From Betaproteobacteria bacterium (GTDB taxonomy: Bacteria > Pseudomonadota > Gammaproteobacteria > Burkholderiales > Burkholderiaceae_C), in NCBI GenBank assembly GCA_016868355.1, contig VGHB01000008.1, positions 1 through 64,000 of the forward strand: a DNA stretch of 64,000 bases, given 5' to 3'. Below, in pieces: positions 1-64,000 of this stretch (positions within the stretch are counted from its first letter, which is position 1; every line of letters starts with the position of its first letter). The translations under genes were made by a program, and so were the position numbers. Under the pieces are notes generated by a model that made no database searches, was not told where the DNA came from, and saw nothing but the letters and a program-made list of their open reading frames with translations.

Positions 1-132
1 GCGGCCAGCCGCTGCATGAACTCCAGCGGGCTTGTGACCAGGTGCATGGTTCCGTCACCCCACGGCGTCTTGAGCCTGAGCTCCATCTGTCCGGCGGCGT
101 TGAACTGCACCCGCTCATCGGATAGCGGTCTG
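1..132 (-). pseudogene. IS91-family transposase fragment
   Basis: Read on the minus strand, this edge encodes a stretch containing DERVQFNAAGQ, LKTPWGDGT and SPLEFMQRLAA. I recognise this as a conserved segment of the IS91/IS801-type (Y2, HUH) transposases found as 'putative transposase' in Burkholderiales. The fragment starts right after the stop of the neighbouring permease, with no transposase N-terminus before it, so it looks like a 5'-truncated remnant. It continues beyond the left edge, so I cannot tell how much of the C-terminus remains. A second scrap with the same LKTP segment lies near 6303-6350. Confidence 0.6.
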
Positions 133-1146
133 TCAGAGCGCAGGACCTTTGCGCTTCCATAAAAGACCGATGACAAACGCCGCACCGATGCTTGCGGTAA
201 CAATTCCCACAGGTAACTCTTGCGGCGCCATTGCCGATCGGGCCAGTAGGTCACTACCGAGCAGTAGTGCCGCTCCCAACAAGCCGCAAGCTGGTATCAG
301 CTTGGCGTGCAGCAAACCGGCTGAATTCCGCATGAGATGTGGAACCATCAGACCAACGAAGCCTATGACACCGGAGAGCGCAACGCAGCAGGCTGTCGCT
401 AACGCAGTCGCGATGAGCACTTGCGTACGCAATTGCTGAGGCTTGACGCCTAGGCTATGTGCTACTTCATCGCCCGCCAGCAACGCGTCAAGCGCGCGGT
501 GTCGCAGCGCTATGAAGAGAGCTAGCGCGACGAAGCCAAGCAAAGCAAGCGGCAGATTATCCCAACGGGCCAAGCCCAAACCGCCTAGGGACCAAAAGAG
601 AATGGAGTGCGCTGCTCGCTGGTCACCAGCAAACACCAATATGTGCGTCACTGCACTGAAAAGAAAAGACATCGCAAGTCCAGCGAGCACGATACGCTCC
701 GCGCCAAGCCCTGCGCTTCGCTGCGCCAAAAGTAAAACGCCTGCTGCTGCTACGAGTCCGCCCACGAAGCTTGCTAATGGCAAGGTCCAAATGCCAAAGT
801 ACTCACCCGTGATTGAAATCACCGCCACTGCGCCTGACGCTGCGCCTGATGACAGACCGAACAGAAATGGATCTGCCAAGTCATTACGTGTAGCTGTCTG
901 CAGCAAAGCGCCGGCCATCGCTAGGCATGCGCCGACCAGCATCGCTAACAAAACACGCGGCATCCGCAGATCCAGCACAATTGCGCGTTGGGCTGCGTTA
1001 GAAACCTCAGCGTTACTGTCAGTCGCTTGAAAGAGACTTCGCAACACTTCTGGAACGTCGATGCTCGCACCGCCAAAACCGAGGCTCAGCACCAGCAACA
1101 CCGGCAGGCTTGCCGTCAAAGCGGCATTAACCTGCCATGACTTCAT
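133..1146 (-). CDS. FecCD-family iron-siderophore ABC transporter permease
   Basis: Inner-membrane permease subunit of an iron-complex/vitamin B12-type ABC importer, 337 aa. The hydrophobic profile suits 9-10 membrane spans. The family motif GFVGLMVPHLMR (about residues 260-271), which contacts the ATPase, is present, as is the N-terminal VLDLRMPRVLLAMLVGACLA segment typical of FecCD/BtuC proteins. The start ATG overlaps the stop of the upstream binding-protein gene by 4 nt, so the two are translationally coupled. It is the last gene of the receptor-ATPase-binding protein-permease operon. The adjacent siderophore-type receptor and the Fur-like site favour ferric siderophore over cobalamin as substrate. 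The exact ligand cannot be read from sequence. Confidence 0.9.
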   Translation of the reverse strand: MKSWQVNAALTASLPVLLVLSLGFGGASIDVPEVLRSLFQATDSNAEVSNAAQRAIVLDLRMPRVLLAMLVGACLAMAGALLQTATRNDLADPFLFGLSSGAASGAVAVISITGEYFGIWTLPLASFVGGLVAAAGVLLLAQRSAGLGAERIVLAGLAMSFLFSAVTHILVFAGDQRAAHSILFWSLGGLGLARWDNLPLALLGFVALALFIALRHRALDALLAGDEVAHSLGVKPQQLRTQVLIATALATACCVALSGVIGFVGLMVPHLMRNSAGLLHAKLIPACGLLGAALLLGSDLLARSAMAPQELPVGIVTASIGAAFVIGLLWKRKGPAL

Positions 1147-2105
1147 CGCGTAGTTGTGCGCAGCGCGTGCGCTAGTTTTTCGATTGCTTCGATGTTGGCG
1201 GGGCCCGGTGTCAGCTCAGCATAGCGAAGCGCGATGAAGCGTTGTTGTTTGACAGCATCCGTATGTCGCATGGCGGGGTGCGCCTGTAGCGTTGCCATCA
1301 AGCGGCTGGGGCCTTGGTCTTGATAATCGAGCAGGATCAAAAACTGCGGATTACGCGCTGCCACCACTTCCCAAGAACTATTGGCCCAGCTCGTTGCCAT
1401 ATCGTCCATGATGTTGCGACCTCCCGCTGCCTCGATCAGCGCAGTTGGCATCGCCGCTGCGCCGGCGGTGAATGGCTTATCTTCGCCGGAGTCGTAGACA
1501 AACACGCGAACCGGTGGCGCCTGTGCAGCATTCGCTGGCACTGGGGTCAGCGCGCGCAAGCGCTCGCGCCACTGCGCTACCAATCGCTCGGCGCGCGGTC
1601 GCTGACCGAACACGGTGCCCAGGCGTAGCATGTCGTTGTAGAGCAGATCCATCGTCGCGCGTGGTCGCGGACCGGTATGCACGCAGCTCTCAGTAAGGAT
1701 TAATGTTGGGATACCGTGACGAGACAAAGTGGAAGGCGTTACGTCGCCGCCCGGCTTCATCCCGTAGTACCAGCCAGCAAAAAACAGATCGGGACGAACT
1801 GCCAAAAGGTTTTCTAAGGACGGGTACTTTGCCGCAAGTTCGGGAATGCTGCCTAGCGTAGTCTTGAACGTTTCGTCAGTCTTGTACCAACCCGTGATAC
1901 CAGTAACGCCCACTATTTGAGTTTGCACGCTTAGCGCGAACGCCATCTCGGTCATATTGAGATCGTGAATCACTGCGCGCTGCGGGGGCGCGGCGATACG
2001 AAGTGACGTACCGCAGTTGTCAACCGTGACAGGAAACGCGTGCGCACCATAGGCCGCAACGATACCGACTAGAAGTAGCGCAAAACGCATCAAGGAGAGT
2101 TTCAT
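1143..2105 (-). CDS. Periplasmic iron-complex binding protein
   Basis: Substrate-binding protein of the same ABC importer, 320 aa. Residues 1-23 form a signal peptide (basic start, hydrophobic core, AHA-F cleavage-like site). The mature part has the cluster-8 FepB/FecB/BtuF layout: the APPQRAVIHDLNMTEMAFAL segment at the start of lobe 1, then LENLLAVRPDLFFAGWYYG, a long connecting helix and a second lobe. There is no lipobox, so it should be free in the periplasm. Its ATG overlaps the ATPase stop by 4 nt, and its stop overlaps the permease start. Ligand unknown; a siderophore is inferred from the operon. Confidence 0.88.
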   Translation of the reverse strand: MKLSLMRFALLLVGIVAAYGAHAFPVTVDNCGTSLRIAAPPQRAVIHDLNMTEMAFALSVQTQIVGVTGITGWYKTDETFKTTLGSIPELAAKYPSLENLLAVRPDLFFAGWYYGMKPGGDVTPSTLSRHGIPTLILTESCVHTGPRPRATMDLLYNDMLRLGTVFGQRPRAERLVAQWRERLRALTPVPANAAQAPPVRVFVYDSGEDKPFTAGAAAMPTALIEAAGGRNIMDDMATSWANSSWEVVAARNPQFLILLDYQDQGPSRLMATLQAHPAMRHTDAVKQQRFIALRYAELTPGPANIEAIEKLAHALRTTTR

Positions 2106-2911
2106 GCGGCCAGCCTTTCAAAGACCCATAAATCACGTTCCTCAATCGGGTGCCGAGTGCGCACAAACTTCATGCCGAAGACTTGCTCCACCAGTGATGC
2201 TGTCAGCGCCTCCTCCGGCGTGCCTTGTCCACAAACGCGTCCACTATTCAAAATAATCGCGTAGTCTGCAAAATCGGTGACCAGAGACAACTCGTGCAGC
2301 GCTGCAATAACGGTGATGCCGAGGCTGCGCACGAGTTCCAGTAGCTCAAATCGAGCGTGCAGATCCAAGTGGTTGGTCGGCTCGTCGAGCAGCAGCAGGG
2401 ACGGCTCTTGGGCAAGCGCTCGTGCCAAGTGAGCTCGCTGCCGTTCTCCGCCAGACAGTGTATGCAGCCCGCGATCGGCGGTCTTCTGCAGACGAACCCG
2501 TGCCAACGCGTCTGCCACCACCTCGTTATGTCGAGCGCTCGCGCAACGTCCTCGATGGGGCACACGGCCCAGTCCAACGTAGTCGCGTACCGTTAGGCGT
2601 AAGTCAGCATACTCAGTTTGGCCGAGCATTGCGATCTGGTGTGAGATCCCGGCAGAGCGTACAGACGTGCCGGCACCTTGGCTTGCGTCCCTAAGTTGAT
2701 ACTCGGTTTGATCGCCAATCTGAACACGCCCTGACGTTGGGGATAACCGGCCGCTGATGACCCCGAGCAAGCTGCTCTTGCCGGCGCCATTGGGGCCAAC
2801 GACAGCGCATATCTGGCCCGCTGCCACCGCTATGTTGATATTCTCGAGCAGTGGCACGCCCTTGTCCGGGCGCAGCGCCACGCAGTCGAGGCGAACGGAG
2901 ACGCCACTCAT
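2102..2911 (-). CDS. Iron-siderophore ABC transporter ATPase
   Basis: Cytoplasmic ATPase of the importer, 269 aa, of the FepC/HmuV/BtuD type. Walker A GPNGAGKSS is at residues 39-47, the signature LSGGERQ at 152-158 and Walker B LLLLDEP at 172-178, followed by the D-loop and an H-loop histidine. It begins 7 nt after the receptor gene ends and overlaps the binding-protein start by 4 nt, so all four genes form one operon. Length and motifs are normal for the family. Confidence 0.92.
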   Translation of the reverse strand: MSGVSVRLDCVALRPDKGVPLLENINIAVAAGQICAVVGPNGAGKSSLLGVISGRLSPTSGRVQIGDQTEYQLRDASQGAGTSVRSAGISHQIAMLGQTEYADLRLTVRDYVGLGRVPHRGRCASARHNEVVADALARVRLQKTADRGLHTLSGGERQRAHLARALAQEPSLLLLDEPTNHLDLHARFELLELVRSLGITVIAALHELSLVTDFADYAIILNSGRVCGQGTPEEALTASLVEQVFGMKFVRTRHPIEERDLWVFERLAA

Positions 2912-2918
2912 ATCATTC

Positions 2919-5147
2919 TCAGAACTTCGTGCTCAGAGACAATTCGACGCTCCGCGGCGCGCCGAGGAGAACTTGATCAGGGTAGAACGGGTCGCTCCAA
3001 ATGGCGTAAGTCCGGTTACTGAGGTTACGCACCCGGAGATTAAGTCGAGCGTTTGTAGTCACATCTGTGGTCCCAGCCAAATCGGCAACCGTGTATGCGC
3101 CCAACTTCGCGGTGTTCGCATCGCTGTGAAAGCGTTCGCCGACATGCCTCAAGGAACCGGAGAACTCTACTGGCCAAGCACCGCCTATGCGGTAGGCTGC
3201 GCCCAGGTTAGCCACCACCTTTGGCGCATTGGGCGGCGTGTTGCCACTGAGCGATCCGCTGGATGTGGTGTAGTCTTTGTAACGTGTCCGGTTGTGCGCA
3301 AGATTACCCCAAACGCGCCATGCTTGACCCGCGCGCAAGGCTGCGGAAAGCTCAATACCGTTTGATGCCTGTTGCCCTGCACGCGCAAGCGACTGACCAC
3401 CTTGTGCTGCGTAAACGTTGTTGCGTTCGATGTCGTATATCGCTAGCGTCCATTCGCCGCGCTGCGCCCAAAAGCTTTGCTTAGCGCCCACTTCGATGGT
3501 GCGGGTTCGGGTCAATTCGAGCGGTTGACTCGCGCGCAGCAAAAAGAGGTTGTTGGCTGCGACGTCAGCTGCAGTCGCGTACTGGCCGTAGAGGGTGAGC
3601 TCGGAAACTGGCTCCCAAGTTAAACCGAATCTGCCGGTTGTTGGACGCCAGGTTTTACTAAATGGGAAGCCGGCTCTCTGCACGCCAGCGGCTGTTGCCG
3701 AACTGCGATCAAGTTCGATGGACTCGCGCCGCAGACCGGTCACTAAGTTAAGACCGCGGACAAGCGTAAGTCGATCTTCAACAGCGAGCGCAAGGTTGGC
3801 AATGTTTGACGTCTGAACTTGCTTCGTCAACGAACCATAGAGGCCACGCGCAGGATTCACCAAGCTTACGCTGTCACCTGGGAAATTGGCGGCACCGGGG
3901 CGCACGAAATCAGTATCCGACCATTCGAGCGCCGCTACAAAGCGATTACCAAGTCCGCCGATTGCTGCGTCCCACTGCAGTTCGCTCTTATTTCCGACTG
4001 TCGTTTGGTCGTGGGCAACAAAGAAGCGCTCGCGGTCCACCAGGCCGGAGCCAGCGTTAAACGCTGCGACTTCATTATTGAACCATTCTCGATCGGCGCT
4101 GAAGCGGTAGAGCTGTGTGCGCAAGGTCAAAGCAGAGTTGAGCTGCCAATCTGCGCCCAGCCGAAGCCAGTTCTCCTCGGCGTTGTTTCGGTTGTCCAAC
4201 ACGTTGTAGTTCGTGCGCAAGGTGCGGCGGTCAATCGTTACTGTGCCTAACTTGCTGTCATTGAAGCCCGATGTGTACGTGCCTGAGACTACGCCGCTTG
4301 TCGCTTGCACACCGGGGGCCGAGGCCGACACCAAAGGTGTACCCCAGTAAGCACTGCTATTGTCTTTCTTGAATTCGGCCGCCCCGAAAATCTTCAGGCC
4401 GGGCTGAACATACCAATTGAGGCCGCCCGACAAGTGAAAGTTTTCATGCCCTGTATCGTCGATGAAGCCCTTGCCCGCCGAGCGGTTGAGGTCGATGCGG
4501 TAATCCAACGCGTTGATACCCGTGGTCCCGCCAGAGCCAAACCCTGCACGCAAAGTACCAAATGAGCCGCCCGACACAGTTACTTCGTGTTGCGGTTTGC
4601 CACGATTTGGTTGGCGAGTAACGAAGTTGACCGTACCGCCCGATGCGCCTTCACCCGACATCAGAGAGGCTGGGCCCTTAAGGAACTCAATGCGCTCGAG
4701 ATTGCCAATGTCCATCACGCGTGAGGTCATGTTCGGCGGACCGATTTTCAAGCCGTTGTACAGAGTGTTGATCTGGCTGTTCGCAAAGCCGCGCATCGAA
4801 AAGTTGGCGGGCTCCGCTGGAAAGTCTCCCGCCGTCACGCCGGTGGCCGCCGAGGCGGCTTCGGTAACCGTACGCACACCGCGCTCACGCATCACACTTT
4901 GTGACAAGACGTCGATAGACGCTGGTGTTTCGCGCACACTCAGGCCCAAGCGTGAGGCTGACCCAGCGGGTTGCTGGAGCGTTCGTTCGTCGCGTTCGCC
5001 CACGACCGTGACGCGCGCAGCGCTGATCGCAGGTGGTTCGATCGGCTGAGCGGTCTGAGCAAACAGCTGAGCATCGGTGAGCGCCAGAGTAATGATCGGC
5101 GCGAGCGTTTGAACTGCATGACGCAGTCGGTATGGTGGCTTAGGCAT
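2919..5147 (-). CDS. TonB-dependent siderophore receptor
   Basis: Outer-membrane receptor, 742 aa from the chosen start. I chose ATG 5147 because it opens a signal peptide (MPKPPYRLR, hydrophobic core, ending near QLFAQ); the frame stays open upstream to 5270, but that extension does not look like coding sequence. The plug domain follows (TVVGER near the mature N-terminus, RETPASIDVLSQ, MRGF, LKGPASLMSGEGASGGTVNFVTRQP), then a 22-strand-type barrel ending in ELSLSTKF with the terminal Phe needed for outer-membrane assembly. The plug motifs are those of ferric siderophore receptors (FhuA/FpvA class) rather than BtuB. First gene of a four-gene uptake operon; the Fur-like box near 5353-5371 suggests iron control. 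Confidence 0.92.
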   Translation of the reverse strand: MPKPPYRLRHAVQTLAPIITLALTDAQLFAQTAQPIEPPAISAARVTVVGERDERTLQQPAGSASRLGLSVRETPASIDVLSQSVMRERGVRTVTEAASAATGVTAGDFPAEPANFSMRGFANSQINTLYNGLKIGPPNMTSRVMDIGNLERIEFLKGPASLMSGEGASGGTVNFVTRQPNRGKPQHEVTVSGGSFGTLRAGFGSGGTTGINALDYRIDLNRSAGKGFIDDTGHENFHLSGGLNWYVQPGLKIFGAAEFKKDNSSAYWGTPLVSASAPGVQATSGVVSGTYTSGFNDSKLGTVTIDRRTLRTNYNVLDNRNNAEENWLRLGADWQLNSALTLRTQLYRFSADREWFNNEVAAFNAGSGLVDRERFFVAHDQTTVGNKSELQWDAAIGGLGNRFVAALEWSDTDFVRPGAANFPGDSVSLVNPARGLYGSLTKQVQTSNIANLALAVEDRLTLVRGLNLVTGLRRESIELDRSSATAAGVQRAGFPFSKTWRPTTGRFGLTWEPVSELTLYGQYATAADVAANNLFLLRASQPLELTRTRTIEVGAKQSFWAQRGEWTLAIYDIERNNVYAAQGGQSLARAGQQASNGIELSAALRAGQAWRVWGNLAHNRTRYKDYTTSSGSLSGNTPPNAPKVVANLGAAYRIGGAWPVEFSGSLRHVGERFHSDANTAKLGAYTVADLAGTTDVTTNARLNLRVRNLSNRTYAIWSDPFYPDQVLLGAPRSVELSLSTKF

Positions 5148-5352
5148 GGTGCGTTGGGAGTTGGTGCATTCACGCGTCCGACCGATCACCACGGGACGAA
5201 GCATCGCCGATGCGTCTTTGTGCTCGACGTGGTTGTACAGAAACAGTCGGTCTTTAGCGAGGTTGGACAAGGTGCGCAGAAGCTTCTTAATGCTAAAGCG
5301 AACGCATTATCACATAGATCGTGTCGCCTGCGCAACGGGTGTCATGATCGGC

Positions 5353-5371
5353 CGTCATGAGAATCATTCGA
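5353..5371 (-). promoter_or_regulatory. Fur-box-like operator upstream of siderophore receptor
   Basis: The minus strand reads AATGATTCTCATGAC, matching the core of the 19-bp Fur consensus (AATGATTATCAT) at 11 of 12 core positions and about 12 of 19 overall by hand count. It lies about 205 bp before the receptor start. Between them is a possible promoter on the minus strand: TTGCGC, 18 bp, GATAAT near 5302-5331. Iron-responsive repression is inferred from position and the operon's function. I searched the 5148-5564 gap (417 bp) for a cobalamin riboswitch and saw none. Confidence 0.5.
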
Positions 5372-5564
5372 AGCTGAAGCGGGCGCCGAAACGGCTAGCT
5401 TTGCTGCGATGCTGAATGCATGCCCTCACAGGTGCTGCGCGGCTCAACGATCCCTGCGTACGATGCAAACCGTGCAGTTTCCAGAAGACCGCAAAGGGGG
5501 CTGGGTGACCGATCCAGCGGGGAGGGCAGCAGTCAGGCGGGTGTCCTGCCGGGGCGGTGGCACC

Positions 5565-5969
5565 TCAGGCGCTGTTGGGCGATGACCCGATACTGGGGAC
5601 TTCAACGGTCTTGAAATCGGCAGGCATCACGACTTCCAGCAACTCAAGATCTGCGCTGTGTGCCAGCTCGCGGTGGCGGATGCCAGGAGGCTGGTACACG
5701 CAGGAGCCGGCCTCCAGCCGCACCGAGCCCTGGCCCTCGTATTCGAATTCAATCCAGCCCTTCAGCACGTAAACCAGCTGGAAACTGGTTTCGTGCAGAT
5801 GCGGCTGGCTCGCAAACTCGGTACCCTCGGCGGCGCGGATCACATGGGCTGCAACGCGACCACCAGTGGCCGCCCGGATGCCCAGATCGCGGTACTCGAA
5901 GAAAGCGCGCAGGCCACGCTCGAATGCGGCGTCTCGGGCGTGGGTGGCAACGAAACCTTGGTTAGTCAT
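5565..5969 (-). CDS. Cupin-domain protein
   Basis: Small single-domain cupin, 134 aa. The double-stranded beta-helix motifs are visible: motif 1 around QPHLHETSFQLVYVLKGWIEFEYEG (residues 56-80) with metal-ligand-like His and Glu, and motif 2 around GSCVYQPPGIRHRE (residues 88-101) with the second His. Proteins of this kind are metal-binding dioxygenases, isomerases or sensors, and the sequence does not say which. It stands alone between the siderophore operon and IS remnants, transcribed on the minus strand, with no linked pathway genes. Confidence 0.8.
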   Translation of the reverse strand: MTNQGFVATHARDAAFERGLRAFFEYRDLGIRAATGGRVAAHVIRAAEGTEFASQPHLHETSFQLVYVLKGWIEFEYEGQGSVRLEAGSCVYQPPGIRHRELAHSADLELLEVVMPADFKTVEVPSIGSSPNSA

Positions 5970-6403
5970 GGTGTCAGCGCGCGAAGGGGCGCTTCCTCAG
6001 AGGCCCAGCGAACAATCCGCTGGCTCAAGTTTAACGGATCAGTCTACGCCTGCGGATAGCCTGCGTCAGGTGCTGCAACCGGCTTCCTAATCTGCGTCGA
6101 TAAAGTGGTGTTGATTTGCTCGATCAACGTCTCGCAAACACCAACAGCTCAGTGATTTGCCCTTGATCGGCCGCACGCAAACCAGCAATGTATTTCTCGC
6201 GCAACGGCTCGAGTGCGGTGCGGCCGGGCCCGAACCGTCTCAGCCTTGCAGTCGGCTGTGTCTGCCGTTCCAACAGAGGTCCGTGCTTATGCCGGCCTTG
6301 ACGCGTGGAGCATCGCATTACGGCGTCTTGAGCCTGGGTTCCACCTGATTTGGATTCAAGTAGCCAGATTCTTCGGGCTCGCAAGGCGGCTCATAATCTG
6401 TTG
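5970..6403. other. Intergenic region with IS91 scrap and dispersed repeat
   Basis: About 430 bp without a convincing gene. At 6217-6302 there is a block similar to 9331-9412. At 6316-6348 the plus strand carries ACGGCGTCTTGAGCCTG, identical to 65-81, so on the minus strand it encodes the RLKTP segment of the IS91-type transposase. The transposase frame is closed by a stop just after this segment. An 86-codon frame at 6124-6384 (minus) spans the block but has no recognisable domain, and I do not call it a gene. Confidence 0.5.
6217..6302. repeat. Dispersed ~85-bp repeat, copy 1
   Basis: Shares GCGGCCGGGCC near its start, CAGCCTT..CAG.CGGC.GTG.CTGCCG further in, then AACAGAGG.CCGT and GGCCTTG, with the block at 9331-9412 in the same orientation. 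Identity is around 75-80% by eye with few gaps. It abuts the IS91 transposase scrap, so it may be a terminal or passenger part of an old insertion. Function unknown. Confidence 0.5.
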
Positions 6404-7165
6404 ATGAAGGACTTGCCCGAGAAATTTTTTATCGCCTGTGTCTGCCTGTTAATTGGCTGCGCCTTGTTGTTGCCGCCCATTGTCCAGGATCAGAGTTATC
6501 ACGCCTTTGCCGATCGCCGCCCCTGGGGCGCAGTCCCAAACGCCGCGGATACCCTCAGCAACCTTGCCTTTCTTATCGCTGGCTTCTGGGGACTTTGGAA
6601 GATAGTGAGTCATCGAGGTTTTGCGCTCAATCCCCTGATATGCCGGTTGGTTGCCCTGTTCCTGATGGGTGTGCTGCTCACGGGCTTGGCTAGCATGTAC
6701 TATCACATTGCACCAAGTGATTCGAGGTTGGCCGTTGATCGACTTGCCATGTCAATGTCTTTTGCTGCGGTGCTCGCCTTATTGGCTGCAGATCGCGTAT
6801 CGGTACGGCTGGCGATGTGGGTCATGGTCGTTCTTTTGTTTCTCGGGCCATTGACGGTTTGGGTCTGGAATACTTCGCAAAATTTAACGCCCTATGCAGT
6901 GCTGCAGTTCGGCGGTGTTGCTGTGATCGCGGTATTTTGTTGGCGGCCTGCGCTACATAGGCCTGGCCTCAACTTCCCAGGGCTTTTGCTTTTTTATGGG
7001 CTAGCAAAGCTGGCAGAGGCGCTCGACAGCCGGATTTTTGAACTCACGTTGGGACTGGTTTCAGGCCACACACTGAAGCATGTCTTAGCGGCCATTGGCG
7101 TTGTTGTGTTCGTCATGCCGTTTTTTTCTCGGCCTGAGGCGCGGGCTGAATCGGGAATTCAATGA
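6404..7165 (+). CDS. Ceramidase-like (CREST superfamily) membrane protein
   Basis: Polytopic inner-membrane protein, 253 aa from ATG 6404 (the frame is open back to 6350). I chose the internal ATG because MKDLPEKFF leads directly into the first membrane span. Seven hydrophobic segments are visible. Features of the alkaline ceramidase/PAQR/Per1 (CREST) superfamily are present: an early Ser-Asn in DTLSNLAFL, YYHIAPSD after the second or third span, and a late HxxxH (HTLKH) before the last span, plausible metal ligands. Function in bacteria is unclear; a lipid amide hydrolase or metal-dependent membrane hydrolase is inference. Its stop overlaps the next gene's ATG by 4 nt. Confidence 0.75.
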   Translation: MKDLPEKFFIACVCLLIGCALLLPPIVQDQSYHAFADRRPWGAVPNAADTLSNLAFLIAGFWGLWKIVSHRGFALNPLICRLVALFLMGVLLTGLASMYYHIAPSDSRLAVDRLAMSMSFAAVLALLAADRVSVRLAMWVMVVLLFLGPLTVWVWNTSQNLTPYAVLQFGGVAVIAVFCWRPALHRPGLNFPGLLLFYGLAKLAEALDSRIFELTLGLVSGHTLKHVLAAIGVVVFVMPFFSRPEARAESGIQ

Positions 7166-7977
7166 TCGCTTTACCCCGCGGCCCGCAGCGCATCGTCTGC
7201 CTTACCGAGGAAACCACCGAGACGCTGTATCTGTTGGGAGAGCAGGACCGGATCGTCGGGATCTCGGGCTTTACGGTTCGGCCAGCACAGGCCCGGCGCG
7301 AGAAGCCGAAAGTCAGCGCATTTACCTCGGCAAAGATTGACCGGATTTTGGAGCTCAAGCCAGATTTGGTGTTTGCATTTTCCGATCTGCAGGCCGAGAT
7401 CGCCGCCGATCTGGCCCGCCGGGGTGTTGCGGTTCATATCCTGAATCACCGCAGTGTGCAAGAAGTCCTCGAGATGATTGCGATGGTGGGTCGCATCGTT
7501 GGAGCGCAAGAAAAAGCCGATGCGCTGGTGGCTCGCCTGACGGATCGGCTAAATCTAGCGGCATGTTCAGCGGCCAAGGGGCCCAAGCCCAAGGTGTACT
7601 TTGAGGAATGGGATAGCCCCATGATCTCTGCCATTCGCTGGGTCTCCGAGCTCATTGAAATCGCTGGCGGCCAGGATTGTTTTCGGGAGCTCTCGGCCTG
7701 TAGCCTCGGTAAGGACCGCATCATCCACGACCCAAAATCTGTAATTGATCGGGCGCCTGATGTGATCGTAGGCTCATGGTGCGGGAAAAAATTTCGGCCA
7801 GAGCAGGTCGCACAGCGGCCTGGCTGGCACGAGATTCCAGCGGTTGCCAACGCAATGCTCTTTGAAATCAAAAGTCCCCTGATTTTGCAGCCGGGTCCTG
7901 CTGCTCTTACCGATGGCTTGGATGGCCTTTGCGCGATTGTTCAGAAGTGGCGTCGCATGCAGCAGGCCGCTGCCTGA
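7162..7977 (+). CDS. BtuF/FecB-type binding protein without signal peptide
   Basis: 271-aa protein of the cobalamin/iron-complex periplasmic-binding family (PF01497 type). It opens with PQRIVCLTEETTETLYLLGEQDRIVGISG, continues with LELKPDLVFAFSDLQAEIAADL and the long helix EMIAMVGRIVGAQEKADALV, then the second lobe (YFEEWDSPM, IEIAGGQDCF). There is no signal peptide or lipobox: the family fold begins within the first ten residues, so the protein should stay in the cytoplasm unless a partner exports it. No permease or ATPase is adjacent. It is translationally coupled (ATGA) to the CREST membrane protein, so the two probably work together. Signal-less homologues are often annotated 'cobalamin-binding protein'. 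Confidence 0.8.
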   Translation: MIALPRGPQRIVCLTEETTETLYLLGEQDRIVGISGFTVRPAQARREKPKVSAFTSAKIDRILELKPDLVFAFSDLQAEIAADLARRGVAVHILNHRSVQEVLEMIAMVGRIVGAQEKADALVARLTDRLNLAACSAAKGPKPKVYFEEWDSPMISAIRWVSELIEIAGGQDCFRELSACSLGKDRIIHDPKSVIDRAPDVIVGSWCGKKFRPEQVAQRPGWHEIPAVANAMLFEIKSPLILQPGPAALTDGLDGLCAIVQKWRRMQQAAA

Positions 7978-7981
7978 GCAC

Positions 7982-9049
7982 CTAGCGTTGGCAGACTTTC
8001 TGTCGGGCGGCCTGAACTGTGAGCAGGGCGGTGCCCGCTAGCGGACCACTCGGCAACGATCCCACGCGCTGCAGCGGTGTCGATGATTGAATCCACCGGG
8101 TGATATCCCGAATGACTTCGGCAGCATGCAACTGTCGCGTAAGTAGATGCCAACCCTCTGGATAAATTACAAATTGAACATGGCCTGGAAAGCTTGAGCT
8201 TTCGTCATCCAATCGCGACAGCCAGCTGCAAACGGGGGCATGCGGAATGATGCGATCGTTAAGCCCATACAACACCAACATAGGTGTAGGAAAAGACAGC
8301 GGATGATGCAGCGCCTGGCCCATCAGACCCGTAACGCCAACGAGGCTGCTGACCCGAGTTTCTTTAATAAAAAGCGGATCACGGCTTAAGTCGCGTGCGA
8401 CCTCAGGATCATCGGTTGGTTTTATTCCAAGCGTACGCGCGCCGCGGCCAGAGAAAGTGAAATTCGGGGCCATCGCACCCATCATCCGCAGGCCCGCCCG
8501 CTGAAACCACGGCATGGTCTCTGCGCCCCAGAGGGCTGGCGCCTTCAGAATGAGTTGGCTCACTGGCAGCCCCGGCGACTCGGTACTGGCCCGAAGCACG
8601 ACAGCACCGCCCATACTCTCTCCGATCACGGTAATCGGCAGGCCGGGGTGGCGGTCGCGCAGTTGGTCAACGACCTCGCGTAAATCACTTATGAGTCGAT
8701 CTGCGCCAGGCCAGACGCCAGGGCTAGGATTTGCGCCAAAGCCGCGCTGATCATAGGCGTAGACGGTTGCCTGCAGATCAGCGACCAAGCTGCGGGCGAG
8801 GGGGTCAAAGGCCTTGCTGTAGTCGTTAAACCCATGAACGCCAATCACGACGCGCTGCGGTGTCGCGGCCGACCAGACCTGCATCTGCAAGGGTGTTGCA
8901 TCGTGCAAGGTCAACATGCGGCGCTCGGATATTGCCAAGGCCGGTAACGCAATTAGCACTGTGATGGTTGCGAAGACTACAGCGCGTGCGCAGTGCAACC
9001 GCCAACACACTTTTAACAAAGAATAGAGCTTACTCAACCAACGCACCAA
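7982..9049 (-). CDS. Alpha/beta hydrolase (lysophospholipase-like)
   Basis: Serine hydrolase of the S33/monoglyceride lipase-like group, up to 355 aa. An N-terminal hydrophobic stretch (about residues 18-40) is a signal anchor or signal peptide. The catalytic domain shows VIGVHGFNDYSKAF (oxyanion loop), YDQRGFGANP, the nucleophile elbow GESMGG near residue 142, LVLYGLNDRIIP with the likely acid Asp, and a C-terminal GWHLL His. The start is uncertain: codons at 9049 and 9046 are TTG and GTG, and the first ATG is only after the hydrophobic segment. Convergent with the upstream binding-protein gene, with only a few bases between stops. Confidence 0.82.
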   Translation of the reverse strand: MVRWLSKLYSLLKVCWRLHCARAVVFATITVLIALPALAISERRMLTLHDATPLQMQVWSAATPQRVVIGVHGFNDYSKAFDPLARSLVADLQATVYAYDQRGFGANPSPGVWPGADRLISDLREVVDQLRDRHPGLPITVIGESMGGAVVLRASTESPGLPVSQLILKAPALWGAETMPWFQRAGLRMMGAMAPNFTFSGRGARTLGIKPTDDPEVARDLSRDPLFIKETRVSSLVGVTGLMGQALHHPLSFPTPMLVLYGLNDRIIPHAPVCSWLSRLDDESSSFPGHVQFVIYPEGWHLLTRQLHAAEVIRDITRWIQSSTPLQRVGSLPSGPLAGTALLTVQAARQKVCQR

Positions 9050-9621
9050 CTTGATTTACCAACAGAGGAGCGGAGTGAGCGCCAGCCCCAGGCTGTTGAT
9101 TGTGCGCCGGTTTAGGCGCGCAAGAACTACGGTCCCGCCACAGGGCACACTGACCAGACATTGGGCTGGGTGCCGTCCGTCGCTAGAGGATTGAATCACA
9201 CGCCGAATACGATTTTGAATGGTGCTTTGATCATCTGGGGAAAGGGGTAGGCTGGCATCGCGGGCCAGAATATGAATCTCGACTTGCTGCCCAAGTGGCT
9301 GACTTCAATAGCCAGGCCCTGCTGCTTGGGAGCGGCCGGGCCTGAAGCGTCACAGCCTTCCAGCCGGCCGTGCCTGCCGCCTCAACAGAGGGCCGTTTTT
9401 GTGCGGGCCTTGTGATGTAGCGGCACGATTGCTGCGGCCGTTTGCGGCCGTTTGCGGTCGTTCGCTTCCACACGGACCGCAGTGTGCAGGCTTAACCGGG
9501 CCACGCGCGCCCCCTTAAGGGGCCACGCCGCTGCAGCACACCACCCGGGGGTCAGCACGGATATCCGGCTCCGGGGCATGCAGCTAAGGTAGGGAGTCTT
9601 TGTAGCACTGGGAATTCGGCC
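9050..9621. other. Intergenic region with repeats, no gene seen
   Basis: About 570 bp with no convincing coding sequence. It contains the second copy of the dispersed repeat (9331-9412), three tandem 10-mers of the form GCGGCCGTTT (about 9434-9463, last copy diverged), and a perfect 12-bp palindrome CCCCTTAAGGGG at 9511-9522. These look like debris of old insertions. Short open frames here have no recognisable domains. Confidence 0.5.
9331..9412. repeat. Dispersed ~85-bp repeat, copy 2
   Basis: Direct-orientation partner of 6217-6302 (see that entry). The two copies bracket the CREST protein, the binding protein and the hydrolase, about 3.1 kb apart. Confidence 0.5.
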
Positions 9622-11997
9622 ATGACTCACTTACAAAGCAATCAAGATCAGCCTTTGGGCTCGACGGGTTGGGCGCTGCGCCGTAAGGCAGCCTTGCTGA
9701 TGAGCGTTGGCGTGGCCGCGGCGGTCTTGGCGGGCTGCGGCGCTTCTGGGCCCGAACCCACGATTTCCTTGCAGGTAGTGTCGAGCGCGCCTGACCGGGT
9801 CTCTGGGGGTGATGCGCGCGTGCGCGTCACGGCCGATGTCAGTTTTCATGGCGACGTCGAACTATGGCTCAACGGTCGAAAGCTCAATGTGCCCCTGACC
9901 GCCAATGGCGACCAGCTCGAGGGCTTGGTTTCCGGCATGAACGACGGAGCCAACACGCTCGAGGCCCGCATCCGCAACGGCAGGTCGAAGCGGACCCTGC
10001 AGCTAACCAACCACCCGATCACAGGGCCGATGTTCAGCGGCCCTCAACAGACGCCCTTTGTCTGCACCACGATCCAGAGTGCGGTGGCGCGCCAGCCCCT
10101 GGTGGACAGTGCCACCGCACCGGGCTATAAGGTCACCGACGCCTCGGGCGCGGTTGTGGGCTATAGCCGCAACTGTTCGATCGACACCTTTGTCGCCTAC
10201 CACTATCGCAACACGAGCGGAGCCGTCAGGCCGATGCCTGCTGATGGTTCACGGCCAGCTGACATGGGCACTGTCACGCTGGCCGACGGGCGTACGGTGG
10301 ACTTCGTCATCCGCCGCGAGATTGGCTCGATCAACCGCTTCTTGTACAGCATCGCGATGCTCGCGCCGCGCGGTGAAAGCCCGACCCGGCCTGATCTTTC
10401 GCTTTGGAACAAGAAGCTGCTGTACTGGTTCCAAGGCGGCGTGGCGGTGGGCTACTCGCAGGGCACCGTGCACGGCGGCTCAATGAATGCCGACATCCTG
10501 GCCAAGGGTTACGCCATTGTGCACAGCAGCGGCAACAACACCGGCACGCACTACAACCTGGCAGTGGCCAGCGAGACAGCCATGATGACCAAGGAGCGCT
10601 TTATCGAGCGCTACGGCGTGCCGATTTACACAGTGGGCTTGGGCGGCTCCGGCGGTGCCATCGCGCAGTACCACCTGGCCCAGAACCACCCGGGTGTACT
10701 TGACGCGCTGCTGCCGGTGCAGAGCTATCCTGACATGGTGACACAGACCATTCATATCGGCGACTGCGAGCTGCTCGAGCATTACATGGACGCGACTGAC
10801 CGCACCAACCCCAAGTGGCGCACCACCAAGAACCGCAGCTGGCTGGTGGGCCTGAACGCCGAAGAAAATATCCCTGGTGGGCCCAACACACGCGTGAATG
10901 ATCCGCTGGCTGCAGCCAAGACGCAACTCGGCTACAGCACCGCCGTGGGCACCACCGAGTGCTTACCGGGCTGGCGTGGACTCACGCCACTGTCGATGAA
11001 TCCGCGATACGGCCAAGTGGCCAATCAGGCCAACTACGAACCGCAGTCGGCGATTGCCGCCATCCGTTGGACCCACTACGATGACTTGCGCAACATCTAC
11101 GGTGTGGACAGCACCGGTGCCGCGTACTTCGCCTGGGACAACGTTGGCGTGATGTACGGTCTGAAGGCGCTCAAGGGTGGGCAGATTTCGGGCGCTGAGT
11201 TCCTCAATGTCAACTGGCACATTGGCGGTTGGAAGGAGCCGAATCAGATGGTGCAGGAGGGCTTTCCCTACGTCGGCAGCTTGAGCCCGACCAACTTCGA
11301 CCCCTGGAGCCGGCGCAACATGAACCTCGCGCCCGATGCCAACACCCCGGCCCCGCGCACAGCAGGCAACCCAGGCGCCATGCGCGCAGCCTACACCTCG
11401 GGCCATGTATTCAGCGGCCGGCTGCCGGTACCCGCGTTGGATCATCGACAGTACATGGAGCGTGAGTTGGACATGCACAACGCGCACCAGTCGTTTGCGG
11501 TCCGCAAGCGGGTGACGCAAAACATGGGCTCGAGCGATAACCTGGTGATTTGGTTCACCGACACGATGCCAGGCACGCCTAAGTTCAGCCAGACGCTGGA
11601 GGCGCTGGACGTGATGGACCAGTGGATGGGCAACATCCTCGCCAACCCAACACGCAGCATCGCTGCCAACAAGCCCACCCGAGCGGTTGACAGCTGCTTC
11701 AACACGGCTGGCACGCGCCTGCACGCTGGCGACGACGTGTGGAACGGTATCCTCGACACCAAAGCAGCGGGTGCCTGCACCCGGGCCTTCCCGCTATATG
11801 GCACCTCGCGCACGGTGGCCGGCGCGCCAATTGAAGGCGGCATCTACCGCTGCGCGCTCAAGAGCGTTGACCTAGCGGCTACCGATGGCACCTTCTCCCC
11901 TTGGTCGCCCAATGCGGCCGAGGTGGCGCGCCTGAAGCAGATCTTCCCCGCCGGCGTGTGTGACTACACGCTGCCGGATCAGGCCAGGCCGAGCTGA
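9622..11997 (+). CDS. DUF6351-like lipoprotein with serine-hydrolase motif
   Basis: Large exported protein, 791 aa. A basic N-terminus and hydrophobic segment end in a lipobox (VLAG-C, about residue 39), so it should be a lipoprotein. A short beta-sandwich-like N-terminal part (VELWLNGRKL) is followed by a long domain with an alpha/beta-hydrolase look: GLGGSGGAIAQYHLAQ around residues 338-353 is a nucleophile elbow-like GxSGG, with HSSGNNTGTHYN before it. I recognise the general pattern of the DUF6351 family (tannase/esterase-like), whose substrates are not established. Many Cys residues in the second half suggest disulfides, consistent with export. Monocistronic. It lies just outside the photosynthesis cluster with no obvious tie to it. 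Confidence 0.7.
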   Translation: MTHLQSNQDQPLGSTGWALRRKAALLMSVGVAAAVLAGCGASGPEPTISLQVVSSAPDRVSGGDARVRVTADVSFHGDVELWLNGRKLNVPLTANGDQLEGLVSGMNDGANTLEARIRNGRSKRTLQLTNHPITGPMFSGPQQTPFVCTTIQSAVARQPLVDSATAPGYKVTDASGAVVGYSRNCSIDTFVAYHYRNTSGAVRPMPADGSRPADMGTVTLADGRTVDFVIRREIGSINRFLYSIAMLAPRGESPTRPDLSLWNKKLLYWFQGGVAVGYSQGTVHGGSMNADILAKGYAIVHSSGNNTGTHYNLAVASETAMMTKERFIERYGVPIYTVGLGGSGGAIAQYHLAQNHPGVLDALLPVQSYPDMVTQTIHIGDCELLEHYMDATDRTNPKWRTTKNRSWLVGLNAEENIPGGPNTRVNDPLAAAKTQLGYSTAVGTTECLPGWRGLTPLSMNPRYGQVANQANYEPQSAIAAIRWTHYDDLRNIYGVDSTGAAYFAWDNVGVMYGLKALKGGQISGAEFLNVNWHIGGWKEPNQMVQEGFPYVGSLSPTNFDPWSRRNMNLAPDANTPAPRTAGNPGAMRAAYTSGHVFSGRLPVPALDHRQYMERELDMHNAHQSFAVRKRVTQNMGSSDNLVIWFTDTMPGTPKFSQTLEALDVMDQWMGNILANPTRSIAANKPTRAVDSCFNTAGTRLHAGDDVWNGILDTKAAGACTRAFPLYGTSRTVAGAPIEGGIYRCALKSVDLAATDGTFSPWSPNAAEVARLKQIFPAGVCDYTLPDQARPS

Positions 11998-12583
11998 GTT
12001 TTAACGCATCGCTGTTGGACCTTCAGCAAATTAGGGGCAGGCTGTTGAGCGGCCTGCCGCAGCCTGGGGCATCGCTGGGCGGTGCTAAAGGGCCTGCCGG
12101 TCGGCATCGGTGTATCGGTGTGGCGGTGCGGCGGTATGGCGGTGTGGGTATGCTGGTGCTAAAGCGCAGCGACCGCACCGGCGGTGAGCGGTGGCTGGAA
12201 GTGGCCTCGCGCCACGCGTATCAAAGCCGTGAGCACCCTCCGCTGAGTCCCCATCAGGCTGGTACCGAGCCGCTACGAACCTGAGAGGTGTGACTCGCCT
12301 GGATCCAGGCAGGCCAGGTCGCAGGAGTTGTGAATGTCCTGCAATTCAAGTATGCGGCCCAGCCTGCGGATGGTGGCCACGGTAGGCCGCCAGCGCCTTG
12401 CGATTACTCCCATTGGGTACAGAAGAGCTGTCAACCTCTATGAGTTGGCGTCACAAGTGTCAGTGGCAGCGGCAGTGGCAGTGGCAGTGGCAGTGGCAGT
12501 GGCAGTGGCAGTTTGATCCATTTGGCTGGCAATTGGGGTCGCCTGATTGAATCGTGCACGTCCCTTGGGGTGCTGCGCCCCTG
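11998..12583. other. Intergenic region between lipoprotein gene and bchO
   Basis: About 585 bp with no supported gene. The stretch 12090-12160 is rich in GGCGGT/TCGGTGT-like short repeats, and a clean hexanucleotide array lies at 12461-12512. Short open frames here translate to low-complexity sequence (for example runs of Val-Ala from the array). It marks the left boundary of the photosynthesis cluster. Confidence 0.55.
12461..12512. repeat. Hexanucleotide microsatellite (CAGTGG)n
   Basis: About 8.7 tandem copies of CAGTGG, with one variant unit (CAGCGG, second copy). It lies about 70 bp beyond the 3' end of bchO and is not inside a recognised coding sequence. Length variation by slippage is expected; any function is unknown. 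Confidence 0.9.
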
Positions 12584-13498
12584 CTACGCCACCATCGCCT
12601 GCAACATCAAACTCGCCCACTCCGCCGGTGCTTCCTCATGGCCCAGGTGACCCCAGCGCGGCAGGGTAATCAGATTTGAGCCCGGGATCAGCGCCGCCGC
12701 ACGGGCGCTGATGGAGGGCGGTACCGTGCCGTCTTGTGCGCTGCTGATCAAGGTGACCCGGCCCTGCAGTTGCGGCAGTTCGCGGGCGAAGGGCTCCAGT
12801 TCCCACTGCGCCATCATGCGCAGCACTGCGCGCAGGTGCACTTCGTTGTGGGCCAGCCGCTGGTACAAACGGTGGCCGCGCTCGTCAATCACGGAACCGG
12901 TGTCGCGCAACAGCAGGTCCACCGTGCCGGGGCGCCGGGCATTCCACACCAAGAAGCGGGTGGTCCATGGGTTGGTGGCCAGCGCGCGCGCCACTGGCAT
13001 GAACAAGCCGGCCGCGCGGCCTCCCCAGGGCAGCAGGGCGCCATTGAGGCTGATCACTTCACGCACGATTGAAGGCTGCAGCAGCATCAACTGCAAAGCT
13101 ACGGCCGCGCCGGCGGAGTGGCCTATCCATGTGTCTGCACGCAGTGCAGGCTGCTCCTTTCCTCTCAGCGCAGCCTGCAAGGCGATCAGCGCGCGCGCCA
13201 TACCGGACAGGGTAAGGTCTTCATCCACTGCTCCACGCGTGTAGGCATGGCCAGGCAGGTCCACGCTGATTACCTCATGGTGCTGCGCCAGGATGGGCGC
13301 CACGTCGCGCCAGGTGTGTGTGGAAGCGCCCGTGCCGTGCAGCAGCCAAATGCGCTGGGGGCGTGCAGCGGATACGACGCTTGACGGGGGCAGCAGGCGC
13401 TGCGCATGCCAGCGCAAGTGCCCTTGCGAGATAAAACGGCTGTGTTCGCGCAGTGGCCAGTCGGTGCCCTCACGGTCCCAACTCAGGGCTTCGCTCAT
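12584..13498 (-). CDS. bchO: BchO, Mg-chelatase-associated alpha/beta hydrolase
   Basis: 304-aa alpha/beta-hydrolase-fold protein encoded with the Mg-chelatase subunits in phototrophic proteobacteria; its exact role in Mg-protoporphyrin formation is not settled. Visible motifs are WLLHGTGASTHTW (oxyanion loop), VDLPGHAYT, the nucleophile elbow GHSAGA (about residue 127), an acidic residue in LISSAQDG and a late His in RWGHLGHEEAP. It follows bchD by 21 nt and is the last gene of the bchI-bchD-bchO operon. Length and position are typical of BchO. Confidence 0.92.
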   Translation of the reverse strand: MSEALSWDREGTDWPLREHSRFISQGHLRWHAQRLLPPSSVVSAARPQRIWLLHGTGASTHTWRDVAPILAQHHEVISVDLPGHAYTRGAVDEDLTLSGMARALIALQAALRGKEQPALRADTWIGHSAGAAVALQLMLLQPSIVREVISLNGALLPWGGRAAGLFMPVARALATNPWTTRFLVWNARRPGTVDLLLRDTGSVIDERGHRLYQRLAHNEVHLRAVLRMMAQWELEPFARELPQLQGRVTLISSAQDGTVPPSISARAAALIPGSNLITLPRWGHLGHEEAPAEWASLMLQAMVA

Positions 13499-13519
13499 GG
13501 CGGTGGGCGCGGCGTGGGT

Positions 13520-15517
13520 CTAGGCCGCGCGGCGGTTACGAACGATGCGCCCGATCTCACCGGCTTGCGCTTGGGGCAGGGGGATGTAGCGTGCGCCCAT
13601 GGCCAGGGCCAGTTCGCGGGCCTGCGCCTGCGGCTTCGGTGAGGTGTCGATCAACAGACATGACACCCTGCTCATAAAAAGTTGGCGCGCGGCGGCGACG
13701 GCATCAGCATGAGCGGCCTCACGTCCCGGCAGGCCTTCGAGGTTGATGTTGGACTTGCCGTCGGTGAGCAGCACCATCGACACCGTATCGCCCCGGCGCT
13801 GCAGCGATTCGCACAGCAGCCGCGAGTCGGTGAGGGCGCGCGCCATCGGCGTGCCGCCGCCCCCGGGCAGACCGGCCAGGCTGCGCTTGGCGCGAACGAG
13901 TGAGCGGGTGGGCGGCAGCACCGTTTGCGCCTCTTGCCGCCGAAACCCGATCACGGCTACGCGGTCGCGTCGTACATAGCAGTCGGCCAAAAGCGTTTCC
14001 ACAGCGCCCTTTGCTTCGGCCAGGCGATTCAAGGCATTGGACCCCGAGGCATCCACCACAAATACCGTGGTGGTCGGGCGCCGCGGCTCACGCCGAACGA
14101 TGCGCAGGTCTTCGCGGCGCACCACCACCGCTGGTGGCCGGGCCTTGCGCAGCCGCTGCCACGGTGCGGCTTGGCGCAGCGTATCCACCAGGCTCAGGCG
14201 TTGTCCGCCTTCGGGCAGGCCGGGGCGTATGCCCGACGGGCGCCCCCGCGCCCCGGCGCGCTGTTGTTCGCCGCTGCGCGAGGAAGCCTCACTGCGAGCG
14301 CGGCTTCGTGCTGCCAGGCCGTTTGCTTGGGCCATCAGGGCCAAGAGCCCAGCCGGCAGCGCGGCCTGTATCGCTTCGATGATGAGGTCCTGCAGGTCTT
14401 CGGGCTCAGGCACGGGGGTGGTCTGGGCGCTTGTGGGTCCAGCGGCGCTGGGGCCGGGTTCTGGAGGCTCAGCGTTGAGGGGTGGTGGTGGGGGTGCCGG
14501 CTCATCCTGCTGTGGGGGTGAGGCCTGCCGCGATTGGGTGTCTTGCTGCGCGTCACCGGCCTGAGGCGGCGCGGGCATCCGTGTGGCTCGCGGGCCCAGC
14601 ACCAGGCGTGCGGCATCTCGCACCTCGTCGGTACCGGGTTCGTTCAAGCCGCGCAAGGCAGCCAGGGTACGGGCAGCCTGCAGCGCCCACCAGGGGGCGC
14701 GCACCGACTCCACGCCCAGGGCGACCGCTGCTTGCACAAGGGCGGTCACCACCGCTGCTTGAACCTCGATACCCGGCAGCCGTTGGCGTGCGGTTTGGAA
14801 GTCTTCGCGCTCGTCTTCGTCCCAGACGCTTTCATCGGTGGGGCCCAAGGGGGTCAAGCCGCAGCTGCGCCAATCCAGGTCCTGCAGGTTGAGCACGAAG
14901 GCCAAGCGTTCACGCAGCGCCGGCTCTAGGCCGGGCTCTTCGCCATCGGGCAGTGCTTCGTCCATAGCCACCACGGCCAGCCGCGTGGGCACCTCCAGGC
15001 TCATGCCCTCACGCTCTACGCGCAAATGGCCACGGTCCAGAGCTTGGCAAAAGAAGGCCACCGCTCGGCGCGGCAAGCGTTCGGCCATGGGGCAGGCCAA
15101 GAGGCCGCCGTCGAGCTCGCTGAGCAAGCCGGGTTGCAATACCGGGCGGCCACTACTGAGTGTGGCCGCAAGGTCCAGCCCGCCCAGCAGGCGCGATTCG
15201 TCGGCGTGTTGGGGCATACGGCGCAGCATGGAAGCGGTGGGGCAGGCCTGCTGCAACACACGCAGCCATTCATCACGCACCGGCCCGGCGGGTGATTTCA
15301 GGTGCACACCCCCAAGGCCTACGGGGTTGACGGCCAGCAGCGCGGCAACCAGGCGCGCGTCCATCCAACGCGCCAAGGCTTGGTCTGCCGCATAGGCTGC
15401 GCCGACGGCATGGGCTCCATCAAGGGCATCGGCGGCGCCCGTACCTGCCGACGACGCCGGCGCTTTGCGCCGAAGGGCCAGCACCTCAGCGCCGGTTTTC
15501 GTTTGGGGTTGGCCCAT
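13520..15517 (-). CDS. bchD: Mg-chelatase subunit D
   Basis: BchD, 665 aa, which with BchI forms the AAA+ motor that lets BchH insert Mg into protoporphyrin IX. The N-terminal part is a degenerate AAA+ domain (GVHLKSPAGPVRDEW in place of a good P-loop). A Pro/acidic linker near residues 320-370 follows, then a C-terminal von Willebrand A domain with the MIDAS motif FVVDASGSN at about residue 485 and LLTDGKSN further on. I chose ATG 15517 (MGQPQTK), 23 nt after the bchI stop; the frame is open back to 15781, but that stretch is bchI in another phase. Second gene of bchI-D-O. Confidence 0.93.
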   Translation of the reverse strand: MGQPQTKTGAEVLALRRKAPASSAGTGAADALDGAHAVGAAYAADQALARWMDARLVAALLAVNPVGLGGVHLKSPAGPVRDEWLRVLQQACPTASMLRRMPQHADESRLLGGLDLAATLSSGRPVLQPGLLSELDGGLLACPMAERLPRRAVAFFCQALDRGHLRVEREGMSLEVPTRLAVVAMDEALPDGEEPGLEPALRERLAFVLNLQDLDWRSCGLTPLGPTDESVWDEDEREDFQTARQRLPGIEVQAAVVTALVQAAVALGVESVRAPWWALQAARTLAALRGLNEPGTDEVRDAARLVLGPRATRMPAPPQAGDAQQDTQSRQASPPQQDEPAPPPPPLNAEPPEPGPSAAGPTSAQTTPVPEPEDLQDLIIEAIQAALPAGLLALMAQANGLAARSRARSEASSRSGEQQRAGARGRPSGIRPGLPEGGQRLSLVDTLRQAAPWQRLRKARPPAVVVRREDLRIVRREPRRPTTTVFVVDASGSNALNRLAEAKGAVETLLADCYVRRDRVAVIGFRRQEAQTVLPPTRSLVRAKRSLAGLPGGGGTPMARALTDSRLLCESLQRRGDTVSMVLLTDGKSNINLEGLPGREAAHADAVAAARQLFMSRVSCLLIDTSPKPQAQARELALAMGARYIPLPQAQAGEIGRIVRNRRAA

Positions 15518-15540
15518 GACCGTGGCCTTGCGCGGACGTG

Positions 15541-16608
15541 TCAGGCGGCCTGTGCACCCATGCCCGACGCGAACGCCTCGGCCATGGCCCTCTCGATCCT
15601 GACGCCCGCACCGGTGTCGTCCAAAGGATTGCGCCGCAGGCGGTGGCGCAGTGAGCTCGGGGCCACGGTACGCAGGTCGTCGGTGGTGACGCTGGTGCGG
15701 CCTTCCAGTGCGGCCCAAGCGCGTGCGGCGCGCAGCAGCGTGAGCTCGCCGCGCAGGCCGTCTGTGCCCAACTGCAGGCACAGGCTGGCCGCCTTTTCCA
15801 AAACCTTGTCGGGCACCACCATGTCGGCCACCCTCTTACGCGCGGCTTCAATCTTCTTGCGAACCTTTTGGTCCTCAGGCTTCCACTGCGCGCAGAAGGC
15901 GTCGGTTTGGCGCTCATAGGCGTCGCGCCGCTTGATCACCTCCACCCGCGCGGGAATATCGCTGGGCGTGCGCACGTCCACCGACAGGCCAAAGCGGTCG
16001 AGCAGTTGCGGCCGCAATTCGCCTTCTTCAGGGTTGCCGCTGCCCACCAGCACAAAGCGCGCGGGGTGTCGCACGCTCAGGCCTTCGCGCTCCACCACGT
16101 TTTCGCCGGAAGCGGCTACGTCGATGAGCAGGTCCACCAGATGATCTTCCAGGAGGTTGACCTCATCGATATAGAGAAAGCCCCGGTTGGCGCGGGCCAG
16201 CAAGCCCGGCTCGAACGATTTCTGGCCCTGGGACAAGGCTTTTTCCAAGTCGAGCGCGCCGACCACGCGGTCTTCAGTGGCCCCCAGCGGCAAATCCACC
16301 ACAGGCACGGGTATCAGGTCGACATCACAAGCGGCCGCTTCGCCCGGTGGATTACGGCTGCAACCGCCTTCACGGCAGGCGGCGCAGCTCAAACTGGGGC
16401 GTGCGGGGTCGCAGTGGTACGGGCAGCCGCGGGTGGCCCGGATGGGCGGCAGCAGGGCTGCCAGGGCGCGCACCGCGGTGGATTTGCCTGTGCCGCGGTC
16501 GCCCAGGATCAGCACGCCGCCGACCGAGGGGTCGACGGCGGTTACCAAGATGGCCCGCTTCATCTCGTCCTGTCCGACGATGGCCGAGAAGGGAAAGGGT
16601 TGCTTCAT
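15541..16608 (-). CDS. bchI: Mg-chelatase subunit I
   Basis: BchI, 355 aa, the AAA+ ATPase subunit of Mg-chelatase. Walker A GDRGTGKST is at 36-44 and Walker B LYIDEV at 145-150, followed by NLLEDHLVDLL, then the sensor segment VGSGNPEEGELRPQLLDRFG. A Cys-rich insertion (five Cys between about residues 62 and 83) sits in the segment after the P-loop helix. ATG 16608 was chosen because it gives the family start (FPFSAIVGQ) and has GGAGG 11 nt upstream; an earlier in-frame ATG at 16647 lies before that SD. Divergent from hemA across a region holding a PpsR-type palindrome. Confidence 0.94.
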   Translation of the reverse strand: MKQPFPFSAIVGQDEMKRAILVTAVDPSVGGVLILGDRGTGKSTAVRALAALLPPIRATRGCPYHCDPARPSLSCAACREGGCSRNPPGEAAACDVDLIPVPVVDLPLGATEDRVVGALDLEKALSQGQKSFEPGLLARANRGFLYIDEVNLLEDHLVDLLIDVAASGENVVEREGLSVRHPARFVLVGSGNPEEGELRPQLLDRFGLSVDVRTPSDIPARVEVIKRRDAYERQTDAFCAQWKPEDQKVRKKIEAARKRVADMVVPDKVLEKAASLCLQLGTDGLRGELTLLRAARAWAALEGRTSVTTDDLRTVAPSSLRHRLRRNPLDDTGAGVRIERAMAEAFASGMGAQAA

Positions 16609-16654
16609 GGTGCTGCCTACCTCCCGAATCTGCCCTTGGCGGGGCATTCCGGGT

Positions 16655-16672
16655 TGTCAACTTCGTGTGACA
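16655..16672. promoter_or_regulatory. PpsR/CrtJ-type palindrome between bchI and hemA
   Basis: TGTCAACTTCGTGTGACA is an exact TGT-N12-ACA match to the PpsR/CrtJ operator consensus. On the minus strand it includes TTGACA, a perfect -35 hexamer facing bchI, though the -10 expected 17 bp on (AAGGGC) is poor. It sits about 46 bp before the bchI ATG and about 80 bp before the hemA ATG, so it could control both divergent operons. PpsR itself is encoded in this window at 51120-52592. Confidence 0.75.
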
Positions 16673-16753
16673 GTCATACTATCACTATAAATTGACACTT
16701 GGAACCGTCCGTTTTCCGGGACAACCCTGAATCTGCGCGGCTTCCCCTTGCTC

Positions 16754-18127
16754 ATGAATGTCGTCTCCATTGGTTTGAACCACCACTCGGCGCCCCTGGA
16801 TGTCCGCAGTCGATTCGCCGTGACCCAGGACGCCCTGGGCGACCACCTGCGGGCCTTGAGGGCCCACTTGGAATCGCAGGCCGGCGAAGCGGCCATTCTG
16901 TCCACCTGCAACCGCACCGAGCTGTACGTGGCCACCCACGGCGGCACGATGCGCGACATGTGTCATGCGGGCATGAGCTGGTTGGCGGGGCAGGGCGGCA
17001 TGCCCGGCGCCGCGCTCAACGACCACCTTTATGTGCGTGAGGGCGGCGAAACCGCGCGTCACGCTTTTCGCGTGGCCAGTGGGCTGGATTCGATGGTGAT
17101 TGGCGAGCCGCAGATCCTGGGCCAGATGAAGGCCGCTGTGCGCCACGCCGGCGAGGCGGGCACCCTGGGCAGCACCTTGCACCAGCTGTTCCAGCGCAGC
17201 TTCTCGGTAGCCAAGGCCGTGCGCAGCCGCACCGAGATCGGCGCTCATTCGGTCAGCATGGCCGCGGCCGTGGTGAAGCTGGCCGACCAGCTGTTCGAGG
17301 ATTTCAGCAAGCTCCGGGTTTTGTTTGTGGGTGCGGGCGAAATGATGGAGCTGGTGGCTACCCATGTGGCCGCGCGGCAGCCCGCAGCCATGGTGGTGGC
17401 TAACCGCAGCGCTGACCGCGCGGCGCGCTTGGTGTCGCGCACGGGGGCCACGCCCATACCCCTGTTCACCATGCCGGCCCGATTGGGTGAGTTCGACCTC
17501 GTGGTGTCGTGCACCGCCAGCGCCTTGCCGCTGATTGGCCTGGGCGCGGTGGAGCGGGCATTGGTGCAGCGCCGCCGCCGCCCGATGTTGATGGTGGACC
17601 TGGCCGTACCGCGCGACATCGAGCCCGAAGTGGCTCGGCTGTCGGATGTGTACCTGTACACCGTGGACGACCTCGCCGGCATCGTGCGCGAGGGCTCGTC
17701 GAGCCGGCAGGCCGCCATTGAGCAGGCCGAGAACATCATCGACGACGGCGTGCGCAGCTTTGAACACTGGATGCAGCAGCGGCGCAGCGTGCCCTTGATC
17801 CAGGCGCTGCAGCACCGGGCTGAGCACTGGGCCGAAATCGAGATGGGACGCGCGCGCCGGCGTTTGGCGCGCGGCCAGGATGTGGAAGCGGTGCTGCAGG
17901 CCCTCACACGCGGCCTGACGGGCAAGTTGATGCACGGCGCCCTGCACGAGATCCACGCCAGCAACGACGCCCAGCGCCGCGCCACGGCCGACACCATGGC
18001 CCGCCTATTCGGATTGCCCGGTGCTCCTGCGCGGCGTTCTACCCCAACGGCGCGTGATGCCTGTCCCCACAAGCAGGACACCACCGTCACTCCCCTTCGT
18101 TCCCTTAGGCCCAAGGAGGCACCATGA
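16754..18127 (+). CDS. hemA: Glutamyl-tRNA reductase (C5 pathway)
   Basis: 457-aa NADPH-dependent glutamyl-tRNA reductase, the first committed step to 5-aminolevulinate from Glu-tRNA. The start GLNHHSAPLDVRSRFAV, the catalytic Cys in ILSTCNRTELY (about residue 52), VIGEPQILGQMK, and the NADPH-binding VLFVGAGEMMEL are all present. ATG 16754 gives the family N-terminus; a TTG two codons upstream is possible. The C-terminal ~40 residues (Arg/Thr/Pro-rich) go beyond the usual end of the dimerisation domain. It leads the plus-strand operon, and crtE starts within its stop (ATGA). Most bacteria have hemA elsewhere, so this is likely a phototrophy-dedicated copy (inference). Confidence 0.93.
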   Translation: MNVVSIGLNHHSAPLDVRSRFAVTQDALGDHLRALRAHLESQAGEAAILSTCNRTELYVATHGGTMRDMCHAGMSWLAGQGGMPGAALNDHLYVREGGETARHAFRVASGLDSMVIGEPQILGQMKAAVRHAGEAGTLGSTLHQLFQRSFSVAKAVRSRTEIGAHSVSMAAAVVKLADQLFEDFSKLRVLFVGAGEMMELVATHVAARQPAAMVVANRSADRAARLVSRTGATPIPLFTMPARLGEFDLVVSCTASALPLIGLGAVERALVQRRRRPMLMVDLAVPRDIEPEVARLSDVYLYTVDDLAGIVREGSSSRQAAIEQAENIIDDGVRSFEHWMQQRRSVPLIQALQHRAEHWAEIEMGRARRRLARGQDVEAVLQALTRGLTGKLMHGALHEIHASNDAQRRATADTMARLFGLPGAPARRSTPTARDACPHKQDTTVTPLRSLRPKEAP

Positions 18128-19005
18128 GCCTTTTGATGCGCATCGAGTCGGCGTTGGAAAACGCGCTGGCCCACAGCAGTGGGCCCGGCTGTCCGCCGCG
18201 CTTGGTCTCGGCAGTGCGGCATGCGGTGTTCCCGGGTGGAGCACGCATCCGCCCGCAACTGTGCTTGGCCGTAGCCATGGCCTGCGGTGATGAAGACCCT
18301 GATTTGGCCAACGCTGCAGCGGTGGCCATCGAGCTGCTGCACTGCGCTTCTCTGGTCCACGACGACTTACCCTGTTTCGATGACGCTGATTTGCGCCGTG
18401 GCCAGCCCACGGTGCACAAGGCCTGGGGTGAACGCCTGGCGGTCTTGAGCGGTGATGCCCTTATCGTGATGGCCTTCGAGGTGATCGGCCGTGCTGGTTC
18501 TGCGCGTCCGCGCCGCATGGCCCAGGTGTTGTCTGCCGTGGCGGCGGGGGTGGGCATGCCTTCGGGCATCGTCGCTGGCCAAGCTTGGGAGTGTGAGCCC
18601 AGGGCTGACTTGCGCGACTACCAGCGGGCCAAGACGGGGGCGCTGTTCACCGCGGCTACGATGTGCGGAGCCTTGTCCTGCGGCGTGGCCGCCGAGCCCT
18701 GGCGCGCTTTTGGTGACGCCCTCGGCGAGGCCTATCAGGTGGCCGACGACATACGCGACGTGGCGGGCGACCCTGCACTACTGGGCAAGCCGGTTGGCCA
18801 GGACGCCGAGCATCACCGCCCCAGCTGCGCGGCCGAATTGGGCCTCGACGGTGCTGTGCGCTATTTCGAAGACCTGGTGCGGCGCGCGCAAGCAGCGGTA
18901 CCGGCCTGCGACGGTGCAGGTTTGTTGCGCCACTTGGTGCGACAGGAATCCCTGCGACTGGTGCCTCAGGAACTGGTGCCCGACATCGTGCGCGCCGTGG
19001 CCTAA
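18124..19005 (+). CDS. crtE: Geranylgeranyl diphosphate synthase
   Basis: 293-aa trans-prenyl diphosphate synthase making GGPP for carotenoids and for the bacteriochlorophyll tail. The first Asp-rich motif DDLPCFDD starts at about residue 80 with RRGQPTVHK after it, and the second (DDIRDVAGD) is near residue 208. GGARIRPQL near residue 39 binds diphosphate. The ATG overlaps the hemA stop by 4 nt, so it is coupled to it, and crtF follows after 10 nt. An FPP synthase (IspA) is the main alternative on sequence alone; the position between hemA and crtF in this cluster supports CrtE. Confidence 0.9.
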   Translation: MSLLMRIESALENALAHSSGPGCPPRLVSAVRHAVFPGGARIRPQLCLAVAMACGDEDPDLANAAAVAIELLHCASLVHDDLPCFDDADLRRGQPTVHKAWGERLAVLSGDALIVMAFEVIGRAGSARPRRMAQVLSAVAAGVGMPSGIVAGQAWECEPRADLRDYQRAKTGALFTAATMCGALSCGVAAEPWRAFGDALGEAYQVADDIRDVAGDPALLGKPVGQDAEHHRPSCAAELGLDGAVRYFEDLVRRAQAAVPACDGAGLLRHLVRQESLRLVPQELVPDIVRAVA

Positions 19006-19015
19006 AGGCGCGTCC

Positions 19016-20185
19016 ATGCGGCCTTTGAGTTCATCGAGTACCCGGCAAGATTGGGCTGCGCCCGTGTCCACCACCTGGCATGACCGGTGGCTGGATTGGC
19101 GCGATGCGCGCTTGGTGCACCCCTGGTTTCGGCGTTGGGCTATGGCCTGGCGCTGGCCGCGTGCCTTGGTTCGGCGCCGCGCACGTTCGCTCTTCGACCT
19201 GATGGCGGGTTTCGTCTATAGCCAAACCCTGCTGGCCTGTGTGCGCTTGCGTCTGTTTGAACAGTTGTCGTCCGGGCCTCAGACGCTGCCACGCCTGGCG
19301 GCCTTGACCGGTGTGCCCGAGGCCGGCTTGGAGCGCTTGCTGAATGCAGCTTGTTCGCTGCAATTGCTTCAGCGGCGTGACACCGGCGCTTATGGCTTAG
19401 GCGTCTTGGGTGCTCCGCTGGTAGGCGACCCGGGCATTGCCGCCATGGTGGAACACCATGCCCTTCTCTACGACGACCTGCGCGACCCGGTGGCCTTGCT
19501 CAAGGCCGAGGTGCCCACCGGGCGCATGGCCTCTTACTGGGTCTACGCCAACACGGCGCAGCCCGGCGGGCTCAGCGACGAGGATGTGGCCGCCTACTCG
19601 GCGCTGATGTCGGCCACGCAGCCCATGATCATCGAGGAAGTGCTGCAGGCAGTAGACCTACGGCTCCACCGGTGCCTCTTGGACGTGGGCGGCGGCGAGG
19701 GCCGCTTTGTGCAACAGGCTGCTTTGCATGCGCCGGGCCTACAGCTCATGTTGTTCGACCTGCCCGCCGTGGCCGAGCGGGCACGCGAACGCCTAACTCG
19801 TGCCGGTCTGGGGCGGCGCTGCACGGTGCACGGTGGCGACTTTGTTCGAGATGGCCTGCCCACCGGGGCTGACATCGTGTCCCTGATCCGCGTTGCCTTC
19901 GACCACCCCGATGAGCGGGTGCTGGCAGTGCTGCGTGCGGTGCACACCGCTTTGCCGCCCGGCGGTACGGTGGTGCTGGCCGAGCCCATGTCGGGCACAC
20001 CAGGGGCAGAACCCATGGGGGAGGCCTATTTCGGCTTCTACCTGACGGCCATGGGCCGAGGGCGCCCGCGGACACCCGAGCACCTAGGCCGACTCTTGGC
20101 GGCGGCGGGTTTTGGGGCAGTGCAGCTGATGCCCACCCGGCTGCCCCTGCAGACCCGAGTCATGGTGGCCACCAAAACAGCGTGA
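19016..20185 (+). CDS. crtF: Hydroxyneurosporene O-methyltransferase
   Basis: 389-aa SAM-dependent methyltransferase that makes the 1-methoxy group of spheroidene-series carotenoids. A winged-helix-like dimerisation region (FEQLSSGPQTLPRLAALTGV) precedes the SAM-binding motif LLDVGGGEGRFV (about residues 220-231) and a downstream DLPAVAERAR. The frame is open back into crtE (to 18491), but ATG 19016, 10 nt after the crtE stop, is the sensible start. It is followed by a 44-bp gap with the bchC promoter. Confidence 0.92.
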   Translation: MRPLSSSSTRQDWAAPVSTTWHDRWLDWRDARLVHPWFRRWAMAWRWPRALVRRRARSLFDLMAGFVYSQTLLACVRLRLFEQLSSGPQTLPRLAALTGVPEAGLERLLNAACSLQLLQRRDTGAYGLGVLGAPLVGDPGIAAMVEHHALLYDDLRDPVALLKAEVPTGRMASYWVYANTAQPGGLSDEDVAAYSALMSATQPMIIEEVLQAVDLRLHRCLLDVGGGEGRFVQQAALHAPGLQLMLFDLPAVAERARERLTRAGLGRRCTVHGGDFVRDGLPTGADIVSLIRVAFDHPDERVLAVLRAVHTALPPGGTVVLAEPMSGTPGAEPMGEAYFGFYLTAMGRGRPRTPEHLGRLLAAAGFGAVQLMPTRLPLQTRVMVATKTA

Positions 20186-20191
20186 ATCAGA

Positions 20192-20232
20192 CGTAAACAA
20201 GAGTTGACATTGCTTAAAGTAAGCTTAGGATG
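20192..20232 (+). promoter_or_regulatory. bchC promoter with PpsR-type palindrome
   Basis: CGTAAACAAGAGTTGACA (20192-20209) is one base from TGT-N12-ACA. Its right arm is a perfect -35 TTGACA (20204-20209), with TAGGAT at 20226-20231 after 16 bp as a possible -10. If so, transcription would start at about 20238, beside the second in-frame ATG (20239). AGGA in the same spot could instead be the SD for that ATG. PpsR sites before bchC are established in Rhodobacter. Confidence 0.65.
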
Positions 20233-21204
20233 ACGCGTATGGATGCCGATCTGAGCACGCTTGCCGTTGTCATCGAACGGCCTGAACACCTGCGGTTGAG
20301 CCGCCTGGCCCTGCAGGCGCCGGGGCCCGCTGACTTGGTGGTGGACATGCAGTGGAGCGGCATCAGTACCGGTACCGAGCGCTTGTTTTGGACCGGCAAG
20401 ATGCCCCCGTTCCCGGGCATGGGCTACCCCCTGGTGCCGGGTTATGAGTCCGTGGGCCGCGTGGTGGAAGCTGGCCGCCAAGCCGACTACAAGATCGGCG
20501 AACGCGTATTCGTCCCTGGCGCGAACTGCTACGAAGGAGCCCGCGGCCTTTTCGGCGGCTCGGCTTCGCGGGTGGTGGTGCCAGCCGCACGGGTGTTCCC
20601 CCTGCCGGAATCCCTGGGTGAAGAGGCGGTGTTGTTGGCCTTGGCGGCCACTGCATACCACTCAGTGGCCGGTGGCGGGCGGGGCTTGCCGCACGACCCC
20701 CCCGACCTGATCGTGGGGCACGGGGTGTTGGGTCGCCTGTTGGCGCGTTTGGCCGTGGCCGCGGGTGGCGCTGCCCCCACGGTGTGGGAAACCCAAGCGA
20801 TACGCCAGGGCGGTGCCCAGGGCTATCAGGTCGTGCACCCAGACGAAGACCCACGACGTGACTACAAGGCCATCTATGACGTCAGCGGTGACCCCAAGCT
20901 GCTGGACACCCTGATTTCGCGCTTGGCGCCTGGGGGCGAGGTGGTGTTGGCCGGCTTTTACCACGAGCCCTTGTCTTTCCAGTTTCCCCCGGCCTTCATG
21001 AAGGAGGCCCGCATCCGTGCTGCAGCCGAGTGGCAACGCCCGGACATGCTGGCGGTGCAGGCCCTGCTGGCCAGCGGCCGGCTCTGCCTGGATGGCTTGG
21101 TCACTCACCGTGAACGGGTAGACCACGCCGAGAACGCATACCGGACTGCCTTCGGCGATCCGGCCTGTTTGAAGATGATCCTTGACTGGAGTGCCGCCGC
21201 ATGA
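20230..21204 (+). CDS. bchC: 3-hydroxyethyl bacteriochlorophyllide dehydrogenase
   Basis: BchC, 324 aa, oxidises the C3 hydroxyethyl group to acetyl late in bacteriochlorophyll a synthesis. It is a zinc-free-looking member of the medium-chain dehydrogenase family: [15 protein letters not shown] and [13 protein letters not shown] in the catalytic part, and the nucleotide-binding [15 protein letters not shown] around residues 159-173. ATG 20230 or ATG 20239 may be the start; the latter has AGGA 8 nt upstream and fits the promoter better. The stop overlaps bchX (ATGA). It opens the bchC-X-Y-Z-puf-crtADC stretch. Confidence 0.93.
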
Positions 21205-22223
21205 GCAGCAACACCGCCATCCCGGCGACCGCGCCGGTTCAACTGATGCTTAACCGGCAACAGTTGCGTGCTGAAGCGGCATTGGAGCCGCCGGCCGTGC
21301 ACACCGGCGAGGTGAAGAAGGAAACCCAGATCATTGCCATCTATGGCAAGGGTGGTATCGGCAAGAGCTTCACTCTGGCCAACCTCAGCTACATGATGGC
21401 GCAGCAGGGCAAGAAAGTCCTGCTCATCGGCTGCGACCCCAAGAGCGACACCACATCGCTGCTCTTTGGAGGCAAGGCCACCCCCACCATCATCGAGACC
21501 TCATCCAAGAAGAAGCTTGCGGGCGAGACGGTATCCATCGGCGATGTGTGCTTCAAGCGCGACGGCGTCTTTGCCATGGAACTCGGTGGTCCTGAGGTGG
21601 GCCGAGGCTGTGGTGGGCGGGGCATCATCCACGGCTTCGAGACCCTGGAAAAGTTGGGCTTCCACGATTGGGGCTTCGACTATGTACTGCTCGACTTCTT
21701 GGGCGATGTGGTGTGTGGTGGCTTTGGCCTTCCCATTGCCCGCGATATGTGCCAGAAGGTGATCGTGGTCGGATCCAACGACCTGCAGTCGCTGTATGTG
21801 GCTAACAATGTGTGCTCAGCGGTCGAGTACTTCCGCAAGCTCGGCGGCAATGTGGGTGTGGCCGGCATGGTCATCAACAAGGATGACGGCACTGGCGAGG
21901 CGCAGGCCTTTGCGAAGAACGCGGGTATTCCGGTGCTGGCCTCTATTCCGGCGCACGAAGATATCCGCCGCAAGAGCGCAGCCTACGAAATCATCGGCAA
22001 GCCCGATGGCCAGTGGGGCCCTCTGTTCGCAGAACTGGCCACCAATGTGGCCGTGGCGCCGCCGCAGCGGCCCAAGCCCCAAACCCAGGATGCGCTCCTG
22101 GGCCTGTTCTCCTCCGATACGGTGGGGCGTAACGTGGTGCTCGAGCCGGCCACCACATTCGACATGATGGGCCGCGAAGAAGTGGCTCGGCCTTCATTGG
22201 AAGTGGTGTACGACAACGCTTGA
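21201..22223 (+). CDS. bchX: Chlorophyllide reductase iron protein
   Basis: BchX, 340 aa, the NifH-like ATP-dependent reductase component of chlorophyllide a reductase (COR), which reduces ring B. The P-loop YGKGGIGKS is at about 48-56, with FeS-ligand cysteines in RGCGGRG (C137) and GDVVCGGFG (C172), as in NifH/BchL. The N-terminal extension before the P-loop is typical of BchX. Coupled to bchC by ATGA; bchY follows. Confidence 0.95.
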
Positions 22224-22255
22224 GCGTTGCACCTGCCCCAACACCCAGCGCTGCC

Positions 22256-23809
22256 ATGAACGCACCCCACGAACCCGTGAATCGAATGGCCACCGAACAG
22301 GATGGCTTGGGCTGCCATTCAGGCGCTGAGAAGATGAAGGCGGCCGCACAGGCCTCGGGAAAGTCTGAGGTGCTGCAGCAGTATGCCCGTGACTACCCCA
22401 TGCCTGAGGGCGCGGGCCCGCATGATCAACCCCAAAGCATGTGCCCAGCCTTCGGATCGCTGCGAGTGGGCTTGCGCATGCGACGCACCGCCACCATCTT
22501 GTCAGGCTCGGCCTGCTGTGTGTACGGCCTGACCTTCACCTCGCACTTCTACGGCGCGCGCCGCAGCGTGGGCTATGTGCCCTTCAACAGCGAAACGCTG
22601 GTTACCGGCAAGTTGTTTGAGGATATCCGCGAAGCGGTGCATGCCCAGGCCGACCCGGAAAAGGTTGACGCAGTGGTGATCATCAACCTGTGCGTGCCCA
22701 CTGCCAGCGGTGTGCCTTTGCAACTGCTGCCCGCAGAAATCAACGGTGTTCGCATCATCGGCATTGATGTTCCGGGATTTGGTGTGCCCACCCATGCCGA
22801 AGCCAAGGATGTGTTGGCCGGTGCCATGCTTCGCTACGCGCGCGCCGAAGCACAGGCCGGTCCAGTGGCCGCGCCGCGCCAAGCCCGCCCGCAACTGCCG
22901 GCGATTACCTTGCTCGGCGAAATGTTCCCAGCCGATCCGGTGGGCATTGGCATGATGCTGCAGCCGATGAACCTGGCAGTGGGCACGGTGGTACCCACGC
23001 GCGAGTGGCGCGAGCTCTACACCGCGCTGGACTGCGAGGCTGTTGCCGCCATACACCCCTTTTACACCGCCAGCGTGCGCGAATTCGATGCCGCTGGCCG
23101 TACGGTGCTTGGCTCTGCCCCGGTGGGCGTGGAAGGTACCGAGGCCTGGCTGCAGGCCATTGGGACCGCCTGCAATGTGTCGCAGGCGCAGATCGACACC
23201 GCCAAGAACCGATTCCTTCCCATGATCCGCAGCGTGCTGGCTGCTGCGCCCATCAAGGGCCGAATCACCGTCAGCGGCTATGAGGGCTCGGAACTGCTGG
23301 TAGCCCGGCTGTTGATCGAAAGCGGAGCCCAGGTGCCCTATGTGGGCACAGCTTGCCCCAAAACACCCTGGAGCGCGCACGACTTGGCTTGGCTGCAGGC
23401 CCGCGGCGTGCAGGTCCAGTACCGCGCCAGCCTCGAACAAGATGTGGCTGCGATACGCGAGTTCCGACCCGATTTGGCCATCGGCACCACGCCTGTGGTC
23501 CAGGCTGCCAAGGAAGCTGCCATCCCCTCCCTGTACTTCACCAACCTGATTTCAGCGCGCCCGCTGATGGGCCCGGCCGGCGCTGGCTCCCTGGCGCAGG
23601 TGATCAATGCCGCGCTAGCCAACAAGGGCCGCTTTGACCGCATGCGCGGCTTCTTTGAAGGTGTTGGCACCGCGCACGCCGCCGGCGTGTGGGAATCGGG
23701 AGATGGCGCAGCCGGTGTTCCGCAGGACCGCCCCGAGTTCAAGGCAGAGACACGCCGACAGGTCATCAAGATCATGAAGCGCCGCAAGGCCGAGGAGATG
23801 TTGCCTTGA
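22256..23809 (+). CDS. bchY: Chlorophyllide reductase subunit Y
   Basis: BchY, 517 aa, NifD-like catalytic subunit of COR together with BchZ. Cysteines for the intersubunit FeS cluster are seen in DGLGCHSGAE, QSMCPAFGSL and SGSACCVYGLTF near the N-terminus, then VIINLCVPTASGVPLQLL. Start chosen at ATG 22256 (MNAPHEP), 32 nt after the bchX stop; a TTG at 22220 overlapping that stop is also possible. Ends in a basic tail (KIMKRRKAEEML). An 87-bp gap separates it from bchZ, the longest within this bch run. Confidence 0.94.
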   Translation: MNAPHEPVNRMATEQDGLGCHSGAEKMKAAAQASGKSEVLQQYARDYPMPEGAGPHDQPQSMCPAFGSLRVGLRMRRTATILSGSACCVYGLTFTSHFYGARRSVGYVPFNSETLVTGKLFEDIREAVHAQADPEKVDAVVIINLCVPTASGVPLQLLPAEINGVRIIGIDVPGFGVPTHAEAKDVLAGAMLRYARAEAQAGPVAAPRQARPQLPAITLLGEMFPADPVGIGMMLQPMNLAVGTVVPTREWRELYTALDCEAVAAIHPFYTASVREFDAAGRTVLGSAPVGVEGTEAWLQAIGTACNVSQAQIDTAKNRFLPMIRSVLAAAPIKGRITVSGYEGSELLVARLLIESGAQVPYVGTACPKTPWSAHDLAWLQARGVQVQYRASLEQDVAAIREFRPDLAIGTTPVVQAAKEAAIPSLYFTNLISARPLMGPAGAGSLAQVINAALANKGRFDRMRGFFEGVGTAHAAGVWESGDGAAGVPQDRPEFKAETRRQVIKIMKRRKAEEMLP

Positions 23810-23896
23810 GCTCGGTGTCAAGCTTATGTGTGTACCGTTTAACGGGTCAGCTGGGCGGGCCTGGCGTGCCGTTCAAGCTGTTGGGTGAGCACTGAG

Positions 23897-25444
23897 ATGC
23901 TGATACTCGACCACGATCGCGCCGGAGGCTACTGGGGAGCGGTGTATGTGTTTACCGCCATCAAGGGCCTGCAGGTGGTGATCGACGGCCCGGTGGGCTG
24001 CGAGAACCTTCCGGTGACCAGCGTGCTGCACTACAGCGATGCGCTGCCGCCGCATGAGTTGCCCATCGTGGTGACGGGGCTGGCTGAAGAGCAGTTGGGG
24101 CGCGAAGGAACCGAAGGCTCGATGAAGCGCGCTCACGCCGTGCTCGACCCCGACTTACCAGCGGTGGTGGTCACTGGCTCGATCGCCGAAATGATCGGCG
24201 GTGGCGTCACGCCCGAAGGCACAACCATCCAGCGCTTCTTGCCCCGTACCATCGATGAAGACCAATGGCAGTGCGCCAACCGCGCCATGCTGTGGCTGTG
24301 GCAACAGTACGGCTTACGCCACATTTCGGCGCGCGTCCCGCTGGCCGGGCGGCCTGCTGGCGAAAAGCCACGCGTGAATATCATTGGCCCGGCCTACGGG
24401 ACCTTCAACTGCCCCAGTGACCTGGCTGAAATTCGCCGCCTGGTGCAAGGCATTGGCGCCGAGGTGAACATGGCTTTTCCGCTGGGCAGCCACCTAGCCG
24501 ATGTGGCCGAACTGACCAACGCCGATGTGAACATCTGCCTGTATCGCGAGTTCGGCCGGGCCCTGTGCGAGGCGCTGGAGCGACCCTACCTGCAAGCGCC
24601 CATTGGTCTGCACAGCACCACGGCCTTCCTGCGCGAGCTCGGCACCTTGCTGGGCTTGAACCCCGAGCCCTTCATCGAGCGCGAGAAGCACACCACCATC
24701 AAGCCTTTGTGGGACCTATGGCGATCGGTCACGCAAGACTTCTTCAGCACGGCCAGCTTTGGTGTTGTGGCTGGTGAAACCTATGCGCGTGGCCTGCGCC
24801 ACTTCCTCGAAGATGAAATGGGCCTGCCCTGTCACTTCGCGGTGTCGAGACGGGCCGGCGAAAAAACCGACAACGCCAACATCCGCCGCCTGATCCACGA
24901 GAAGGCGCCGCTGATCGTCTTTGGTAGCTTCAACGAGCGGATGTACCTGGCTGAGACCGGGCAGAAGGGGCCGATGAAGGCCGCCTACATACCGGCCTCC
25001 TTCCCCGGGCCGATCATCCGTCGCCACACCGGTACTCCCTTCATGGGCTATGCCGGCGCTACCTACCTCGTGCAGGAGGTTTGCAACGCACTGTTTGACG
25101 CGCTGTTCCACATCCTGCCCCTGGCCACGGAAATGGACCAGGTGCAGGCCACGCCCGCACGCGGCATCAGCGGAAGTGACTCCGTTTTGACTTGGGATGA
25201 ACAGGCCCAAGACGCCCTACGCGAATGGGTGCAGTTGCAGCCGGTGCTGGTGCAGATTTCCGCAGCCAAGGGGTTGCGCGACAAGGCCGAGCAACTGGCG
25301 CAGCGCGGCGGCGCCGACCGGGTGAGCCTGCAGCAGGTGCGCCAGGCCTTGGGCCAAACGGCCCGAGCCACAGCGGTGGCTACCCCTTCCGCAAAGAAAC
25401 CCATGGGCGGTAGAGCCACCGCCCGCCAGGAGATACCGGCATGA
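23897..25444 (+). CDS. bchZ: Chlorophyllide reductase subunit Z
   Basis: BchZ, 515 aa, NifK-like partner of BchY. ATG 23897 gives the highly conserved start [19 protein letters not shown]; a GTG at 23885 is in frame too. A cluster-ligand Cys lies in [12 protein letters not shown] (about residue 35). The C-terminal ~90 residues form the helical PCP-reductase-like domain ([26 protein letters not shown]). The stop overlaps the ATG of the 41-aa ORF (ATGA), preceded by a strong SD inside bchZ. Confidence 0.94.
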
Positions 25445-25566
25445 AGCAAGCATGTCCAGTAACAGAACACGTCCAAGCAGTTCGGACTCCCGACGTCGCG
25501 GCATTCGGCCGTGGCTTCCCGTGCTGCGCGGGTTTCGCAGGCGAACGGCCGCAAGGTCGCAATTGA
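25441..25566 (+). CDS. 41-aa ORF coupled to bchZ, preceding pufB
   Basis: Short frame encoding a 41-residue peptide (starts [12 protein letters not shown], contains PCCAG, ends RPQGRN). I do not recognise it. AGGAGA at 25428-25433 lies 7 nt before the ATG, the ATG overlaps the bchZ stop, and its own stop (25564-25566) overlaps the pufB SD GAGGAG (25565-25570). That arrangement suggests it is translated and couples bchZ to pufB. In Rhodobacter this place is held by pufQ, but the peptide lacks a membrane segment and is not PufQ-like. It could be a leader peptide, a decayed gene or a spurious frame. Confidence 0.45.
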
Positions 25567-25577
25567 GGAGCATCTCG

Positions 25578-25724
25578 ATGGCTGAACGGAGAACTTCAAT
25601 CTCTGGCCTGAACGATGACGAGGCCCAGGAGTTTCATTCTTACTGGGTGCAAGGATTTGTGGGATTTACGGCTGTGGCCGTGGTCGCACACCTGCTCGTC
25701 TGGATCTGGCGTCCCTGGCTCTGA
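25578..25724 (+). CDS. pufB: LH1 light-harvesting beta polypeptide
   Basis: 48-aa LH1 beta chain. The cytoplasmic N-terminus ([10 protein letters not shown]) is followed by one membrane span and the terminal WIWRPWL. His20 (the conserved -18 His) and His38 (the bacteriochlorophyll ligand, VAHLLVW) are present. The ATG is preceded by GAGGAG 7 nt away; the frame is open upstream to 25452, but that part is not LH-like. Encodes one half of the LH1 ring subunit that surrounds the reaction centre. Confidence 0.95.
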
Positions 25725-25754
25725 TAGCCCATTGGTCACCTGTCAGGAGGATCT

Positions 25755-25982
25755 GTGATCGCAAATACCCACGCTGAACACGCACGGCTGCATCCACATG
25801 ACGATGCGCGAAGCATTTCGCTCATCTTTGTGTTGGGCTATGTCGTGTTTCTGGTCATTGCCCTGTTGGGCACGGCCATGGGCTTGCACTGGCGGACCTG
25901 GCTGCCCGGTGCCGAAGGCATGACGAGCATCTTTGGCGGTGTGAAGGCGGCTGTTTACACCTTCATGTCTCACTTACTTTAG
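25755..25982 (+). CDS. LH1-beta-like small membrane protein lacking BChl histidines
   Basis: 75-aa single-span protein, start GTG 25755 with AGGAGG at 25745-25750. Not a standard puf gene. Residues about 18-53 align without gaps to LH1 beta: against the local PufB, 11 of 35 positions are identical (D.A, V.G.V.F...A, WR.WL), then PG..G as in longer beta chains. Both conserved histidines are replaced (Ser at -18, Thr at the BChl-ligand position). A ~20-residue C-terminal tail (starts MTSIFGG, ends FMSHLL) follows the WRTWLPG segment. The layout of one span, no pigment ligand and a periplasmic tail is PufX-like. Placement between pufB and pufA suggests a core-complex subunit. Function is inference; a decayed duplicate pufB is the main alternative. 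Confidence 0.8.
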   Translation: MIANTHAEHARLHPHDDARSISLIFVLGYVVFLVIALLGTAMGLHWRTWLPGAEGMTSIFGGVKAAVYTFMSHLL

Positions 25983-25992
25983 GAGCACACCT

Positions 25993-26190
25993 ATGTGGAG
26001 AATTTGGCGTCTTTACGATCCCCTTCGGGCGATGGTCGTTCAAGGCATTTTCCTGTTTGGTCTGGCTGCGATGATTCATCTCGTCCTGCTCAGCACGAAC
26101 AAGTACAACTGGTTCGACGGCGCGAAGAAGCCTGCAGTCGCTTCGGCCAACGCACCGATGCCGACAGCCGTAGCTTCAAGCGGCAAGTAA
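25993..26190 (+). CDS. pufA: LH1 light-harvesting alpha polypeptide
   Basis: 65-aa LH1 alpha chain: MWRIWRLYDP start, one span, the BChl-ligand His in AMIHLVLLST (about residue 28), then NKYNWFDG and an Ala/Pro-rich C-terminal tail typical of betaproteobacterial alpha chains. AGGAG lies 8 nt before the ATG and overlaps the stop of the preceding small gene, so its translation should depend on that gene. Followed by a large hairpin. Confidence 0.95.
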   Translation: MWRIWRLYDPLRAMVVQGIFLFGLAAMIHLVLLSTNKYNWFDGAKKPAVASANAPMPTAVASSGK

Positions 26191-26209
26191 GCAGTCTGAT
26201 CGCAGTACC

Positions 26210-26248
26210 CGTGCACGGCGTGGCGACACGCTCGCCACTCCGTGCACG
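26210..26248 (+). terminator. Intercistronic hairpin between pufA and pufL
   Basis: Perfect inverted repeat CGTGCACGG (26210-26218) / CCGTGCACG (26240-26248), then one mismatch and an inner 7-bp stem GTGGCGA/TCGCCAC around the loop CACGC. No T-run follows, so it is not a full terminator. In Rhodobacter the hairpin at this place protects the pufBA segment from 3' decay and sets excess LH1 over reaction centre; the same role is inferred here. Confidence 0.85.
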
Positions 26249-26301
26249 TTGGAGTTCAAAGGCAGTTGAGCTCAAGCAGAACCTGGGTCGGAGGACAAAC
26301 C

Positions 26302-27126
26302 ATGGCCATGTTGAATTTTGAAAAGAAGTACCGCGTCAGAGGCGGCACCCTGGTGGGAGGCGACCTTTTCGACTTCTGGGTGGGGCCGTTTTACGTCGGC
26401 TTCTTTGGCGTGACCACGCTCTTCTTCGCGGTGTTGGGAACAGTTCTGATCTTGTGGGGCGCCTCGCAGGGTCCCACATGGAACCTGTGGCAAATCAACA
26501 TTGCGCCGCCCGACCTTTCCTACGGATTGAAACTGGCGCCGCTCATGGAAGGCGGGCTGTGGCAGATCATCACAGTGTGTGCCCTTGGAGCCTTCGTGTC
26601 CTGGGCGCTGCGCGAGGTGGAGATCTGCCGAAAACTGGGCATGGGCTTTCACGTGCCGGCTGCCTTCGGCGTGGCCATCTTTGCTTACTTCACCCTGGTG
26701 GTAATCCGCCCGGTGCTGATGGGTGCCTGGGGGCACGGCTTCCCCTACGGAATCTTCAGCCACCTGGACTGGGTGTCCAACGTAGGCTACCAGTACCTGC
26801 ACTTTCACTACAACCCCGCACACATGCTTGCGGTGAGCTTCTTCTTTGCCACCACCTTCGCCTTGTCCCTGCATGGCGGGTTGGTGCTGTCAGCCACCAA
26901 TCCCAAGAAGGGTGAGTTGGTCAAGACGCCCGAGTACGAGGACACCTTCTTCCGCGACACGATCGGCTATTCGATCGGCACGCTCGGCATTCACCGCCTG
27001 GGCCTGTTCCTGGCCTTGGCCTCCGGTTTTTTCAGCGCCGTGTGCATCGTCATCAGCGGCCCCTTCTGGACACGTGGTTGGCCAGAGTGGTGGGGCTGGT
27101 GGTTGGCCATGCCCATCTGGAAGTGA
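26302..27126 (+). CDS. pufL: Photosynthetic reaction centre L subunit
   Basis: 274-aa L subunit, five spans, binding the special pair, accessory pigments and QA-side cofactors. ATG 26302 is preceded by GGAGG; the open frame further upstream runs into the hairpin. Key ligands are visible: HLDWVSN and HYNPAHML, His191 in SLHGG (L190 equivalent) and His231 in GIHRLG (L230 equivalent), the last two for the non-haem iron. Length and sequence are typical. Followed by pufM after 30 nt. Confidence 0.97.
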
Positions 27127-27156
27127 ACCCTGGCGACCCACACACAGGAGCGATCC

Positions 27157-28134
27157 GTGGCTGATTATCAAAACCTCTTCACAACTGTCCAGGCGACGTC
27201 TCGCCATTTGCATGATGGGGTGCCGCTGGGCCCCTACAACAGCTCGCGCGACTTCAAGCCCTGGTTGTTTCACCTGCTAGGCCGCCTTGGAAATGCACAA
27301 ATCGGCCCCATCTACTTGGGCCGCCTGGGTCTGGCTTCGCTGTTTTGCGGCCTGCTGTGGTTCACCATCATCGGCATGAATATGCTGGCTTCGGTGGACT
27401 GGAGCCCGATCCAGTTCGTCAAGCAGCTGTTCTGGCTGTCCTTGGATCCGCCCAGCCCGGAATACGGCCTGTCTATTCCGCCCATGAACGACGGCGGTTG
27501 GTTCCTGATCGCAGGCTTCTTCTTCCTAGCATCCGTGCTGCTGTGGTGGGCACGCATGTACACCCGCGCCCGTGAGCTGGGGTTGGGCACCCACATCGCT
27601 TGGGCCTTCGCGGCAGCCATCTGGTTGACCGTGGTGCTGGGCTTGCTTCGCCCCATCCTGATGGGCAGCTGGAGCGAGGCTGTTCCATACGGCGTCTTCA
27701 GCCACCTCGACTGGACAGCTGCCTTCTCGTTGCGCTACGGCAACCTCTTCTACAACCCCTTCCATGCCCTTTCGATCGTATTCTTATACGGCTCGGCGCT
27801 GCTGTTTGCCATGCACGGTGCCACCATCTTGGCGGTAGGCCGGTATGGAGGCGAGCGCGAGATCGAACAAATTGTCGACCGCGGCACAGCCTCTGAGCGT
27901 GCCGCGCTGTTTTGGCGTTGGACCATGGGCTTCAACGCCACGATGGAGTCGGTTCACCGCTGGGCCTGGTGGTTCGCAGTGCTGTGCCCCTTGACCGGTG
28001 GTATCGGTATTTTGCTCACGGGCACCGTCGTGGATAACTGGTACCTCTGGGCCGTCAAGCATGGTGTGGCGCCTCCGTACCCAGCGGTTTATCCCCCACA
28101 GGTTGACCCGGCCACGCTCATCCAGCCGCGCTGA
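27157..28134 (+). CDS. pufM: Photosynthetic reaction centre M subunit
   Basis: 325-aa M subunit, partner of PufL. Start GTG 27157 with AGGAG upstream ([12 protein letters not shown]). The special-pair ligand lies in NPFHAL, and the iron ligands are His219 (AMHGATI) and the late VHRWAWW His. The C-terminal tail ([13 protein letters not shown]) is the extended form seen where a PufC cytochrome is present. Followed by pufC after 16 nt. Confidence 0.97.
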
Positions 28135-28150
28135 TACACGGAGCACGACC

Positions 28151-29284
28151 ATGAATATTATTCAAAGACTAACCACTGCGGTGATCGCCCTGGGCACGTT
28201 GCTGGCCCTGGCGGGATGTGAACGTGGCGCACCGTTCGAGCGGCCGCCGGTGGATTCTGTGCAGTCGGGCTATCGGGGCACAGGAATGCTGCAGGTCTAC
28301 AACCCCCGAATCCTGGAGCCCCAGATTGAGCAGAATCAGCCGCCAGCGGCTCTGCCGCCCGCGTCTTCTGAGGGCCCGAAGGCTTCCCAGGTCTATCAGA
28401 ACGTCAAGGTGTTGGGAGACCTCAGTGTCGCTGAGTTTGCCCGTCACATGACGGCTATCACGGCTTGGGTTTCACCCAATGAGGGCTGTGTGTATTGCCA
28501 CAACCCGGCCAATTTCGCGGAGGATTCGAAGTACACCAAAGTGGTGGCGCGCCGCATGATTCAGATGACGCAGCACATCAACGTTGATTGGCAGCAGCAC
28601 GTATCCAACACCGGTGTGACCTGCTACACCTGTCACCGCGGCCAACCGGTTCCTTCTAAGATTTGGTTTACCGCGCCCGGCCAGAACAAGGGCGCTGACT
28701 TCATCGGAAACAAGAACGCGCAAAACACCCCTGATCAAGACTCGGTGAAGGGTGCATCATTGCCTTACGATCACTACACCGAGTACTTTAAAGAAGCCAA
28801 GCCCATACGGGTAGCGGGCAACACCGCTCTGCCCACCGGAAACCGCGCGAGCATCCAGCAAGGCGAGTACACCTACGGCTTGATGATGCACATGTCCGAC
28901 TCTTTGGGCGTGAACTGCACCTACTGCCACAACTCAAGGAATTTTGGCGACTGGAGCCAGAGTCCACCGCAACGCACCACCGCGTGGTACGGCATCCGAA
29001 TGGTTCGAGACCTGAACCTCGATTACATGGAGGACCTGACCAGCATCTTCCCAGTCGGGCGCAAGGGTCCCCTGGGTGATGTGGCCAAAGTAAACTGTGC
29101 CACCTGTCACCAGGGTGCTTACAAGCCACTGTATGGCGCCAAGATGGCTAAGGACCACCCTGAGCTGACCACCTTGGTTCAGGTGGTGGCTGGAGCTGGT
29201 GCCGGTGGCGGCGCTGGAGACGCCCAGGCCGTCAAGGCCGCGGCCGATGCCGTGGCGGGTACCAAGCCAGCACCCAGCCGTTGA
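28151..29284 (+). CDS. pufC: Reaction-centre tetraheme cytochrome c subunit
   Basis: 377-aa membrane-anchored tetraheme cytochrome that re-reduces the photo-oxidised special pair from the periplasm. A lipoprotein signal peptide ends in LAG-C (about residue 23). Four CxxCH haem motifs lie at about residues 113 (CVYCH), 158 (CYTCH), 256 (CTYCH) and 316 (CATCH), with methionine axial ligands in nearby helices ([26 protein letters not shown]). A Gly/Ala-rich tail follows. Start ATG 28151; the frame is open back into pufM. Confidence 0.97.
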
Positions 29285-29349
29285 GTACCGCGCCGTGATC
29301 CAAGCAGGCCCTTGAGCCGCTTGATGCAGTACCCGGCTTGAAGGCAGTT

Positions 29350-30039
29350 GTGGTGAGCGCTACCCTTCACCCCGACATTGCGGTGGTGGTGCTCATGGAG
29401 TACCGGACTGGCCTGCACCTCTTGTGGGGATGGGGCCGATTTCTGTTTGGGCGATACGCTCTGAACCGCTGGCCTGGTCTCCGGTTTGCCAAGGTCATGG
29501 GCAGTGGTCACCAAGGGGGCTTTGGCCTGCGGCCCAGCTTTACCCGCCAGGGCCTGTTTTGTGTATTTGCCGGCCATCACGCGGCAGACGCATTCGTGGC
29601 GTCGGACTGGCTGCGCCGAGGCGACCCGCACCTGTCGAGCTGCCGCTGGCTCAAGCTAGAAGCCTACTCCAGCCGCGGGCGTTGGTCGGGGCATGAGATT
29701 CGAGCCAGTGCGGAGCCCCCGGAGAATGAGCCGGTGGTGTCACTGACCCGAGCTTCGATCCGATGGTCTCAAACGCTGCGCTTTTGGCGGATGGCACCGC
29801 CTGCCGAGGCGGCGCTTGCACAAGCCGGTGGCTGTCGCTTGTCGGTTGGCCTGGGTGAAGCGCCGGTGCTTCGCCAAGTCACCCTGAGCATCTGGGACTC
29901 GGTAGCGTCGATGAATGCCTACGCCCGCAGCGGCGCGCATGAGCAGGCCATCCGCACCGCATACAAGGGACGGCACTTCAGCGAGTCCATGTTCGTTCGC
30001 TGGCGCTTGCTCGAACAAGGGCAGTGGTGTGCCGGGTGA
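29350..30039 (+). CDS. crtA: Spheroidene monooxygenase
   Basis: About 229-aa CrtA, the oxygen-dependent enzyme that converts spheroidene to spheroidenone. Family segments are visible: GLRFAKVMGSG, GFGLRPSFTRQGLFCVFAG, SSRGRWSGHEIR, TRASIRW and a late IRTAYKGRHFSESMFVRWRLL. The start is uncertain: GTG 29350 and GTG 29353 follow GAAGG; TTG 29338 is also in frame, and the first ATG (29395) would cut into the conserved region. Its presence implies ketocarotenoid formation under oxygen. The crtD start overlaps its end. Confidence 0.9.
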   Translation: MVSATLHPDIAVVVLMEYRTGLHLLWGWGRFLFGRYALNRWPGLRFAKVMGSGHQGGFGLRPSFTRQGLFCVFAGHHAADAFVASDWLRRGDPHLSSCRWLKLEAYSSRGRWSGHEIRASAEPPENEPVVSLTRASIRWSQTLRFWRMAPPAEAALAQAGGCRLSVGLGEAPVLRQVTLSIWDSVASMNAYARSGAHEQAIRTAYKGRHFSESMFVRWRLLEQGQWCAG

Positions 30040-31651
30040 TCGAGTGAGACCTTTGTCTTGCACAGCGCGCGATCGTGCTGTGGTGGTCGGGGCTGGAATG
30101 GGTGGCTTGGCCTGTGCATTGACCTTGGCCCAGCGTGGGCTGGAGGTGACGTTGGTAGACGCCGCTGAAGGCCCGGGTGGCAAGATGCGGCCCTTGTCCG
30201 TGGGTGGGGTACAAATCGACTCGGGCCCGACCGTGTTCACCATGCGATGGGTATTTGAGCAGCTGTTCGAACAGGCCGGCGCCAGTTTTTCTGAACGTGT
30301 CGCCTGCGATCCCTTGAGCATACTGGCGCGCCATGCTTGGCGAAGCGGCGACCAGCGCCTGGACCTGTGTGCGCAGGCGGTGGATTCACAGTCGGCGATC
30401 GCCACGTTCAGTTCCCCCGCTGAAGGCCGGCGGTTTCAGGCCTTTTGCCAAGAAGCCCGCCGCTTGTATCGCCACCTGGAAGGCCCTTACATCCGCTCGG
30501 AGAAACCTACCGTGCTCAGCCTGATGAAGGACCTGGGGCCGGGTGGATTGATGGCGTTGACCGGTCTGGGCCCATTCCGTACCCTGTGGGCGACATTATC
30601 CAAGCGATTCTCTGACCCTAGGCTGCAGCAATTGTTCGGACGGTACGCCACGTACTGTGGCGCTTCACCCTGGCAGGCACCGGCCACCCTGATCTTGATT
30701 GCGCAGGTCGAAATGGATGGGGTTTGGGCCGTGCGGGGTGGAATGGGGCGACTGTCGGTTGCACTGGCCGAATTGGCCGCTGAGCGCGGCGTGGTTCAAC
30801 GCTACAGAACCCCGGTAAAGGATGTGGTGGTGGAGGGTGGACACACCCGCGGCGTGCGATTGGCCGACGGTGAGCTCTTGCGGGCTGACACGGTGGTCTT
30901 CAACGGGGACGTGAATGCCTTGGCCATGGGGAGCCTGGGTCGCGGTGGGTCCGCCGCTGCTGCCGTACGGCCGCGCAGCCAGCGCTCGCTGTCGGCTATG
31001 ACCTGGAGCGTACTGGCACCTACCCAGGGCTGGCCACTGACCCGCCATAACGTGTTTTTTGATCAGGACTACAGCAGCGAATTCCGCGACATCTTCGGTC
31101 GCGCACGCTTTCCGACAAAGCCCACGGTGTATGTGTGTGCCCAAGACCGGCATGATCAAGGTCTTGCGGGCGTTGGGTCGGTGGATCAGCCCGAGCGACT
31201 GTTGGTGCTGGTCAATGCGCCGGCATGTGGTGATGAACAGCAGGGCCCGAGCTGGGACCGCGAGCAGGAGATGCAGTCATGTCAGGACCGAACCTTCGAG
31301 CTGCTGAACGCCTGCGGGCTGCAGGTGCACCGACATCTGGGGCAGGAGCAGCGTACGACGCCCTGGGAATTCGAACAGCGCTACCCGGGCTCGGCGGGCA
31401 GTCTCTACGGCCCGGCCACTCACGGCTGGCTGTCGGCCTTTCGCAGGGGGTCAGCCCGCACGACGATACCGGGTCTGTACCTGGCGGGGGGCAGCGTGCA
31501 TCCGGGGCCGGGGGTTCCGATGGCCACGATGTCGGGGCGTCTGGCCGCCGAAACCGTGATGGATCACCTCGATTCGACCAGTCCGTCGCGCCGGGTGGTT
31601 ATCTCTGGTGGTATCTCGATGCAGTCAGTGATGACGGCCGGCATGCCCTGA
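30029..31651 (+). CDS. crtD: Hydroxyneurosporene/methoxyneurosporene desaturase
   Basis: CrtD, about 540 aa from GTG 30029 (AAGGG upstream, overlapping the crtA stop); GTG 30044 is the alternative. FAD-binding AVVVGAGMGGLACALTLAQRG and GPGGKMRPL with DSGPTVFTMRW at the N-terminus, and LYLAGGSVHPGPGVPMATMSGR at the C-terminus, mark the phytoene-desaturase superfamily. The MRWVFEQLF and YATYCGASPWQAPATL segments match CrtD rather than CrtI, and a separate crtI is present. It introduces the 3,4-double bond. The last 373 nt overlap the crtC frame. Confidence 0.93.
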   Translation: MPGDRVRPLSCTARDRAVVVGAGMGGLACALTLAQRGLEVTLVDAAEGPGGKMRPLSVGGVQIDSGPTVFTMRWVFEQLFEQAGASFSERVACDPLSILARHAWRSGDQRLDLCAQAVDSQSAIATFSSPAEGRRFQAFCQEARRLYRHLEGPYIRSEKPTVLSLMKDLGPGGLMALTGLGPFRTLWATLSKRFSDPRLQQLFGRYATYCGASPWQAPATLILIAQVEMDGVWAVRGGMGRLSVALAELAAERGVVQRYRTPVKDVVVEGGHTRGVRLADGELLRADTVVFNGDVNALAMGSLGRGGSAAAAVRPRSQRSLSAMTWSVLAPTQGWPLTRHNVFFDQDYSSEFRDIFGRARFPTKPTVYVCAQDRHDQGLAGVGSVDQPERLLVLVNAPACGDEQQGPSWDREQEMQSCQDRTFELLNACGLQVHRHLGQEQRTTPWEFEQRYPGSAGSLYGPATHGWLSAFRRGSARTTIPGLYLAGGSVHPGPGVPMATMSGRLAAETVMDHLDSTSPSRRVVISGGISMQSVMTAGMP

Positions 31652-32499
31652 CCATCATCGCCTTTGTAGGCAGCGTCTTTTCGCCCTACTACGCTCGGGC
31701 CTTCAAGCACCTGGGCGCTGGGGTTGACCCCCAAGACCATGTCTGCATCAACGTGGCCTTATACGGGGCCGGAAGCCACCGCTGGGCGATGACCGAACGC
31801 AGCTACCGTCACTTGGTGCGCTCGGCAACGCACTTCCAGGTGGGGCCCAGTGCCCTGTCTTGGAATGGTCGCTGGTTTGAGTTGAACTTTGACGAGCGTG
31901 AATCGCCATGGCCAGCCCGTTTGCAGGGACGGGTTCGGGTGCACCCGAGCGCCTTCACATCGTTTCGAGCAGACCTGGACGAGCGGGGCCTGCACCGCTG
32001 GGGGCCAATTGCCCCGTGTGCGCGTGTAGAGGTCGAATTGGCGTCGGGGGCACAGATCTGGAGCGGCCCGGGCTACTTCGATTCAAACGATGGGGACGAG
32101 CCTATTCACCGACCCTTCGAGCGATGGGACTGGTCGCGCAGCGTGAGCCAGCATGGCCACACCTCGGTTCTTTACGATGTGCAGTGCAAGTCCGGTGCCC
32201 AGCGACTGGTGGTTCAGCGCTTTCGTCCTGATGGTTACAGTGAAGGCTTTGAAGCCCCACCCAGGCACCGGTTGCCCAAAACGGCCTGGGGTATCGCGCG
32301 CAGCACTCGCAGCGACCCGGGTTCTACCCCAAGGGTGCTTGAGGTGTTTGAGAACACGCCCTTTTATGTCCGTGATCTGGTGAGCTCGACCGTCTTGGGC
32401 GAATCGGGTCCATCGGTGCACGAGTCCTTGGACGCTCGCCGCGTGGCCGCGTGGCCGGTTCAGATGATGTTACCGTTTCGGATGCCGCGCCGGCGCTAG
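31279..32499 (+). CDS. crtC: Hydroxyneurosporene synthase (carotenoid 1,2-hydratase)
   Basis: CrtC adds water across the 1,2 double bond of neurosporene/lycopene. The conserved core begins at SVAPGGYLWWYLDAVSDDG (about residue 105) and includes TIIAFVGSVFSPYYA, WNGRWFELNFDER and GYFDSNDGDEPI. The only ATG/GTG/TTG I find in frame is ATG 31279, with AGGAG 8 nt upstream, giving 406 aa. The first ~105 residues are Gly/Ala/Arg-rich and read in another phase of crtD, so they may be passenger sequence. The stop shares a CTAG palindrome with the convergent 67-aa ORF. Confidence 0.88.
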   Translation: MSGPNLRAAERLRAAGAPTSGAGAAYDALGIRTALPGLGGQSLRPGHSRLAVGLSQGVSPHDDTGSVPGGGQRASGAGGSDGHDVGASGRRNRDGSPRFDQSVAPGGYLWWYLDAVSDDGRHALTIIAFVGSVFSPYYARAFKHLGAGVDPQDHVCINVALYGAGSHRWAMTERSYRHLVRSATHFQVGPSALSWNGRWFELNFDERESPWPARLQGRVRVHPSAFTSFRADLDERGLHRWGPIAPCARVEVELASGAQIWSGPGYFDSNDGDEPIHRPFERWDWSRSVSQHGHTSVLYDVQCKSGAQRLVVQRFRPDGYSEGFEAPPRHRLPKTAWGIARSTRSDPGSTPRVLEVFENTPFYVRDLVSSTVLGESGPSVHESLDARRVAAWPVQMMLPFRMPRRR

Positions 32500-32699
32500 C
32501 GATCAGGGCCAGCTTGTGAGGATGGGACGTCACCCGTCTGCTCTGCCTTTAATTCGGCTTCGTGCTCGCGTGCACGTTGCGCCAACAGCTGTTCCCGATC
32601 GCGCTTGACCGAGCGCAGTTGCCACCAGCCGAAGGCCAAGGCGCCGCCGAACACCAGCACCCCTTCGATCAGGATCAGTGGCCAGTGTGAGCTGTCCAT
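32496..32699 (-). CDS. Small membrane protein downstream of crtB
   Basis: 67-aa protein: one N-terminal membrane span (WPLILIEGVLVFGGALAFGW) followed by a charged helical tail (KRDREQLLAQRAREHEAELK). Not a family I can name. Its ATG lies 25 nt inside the crtB end, so it is translationally coupled and is the last gene of the bchF-to-crtB operon. The tail could be a coiled coil. A role in assembly or membrane organisation would be a guess. Confidence 0.65.
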   Translation of the reverse strand: MDSSHWPLILIEGVLVFGGALAFGWWQLRSVKRDREQLLAQRAREHEAELKAEQTGDVPSSQAGPDR

Positions 32700-33829
32700 A
32701 CTGGGCGTGCAGGCGATTCGAGCGCAAAGCTCGTCGATGCGGTTGCGATATCGTTTTGGCGCAGGCGCTCGGCCTCACGGCGCTCAAACAGGTCAATCAG
32801 CCACACCATCCGACCATCACCAGCCGGTTCCTCTCCTAGGTCGGGGGCATCCATGGGGTCGGCCTTCGCCGAGGCGTTCACCAAAAACGCTGTGGCATCC
32901 AAGGGTGGCTCCCAAGTTCCCGTTGGGCCCGCAGCGCGGCGGGGACGGGTCGGGCTGGTCAAAGCCTTGCCCAGCAGCATAAGCTTTCGGCGGCTAGAAA
33001 CCACCGCTCGGCTGTCCACGGAGTTCAGACCACGCCGCTCGACCTCACGCCCAATTTCCCCGTACACCAGTCCTGCAGCGCGAATGGCTGCCTGGCAGTC
33101 TTTTGGTAGCAGGGCAATACCCGACTCGGCGCGCTTGTACAGGCGGTCCGCTTCGTCCAGCAGGCGCTTAACCACCCGGCTGATGGCTTGGTTGAACTGG
33201 GGATCTCTCATCCATTGGTCGGGATCAATCCCCTCCTCGCGCATCCATTGGCGAGGCAGGTACAGGCGACCGGCGCGGGCGTCTTCGCCTACATCACGTG
33301 CGATGTTCGTGAGCTGCATGGCCACACCCAGATCACACGCGCGGGACAAGGCTGCAGCAGTGCGCACACCCATGATCAGGGTCATCATGGCCCCAACAGT
33401 AGAGGCCACGCGGGCCGCGTAAGCATGCAGTGCCTGTACCGTTTCGTAGCGCCGCTGCTGTGCATCCCAGGCAAAACCCTCGAGCAATGCATCCAGAAGA
33501 ACGCGTGGAATCTGGTGTTGGTGAACCACCATGGCCAGTGCGTGATCTGATTCCAGCTGATGAGGATGGGCTCGATAGACCGCATCCAGGCGTTGCTGCA
33601 GTTCGGTGGAGGCCGCAGCCTTGTCTGCTCCGTCGTCTATCAAGTCGTCGGCCACTCGGCAGAACGCGTACAACGCGGTGGCGGCCAATCGGATGCGCGG
33701 TGGCAGCAGCAGGGAAGCTGCGAAAAAGGTCTTGGAGCCCCCGCGCATGAGGCTGCGGCAGGCTTTGAGGTCAAAGTCCTCTGCTAGCCGTTCGCTGATG
33801 TCCGGGGAGTTCAGGGTTTGAGTGTTCAT
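32675..33829 (-). CDS. crtB: 15-cis-phytoene synthase
   Basis: 384-aa phytoene synthase joining two GGPP molecules. The squalene/phytoene synthase motifs are clear: RGGSKTFFAASLLLPPRIR, first Asp-rich FCRVADDLIDD (about residues 57-67), LTNIARDVGEDARAGRLYLP second motif (about 173-192), and AAGLVYGEIGREVE. The C-terminal ~90 residues are longer and less conserved than in minimal enzymes. Follows crtI by 11 nt. Confidence 0.95.
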   Translation of the reverse strand: MNTQTLNSPDISERLAEDFDLKACRSLMRGGSKTFFAASLLLPPRIRLAATALYAFCRVADDLIDDGADKAAASTELQQRLDAVYRAHPHQLESDHALAMVVHQHQIPRVLLDALLEGFAWDAQQRRYETVQALHAYAARVASTVGAMMTLIMGVRTAAALSRACDLGVAMQLTNIARDVGEDARAGRLYLPRQWMREEGIDPDQWMRDPQFNQAISRVVKRLLDEADRLYKRAESGIALLPKDCQAAIRAAGLVYGEIGREVERRGLNSVDSRAVVSSRRKLMLLGKALTSPTRPRRAAGPTGTWEPPLDATAFLVNASAKADPMDAPDLGEEPAGDGRMVWLIDLFERREAERLRQNDIATASTSFALESPARPVWTAHTGH

Positions 33830-33840
33830 GCTTGATGGGT

Positions 33841-35448
33841 TCAGGCGCTTCGGGCTACCGAGCGTCGAGCGCCCCCGTACCGTTGATGGAACTCGTTGGC
33901 TTGGGGAATGACCTTGTCCAAGGCCATCGCCGACATCAGTACACCGGGTACCCCCGCGCCCGGATGGGTACTCGCCCCCACCATATAGAGTTGATCAATA
34001 TCCTCGCTTCGGTTGTGTGGCCGGAACCAGGCGCTTTGCAACAACAGCGGCTCAAGCCCAAATGCAGCGCCCTTGTAGGACAGAAGGCGGTCCTGAAAGT
34101 CCAGAGGCGTGGTCACGCGGGAGGTGACCAGGTGAGATCCAAGGCCTGGCAGAACCGTGCGCTCAAGAGCTGCTTGAACCGATTGGCGGTAATGCTCCGC
34201 TGTGGCGGGCCAGTCGGTTCCGCTATCCAGATGCGGCACAGGAGACAGGGCATAAAAGGCATCGCAGCCCGGTGGTGCCATGCTTGGGTCACTGGCGCTT
34301 GGTCGATGCAGGTACAGGCTGAAGTCCGGCGCCAAGCGGTGCCGCTTGAAGATGTCTTTGAGCAGTTCTCGGTAGCGAGGCCCGAGCACCAGCATGTGAT
34401 GCGGCACCTCTTCATAGCGCCGATTGGTGCCGAAGTACCAAACGAACAAGCTCATCGAGTAGCAACCCTTCTCGATGCGGCGGTCGCTCCAGTGACGCCG
34501 GTGTTGCGGTGCGATCAGGTTTTTGTAGGTCCAAGCCACATCGGCGTTACACACCACCAAGTCTGCATCGACGGTTTCGCCGTCAGCCAATTCAACGCCA
34601 TGGGCGCGGCCTTGGCTGATCAAGATCTGCCGAACTGGGCTGTTCAGCCGGATCGAATTACCTTGCCCGTGAATCAGTTTTGCTAGGCCCTGGGCCAGTG
34701 CTCCGGTACCCCCCATAGCCCAGTGAACGCCCCAACGCTTTTCGAGGGCATTGATCAGGGCGTAGGCGGAGGTCACCGAGAAAGGGTTGCCGCCAATGAG
34801 CAGTGGGTGGAAGCTGAAGACGATGCGCAGCTTAGGGTTTGTTAGGTAGCTGGCCACCCGGTCATAGATTGGGGTCCATGCCCGCATTCGGACCATAGAC
34901 GGGATGGCGGAAAGCAAGTTGCCCACGCTGTCAAAGGGTACGGTGCCCAGGCCCTCAAAGCCTAAGCGCCGACACTTTTCGGCATAAACCATGAAGCGAT
35001 CGTAGCCGTCAACGTCTTCAGGCGCGAAGCGGGCAACCTCGTCACGCATGCGCGTTGTATCGCCGCAGTAGTCGAAGTACGAGCCGTCATCAAAGCGGAT
35101 ACGGTAGAACGGGTCCATCGCTTTGAGAGTGACGTGGTCGCTCATGCGCTGACCGCAAAGGGCCCAGAGTTCTTCCAGCAGATGTGGAGCGGTGATGATG
35201 GTTGGCCCAGCATCAAAGGTGTAGCCGTCTTGCCGCCAGACCGCTGCGCGGCCACCCACCTGGTCGAGCTTTTCCAGCAAGGTCACCCGATAGCCTTTGG
35301 CACCCAGGCGTACCGCCGATGCCAATCCACCAAACCCGCTACCGATCACAATGGCATGAGGGCGAATATCCGACGGCCCCAGTGAGGAGCCCCGCGCGGC
35401 GCTGCCCACGCCCGGATTAGGCCGAACGGGCGTGTAGTAGCTTTTCAT
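33841..35448 (-). CDS. crtI: Phytoene desaturase
   Basis: 535-aa FAD-dependent desaturase making neurosporene/lycopene from phytoene. N-terminal HAIVIGSGFGGLASAVRLGAKG dinucleotide fold, then VGGRAAVWRQDGYTFDAGPTIIT; C-terminal YMVGASTHPGAGVPGVLMSA. The N-terminus overlaps the puhE 3' end by 32 nt, an unusually long coupling overlap in this operon. Three- or four-step product specificity cannot be read from sequence. Confidence 0.95.
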   Translation of the reverse strand: MKSYYTPVRPNPGVGSAARGSSLGPSDIRPHAIVIGSGFGGLASAVRLGAKGYRVTLLEKLDQVGGRAAVWRQDGYTFDAGPTIITAPHLLEELWALCGQRMSDHVTLKAMDPFYRIRFDDGSYFDYCGDTTRMRDEVARFAPEDVDGYDRFMVYAEKCRRLGFEGLGTVPFDSVGNLLSAIPSMVRMRAWTPIYDRVASYLTNPKLRIVFSFHPLLIGGNPFSVTSAYALINALEKRWGVHWAMGGTGALAQGLAKLIHGQGNSIRLNSPVRQILISQGRAHGVELADGETVDADLVVCNADVAWTYKNLIAPQHRRHWSDRRIEKGCYSMSLFVWYFGTNRRYEEVPHHMLVLGPRYRELLKDIFKRHRLAPDFSLYLHRPSASDPSMAPPGCDAFYALSPVPHLDSGTDWPATAEHYRQSVQAALERTVLPGLGSHLVTSRVTTPLDFQDRLLSYKGAAFGLEPLLLQSAWFRPHNRSEDIDQLYMVGASTHPGAGVPGVLMSAMALDKVIPQANEFHQRYGGARRSVARSA

Positions 35449-36316
35449 CGCTTTGGATCCTCAGGTGGGGCCCGTTGGGTCCCATGGGCGACTGCGGCAC
35501 GGCTGCGCCCGTCAAAGCCTCTGCGGGGGTGTTGACCACTGCTGTCCTGGGCGTCTTAGGATGGTCTCGCAGCGCCCACTTCCAAAGGGAACTCGGGCTT
35601 ACGGGCAGCACCAGCATCCAGTGCTCCAAAATACCCATTGCCAACATTGTGGCTACCAAGATCTTGCCGACGGCCTGCGCACTGCCCGATTCGGCCGCCA
35701 TGGCGCCCATCACCAGCCACACCACCACGGCGGTCGACAGCGAAATGGACCAGGGCATCAGTAAGTTCATTGGCGCCTTACGGAAGTAGGTTTGCAGGTA
35801 GTTCAGGTGGCTGGGCAGGAATTCCAGGCCCAGGTTTCGAACCCCGAGAAACAGATTGAGCTTGGCGCTGGCGCGCATGCACCACAGGCCGCCAAAGATC
35901 CACAGACCCACCGAGTTCGCCTGGTTCCAGGTCAAGGCTGCCAGCAGACTCAGAGACAGCAACAGCCACAACTCATGCCACAGGACGACCTGCACGGCCT
36001 GTGTGGCTTGGCGCCACCGAGAGCAGCCCTCGGTATGACCCCACTTTCGCGGTCCTGTGATCCATCCGGTGAGAAAGGACAACTCGTGCCAGCCCCACAG
36101 CAGCAGCGCACAGATGAAAGCGCAGTAGGCGCCGGCTACCGAGGTCTGAGTCGCCGTGTAGGCAAGGCCGATGAGCGCACCGATGGCCAGCAAGCTGGAA
36201 ATCACCAAACTCCAGCGGAAGGTACGATGCGGCAAACCATCGAGCAGGATCACCACGCCGGTGCTGAACCACCAGACGAAGACCGCGAAGATGGCGGGCA
36301 GCAGCCAGTCAGCCAT
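35417..36316 (-). CDS. puhE: Photosynthetic complex assembly protein PuhE
   Basis: 299-aa polytopic membrane protein of the PuhE (DUF3623, 'putative photosynthetic complex assembly protein 2') family. It begins MADWLLPAIFAVFVWWFSTGVV and contains HELSFLTGWITGPRK and KLNLFLGVRNLGLEFLPSHLNYL, with about seven to eight membrane spans. Rhodobacter PuhE moderates bacteriochlorophyll production, but its mechanism is unknown. Position after acsF in the puh stretch is standard. Its end overlaps crtI by 32 nt. Confidence 0.92.
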   Translation of the reverse strand: MADWLLPAIFAVFVWWFSTGVVILLDGLPHRTFRWSLVISSLLAIGALIGLAYTATQTSVAGAYCAFICALLLWGWHELSFLTGWITGPRKWGHTEGCSRWRQATQAVQVVLWHELWLLLSLSLLAALTWNQANSVGLWIFGGLWCMRASAKLNLFLGVRNLGLEFLPSHLNYLQTYFRKAPMNLLMPWSISLSTAVVVWLVMGAMAAESGSAQAVGKILVATMLAMGILEHWMLVLPVSPSSLWKWALRDHPKTPRTAVVNTPAEALTGAAVPQSPMGPNGPHLRIQSDEKLLHARSA

Positions 36317-36355
36317 GGCTTACGTACACCGTGCAGATCATTCGGATATCCGCGC

Positions 36356-37462
36356 TCACCAAGCCGGCTGCACACGAACCTGCTGAGGCAATTCGTGTGT
36401 ATTGACCGGTATGGTGAACAGCCGCAGATAGGTCCAGACAGCTCGGACGGCATACCCGGCACGCTGCAGCTGACCGAGGACACCGCCGCGTTCCTGTGCG
36501 GCTTGCATACGGCGGGAGAGGTCAACCAACTGGTCCATCCCGGCACGGAAGGCGGGGTTGTCTAGATCCAGGGTGATGGGGAAGACCTGGCGCGTGATCT
36601 CCGAGGTGATCTTGAGCACTTGCCAGTCGTACTCGGTGGAATCCAAGCCCATGGCGTTGTGCAGCATTGGGCGGGTGTGGTCTCGCACATACATGGTGGC
36701 GTATACGGCCAGCAGGAAGAAACGGATCCACAGTTTGTTGCCGCCTTGCAGCAGTTCGGGGTTGGCCCGCATGATCAGGGCAAACGACTCGCCGTGGCGG
36801 AATTCGTCGTTACACCAACGTTCGAACCAGCGAAAGATCGGGTGGAAGCGTTTGTCGGGGTGCTTCTCCAATTGACGGAAGATACTGATGTAGCGTGCGT
36901 AACCGATCTTCTCTGACAGATAGGTGGCATAAAAGATGTACTTGGGCTTGAAGTAGGTGTACTTTTTGGTTCGCTTGAGATCGCCCAGGTCAATGCCGAT
37001 GCCGAAATCCCGCAGCGACTGATTGATGAAGCCTGCGTGCCGAGACTCGTCACGCGCCATGAAGCGCATGAGCTGTTTGATATCGGGGTTATTCACATTC
37101 TTGGCAATCTCGTTGTACAGGATGCAGCCGGAGAACTCGGACGTGACCGAGGTGATCAAAAAGTCCACGAACTCCTTGCGCAGTTCGGGCGTGAGCGCAG
37201 CAAGGCTTGCCCGGGCTTCCTCGCCAAAGGTTGCATCGCGCTGAAAGTGGTCGTGGTTGTTATCGCCTTCGTACTCCGCCATCATCGCGTTCCACTCAGC
37301 CCGCACGGGCGACACGTCAATCGCGTCCATGGCCTTGAAGTCGGTGGTGTAGAACCGCGGGCTCAAGAGCGTGGTTTCCTTGGCTTTTCGGGCCGCATCA
37401 TCGGAGCTGTTGAATCCCGGTGCAGCGATTGCGCTGGGTAGGGCTTGGCGGTCTGTGCTCAT
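36356..37462 (-). CDS. acsF: Aerobic Mg-protoporphyrin IX monomethyl ester cyclase
   Basis: 368-aa di-iron oxygenase-type cyclase forming ring E using oxygen. Di-iron ligands appear in the ferritin-like pattern: [22 protein letters not shown] and the [10 protein letters not shown] ExxH motif, then the second-half [16 protein letters not shown] long N-terminal segment ([19 protein letters not shown]) is typical of AcsF. ATGA overlap with puhC. The oxygen-independent BchE is not seen in this window, so this cluster depends on oxygen for the step unless bchE lies elsewhere. Confidence 0.95.
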
Positions 37463-37911
37463 GGCGTTTCCTTCTGAATCAATCGTGCAAAACTGCCGGC
37501 ATGCTGCGGGCCGAAGGACTCCAGGTCCAGGCGAGTACCGGTTTGTGGGTCGATCAGCGTCAAGCGCCCGTCTTGTCGCTGGTGAAGCTCAAAGGGCGCC
37601 TGTGGCCCGATCTGGCGGCGCATACGGTCGTGGCTAAGTACTCGAAGCGCACCGCGCAAGAAGCCTGCCTCACCCTCAACCACCGTCAACCGCTGGTCGT
37701 GCAGACCGTCGCGAACCTCAATGGATCCGTCAGGCAGGTCGAGAAAGCGCAGAGAGCTCACCCGTACGCTGGGTGCATCCGGATGGCGAATGTCGATGCC
37801 CGACCATCGAACCGCAGCCACGATCAGCACCGTGATCAGCAACAAGCTCCCCAGGATCGCCACGGCGGCCGGGGGCACCAGGGGAGCGTCATGGGTATGG
37901 TGACTGGACAT
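37459..37911 (-). CDS. puhC: Photosynthetic complex assembly protein PuhC
   Basis: 150-aa membrane-anchored protein, one N-terminal span ([20 protein letters not shown]) after a His-rich start, followed by a soluble domain with [15 protein letters not shown] and [14 protein letters not shown], the conserved PuhC core. In Rhodobacter PuhC is needed for efficient RC-LH1 assembly. Starts 20 nt after the puhB stop and overlaps acsF by 4 nt. Confidence 0.9.
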
Positions 37912-37931
37912 GTCAGGGTTTGCGGTGGCGT

Positions 37932-38651
37932 TCAGGACTGGTTGACCGGTGTTGCCATGCGGTGCCGGTCGGCTGTTTCGCCTTGCTGCTCAGATGGGCG
38001 TGCGCGCAGGCTACGAGCCTGTGACCAGGACGCGGTCAATATCGTTGCCACGTGTAGCGCGTCTTGAATACCGCGCAGGGTTGGTTGGGGAGACTTCAGG
38101 TGCCAGGCTCGCGCATGGGGCCATAACTGCAGATAGGGGATACGCGATTGCGGCTCGATTTCCAGCGTCACGTCACCGTGGCCGTCCTCACCTGGCCGCA
38201 GGTTGGCGCTGGTGATACGCGTATAGGGGATATTGAAGGTCACCGTGAGCACGATGCCAACGCGCATGACCACCCGCCGGTTGGTCAGGGTGTAAAGGGT
38301 ATGCCGCGCGCTGAGCCAGGCCAAGGCCCAGACGATCAGCAAGCCACTGCCGGCCAGCACCAGGAAGGGCACCATGCCCTTGACCAATTCCAATCCTGTG
38401 AGCTCGTCTTCGAGGAGAAAGACCAGTCGCAGCAGACCAATGAGCCCGAAGTAGAGCACCAACTTATGCAGATGGAAGGCCTCGCGAGCCAACACGCGCC
38501 ATTGCGGCGCACCTTGCCACAGAATGCGCTCCCCGTGGGGCAGTTCCTCAGGTAGGCCTGGTACGGGCTCTTCATCGTGCTCCTGCAGCAGCCCAGCTGA
38601 ATGGCTGTGCTGCTGCAGTTGCGGGGCAGGGGTGCTGCGAACCGGCTTCAT
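37932..38651 (-). CDS. puhB: Photosynthetic complex assembly protein PuhB
   Basis: 239-aa PuhB. GERILWQGAPQWRVLAREAFH starts a bacterial PH-like (bPH2) architecture with two to three membrane spans and TNRRVVMRVGIVLTVTFNIP after them. Known to help reaction-centre assembly in Rhodobacter. The ATG overlaps the puhA stop by 4 nt. Length is typical. Confidence 0.92.
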   Translation of the reverse strand: MKPVRSTPAPQLQQHSHSAGLLQEHDEEPVPGLPEELPHGERILWQGAPQWRVLAREAFHLHKLVLYFGLIGLLRLVFLLEDELTGLELVKGMVPFLVLAGSGLLIVWALAWLSARHTLYTLTNRRVVMRVGIVLTVTFNIPYTRITSANLRPGEDGHGDVTLEIEPQSRIPYLQLWPHARAWHLKSPQPTLRGIQDALHVATILTASWSQARSLRARPSEQQGETADRHRMATPVNQS

Positions 38652-39412
38652 ACCATCGGCTCAGCCCGAGATGGTTCTGCGTACAAGGTGCCGCCGCCGA
38701 AGTAGCCCATGACCTTCTCTTCTTCCAGCAAAGTGATCTGATTAGGCGCCTTTAGCGCTGGGACATCCTCAAACTGATGGCCCAGAACCGCCTGTACCTT
38801 CACGCCAGATCGGGTGATACGGCAGAAGGGCATCGGCACCATCACGCGACGTCCATTGGGCGTCTGCACCTCAAGGTAGCGGAACATGGCCTCTGCGGTA
38901 TCGATCCACAAGTCGGTGATCACACCGCCGGCCTCATCATCCGAACCCACAATCGTCATGCCGCGCGGGTCCACATCTTGGTAGGCCACTTGGTAGTCGG
39001 TGGCCACCCGCAGGGGAATGATCTTGACCTTGCCGTCCCAGGTGAGGTCGGGAACGTCTGCCCGGCGGGCGTAGGCCCCTGGGCCGATGCCATCGAGCAT
39101 GGGGTTACCCGTGGGCACTAGGGGCGCTCCCTTCCACGGGTGGGCAGCTACAGCCGCCAGATTCACCTCGTGGTCATGGACGACGTGGGTGGGCTGGGTG
39201 GCCTCGCCGCCGTGGGACAGGAGAAACGTCTTGGGCTCAGCGACTGGCCAGCCCATGATCTTTTGCTGGCGTGCGCCGTCGTCGATCATGGGAAAGCCCT
39301 CACGGTGGCTTTCCTTTTGAAGGTAGACGATCAGCCCAAAGAAAAAGATCCAAAACAGATATAGCACGAGTTGCGCCACATCGACATACTGCGTGATGGC
39401 TCCGGTTCCCAT
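38648..39412 (-). CDS. puhA: Photosynthetic reaction centre H subunit
   Basis: 254-aa H subunit. One N-terminal membrane span (LVLYLFWIFFFGLIVYLQ, about residues 16-33) followed by RREGFP-like HREGFPMID and the cytoplasmic PRC-barrel domain (GGVITDLWIDTAEAMFRYLEV), with AYARRADVPDLTWDGKVKI before it. It caps the L/M dimer and guides protons to QB. 21 nt after lhaA; ATGA overlap with puhB. Confidence 0.95.
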   Translation of the reverse strand: MGTGAITQYVDVAQLVLYLFWIFFFGLIVYLQKESHREGFPMIDDGARQQKIMGWPVAEPKTFLLSHGGEATQPTHVVHDHEVNLAAVAAHPWKGAPLVPTGNPMLDGIGPGAYARRADVPDLTWDGKVKIIPLRVATDYQVAYQDVDPRGMTIVGSDDEAGGVITDLWIDTAEAMFRYLEVQTPNGRRVMVPMPFCRITRSGVKVQAVLGHQFEDVPALKAPNQITLLEEEKVMGYFGGGTLYAEPSRAEPMV

Positions 39413-39433
39413 AACGATCTCCTCGATGACGAC

Positions 39434-40891
39434 CTAGCCGGGGAATTCAGCCAGGCCAAACTTTCCGGCTTGCGCCGGTTCGGTACTGCGGGTGCGCATG
39501 CGCACCAAGGGCCCCAGGGAAATCAGGGCCAAGAACAGCAACAACAGTTCGATGACGTACACCGTGCCGTAGCCGGTGGCCGGGTGTTGTAGGGTCGGAC
39601 CAAAGGACCCATCGGCTGCCATGGCGGCGGCTGCGTCGCGCACTGCACCACCCAGTCCGATGGCCACACCTGCAGCGGTGGCCTGAACAGCGCCCCAGGC
39701 CCCCAAGGCAAACCCGTTGTGCTCCTGAACATCCAGGTTCATCGCTGCGGTCAAGGTGGACACTGCGAATAAACCTGCACCAAAGCCCACCAGTACCGTA
39801 CCCATTCGAAACATCCACGCAGAGTCCGCTGGCGCAGCAAACAACACAAGTGAGAAACCCGGAAGGCCCATCAATAGCCCCAAGCCGGCCATGCGCAAAG
39901 CATCATGGCCATGCGACAGCCAACGCGCAGACCATGCAAAGGCGGCCAGGGATCCTCCTGCCAGCAGTGCCGTGAGTGCTGAGGTCTGTCCCACACTTAA
40001 ACGTAACACTTCACCACCATAGGGCTCCAGCACGATCTCTTGCATGTTGAAGGCCGCCGTACCCAGCCCCACTGTCCACAGGAAACGCCGAGAGGCCGGC
40101 CTGCGGATGAATCGGTCCCAATGGGCCGCGAAAGGCAAAGGAGGGGAAGTGTCCAAGCGACGACGCCGATCCGGGTCGCGCGCCTCTTGCTTCCAACTCG
40201 CGATGACATTCAGAACCACCGTCAGCACTGCCACGCCCTGCACCAACTGGATCAATCTGGTGCCGCTGAAGTCTTCGAGTACGGCGCTAAATACCAAGCC
40301 ACCGCCCACCATGCCCACCAGCAGCAAGACGTACAGCAAGGCCACTACCCGCGGCCGTACCGCTTCGGGTGCGATATCAGTAGCCAATGCCAAGCCTGCC
40401 GTTTGGGTGATGTGTATGCCCAGGCCTACCAGCAGAAATGACAGCGCCGCCGCGACGTGACCAACCCATGCCAGCCCGAGTTCACCTTGGCCGGTAAGCA
40501 CCATCAGCGCAAAGGGCATGATTGAGAAGCCGGCAAACAGCAAGAAGGTGCCCATCCACAGATAGGGAACCCGGCGCCACCCGATCGCCGAACGGTGGAT
40601 ATCAGACCGATAACCGATCACTGTGCGAAACGGGGCAACCAAGATGGGCAGGCTGACCATCAGCGCCACCAACCAGGCTGACATCCCCAGTTCAACGATC
40701 ATCACCCGGTTGAGTGTGCCCACCAGCAAGGCACCAGCCATTCCCACCGAAACTTGGAACAGGCTCAGTCTGAGTAGGCGCAGCAGTGGCAACTCCTTCG
40801 AAGCCGCGTCTGCAAAAGGCAACACGCGCGGCACCACCACACACAGCCAATGCTCGAGTGCGGGGGGAAGGGGTGGGCGAAGTCGCGACAT
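39434..40891 (-). CDS. lhaA: LhaA, LH1 assembly MFS protein
   Basis: 485-aa, 12-span PucC/BCH-family major facilitator protein that helps LH1 assembly, probably by delivering bacteriochlorophyll. VGTLNRVMIVELGMSAWLVALM, PFRTVIGYRSDIHRSAIGWRRVPYLWMGT and LEPYGGEVLRLSVGQTSALTAL are recognisable family segments. Lies between bchM and puhA as in other purple bacteria. A paralogue of the same family is at 53575-55038. Confidence 0.92.
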   Translation of the reverse strand: MSRLRPPLPPALEHWLCVVVPRVLPFADAASKELPLLRLLRLSLFQVSVGMAGALLVGTLNRVMIVELGMSAWLVALMVSLPILVAPFRTVIGYRSDIHRSAIGWRRVPYLWMGTFLLFAGFSIMPFALMVLTGQGELGLAWVGHVAAALSFLLVGLGIHITQTAGLALATDIAPEAVRPRVVALLYVLLLVGMVGGGLVFSAVLEDFSGTRLIQLVQGVAVLTVVLNVIASWKQEARDPDRRRRLDTSPPLPFAAHWDRFIRRPASRRFLWTVGLGTAAFNMQEIVLEPYGGEVLRLSVGQTSALTALLAGGSLAAFAWSARWLSHGHDALRMAGLGLLMGLPGFSLVLFAAPADSAWMFRMGTVLVGFGAGLFAVSTLTAAMNLDVQEHNGFALGAWGAVQATAAGVAIGLGGAVRDAAAAMAADGSFGPTLQHPATGYGTVYVIELLLLFLALISLGPLVRMRTRSTEPAQAGKFGLAEFPG

Positions 40892-40897
40892 AGGGGC

Positions 40898-41616
40898 TCA
40901 GCGGCGACGCAACTCCATGGCCTGAGAGATGTAGAAGCCAGCCTGGATACGTTGGGTTCGCGGTGCAGACCAATCCCCGAAGCGCTGGTCTTCATCCACC
41001 GTTCGAAGCAGGTCAGACTCGGCCACGGGGACGATCATCGGAGCCCTGTCGCCGCGCGGAAATAAAGAGCCCACCCGGTGCATCAAGCTCAGCAGCGGTG
41101 TTCGCGGCGCGAAGGTGAAGACCACGGACTCGCGGGTCCGCTCGATCAGGCAGGCCAGCACACGCTGCATATCGGCATGCCCGTAGTGGATGATGGAGTC
41201 CATGCAAACCACATGATCAAAGTCGCCATGGGCCGGGTCGAGCATGTCGCCAGCATGAAACTCGATCCGTCCGCCGTTGCTGGCAGATACCGCGTTCCGC
41301 TCGGCTTGGGTTCGCTCCCGTGCAAGATCAATCAGGGTCGGCGACAAGTCGATCGCTACCACTTGGGCGCCGCGCCGCGCAGCCTCCATCGCCAATGCGC
41401 CGGTGCCACACCCCGCATCGAGCAAGCGGCGTCCCCGCAGGTCGTCAGGCAGCCATGACAGCAGTGTTTGGCGCATACGGTCCCGACCAGCGCGCACCGT
41501 CGCACGAATGCGGCTGACCGGCGCATCCGATGTCAACCGTGCCCACGCTGCCGCCGCGGTTCGGTCGAAGTAGTGCTCGATTTCACCGCGGCGCTCAACA
41601 TAGCTTTGGCTCAGCA

Positions 41617-41617
<1 letters not shown>
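40898..41617 (-). CDS. bchM: Mg-protoporphyrin IX O-methyltransferase
   Basis: 239-aa SAM-dependent methyltransferase forming Mg-protoporphyrin monomethyl ester. The N-terminus YVERRGEIEHYFDRTAAAAW is the BchM signature. SAM motif I LLDAGCGTGALA lies at about residues 65-76 with VVAIDLSPTLIDLARER after it, then DHVVCMDSIIHYG. Its start overlaps the bchL stop by 1 nt; lhaA begins 6 nt after its end. Confidence 0.95.
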
Positions 41618-46319
<4,702 letters not shown>

Positions 46320-46338
46320 TGCGTTGACGCTGTTCGCG

Positions 46339-47961
46339 TCAGCGACTGAAATGGGCCTTGGCGTCATAGAGTGTTTCCACTGTGATCAAGGCAATGCCAT
46401 GGTCCAGGGCGTAGCGTTCGGTATTGCGCTTGGCCTTGCTGCGCACAAAGAAGGGAATCTTCTTGAGCTCTTGCTCCCCGTCGGCTGTCCAGCTGATGGT
46501 CGCTGATGCCGTTGTTGCCGCAGCGGGCGCCGCGGGCGCACTGGAGGCGTCACCCGCCCGCTCAAGCGCCGATAAGGACTGTTGTGCCGGCGCCGGCTGG
46601 TTGCGCATCACGCTGCCCAGGTGAGAAGGGGCAGCCTCTTGGTGAAACTCGAAGTCGTCCTTGAACATGTGTAGGAGGTGTTCTTCCAGCCCCATCATCA
46701 AGGGATGAACCCAAGTGTCGAACAGCACATTTGCGCCTTCAAACCCCATTTGCGGTGCATAGCGTGCGGGGAAGTCCTGCACATGCACCGGCGCCGAGAT
46801 GACCGCGCACGGAATACCCAACCGCTTGGCGATGTGGCGCTCCATCTGAGTGCCCAGAACCAACTCAGGCTGCAACGCTGACACGGTCTCTTCGACCTCC
46901 AGGTAATCGTCGGTGATCAGTGCTTGTAGCCCCAGTTCAGCAGCCGCGTCGCGCACGTCGCGCGCCTGCTCGCGGCTATAGCTGCCCAAGCCCACCACCT
47001 GGAATCCCATCTCATGTGCGGCCACCCGCGCTGCCGCTATCGCGTGGGTGGCGTCACCAAACACAAAGACGCGCTTACCCGTTAGGTAGGTGGAGTCGAC
47101 CGATTTGGAGTACCAGGGTGCCCGCAACGCCGTTTCATCAACGGGCTTGACCTGACCGCCGAGGGACTGCACCACGCTGGCCACTTCGGCCATGAAGGCC
47201 CGCGTGCCCCGTACGCCGATGGGCGTCGTGCGCACCACCGGTTGCTTGAATTGCCGCTGAAGCCACTGCGCTGCAGTGGCGCCGGTCTCGGCATACAGCA
47301 CCACGTTGAAGTCTGCTTCGGGCAAGCGCATCAGGTTTGCGGTACCGGCGCCCATCGGGGCCACGACCGAAACCTCCACCCCCAATTGCTGGAGCAGCCG
47401 GGTCACTTCGGTGATGTCATCGCGATGGCGAAAACCCAGTGCGGTAGGCCCCAAGAGGTTGCAGCGGGCCGCGCGGCCCGCCACAGGGCTGCGTTCGCCG
47501 GCGTCCGCTTGGCGCGAAGCTGGACCAAGCAAGGTTCGCACCAGGTGGTAAAAGGTCTCTGCAGCCCCCCAGTTCTCCTTGCGCTGGTATGAGGGAAGCT
47601 CCAGAGGAACCACGGGAATCGGCAGGTTCAAGGCCTGTGCCAGGCCACCAGGGTCGTCTTGGATGAGTTCGGCTGTGCACGACGCACCTACGAGCATGGC
47701 GCCGGGTTGAAAGCGTATGTGGGCTTCGCGCACCGCGGACTTGAACAGTTCAGCCGTGTCGCCGCCCAGGTCTCGCGCCTGAAAGGTGGTGTAGGTCACC
47801 GGGGGGCGTCGGCCCCGGCGCTCAATCATGGTGAACAGCAGGTCCGCATAGGTGTCGCCCTGTGGCGCGTGCAGCACGTAGTGCACATCGGTCAGGGCTG
47901 TGGCGACCCGCATCGCCCCGACATGGGGCGGTCCTTCATAGGTCCAAAGCGTCAACTGCAT
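46339..47961 (-). CDS. bchB: Dark protochlorophyllide reductase subunit B
   Basis: 540-aa NifK-like DPOR subunit. Conserved start [18 protein letters not shown]; Asp36 (APQGD), the unusual FeS-cluster ligand in BchB, is present, as are [12 protein letters not shown] and [13 protein letters not shown]. The C-terminus is the helical PCP-reductase-like domain ([25 protein letters not shown]) after an Ala-rich linker. Starts 21 nt after the bchN stop. Confidence 0.96.
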
Positions 47962-47982
47962 GGAGTGTCCGTTACCGCGCTT

Positions 47983-49853
<1,871 letters not shown>

Positions 49854-49900
49854 GACAGCAATCTAGTCGGCCAGGTCGTAACTGTCAATCCCAGTTGACG
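49854..49900 (-). promoter_or_regulatory. bchF promoter with PpsR-type palindrome
   Basis: On the minus strand CGTCAACTGGGATTGACA (49900-49883) is one base from TGT-N12-ACA. Its right arm is a perfect -35 TTGACA (49888-49883); after 17 bp comes TAGATT (49865-49860), a good -10, then 6 nt and the ATG of bchF. Repression by PpsR under oxygen is inferred from the site and the ppsR gene nearby. The other arm, TTGACG on the plus strand, could serve aerR. Confidence 0.75.
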
Positions 49901-50265
49901 ACAACTGGACATGACACTCAAAATGTGGCCTACTGGCGCCGCAGTCTCGAATTTCGGTGCTGGTGCGCTGTAAACACGCTTGAAAGTCCGACGGGAAGCA
50001 GCGATATTCCGCGGGAGGCTTAAGTCCGCGATTCCGAGCTGTTTGTGAAAAAACGTGGCGTTGGATGCCTGCAAGCGGAACACGCCGCAGCGTTGGTTTG
50101 CCGCAGATCACTTGCCAGCCAGCGTCCGCCAGCAGTAAACGCAGGATTGGATCGACCGATCAATACCACCGAAAAAGGCTCTTTTGAACCCAGCTGAACC
50201 CCCGAAAGCGACCGCCCGCCCGCCCGCATGACCGGCCACCAAGCCGGCCCGAGCAGGACCCACAC
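49901..50265. other. Rest of bchF-aerR intergenic region
   Basis: About 365 bp between the bchF promoter and aerR. On the plus strand a weak CAAAAT lies 18 bp after the TTGACG arm and could be a -10 toward aerR. I see no gene; an ATG at 50228 is out of frame with aerR. The rest holds nothing I can identify. Confidence 0.5.
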
Positions 50266-51060
50266 GTGGGCGCGGTGCTCAAGTTGGTGCTGGAACACGA
50301 TCTCATTGCCCGGCTGATGAACACCCACTGCGCATCCTTTCCCTGGCCGTCCGGTTCGCCCGGCGCCGGTGCGGCATTGGTGCAAACGGTTGTCGAAGCC
50401 GCTCAGGTTCAGGCCTTGGTAGACATCAGTTTGAACGGCGAAGCTCAAAGCGCTCGTGACTTCGTCTTTCGGCTGCGCGACAAGGGTGCCCCGATTGAAT
50501 CGCTGTATCTCGACCTGATCACGCCTGCGGCACGCCGTATCGGTGCGATGTGGGAGGCCGATACCTGTGACTTCGTGTTGGTGACCTTGGCTCTGTTGCG
50601 CATTCAACAGCTTATGTACGACCTCAGCCCTGATTTCGTATTTGACGGGGCCGAGCCCAGTAGCCGTCGTGCGCTCATCGTGCCCGCGCCTGGTTCACAC
50701 CACACCCTGGGTGCGGCCATGGTGGCTGATTTCTTCAGACGCGATGGCTGGGATGTGGTGAGTTCCCACGAACTCAGTCGCGCGGACGTGGTGCGGGCCT
50801 TGCGCCAAGAGTGGTTCGATGTGGTGGCGGTGTCGATTTCCGCACCGAATCAGGTCTTGATGACCAGTGCCCTGATATCGGATGTCCGAAAAGTTTCGAG
50901 CAACCGCGGTATCACGGTGATGGTGGGTGGTCCCTTGGCACAGTCGGTGCCTGATTTAGCCATTCGGGTCGGAGCGGACGTGGTGACGCTCGATGCGAAG
51001 CAAGCAGTTGTTGAAGCTGGACGGGCGGTGCCTGTCCGTAGGACGTCTGTGGCGAACTGA
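50266..51060 (+). CDS. aerR: AerR/PpaA-type B12-dependent photosynthesis regulator
   Basis: 264-aa protein of the AerR/PpaA group, which pairs with CrtJ/PpsR and senses light/redox through cobalamin. It has an N-terminal helical part (LYLDLITPAARRIGAMWEADTCDFVLVTLALLRIQQLM) and a C-terminal B12-binding Rossmann domain. The stretch PAPGSHHTLGAAMVADFFRRDGW near residues 140-163 carries the His-rich variant of the DxHxxG cobalamin site, and VMVGGPLAQ follows. Start GTG 50266 with AGGA 8 nt upstream. It is followed by ppsR after 59 nt. Confidence 0.88.
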   Translation: MGAVLKLVLEHDLIARLMNTHCASFPWPSGSPGAGAALVQTVVEAAQVQALVDISLNGEAQSARDFVFRLRDKGAPIESLYLDLITPAARRIGAMWEADTCDFVLVTLALLRIQQLMYDLSPDFVFDGAEPSSRRALIVPAPGSHHTLGAAMVADFFRRDGWDVVSSHELSRADVVRALRQEWFDVVAVSISAPNQVLMTSALISDVRKVSSNRGITVMVGGPLAQSVPDLAIRVGADVVTLDAKQAVVEAGRAVPVRRTSVAN

Positions 51061-51119
51061 GCGACACCCCCTTTTGCACTTCCAGCAGTATCGGCTTTGC
51101 AACAGAACTGACGCTCAAG

Positions 51120-52592
51120 ATGAACGACCGAGTCAACCCTCTGTTCGTACCGGTTTACGGAGATCTTCTGTTGAACCAGCAGGAAGTGTCCCTCAACGCG
51201 TTGGCTGGCCTTGATGCCCAGGCCACTGCGGCGCTTTTGGCGGCGGCGGCCGATATTGCGCTGGTCATTGACCGACAGGGCTTGATCTCAAGTGTCGCAG
51301 TGGGCAACCCAGAACTCGGTCTGATTGGCCACCAGCGCTGGCAGGGCAAGGCCTGGGTGGACATCGTCACCGCAGAAAGCCGAAGCAAGGTCACGGCCTT
51401 GTTGGAAGATGCCTCCCATCACCGGACACGCCGGTGGCGACACATCAATTTTCCGGCCTCGCAGGGCAGCGACGTGCCGATGCTCTATTCGGCGGTCCAA
51501 CTCGGCGAAATGGGGCAGGTGGTCGCGTTTGGCCGCGATATGCGCCAGTTGGCGTCTTTGCAACAACGACTGGTCGGCGCGCAGTTGTCTTTGGAACGCG
51601 ACTACCTCAGGCTGCGCCATCTGGAAACCCGCTACCGCCTGCTGTTTGACTCGGTGGCCGAGGGGGTAATCGTGGTGGGAACCGCCAGCCAAAAGGTCAC
51701 CGAGGCCAACGCTGCCGCTCGGCTGTTGTGCGGCCTGCAGGCGCATGAAAGCCTGGAAGGCCGCTTGATGCCCGAGTTGGTCGACCCCTCGCAAGCGTTG
51801 GCTCTGTCCGACTATTTGGGTGGGGTGCGTTCCACCGGGCGCGGCGAGGGCATCAAACTGACTCTGGTGGGCACGGACATCGAGGTGTTGATGCGAGCCA
51901 CCCTGATCCGGCATGAAGGGGGCTCGTCATACCTGATACAGGGGTGTCCGGTTGAAGGCGCTACTCTGGCCTTGCCGGTTGACGATGAGGCTCGAGCCCG
52001 CCTGGCACAAGTGGTCGATGCAATACCTGATGCGTTTGTGGTCACGGACGTCTCTGGCAAGGTGCTGTCGGCCAACCAGGCCTTTCTTGAACTCACCCAA
52101 GAAGCGTCGGTCGAACAGGTGCACAACGAGCCGCTGGAGCGCTGGCTGGGTCGAACGGTGGTAGACCAAAGCGTCTTGCTGTCCCATCTGCGTCAAAGTG
52201 GCAGCATCCGTTTGTTTTCAACCACCCTGCGGGGACGCTTGGGCCTCTCCGCTCAGGTCGAGATTTCGGCTGCATCGGTTGCGGGCTCCGAGCCACCGGC
52301 ACTGGGTTTTGCGATCCGGGATGTGGGTCGCCGCATCGGCGCCGATCAGACGGGCGCTTCGGCCTTGCCCCGTTCGGTGGAGCAGATGACTGAGTTGGTC
52401 GGCCGCGTGCCGCTCAAGGAGATCGTGGGGGAAACGACCGACCTGATCGAGCAGTGCTGCATTGAAGCGGCGCTCGAACTGACCCGAGGCAACCGAGCCT
52501 CGGCGGCCGAAATGTTGGGCTTGTCCCGGCAATCGCTGTATGTGAAACTGCGTCGCTTCGGGTTGGTGGGCGAACAAGACAACGAAAACTGA
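51120..52592 (+). CDS. ppsR: PpsR/CrtJ photosynthesis repressor
   Basis: 490-aa transcriptional regulator that represses bch, crt and puc promoters under oxygen. The N-terminal PAS-like region (ALVIDRQGLISSVAVGNPEL), a coiled helix, two further PAS domains (YRLLFDSVAEGVIVVG near 175; QVVDAIPDAFVVTDVSGKVLSANQAFLELT near 295) and a C-terminal Fis-type helix-turn-helix (ALELTRGNRASAAEMLGLSRQSLYVKLRRFGL) are in the normal order. Cysteines include one after the second PAS start (LLCGLQ) and a Cys-Cys pair just before the HTH (IEQCCIE), possible redox sensors. Encoded after aerR and before bchG. Confidence 0.94.
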   Translation: MNDRVNPLFVPVYGDLLLNQQEVSLNALAGLDAQATAALLAAAADIALVIDRQGLISSVAVGNPELGLIGHQRWQGKAWVDIVTAESRSKVTALLEDASHHRTRRWRHINFPASQGSDVPMLYSAVQLGEMGQVVAFGRDMRQLASLQQRLVGAQLSLERDYLRLRHLETRYRLLFDSVAEGVIVVGTASQKVTEANAAARLLCGLQAHESLEGRLMPELVDPSQALALSDYLGGVRSTGRGEGIKLTLVGTDIEVLMRATLIRHEGGSSYLIQGCPVEGATLALPVDDEARARLAQVVDAIPDAFVVTDVSGKVLSANQAFLELTQEASVEQVHNEPLERWLGRTVVDQSVLLSHLRQSGSIRLFSTTLRGRLGLSAQVEISAASVAGSEPPALGFAIRDVGRRIGADQTGASALPRSVEQMTELVGRVPLKEIVGETTDLIEQCCIEAALELTRGNRASAAEMLGLSRQSLYVKLRRFGLVGEQDNEN

Positions 52593-52635
52593 GCGGCCAG
52601 CGCCCGAGGCGTATCGACGAAAGTGCATCGAGCAG

Positions 52636-52676
52636 CGTCAACCTGAATTGACAGGTAGGACCCCTGCGCGTAAGGT
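52636..52676 (+). promoter_or_regulatory. bchG promoter with PpsR-type palindrome
   Basis: CGTCAACCTGAATTGACA (52636-52653) has the same arms as the bchF site. TTGACA (52648-52653) is followed after 17 bp by TAAGGT (52671-52676), 8 nt before the bchG ATG. TAAGGT could be the -10 (giving a near-leaderless message), or AAGGTGG could be the SD of bchG; both cannot hold together. PpsR autoregulation does not need this site, since it lies after ppsR. Confidence 0.6.
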
Positions 52677-52684
52677 GGGGATCC

Positions 52685-53578
52685 ATGTCCCGCCCCCAGC
52701 TGTCTGCAGTCGCCGAACTGCTGAAACCCATCACCTGGTTCCCGCCGATGTGGGCTTTCGCCTGCGGCGTGGTGGCCTCGGGTGTGGCCTTCGGTGAGCG
52801 GTGGTGGATGATCGTTCTAGGGGTGGTGCTGGCCGGCCCGCTGGTGTGCGCCACCAGCCAAGCTGTCAACGATTGGTTTGACCGCCATGTCGATGCCATC
52901 AATGAGCCCCATCGCCCCATTCCCTCTGGGCGCATGCCCGGTCGATGGGGGCTTTACATCGCCCTGTTCTGGACCCTGTTGTCCCTGGTCGTGGCTTCAG
53001 CACTCGGCCCGTGGGGCTTTGGCGCAGCCGTCTTGGGCCTGGCGCTGGCTTGGGCGTACAGCGCGCCACCCCTGCGGCTGAAACTCAACGGATGGTGGGG
53101 CAACGCAGCCTGTGGGCTGTGTTACGAGGGCCTGGCCTGGGTCACCGGCGCGGCTGTGATGGCTGGCGGTGCAATGCCCGATGCGCGGTCGCTCCTGCTG
53201 GCTGCGCTGTACAGCATTGGTGCCCATGGCATCATGACCTTGAACGACTTCAAATCTATCGAAGGTGACCGGCAAATGGGGGTGGGTTCTTTGCCGGTGC
53301 GCTTGGGCGTCCAACGTGCCGCGCAGGTGGCCTGTTGGGTCATGTCGGTGCCACAGGCTTTGGTGGTGCTGGCCCTGATGGAGTGGGGTCAGCAAGGCTA
53401 TGCAGCTGTCGTGGCGTTGATACTGGCAGCGCAGCTGTTGCTGATGCGCCGTTTCCTGGTCAAGCCTGCGCAGCGCGCGGTGTGGTACAGCGGCTTTGGG
53501 GTGCTGCTGTATGTCTTGGGCATGCTGGCCAGTGCATTCGCACTTCGCGCCAGCGGTGTGGCTGGGATGGGCGCATGA
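52685..53578 (+). CDS. bchG: Bacteriochlorophyll a synthase
   Basis: 297-aa UbiA-family prenyltransferase attaching the geranylgeranyl/phytyl tail to bacteriochlorophyllide a in the membrane. First Asp-rich motif NDWFDRHVDAINEPHRPIPSG (about residues 62-82), second motif LNDFKSIEGDRQMGVGSLPV (about 182-201), eight to nine spans. The stop overlaps the next gene's ATG (ATGA). Confidence 0.95.
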   Translation: MSRPQLSAVAELLKPITWFPPMWAFACGVVASGVAFGERWWMIVLGVVLAGPLVCATSQAVNDWFDRHVDAINEPHRPIPSGRMPGRWGLYIALFWTLLSLVVASALGPWGFGAAVLGLALAWAYSAPPLRLKLNGWWGNAACGLCYEGLAWVTGAAVMAGGAMPDARSLLLAALYSIGAHGIMTLNDFKSIEGDRQMGVGSLPVRLGVQRAAQVACWVMSVPQALVVLALMEWGQQGYAAVVALILAAQLLLMRRFLVKPAQRAVWYSGFGVLLYVLGMLASAFALRASGVAGMGA

Positions 53579-55038
53579 CGCAGCCCGCGGGCCCGGCGTC
53601 AGCCGCACCCCACCTGGGCTGGGGTGGCGTGTTGCGCTTGGGTCTGGTGCAAACGGCGCTGGGCGCTGTGGTTGTGCTCACCACCTCGACCCTGAACCGC
53701 GTCATGGTGGTGGAGTTGGCCTTGCCGGCGATGCTGCCGGGCTTGCTGGTAGCTTTGCACTATGCGGTTCAAATCACGCGGCCGCGCATGGGACACGGAT
53801 CGGATACCGGTGGGCGGCGCACGCCATGGATCCTAGGCGGGATGGCCCTGCTCAGTTTGGGTGGTGTGTTGGCGGCGGTGGCCACCACCTGGATGCAAGA
53901 ACGGTTCATGGCTGGCGCCGCACTGGCGACCCTGGCATTTGTGCTCATCGGACTGGGCGTCAGCGCCAGCGGCACCTCCTTGCTGGCTCTACTGGCCAAG
54001 AGGGTTGCGCCGCAGCGCCGTGGCCCGGCTGCCACCATAGTGTGGCTGATGATGATCTTCGGTTTTGCCATGACTGCGGGCATTGCCGGAACCTTGTTGG
54101 ATCCCTACACCCCAGAGCGCTTGGTGGCGGTGAGCACCGGCGTGTCGGTATTGGCCATGGCCGTAGCTGTCTTGGCCCTGTGGCGCGTTGAGCCGCCTGC
54201 ATGGCCAGCCCACGGTGATGGGGCCGCTCAGCTGAATGCAGACAAGCTGAGCCTGCCTTTGGCGCCATCGCCGGGTTTTCGTGCGGCCTTGGCCGGCGTC
54301 TGGGCCGAGCCCGCGGCCAAGCGTTTCACCTTCTTTGTGTTTCTGTCCATGCTGGCGTATAGCTCGCAAGACCTGATCCTGGAGCCCTTCGCGGGACTGG
54401 TGTTCGCCTGGACACCTGGCGAGTCCACCGCACTGTCGGGTGTGCAGCATGCAGGGGTTTTGGTGGGCATGCTGGTCGTCGCGGCCTGCACCGGTTGGGG
54501 CCGTGGCTGGCTGCGCAACCTCGCGTTCTGGTCCGTAGGCGGGTGTCTCTTGTCTGCCGTGGCCTTGGCTCTGCTGGCCCTTGCAGGGGTATTTGGGCCG
54601 CCTTGGCCCCTGCGCGAGACCGTGGCCCTGATGGGGGCGGCCAATGGATTGTTTTCGATCGCGGCCATTGCCTCCATGATGCGCTTGGCCAGCTACGGCC
54701 GAGTGCAGCGAGAAGGCACCCGGGTAGGGCTGTGGGGCGCTGCGCAAGCCATGGCCTTTGGCATTGGCGGATTGGCGGGTGCTGCCGCCAGCGACCTGGC
54801 TCGATGGTTGGTGGCCGACGTGGGACTGGCCTATGCACTGGTCTTTGCGGTGGAGTCCATGTTGTTCATGGGCGCGGCGATGCTGGCCTGGCAGGTGTCG
54901 CGCTTAGCGCCAGCCTCACCGCAGGAGCTGGCTTGTGCTGCAGCAAGACCACTGCCTTGCGAGTCGAGACCTCAGGGTGATTCACCCCCATCACCATCAC
55001 ATGGCATTGGCGCTGCCCCGCCCCGCCTGGCTAACTAG
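53575..55038 (+). CDS. PucC-family MFS protein (ORF428/Bch2-type)
   Basis: 487-aa, 12-span major facilitator of the PucC/BCH family, encoded between bchG and bchP as the ORF428-type gene is in Rhodobacter. TLNRVMVVELALPAMLPGLLVALHYAVQITRPRMGHGSDTGGRR and DLILEPFAGLVFAWTPGESTALSG resemble LhaA and PucC. Start ATG 53575 overlaps the bchG stop; the frame is open earlier but within bchG. Probably moves or shields pigment for complex assembly (inference). The C-terminal ~35 residues are Pro/Ser-rich and not conserved. Confidence 0.9.
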   Translation: MTQPAGPASAAPHLGWGGVLRLGLVQTALGAVVVLTTSTLNRVMVVELALPAMLPGLLVALHYAVQITRPRMGHGSDTGGRRTPWILGGMALLSLGGVLAAVATTWMQERFMAGAALATLAFVLIGLGVSASGTSLLALLAKRVAPQRRGPAATIVWLMMIFGFAMTAGIAGTLLDPYTPERLVAVSTGVSVLAMAVAVLALWRVEPPAWPAHGDGAAQLNADKLSLPLAPSPGFRAALAGVWAEPAAKRFTFFVFLSMLAYSSQDLILEPFAGLVFAWTPGESTALSGVQHAGVLVGMLVVAACTGWGRGWLRNLAFWSVGGCLLSAVALALLALAGVFGPPWPLRETVALMGAANGLFSIAAIASMMRLASYGRVQREGTRVGLWGAAQAMAFGIGGLAGAAASDLARWLVADVGLAYALVFAVESMLFMGAAMLAWQVSRLAPASPQELACAAARPLPCESRPQGDSPPSPSHGIGAAPPRLAN

Positions 55039-55047
55039 GAGAGTCCC

Positions 55048-56250
55048 ATGAGCCCTGATATTTACGATGTGGTGGTTGTGGGCGGCGGGCCCGCCGGTGC
55101 GACCGCGGCACATGACCTCGCACGCCAGGGTCGCAGTGTGTTGCTGATCGACCGAATGGGGCGTGTGAAGCCTTGCGGAGGTGCCATTCCGCCGCGTCTG
55201 ATTCGTGACTTTGGCATTCCCGAGCATCTGCTGGTGGCGCGTGCGCAATGCGCTCGGATGATTTCGCCGCGTGACGTTAAGGTTGACATTCCGATTGAAG
55301 GTGGGTTCGTGGGTCTGGTAGACCGCGACGTCTTCGACGAATGGCTGCGCGAGCGGGCTGCACAAGCCGGTGCACACCGCCGCATTGGTCGATTCACCCG
55401 CGTGGACAGCCCCGCCGATGGGCCGGCTGTGGTGCACTTCGAAGAGCGGCAGCGCGCCGGCGATGGCCACGCGGTGCAGCGTTCGGTGCGGGCGCGTTGT
55501 GTCATCGGCGCCGATGGCGCGCGATCGGAAGTGGCACGGCAGGCAGTGCCCGGCGCTGAGAAGACCAAGTATGTGTTTGCGTACCACGAGATCATTCGTG
55601 CGCCACAACCCGGGCATCCCGACTACGATCCCTCTCGCTGCGATGTGTACTACCGAGGCCTGCTGTCCCCCGACTTTTACGGCTGGGTGTTTCCTCACGG
55701 CGCGACCATGAGCGTGGGCACGGGTAGCGCAGACAAAGGCTTTTCGCTGCGCGCAGCGGTGGCTGACCTTCGCCGGGCTGCTGGGCTGGTGGGGACTGAG
55801 ACCTTGCGTCGCGAAGGTGCCCCTATTCCACTCAAGCCCTTGCCGCGCTGGGATGACGAGCGGCATGTGGTCTTGGCCGGCGATGCTGCAGGCGTGGTAG
55901 CGCCCGCCTCTGGCGAAGGAATCTACTATGCGATGTATGGAGGACGCTTGGCTGCAGATGCAGCGCAGGCGTTCCTGTCGTCAGGGCGGCCGCGCGATCT
56001 GGCGCTGGCCCGACGTCGATTCATGAAGGACCATGGCAAGGTGTTCTGGGTTTTGGGCATGATGCAGCACTTCTGGTATCGCAACGACAAGCGCCGCGAG
56101 CGCTTCGTCAGTATCTGCCGTGACAAGGACGTGCAGCAACTGACCTTCGACGCCTACATGAACAAGGCCTTGGTCAAGGCCAAGCCCATGGCCCATGTGC
56201 GCATCTTCTTCAAGGACATGGCTCACCTGCTGGGCTTGGCTCGGGTGTAA
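55048..56250 (+). CDS. bchP: Geranylgeranyl reductase
   Basis: 400-aa FAD flavoprotein reducing the geranylgeranyl tail of bacteriochlorophyll to phytyl. The GxGxxG fold DVVVVGGGPAGATAAHDLARQG is at the N-terminus, then GRVKPCGGAIPPRLI, GADGARSEVARQAVP and VLAGDAAGVVAPASGEGIYYAM. Start ATG 55048 with AGGAGAG-like SD (CTAGGAGAGTCCC) upstream. Length and motifs typical of BchP. Confidence 0.95.
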   Translation: MSPDIYDVVVVGGGPAGATAAHDLARQGRSVLLIDRMGRVKPCGGAIPPRLIRDFGIPEHLLVARAQCARMISPRDVKVDIPIEGGFVGLVDRDVFDEWLRERAAQAGAHRRIGRFTRVDSPADGPAVVHFEERQRAGDGHAVQRSVRARCVIGADGARSEVARQAVPGAEKTKYVFAYHEIIRAPQPGHPDYDPSRCDVYYRGLLSPDFYGWVFPHGATMSVGTGSADKGFSLRAAVADLRRAAGLVGTETLRREGAPIPLKPLPRWDDERHVVLAGDAAGVVAPASGEGIYYAMYGGRLAADAAQAFLSSGRPRDLALARRRFMKDHGKVFWVLGMMQHFWYRNDKRRERFVSICRDKDVQQLTFDAYMNKALVKAKPMAHVRIFFKDMAHLLGLARV

Positions 56251-56257
56251 GCAGTCC

Positions 56258-56758
56258 TTGACCATCTGGTGGCGACCCAGAACCTGGCCGGCTGACGTTC
56301 GCTGGGCTGCCACGTTGATGGTGGTTGTGGCTACGGCTGGCGGCCTGGCCACTGATGTAGGGCCCTGGTATCAGTCGCTTGCACAGCCGGCCTGGAAGCC
56401 CCCGGACGCTTGGTTTGGACCGGTGTGGTCGACGCTGTATGTCAGCACCGCCTGGGCGGGTATTCGGACCTGGAGGCGTCTACCAGAAGGCCAGACTCGC
56501 CGTCTCTTTCTGGCAGCGTGTCTGCTTAATGCCCTGCTCAACATCCTGTGGAGCGTGCTGTACTTCGCAGTACGCCGACCCGATTGGGCGCTGATCGAGG
56601 CCGCGGTGCTGTGGTGTTCGGCAGCCTGGGTAACCTGGCTGATGAGCCGAGTCGATCGCGTTGCGGTGATGTTGATGCTGCCGCACCTGACTTGGCTCGG
56701 CGTGGCCTGGGCCTTGAATCAGGCGACCGTTAGCTTGAACCCGATCTGGGGAGGCTGA
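56258..56758 (+). CDS. tspO: TspO/CrtK tryptophan-rich sensory protein
   Basis: About 166-aa TspO/MBR family membrane protein with five spans. Family residues are seen in DVGPWYQSLAQPAWKPPDAWFGPVWSTLYVSTAWAGIRTWR, LNALLNILWSVLYFAVRRPDWALIE and LPHLTWLGVAWALNQATVSLNP. TspO binds porphyrins and in Rhodobacter modulates photosynthesis gene expression; in that cluster it is also called crtK. No ATG is available before the first span; TTG 56258, 7 nt after the bchP stop, is the likely start. Last gene of the plus-strand run and right edge of the photosynthesis cluster. Confidence 0.88.
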   Translation: MTIWWRPRTWPADVRWAATLMVVVATAGGLATDVGPWYQSLAQPAWKPPDAWFGPVWSTLYVSTAWAGIRTWRRLPEGQTRRLFLAACLLNALLNILWSVLYFAVRRPDWALIEAAVLWCSAAWVTWLMSRVDRVAVMLMLPHLTWLGVAWALNQATVSLNPIWGG

Positions 56759-56918
56759 AACACGGCACAACAGTGCAGCAACTGTTAGCTGTATCAAGGT
56801 ACAGCAGCCAAAGCCTCGGGCGGTTGCGCATTGTTCGCCGACGGGCAACTGGCCGGCAGCGGCTGGTGCAGCGCTTGCGCGGCGAAGCCCGGCTGAGCCG
56901 GAACCTGAACCGGTGAAC

Positions 56919-57320
56919 CTATCGGAAGCACTGGCTTCGGTGCAGATTTACCGTTCGGTCATAGTTCAGACCGCGCCCTGTGGCGGTGTCCACCAAAGCG
57001 CCGGGTGCGCCTCCGATCAGCAGATTGCCCACCAAGCCCAGGTTGGGTTTGGGCATGATCACTGTTGAGACGGTTCCCAACATTTCCCCGCGGCACTCCA
57101 GGCTGAGCAGGTTCCACGAGTTGGTAACCCTGACCTCTGCCGGCGTGTCGAAGCTGGTGCTGCTGCCACCGCCCACCATGGTGCACCGGCCTGCGACATT
57201 CTGAACCGGGCCGCACGAGGTCGTCACCAAAATCTTGGAATGGCGGTTGTCGGGCAGGACCACGCTGGCGCAGCCGCCCAAGGCCAGACTGAACAGGATG
57301 AGCAGAATCAGGCGAAACAT
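56919..57320 (-). CDS. Small lipoprotein of unknown function
   Basis: 133-aa lipoprotein: MFRLILLILFSLALGGCAS gives a clear signal peptide with lipobox LGG-C. The mature part has three more cysteines (TSCGP, GRCTM, LECRG) and a glycine-rich hydrophobic segment near the end (GLVGNLLIGGAPGALVDTATG). This last piece resembles the glycine-zipper-like tail of small bacterial lipoproteins. ATG 57320 was chosen over an upstream codon at 57389 because it starts the signal peptide. Not a family I can name. Confidence 0.75.
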   Translation of the reverse strand: MFRLILLILFSLALGGCASVVLPDNRHSKILVTTSCGPVQNVAGRCTMVGGGSSTSFDTPAEVRVTNSWNLLSLECRGEMLGTVSTVIMPKPNLGLVGNLLIGGAPGALVDTATGRGLNYDRTVNLHRSQCFR

Positions 57321-57460
57321 GGTGGATCCGCAAATGGGTGTCGGTATAGGATCGGCACGAGCAGGGCGAGCTTGAGGCGAGCGCTGCATGCAGCCACCAT
57401 ATTGACGGGTCTCAAGGATTGGCTCTTCGGGCCGATTCCCAAGAACTGAGGCTGGACGAC

Positions 57461-59395
57461 ATGACTAAATACCCTGGGTGGAGTTTACTGCTGATGCTGG
57501 CGCTGCCCTTGGGCCTTGTGGCCTGTGGGGGTGGCTCTGGCGCCTGCACCGGGGCCTCTTTGGTGTCATTGGGTTCCCTGGCCTGCGGCTTGGGTGCAGC
57601 CAACCAAGCCCCTGTGGCACTGGTGCGGGGCCCTGCCACCGCCGTGGTGGCGTCACCGATCAGCCTCGACGGCTCGGGGAGCAAAGACCCAGAAGGGCAG
57701 TCCCTAAGCTACCGCTGGGACCTTACCAGCATACCCAGCGGCAGCACGGCTACCCTGAGCGATCCGGCAGTGGCCAACCCGGTCATGACGCCTGATGTGG
57801 TGGGGTCGTACACCGTACGCCTGGTTGTCAACGATGGCAAGGTTGACAGCCCAGCGGTGACCTTCACCTTTGCCGCCACGCGGATCAACTATGCCCCGGT
57901 GGCCCAGCCGGGCAATGACATGACGGCCGTCAACGGAACCGCAGTGGTGCTTAACGGCACGGCCAGCAGCGACCCGGACGGCGACTTGGTTTCATACAGC
58001 TGGGTACTGTTGACCAAGCCCGCGGGAAGCGTAGCAAGCTTATTAGACGCCACCACGCCGCGGCCATCCTTCACGCCAGATGTCAAGGGCAACTATGTGG
58101 TCTCCCTTGTCGTCAGCGATGGCGCCCTGAGCAGCAGCAGCGCCTTTGTCGTCGTCACCTCTGGTGAAGCAAATATGCCCCCCACCGCGGTGGCCAAAGG
58201 CCCGTCGGTGGTCTTGGTCGGCTCGCGCGTGACCCTGGATGGCTCAGCCAGCACTGACCCCAATGCCGACCTGCTTCGCTACAGTTGGCGCTGGATCTCG
58301 CGGCCCTTGTCCAGTCAGGCTGTGCTCGGGCTAGACGCCACGGCCAAGCCGGAGTTCGTCCCAGATCAAGCGGGCGACTATGTACTGGGCTTGGTGGTCA
58401 GCGATGGTCGCTTGAACAGCAGCGAGCGCTCTGTGACGGTGCGCGCGGCGCGAACCGCTGCACCGCTGGTGAACGCTGGCAGCAGCCAATCGATCCTGGT
58501 CGGCTCGACGATCGATCTTGACGGGTTAGGCACGCCTGCGGGTGGGGGTGGCCTGAGCAACGCCACGCTGCTCGCTTACCAATGGACCTTGGTCTCTCGA
58601 CCAGAGGGCAGCAGCAACGCGCGTACCATCGTCAATGCGACGGCGTCGCGCGCGCAATTCATTCCAGACGCTGTGGGAACCTACTTGTTTAGGCTCACCG
58701 TTTCCGATTCTTTGGGTAATGCGTCTAGCGATGTCGTCATCGTTCGAGTGTCACAACGAAATGCACCGCCGGTGGCCAACCCGGGGGGTAATCGCACGGC
58801 TGTAGTTGGTGAATCCGTGTTGTTAGACGGAGGCGGCAGCACCGATGCCAATCCTGGCGATGTTCTGCGGTATGCGTGGCAGTTGGTATCAAGCCCCACT
58901 ACGCCATCGGCGAGCACAGCCAAACTCAGTCCGGCTTCCAATACCGCAGGAACGGCCTCGACAAACAAGGTGGTGTCCATCACCCCGGACCAACCGGGTA
59001 CTTATGTGGTGGCTCTAGTGGTCAACGATGGCACTGACTCCAGCGAGACCGCCTTGGTGACGATCTCTGTTCGCGCCGCCAATCAGGCGCCGGTTGCCGT
59101 GATTTCGGGGAGCTCTGGCACCACGGTGGCTGCGGGTAGGGCAACCGGTACCGTGGGTTCGCTCATGATCTTTGATGGTCGTAGCAGCACCGACGATGGG
59201 CCAACACAACTTTTGACCTATCGCTGGCGCTTGGAGCTTGTACCCGTTGGCAGTAACGTGCGGATTACCGAACCGACCCTGGCGGTCTTGACCTTCAGAC
59301 CCGATCTTGCCGGGCAGTATGTCCTGCGGCTTCAGGTGGATGACGGTGTACTCAAGAGTGCGGATGTTCCGCTGCTCATACAGGTGAACCCCTGA
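57461..59395 (+). CDS. Lipoprotein with six PKD-like repeats
   Basis: 644-aa surface lipoprotein. MTKYPGWSLLLMLALPLGL leads to a VA-C lipobox, then a short Gly/Ser linker and six tandem immunoglobulin-like PKD repeats of about 90-105 residues. Each has the pattern PVA..G....V..G..V.LDG..S.D.....Y.W.L...P.GS, then PD..G.Y...L.V.DG. Such repeats are common in cell-surface and adhesion proteins; there is no catalytic domain here. Start ATG 57461 is chosen for the signal peptide. Confidence 0.85.
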   Translation: MTKYPGWSLLLMLALPLGLVACGGGSGACTGASLVSLGSLACGLGAANQAPVALVRGPATAVVASPISLDGSGSKDPEGQSLSYRWDLTSIPSGSTATLSDPAVANPVMTPDVVGSYTVRLVVNDGKVDSPAVTFTFAATRINYAPVAQPGNDMTAVNGTAVVLNGTASSDPDGDLVSYSWVLLTKPAGSVASLLDATTPRPSFTPDVKGNYVVSLVVSDGALSSSSAFVVVTSGEANMPPTAVAKGPSVVLVGSRVTLDGSASTDPNADLLRYSWRWISRPLSSQAVLGLDATAKPEFVPDQAGDYVLGLVVSDGRLNSSERSVTVRAARTAAPLVNAGSSQSILVGSTIDLDGLGTPAGGGGLSNATLLAYQWTLVSRPEGSSNARTIVNATASRAQFIPDAVGTYLFRLTVSDSLGNASSDVVIVRVSQRNAPPVANPGGNRTAVVGESVLLDGGGSTDANPGDVLRYAWQLVSSPTTPSASTAKLSPASNTAGTASTNKVVSITPDQPGTYVVALVVNDGTDSSETALVTISVRAANQAPVAVISGSSGTTVAAGRATGTVGSLMIFDGRSSTDDGPTQLLTYRWRLELVPVGSNVRITEPTLAVLTFRPDLAGQYVLRLQVDDGVLKSADVPLLIQVNP

Positions 59396-59527
59396 GCAAC
59401 CCTGCTCGATGGGCGACCGAGGCTTGAGCCCAGTGGCTTAGGCCGCCCGCATACACTGTCTTTGCCTCTGCCGCTGCCTCTGCCGCCGACGATCGTCTGT
59501 TCGCCGCGAAGGGACCGGCAGAGGCGG

Positions 59528-59612
59528 GCCGGCGTGGCGAAATCGGTAGACGCAAGGGACTTAAAATCCCTGCTCGCAAGGGGTGCGGGTTCGAGTCCCG
59601 CCGCCGGCACCA
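59528..59612 (+). tRNA. tRNA-Leu (anticodon UAA)
   Basis: 85-nt class II tRNA with CCA encoded. The acceptor stem GCCGGCG pairs with CGCCGGC before A-CCA; the anticodon arm is GGGA-CTTAAAA-TCCC with anticodon TAA; a variable arm (TGCTCGCAAGGGGTG) and T arm GCGGG-TTCGAGT-CCCGC follow. Lies 4 nt before the UMF1-type transporter gene, so it may be co-transcribed with it. Confidence 0.96.
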
Positions 59613-59616
59613 CCGT

Positions 59617-60945
59617 ATGACCCAACAAAACTGGTTTCCCCACCACGCACTGAAGCCTGGCGTACAAACGCGTGAAGTTTGGGGTTGGGCCCTGTACGAC
59701 TTTGCCAACTCGGGCTTCACCACCGTGGTGATCACCGCGGTCTTTAATGCCTACTTCGTAGGGGTGGTGGCCGGTGGGGCGGATTGGGCCACCCTGGCCT
59801 GGACCTTGGCCCTTGGGTTTTCCAGCGCGTTGGTGATGGCCACCATGCCGGCCTTGGGCGCCCACACCGATCGCAGGCGCAACAAAAAGCGCTGGCTTCT
59901 GGTCTCCACTGTCGGTTGCATCGGGGCCACCTTGGCGTTGGCTTTTTGTGGCCCGGGCGACTTGTGGCTGGCGACCATCGCTGTGGTTGTGGCCAACCTC
60001 TTATTTTCCTGGGGCGAGTCCCTGATCGCCTCGTTTCTGCCTGAACTGGCCAAGCCCGAGGCTTTGGGCCGCGTCTCAGGTTGGGGATGGAGCCTGGGCT
60101 ATTTGGGCGGCATGCTCGCCCTGGGGCTGAGCCTGGCGTATGTGCTGTCGGCGCAGGCGCAGGGTCAAACAGCGGCGCAGTTCGTACCGGTGACGATGGT
60201 CATCACAGCGGCCGTCTTTGCCGTTGCGGCCTGTTTCACCTTCGCATGGCTGCGCGAGCGTGGTGTTGAGCAACCACAGGCATTCGCATCAGGTAGCACG
60301 GCATCGACGGCGACGGTAAACCTGGGCCGGATCGCGGCTGAGCTGCTCAGGTCCAGTGAGCACCGCAGCTTCTTGTGGCTCATGGGGTGCGCCTGCGCTT
60401 ACCAGGCCGGGATCTCGGTGGTGATTGCCTTGGCGGCGGTCTATGCTGAACAAGCCATGGGCTTCAGCCAAACCCAAACCATGGCGTTGATTTTTCTGGT
60501 CAATATTGCAGCGGCCCTGGGTGCGTTCGTCTTCGGCTACTTCCAAGATCGAGTGGGTCACGGCCGTGCTTTGTCGCTGACCCTGTGGGGCTGGATTGGC
60601 ATGACGGTCTTGGCGGTTGCGGCTCAGGGGCCGGCGCTGTTTTGGGCGGCCGCGGTGTTGGCGGGGCTTTGCATGGGTTCAAGCCAATCGGCGGGCCGCG
60701 CCATGGCCGGTCTGTTGGCGCCGGCCGACCGTGTGGCGGAGTTCTACGGCTTGTGGACCTTCGCAACGAGGCTGGCTGCCATCATCGGTCCCATCACTTA
60801 CGGACTGGTCACGTGGTTGACCTCGGGTAACCATCGTCTGGCCATACTCACCACGGGCTTGTTCTTTATTCTAGGCCTGCTGTTGCTGCAACGGGTCCGC
60901 TTGCCCGGGCCACCGGGGGCAATGGCTCCAGAATCTGGGTGCTGA
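59617..60945 (+). CDS. UMF1/Atg22-family MFS transporter
   Basis: 442-aa, 12-span major facilitator of the UMF1 (Atg22-like) group: WGWALYDFANSGFTTVVITAVFNAYF at the start is the family signature, followed by GAHTDRRRNKKRWLL between spans 2 and 3 and GYFQDRVGHGRAL in the second half. Substrates of the bacterial members are mostly unknown. ATG 59617 lies 4 nt after the tRNA-Leu CCA, and its 3' end abuts a decayed murI on the opposite strand. Confidence 0.88.
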   Translation: MTQQNWFPHHALKPGVQTREVWGWALYDFANSGFTTVVITAVFNAYFVGVVAGGADWATLAWTLALGFSSALVMATMPALGAHTDRRRNKKRWLLVSTVGCIGATLALAFCGPGDLWLATIAVVVANLLFSWGESLIASFLPELAKPEALGRVSGWGWSLGYLGGMLALGLSLAYVLSAQAQGQTAAQFVPVTMVITAAVFAVAACFTFAWLRERGVEQPQAFASGSTASTATVNLGRIAAELLRSSEHRSFLWLMGCACAYQAGISVVIALAAVYAEQAMGFSQTQTMALIFLVNIAAALGAFVFGYFQDRVGHGRALSLTLWGWIGMTVLAVAAQGPALFWAAAVLAGLCMGSSQSAGRAMAGLLAPADRVAEFYGLWTFATRLAAIIGPITYGLVTWLTSGNHRLAILTTGLFFILGLLLLQRVRLPGPPGAMAPESGC

Positions 60946-61279
60946 TCGTCCGGTAAAACCAACGCTGTAAAAAGCCTTCGATCGGCTGCGGTGCACCCGT
61001 CGCCCAGAACTCCGCGTCTGGGCGTCGCTCAGGTGAGGCTGGGGAGGTGCCGCTGCTAGGCACCATATCGCTTGCGACAGGCGTTTACCCGCTGTCGGCC
61101 AAGTAGATCGGCTCGGCTTGCGGCAGTTGCTCTTGCAATGCTGGCAAGTCACAGAGCCCACCAACGCCCGAATCGAACACGCCCACACGGGAGGGGCCCA
61201 GTTTTAGACGTGCGTTGACCGAGAGGGCTTCAGGCAGGGACGCGGCCAGACCGCTGGGCATCTTGTGTGAAAATAGCAC
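60946..61279 (-). pseudogene. murI: Glutamate racemase (murI) pseudogene, internal deletion
   Basis: On the minus strand the first part encodes RVGVFDSGVGGL and LQEQLPQAEPIYLADSG, the N-terminal active-site region of glutamate racemase. It then meets TAA (61087-61085). The same frame continues with RRPDAEFWATGAPQP and FLQRWF, which resembles the C-terminal end of Burkholderiales MurI. The ~190 residues between, including the second catalytic Cys, are missing. A functional murI must exist elsewhere. Confidence 0.8.
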
Positions 61280-61405
61280 GATCGTTCGATTTTCTTGGGT
61301 GCCCTCGTTGTTGTCAGGCGTGCGGCTGGGGTCGGCGCATGGGATTAGGGTCGGCCCCTAGAATCGAGGCTTGAATGACATCATTGCCCTACACAGGAGC
61401 CCCCT
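61280..61405 (+). promoter_or_regulatory. Upstream region of etfB
   Basis: Short region between the murI remnant and etfB. AGGAGC at 61395-61400 lies about 6 nt before the etfB ATG and is a good SD. GGGTCGG...(G/T)GGGATTAGGGTCGG short direct repeats are seen around 61330-61356; I cannot place a promoter with confidence. Confidence 0.4.
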
Positions 61406-62158
61406 ATGAAGGTTCTGGTCCCGGTCAAGCGGGTGGTTGATTACAACGTCAAGGTACGGGTCAAGTCCGACGGCTCTGGGGTGGACATCTCCAATGTCAA
61501 GATGAGCATGAACCCGTTTGACGAGATCGCTGTGGAGGAGGCGGTGCGGCTCAGGGAAAAGGGCGTCGTCACTGAGGTGATCGCCGTTTCCTGCGGCGTC
61601 GCGCAGTGCCAGGAGACCCTGAGAACTGCCATGGCCATTGGCGCCGATCGCGGGCTTCTGGTGGAGACCGATGTGGAGCTTCAGCCCCTGGCCGTGGCCA
61701 AGCTGCTCAAGGCGCTGGTTGACCGCGAGCAGCCACAGCTGGTGATTCTGGGCAAACAGGCCATTGACGATGATTGCAACCAGACCGGGCAGATGCTTGC
61801 GGCTCTGGCCCAAATGGCCCAAGCAACCTTTGCATCCAAGGTCGAGGTTTCGCAGGGCAGGGCGCAGGTCACCCGTGAGGTAGACGGAGGCTTGGAAACG
61901 CTGAGCGTAGCCTTGCCGGCGGTGATCACCACCGACTTGCGCCTCAATGAGCCCCGATACGTTACCTTGCCCAACATCATGAAAGCCAAGAAAAAGGCTT
62001 TAGATGTGCTCAAGCCCGCCGATCTGGGCGTCGATGTCGCCCCGCGCATCCGCACCTTAAAGGTATCGGAGCCACCCAAGCGCAGTGCGGGCATCAAGGT
62101 GCCGGACGTGGCCACCTTGGTGTCCAAGTTGAAAAATGACGCCAAAGTGATCGGCTGA
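61406..62158 (+). CDS. etfB: Electron transfer flavoprotein beta subunit
   Basis: 250-aa EtfB, which with EtfA carries electrons from acyl-CoA dehydrogenases to ETF:quinone oxidoreductase. [23 protein letters not shown] at the start, [14 protein letters not shown], and the family signature region [43 protein letters not shown] are clear. First gene of an etfB-etfA-acyl-CoA dehydrogenase operon; etfA follows after 109 nt. Confidence 0.96.
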
Positions 62159-62267
62159 ACGGCTGAAGCCCTACCACGCCCCGACGCGTCGTTGAGCTGC
62201 TGGCGCGCTTCGACAGCAGCCTACACAACTCCCCCCAACTTCCACACCGTGAGCACGTGAGACTGAC

Positions 62268-63200
62268 ATGACCACCCTCGTAGTTGCCGAACACGACCAT
62301 GCATCCCTTCGGGGTGCCACCCTCAACACCATCACCGCGGCCTTGACCTGCGGGGGGGGTGTGCATGTGCTGGTGGCAGGAAGTGGCGCTGCTGCTGCCG
62401 CCCAGCAGGCTGCTGAAGTTGCTGGCGTGGCCAAGGTGCTGCATGCCGACGATGCTGCTCTGGCCCATCACTTGGCTGAGACCCTTGCCGACCTGGTGGT
62501 GTCGATTGCTCCGGGCTACACCCATGTGTTGTTTCCCGCAACCGCCAATGGCAAGAATGCCGCGCCTCGGGTGGCCGCTTTGCTGGATGTGGCCCAGATC
62601 AGCGACGTCACCCGTGTGGTGGCGCCCGACACGTTCGAGCGTCCCATCTACGCCGGCAACGCGATTGCAACCGTGCAGTCCGCTGACGCGATCAAGGTCA
62701 TCACGGTGCGAACCACAGGCTTTGATGCGGCTATATCCTCAGGTGGCGCCGCGGCCATTGAGCCTTTGGCTGGTGCGGCTGACAGCGGCAAGAGCGCCTA
62801 CATCGGCAGCGAACTGGCCAAGAGCGATCGACCTGAACTAACGGCTGCCAAGATCATTGTCTCGGGCGGTCGAGCCTTGGGTTCATCGGAAAAGTTCAAT
62901 GAGGTGCTCACGCCCTTGGCGGACAAGCTTGGTGCTGCCTTGGGCGCCAGTCGGGCTGCGGTTGACGCCGGGTACGCTCCAAACGACTGGCAGGTGGGCC
63001 AGACCGGCAAGATCGTCGCGCCGCAGCTGTATGTAGCCTGCGGCGTCAGCGGAGCCATACAACACTTGGCCGGCATGAAGGACTCCAAGGTGATCGTGGC
63101 CATCAACAAAGACCCAGAGGCGCCCATCTTCAGCGTCGCCGACTTCGGTTTGGAGGCCGACCTGTTTGCTGCTGTGCCTGAGCTGGTGAAGTCGCTCTGA
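62268..63200 (+). CDS. etfA: Electron transfer flavoprotein alpha subunit
   Basis: 310-aa EtfA, the FAD-binding partner of EtfB. The C-terminal FAD domain is intact: [56 protein letters not shown] and [24 protein letters not shown]. Starts ATG 62268. A 67-bp gap leads to the acyl-CoA dehydrogenase gene. Confidence 0.96.
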
Positions 63201-63267
63201 TCCCCGCTCATCGCGGTGCTCCGGCTGAAGTGCACCGCCCGAACACCCGAAACTGGAGAGCCCGCCC

Positions 63268-64000
63268 ATGAGCTATCGCGCCCCCACCAAGGACATGTTG
63301 TTTGCGATGACCGAATTGGCCCACCTGGAAGCGGTGGCCCAGTTACCGGGGTTCGAGGACGCCGGCCCCGACACCGCGGCTGCCGTGTTGGAGGAGTGCG
63401 CCAGGCTCAACGAGGACGTCATAGCGCCCTTGAATTGGGAGGGCGACAAGGCACCTTCTTTCCTAAAGGACGGGCAGGTGACCACATCGGCCGGCTTCAA
63501 GGACGCATTTCGCCAGTTTGCGCAGGGTGGCTGGCAGGGGCTGCAGCATCCCAGCGCCTTCGGGGGGCAGGGTTTGCCCAAGACAATAGGCGCGGCTTGC
63601 GGAGAAATCCTCAACAGTGCCAACCTGAGCTTCGCCTTGTGCCCGCTGTTGACCGACGGAGCCATCGAGGCCCTGCTCACTGCGGGCTCTGAGCAGCAGC
63701 AGGCCACCTACATCCCGAAGATGGTCGACGGCACCTGGACCGGAACCATGAACCTCACCGAGCCACAAGCAGGTTCAGATCTGTCGCTGGTTCGCACCCG
63801 TGCCGAACCCCAGCCTGACGGCAGCTACAAGATCTTCGGCACCAAGATCTACATCACCTACGGTGAGCACGACATGGCCGAAAACATCGTCCACTTGGTG
63901 CTGGCCCGTGTTCAGGGGGCTCCCGAGGGGGTGAAAGGCATTTCCTTGTTCATCGTACCGAAGTATTTGGTGCAGCCCGATGGTTCACTCGGCCAGCGCA
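63268..64000 (+). CDS. Acyl-CoA dehydrogenase (partial, runs off right edge)
   Basis: First ~244 residues of an acyl-CoA dehydrogenase. [20 protein letters not shown] and the N-terminal helical domain are typical of the long (about 600 aa) betaproteobacterial type with an extra N-terminal segment. [21 protein letters not shown] is the substrate/FAD-binding signature, followed by [32 protein letters not shown] lies 8-9 nt before ATG 63268. Encoded with its electron acceptor EtfAB; chain-length specificity cannot be told from the visible part. Confidence 0.93.

Follow-up and report, generated by a model that had tools for sequence, protein, structure and literature searches.

A gene for an LH1-beta-like membrane protein without the ligand histidines, conserved between pufB and pufA in phototrophic Burkholderiales and a possible counterpart of PufQ

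An open reading frame between pufB and pufA is already in print for two cultured bacteria, as ORF2 of Rubrivivax gelatinosus and as ORF74 of Roseateles depolymerans, and in both cases it is filed under function unknown. For ORF2, the accessible part of PMC12817894 cites Nagashima 1994, aligns the protein with alpha chains only (10-15% identity to PufA2, no alpha histidine) and describes ORF1 and ORF2 as deleted in Gemmatimonadota. ORF74 corresponds to RD2015_RS05155, with pufB (RS05150) and pufA (RS05160) flanking it by locus tags, and the available sections of PMC10037100 report that it is co-transcribed with pufBA and that under carbon starvation it is strongly induced, ranking in the top three loci by size of change.

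Other small membrane proteins of the photosynthetic core offer points of comparison. PufX, protein W, protein-U and the gamma chains are proposed or shown to shape LH1, and their likeness to the gene described here is one of analogy, which for protein W and protein-U is drawn from published descriptions; the PufX gene, according to the accessible portion of PMC9640540, sits after pufM and not between pufB and pufA. PufQ, an assembly and pigment factor with proposed roles in controlling the bacteriochlorophyll/haem branch and in binding ferrochelatase or pigment, is described in the available text of PMC5725709 as having a variable N-terminus, a conserved transmembrane segment and C-terminus with a divergent stretch between them, and a C-terminus predicted to be cytoplasmic, and its gene starts on four bases held in common with the end of bchZ. 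Long-tailed LH1 beta chains, finally, are found in Rhodopila, Rps. palustris and some Burkholderiales (PDB 7xxf, 6z5s, 8z81, 9m8m). In the Rps. palustris chain, density is lacking for the last 13 residues and the mature form spans Ser2 to Ala53 (PMC7806223, in the part available), indicating that the long tail is not in the mature ring of that species.

The window (the whole 64,000-nucleotide stretch of DNA analyzed here) carries a gene in the slot of ORF2 and ORF74. Direct reading of 25755-25982 (+) gives a 75-codon open reading frame with a GTG start, which we refer to as gene X and which encodes a putative single-span membrane protein of 75 amino acids, LH1-beta-like and PufQ-like and lacking the ligand histidines. 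It begins 30 bp after the stop of pufB (25578-25724, +), which encodes a short-form LH1 beta with a WRPWL end and both histidines, and it is followed by pufA (25993-26190, +), which encodes LH1 alpha; NCBIfam equivalog models identify the two products at 82.7 and 63.7 bits, respectively. The Shine-Dalgarno sequence of X, AGGAGG at 25745-25750 (+), forms an anti-Shine-Dalgarno duplex of -10.3 kcal/mol, compared to -8.5 for pufB and -6.5 for pufA, and the TAG of X (25980-25982) shares bases with the pufA Shine-Dalgarno sequence AGGAG (25981-25985, +). Both the 75-codon gene with its AGGAGG and the placement of the pufA signal on its stop codon had been described in a first-pass annotation of this DNA, and the reading bears them out. 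Directly upstream lies bchZ (23885-25444, +; named by sequence and place), whose stop is 133 bp from pufB, a gap too short for a pufQ, and whose last four bases overlap the ATG of a 41-codon ORF1 of unconserved sequence (25441-25566, +). Downstream are pufL (26302-27126, +), pufM (27157-28134, +) and a gene for a pufC-like tetraheme cytochrome with four CxxCH motifs (28151-29284, +), named by sequence and position.

We equate X with ORF2 and ORF74 by position only, which answers the question, left open in the first-pass annotation, of whether homologues had been described. In two R. gelatinosus loci (L014 and L016), a 74-residue X between pufB and pufA is 64 and 61% identical to that of the window. 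A literature search, mostly of papers outside subscription, returned no assignment of ORF2 or ORF74 to the beta or PufQ family, and the kinship reported below appears to be new.

To define how widely X occurs, we combined searches of relatives, species genomes and phototrophs. X was detected in 9 of 60 relatives, eight of which also carry the reaction-centre family, the ninth (G002) lying outside the reaction-centre sample, and a collection of species genomes yielded 92 stretches with X, the best 80 of which were kept. Gene order is nearly invariant: across loci L003-L091, pufA follows X in 89 of 89 and pufB precedes it in 88 of 89, and the single locus without pufB is one in which the contig starts just upstream of X. 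Phototrophs were picked by the reaction-centre family PF00124, positive in 47 of the 299 genomes searched within the family and in 48 of the 399 within the order, which together make 91 distinct genomes. Judged by family-search scores and locus reading, 72 of these 91 reaction-centre-bearing Burkholderiales genomes contain X (in one, G350, X follows pufB and pufA is on a separate contig), which bears out conservation at this site, a check that the first-pass annotation had proposed for Burkholderiales puf operons, and the X-bearing genomes belong to nine families. The other 19 comprise 12 in which PufB is long-tailed and X absent, four with a PufQ-like ORF ahead of a short PufB and likewise without X, and three with broken contigs, two of which were fetched while the third, G592, was judged by a partial pufL match. 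Among 32 phototrophs outside Burkholderiales (27 loci read, five judged by family search) we found no X, a plasmid search with the X of the window gave no match, and in IMG/VR two viral-contig ORFs share only WR.WLPGAE with X, at 12 bits with the X model. X also occurs beside a very different LH1 pair, with a PufA of the form WR.WR..DP.KAI..., at eight loci (L160, L171, L175, L176, L194, L195, L197 and L198), showing that it is not bound to one LH1 subtype.

The gene is under constraint. In pairs selected by greedy choice at dS 0.1-1.2, pooled pN/pS for X is 0.27 (67 pairs; 886/11021 over 1023/3454), indicating constraint that is less than that on pufB (0.16, 65 pairs) and pufA (0.18, 66 pairs), and median omega is 0.18 for X and 0.08 for each of its neighbours. 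Between the window and its two nearest relatives, dN for X is 0.024-0.031 and dS 0.26-0.34, giving a trio omega of 0.08-0.09. These values contradict a dN/dS near 1, the outcome that the first-pass annotation had set against its own reading, and on the grounds of selection and conservation we reject a chance ORF or a decaying duplicate. Predicted anti-Shine-Dalgarno pairing averages -7.5 for X, -7.3 for pufA and -8.2 for pufB over 154 loci, with X weaker than pufA in 80, than pufB in 100 and than both in 70, which gives no clear sign of low X translation or of one copy per reaction centre.

Three segments make up most of the X protein, and they differ in conservation. Following an N-terminus of low mean conservation (0.34), residues 18-42 (25806-25880, +; 0.56) form a transmembrane helix, residues 45-55 (25887-25919, +) read HWRTWLPGAEG and contain a WRxWLPGAE motif (0.83) resembling long-tailed PufB, and residues 59-74 (25929-25976, +; tail 0.77) form a predicted amphipathic tail helix, IFGGVKAAVYTFMSHL. 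The tail, which the first-pass annotation had already pointed out, includes at residues 62-72 some of the best-conserved positions of the family, and its hydrophobic moment of 0.32 is equalled by 3% of shuffles. An AlphaFold2 model built with 32 sequences places helices at 14-42, 46-49 and 59-74 (mean pLDDT 75, pTM 0.57); a Foldseek search with it returned five matches at E up to 10 and none at E < 0.001, and charge bias gave no fixed orientation for X in the membrane.

Aligned gap-free with the local PufB, X has Ser22 and Thr40 in the two histidine columns and has WR.WL in common with it, just as had been proposed from the sequence of the window. Serine and threonine are the window's version of these columns, not the state of the whole family. 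Of 163 X loci, 161 were scored, the two without the anchor motif being left out, and at the bacteriochlorophyll-ligand column (position 0) the commonest residues are Gln (88), Lys (28), Ser (15) and Thr (15). Histidine is found at position 0 in one scored X locus (L195, in G119, is the sole case) and at position -18 in three, compared to 199 and 198, respectively, of 201 scored PufB chains; Trp at +9 is present in 117 of 161 X loci and 200 of 201 PufB chains. Canonical histidine ligation is therefore excluded for nearly all X members, in line with the first-pass prediction that X lacks the normal ligand, and the alignments still allow some other pigment contact. Residue 36, at position -4, is Ala in 97% of a 36-row X alignment. 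Alanine at this position packs against pigment in light-harvesting helices.

Profile and sequence searches tie X to LH1 beta, as had been suspected from the window. With X as the query, phmmer against the PDB recovers LH1 beta chains at E 3e-7, 4e-7 and 2e-5, and all six PDB matches with E < 0.001 are LH1 or antenna chains, beta by name or by sequence; a 36-protein X profile reaches LH betas down to E 6e-16. Neither the single-sequence nor the profile search found a solved PDB chain that is X itself. Pfam and NCBIfam hold no family for X (DUF5337, E 0.05, fell below the cut-off), and the Pfam LHC model PF00556 does not match the X of the window and matches four of 36 members, at E 0.19 at best; the Pfam PufX model PF11511 matches none of these 36. 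In hhalign comparisons, X aligns with long PufB at 99.5-99.7% probability over 75 columns, with short PufB at 97-98% and with PufA at 13-24%, and column-shuffled X (within segments, 30 trials) reaches at most 7.3% with long PufB, 9.2% with the PufQ-like ORFs described below and 27% with PufA. The PufA value thus falls within the shuffled range (median 1.5%), and we reject alpha-chain kinship, which the published comparison of ORF2 with PufA2 likewise failed to show. X is like the long-tailed betas in its full-length profile match, its WRxWLPG-like motif and its C-terminal segment, and unlike them in nearly always lacking histidine at 0 and -18, in its variable N-terminus and in its place outside the PufB clan. 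Twelve tailed PufB chains of Burkholderiales, all from operons without X, keep both histidines; the X model scores them at 74-83 bits in five loci (L168, L169, L170, L172 and L173) and at 52-60 in the other seven. A separate observation concerns chain 4 of PDB 8k5o, a single-copy, 105-residue chain with an antenna domain that matches the X profile weakly (E 0.002), as do many LH betas. It is a possible precedent for a one-copy LH-like chain, and a literature search for it gave nothing.

X also resembles a second group of proteins. A small ORF without the histidines lies between bchZ and pufB in other lineages, and also in four Burkholderiales, and scores up to 46 bits with the X model. We refer to it as the PufQ-like ORF; nine of 12 scored examples read in frame with a codon lying across the bchZ stop (eight ATG and one CTG, in L185). 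By hhalign, X and the PufQ-like ORFs (16 sequences) align at 98.3-98.4% over 71 columns. Because the set was first found by the X model, and then widened by a model of those matches, the comparison was repeated on a subset of seven members that score at most 12 bits with X or were picked by eye (L181), a choice that reduces the bias and does not remove it. This subset aligns with X at 90-95% and with long PufB at 92-93%, against about 5% for short PufB and less than 2% for PufA, and with classical PufQ it gives 1.3-1.4% (6 sequences) or 8-13% (25 sequences). Classical PufQ, as 25 sequences gathered with PF05398, aligns with X at 78-88% over 41-45 columns, spanning the N-terminal and transmembrane part without the tail, with the full PufQ-like set at 77-86% over 62-70 columns, and with long PufB, short PufB and PufA at 0.54% at most; shuffled PufQ reaches maxima of 21.6% with X, 20.9% with the PufQ-like ORF, 3.5% with PufA and 32.6% with long PufB. 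These comparisons are suggestive of kinship between X and classical PufQ without proving it. PF05398 itself matches neither the X of the window nor any of 36 X members, and it exceeds its cut-off in three of 80 genomes, none of them Burkholderiales, while the PufQ-like ORF of G1063 gives a sub-threshold match to it (15.1 bits, E 0.098). We also observed weak PF05398 matches (21.5-24.9 bits), in frames of 114-145 codons, in nine genomes from the order of G1214, four of which have a strong pufQ match as well, and these frames possibly belong to a wider PufQ-related family.

The distribution of X, PufQ-like ORFs and PufB tails within operons is strongly patterned. All 160 X loci scored have a short PufB, extending no more than 3 residues past the model, and in none was a PufQ-like ORF detected; because species overlap between sets and the window itself occurs more than once, these loci are not independent, and L118, which has X, fell outside the scoring by the length filter. 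The bchZ-pufB gap measures 89-201 bp in X loci (median 133, 142 loci), leaving no room there for a pufQ, and 353-524 bp with a PufQ-like ORF where measurable. Conversely, all 12 assessable Burkholderiales with neither gene have the long PufB tail. In five loci (L179, L182, L199, L202 and L203), all outside the order, PufB is short, X is absent and no PufQ-like ORF was detected. One locus of the same family as the window, L161 (G142), has a window-like PufB and no X, with a PufQ-like ORF between bchZ and pufB instead. The bchZ stop is still overlapped by an ATG or GTG in 115 of 120 X loci, and the frame that begins there is short (33-71 codons among the 60 loci listed) and not conserved in sequence; it is probably ORF1 of Rubrivivax and may represent an eroded pufQ start or a leader. 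The mutual exclusion can be inherited instead of functional.

Phylogenetic trees separate X from PufB. An 88-row tree, thinned like its successor by identity, places X in a single clan (SH-aLRT 96) and the PufQ-like ORFs in a second (88). In a careful search of 84 rows and 59 columns, from which four rows with long branches or odd composition were dropped, the PufQ-like ORFs again group as a single clan (100/99), with PufB separated from X and the PufQ-like ORFs together (100/100), placing X outside PufB; X itself falls into two groups, with X as one clade not rejected (p 0.61) and X together with long PufB not firmly rejected (p 0.08). As this tree is unrooted, either the PufQ-like ORFs or PufB may be the sister of X. 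Since X is not nested in PufB, it is no local pufB duplicate, and we reject a recent duplication of that kind. On a bchZ tree, states with and without X intermingle in Burkholderiales, the best tree requiring at least 10 changes, with a single one forced by supported branches. Because supported branches contain only one independent X/no-X pair, they permit no statistical test of the correlation between X and the short PufB tail.

Taken together, these comparisons lead us to propose, at about even chances, that X may be a PufQ-like factor in LH1 and bacteriochlorophyll biogenesis, the Burkholderiales counterpart of PufQ. X would be a small, single-span member of the LH1 beta superfamily, made from the LH1 message without the bacteriochlorophyll-ligating histidines, that does the biogenesis work proposed for PufQ. 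It would hold pigment or a precursor non-canonically in the helix that keeps Ala at -4, and/or steer tetrapyrrole flux or LH1 alpha-beta assembly during insertion of these chains, and its conserved C-terminal amphipathic helix would be a docking or handover element. In other lineages the related element would be the PufB tail, removed from the mature ring in Rps. palustris, or a variant form carried by the PufQ-like ORF. We infer the orthology with PufQ, the pigment contact, the assembly role and the topology from these similarities.

In support of this PufQ-like reading, X matches the PufQ-like ORFs with high probability and classical PufQ is like X and unlike PufB and PufA; X and the PufQ-like ORF exclude each other in the scored loci, with a matching difference in the bchZ-pufB gap; most scored PufQ-like ORFs (nine of 12) share their frame with a codon on the bchZ stop, where pufQ starts; ORF74 is co-transcribed with pufBA and induced; and the trees set the PufQ-like ORFs in a clan and PufB apart from X and these ORFs. 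X is, like PufQ and the PufQ-like ORF, a single-span product of the puf operon without the ligand-histidine pattern, and its variable N-terminus and conserved transmembrane segment and C-terminus follow the PufQ pattern in part. Against it, the Pfam PufQ model misses X, and X lies after pufB, not between bchZ and pufB with its start on the bchZ stop; the PufQ-X alignment lacks the tail, where the ITP.IF of classical PufQ differs from X, and the seven-member scores with PufQ are low; the stretch after the transmembrane segment, WRxWLPGAE, is the most conserved part of X and divergent in PufQ; the PufQ C-terminus is predicted to be cytoplasmic and a beta-like one would be periplasmic; X is nearer by score to long-tailed PufB than to the PufQ-like ORFs; and five loci with a short PufB have neither gene.

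A role in the ring itself is possible, though we regard it as rather unlikely. X could occupy a beta position or cap the LH1 arc as a non-pigmented subunit that interrupts the ring or opens a path for quinone in the manner of PufX or protein W, and a ring cap or quinone gate was what the first-pass annotation had suggested. The nearest relatives of X by score are indeed long-tailed LH1 betas, X keeps the WR.W end and the helix length, its ribosome-binding strength is like that of pufA and ORF74 is co-transcribed with pufBA, and protein W, which replaces one alpha-beta pair, provides a precedent (PMC7806223, in the part available). However, X itself has no match among solved chains, its translation signals and position point to an LH1-like copy number and not one per reaction centre, and exclusivity with the ORF in the pufQ place is left unexplained. 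The cap or gate is not supported as the specific role: that this ORF was never found with X, and that PufQ profiles resemble X, point elsewhere without amounting to proof. The missing ligand histidines, the exclusivity and the absence of the tail from the mature Rps. palustris ring are, together, more readily reconciled with a factor in biogenesis than with a component of the ring.

It is improbable that X merely supplies in trans the C-terminal helix missing from short PufB, for instance for membrane insertion or alpha-beta pairing, with no control of pigment or flux. This would account for the tail-less PufB of all 160 X loci, for the long tail in all 12 assessable Burkholderiales genomes that lack both X and a PufQ-like ORF, and for the tail being among the most conserved parts of X, but the five loci outside the order have a short PufB and neither gene, the tails of long PufB and X differ in sequence detail, and the bchZ tree offers one independent X/no-X pair on supported branches. 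We give slightly less credence still to X as a stoichiometric third LH1 polypeptide that accompanies each alpha-beta pair and seals or tunes the ring in the manner of gamma chains: gene order and ribosome-binding strength permit LH1-like amounts, and gamma-like chains occur in a bacteriochlorophyll a species, yet those chains have 22 residues and run in the opposite direction (PMC9640540, accessible portion) while X has 75 and is beta-like. We saw no spectral or structural sign of an additional antenna chain. Finally, the loss of both ligand histidines and the small size of the ORF could suggest a decaying pufB duplicate or a translational spacer without protein function, which the pN/pS of 0.27, the low omega of the window trio, the conserved C-terminus, a single origin that is not rejected and the spread over nine families make extremely improbable.

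Returning to X as a PufQ-like biogenesis factor, a broader and more doubtful version is that PufQ and X are both pigment-handling paralogues of the antenna beta chain. A beta without its histidines would load bacteriochlorophyll or precursors into nascent LH1, Burkholderiales would have moved it between beta and alpha, and the C-terminal helix would be a handover element that elsewhere is a removable PufB tail. If this were true, the PufQ problem and LH1 assembly would be one mechanism. More generally, the tie of X to both the beta chain and PufQ makes the origin of PufQ open to test. Although the puf operon is the textbook example of a purple photosynthetic core, its antenna part contains a conserved third gene, so far listed as an ORF without known function, in 72 of the 91 Burkholderiales phototrophs examined and in the cultured model Rubrivivax gelatinosus. 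An X chain should be sought in structural studies of betaproteobacterial RC-LH1, and X offers a cultured system in which LH1 assembly and bacteriochlorophyll supply can be probed by one small deletion.
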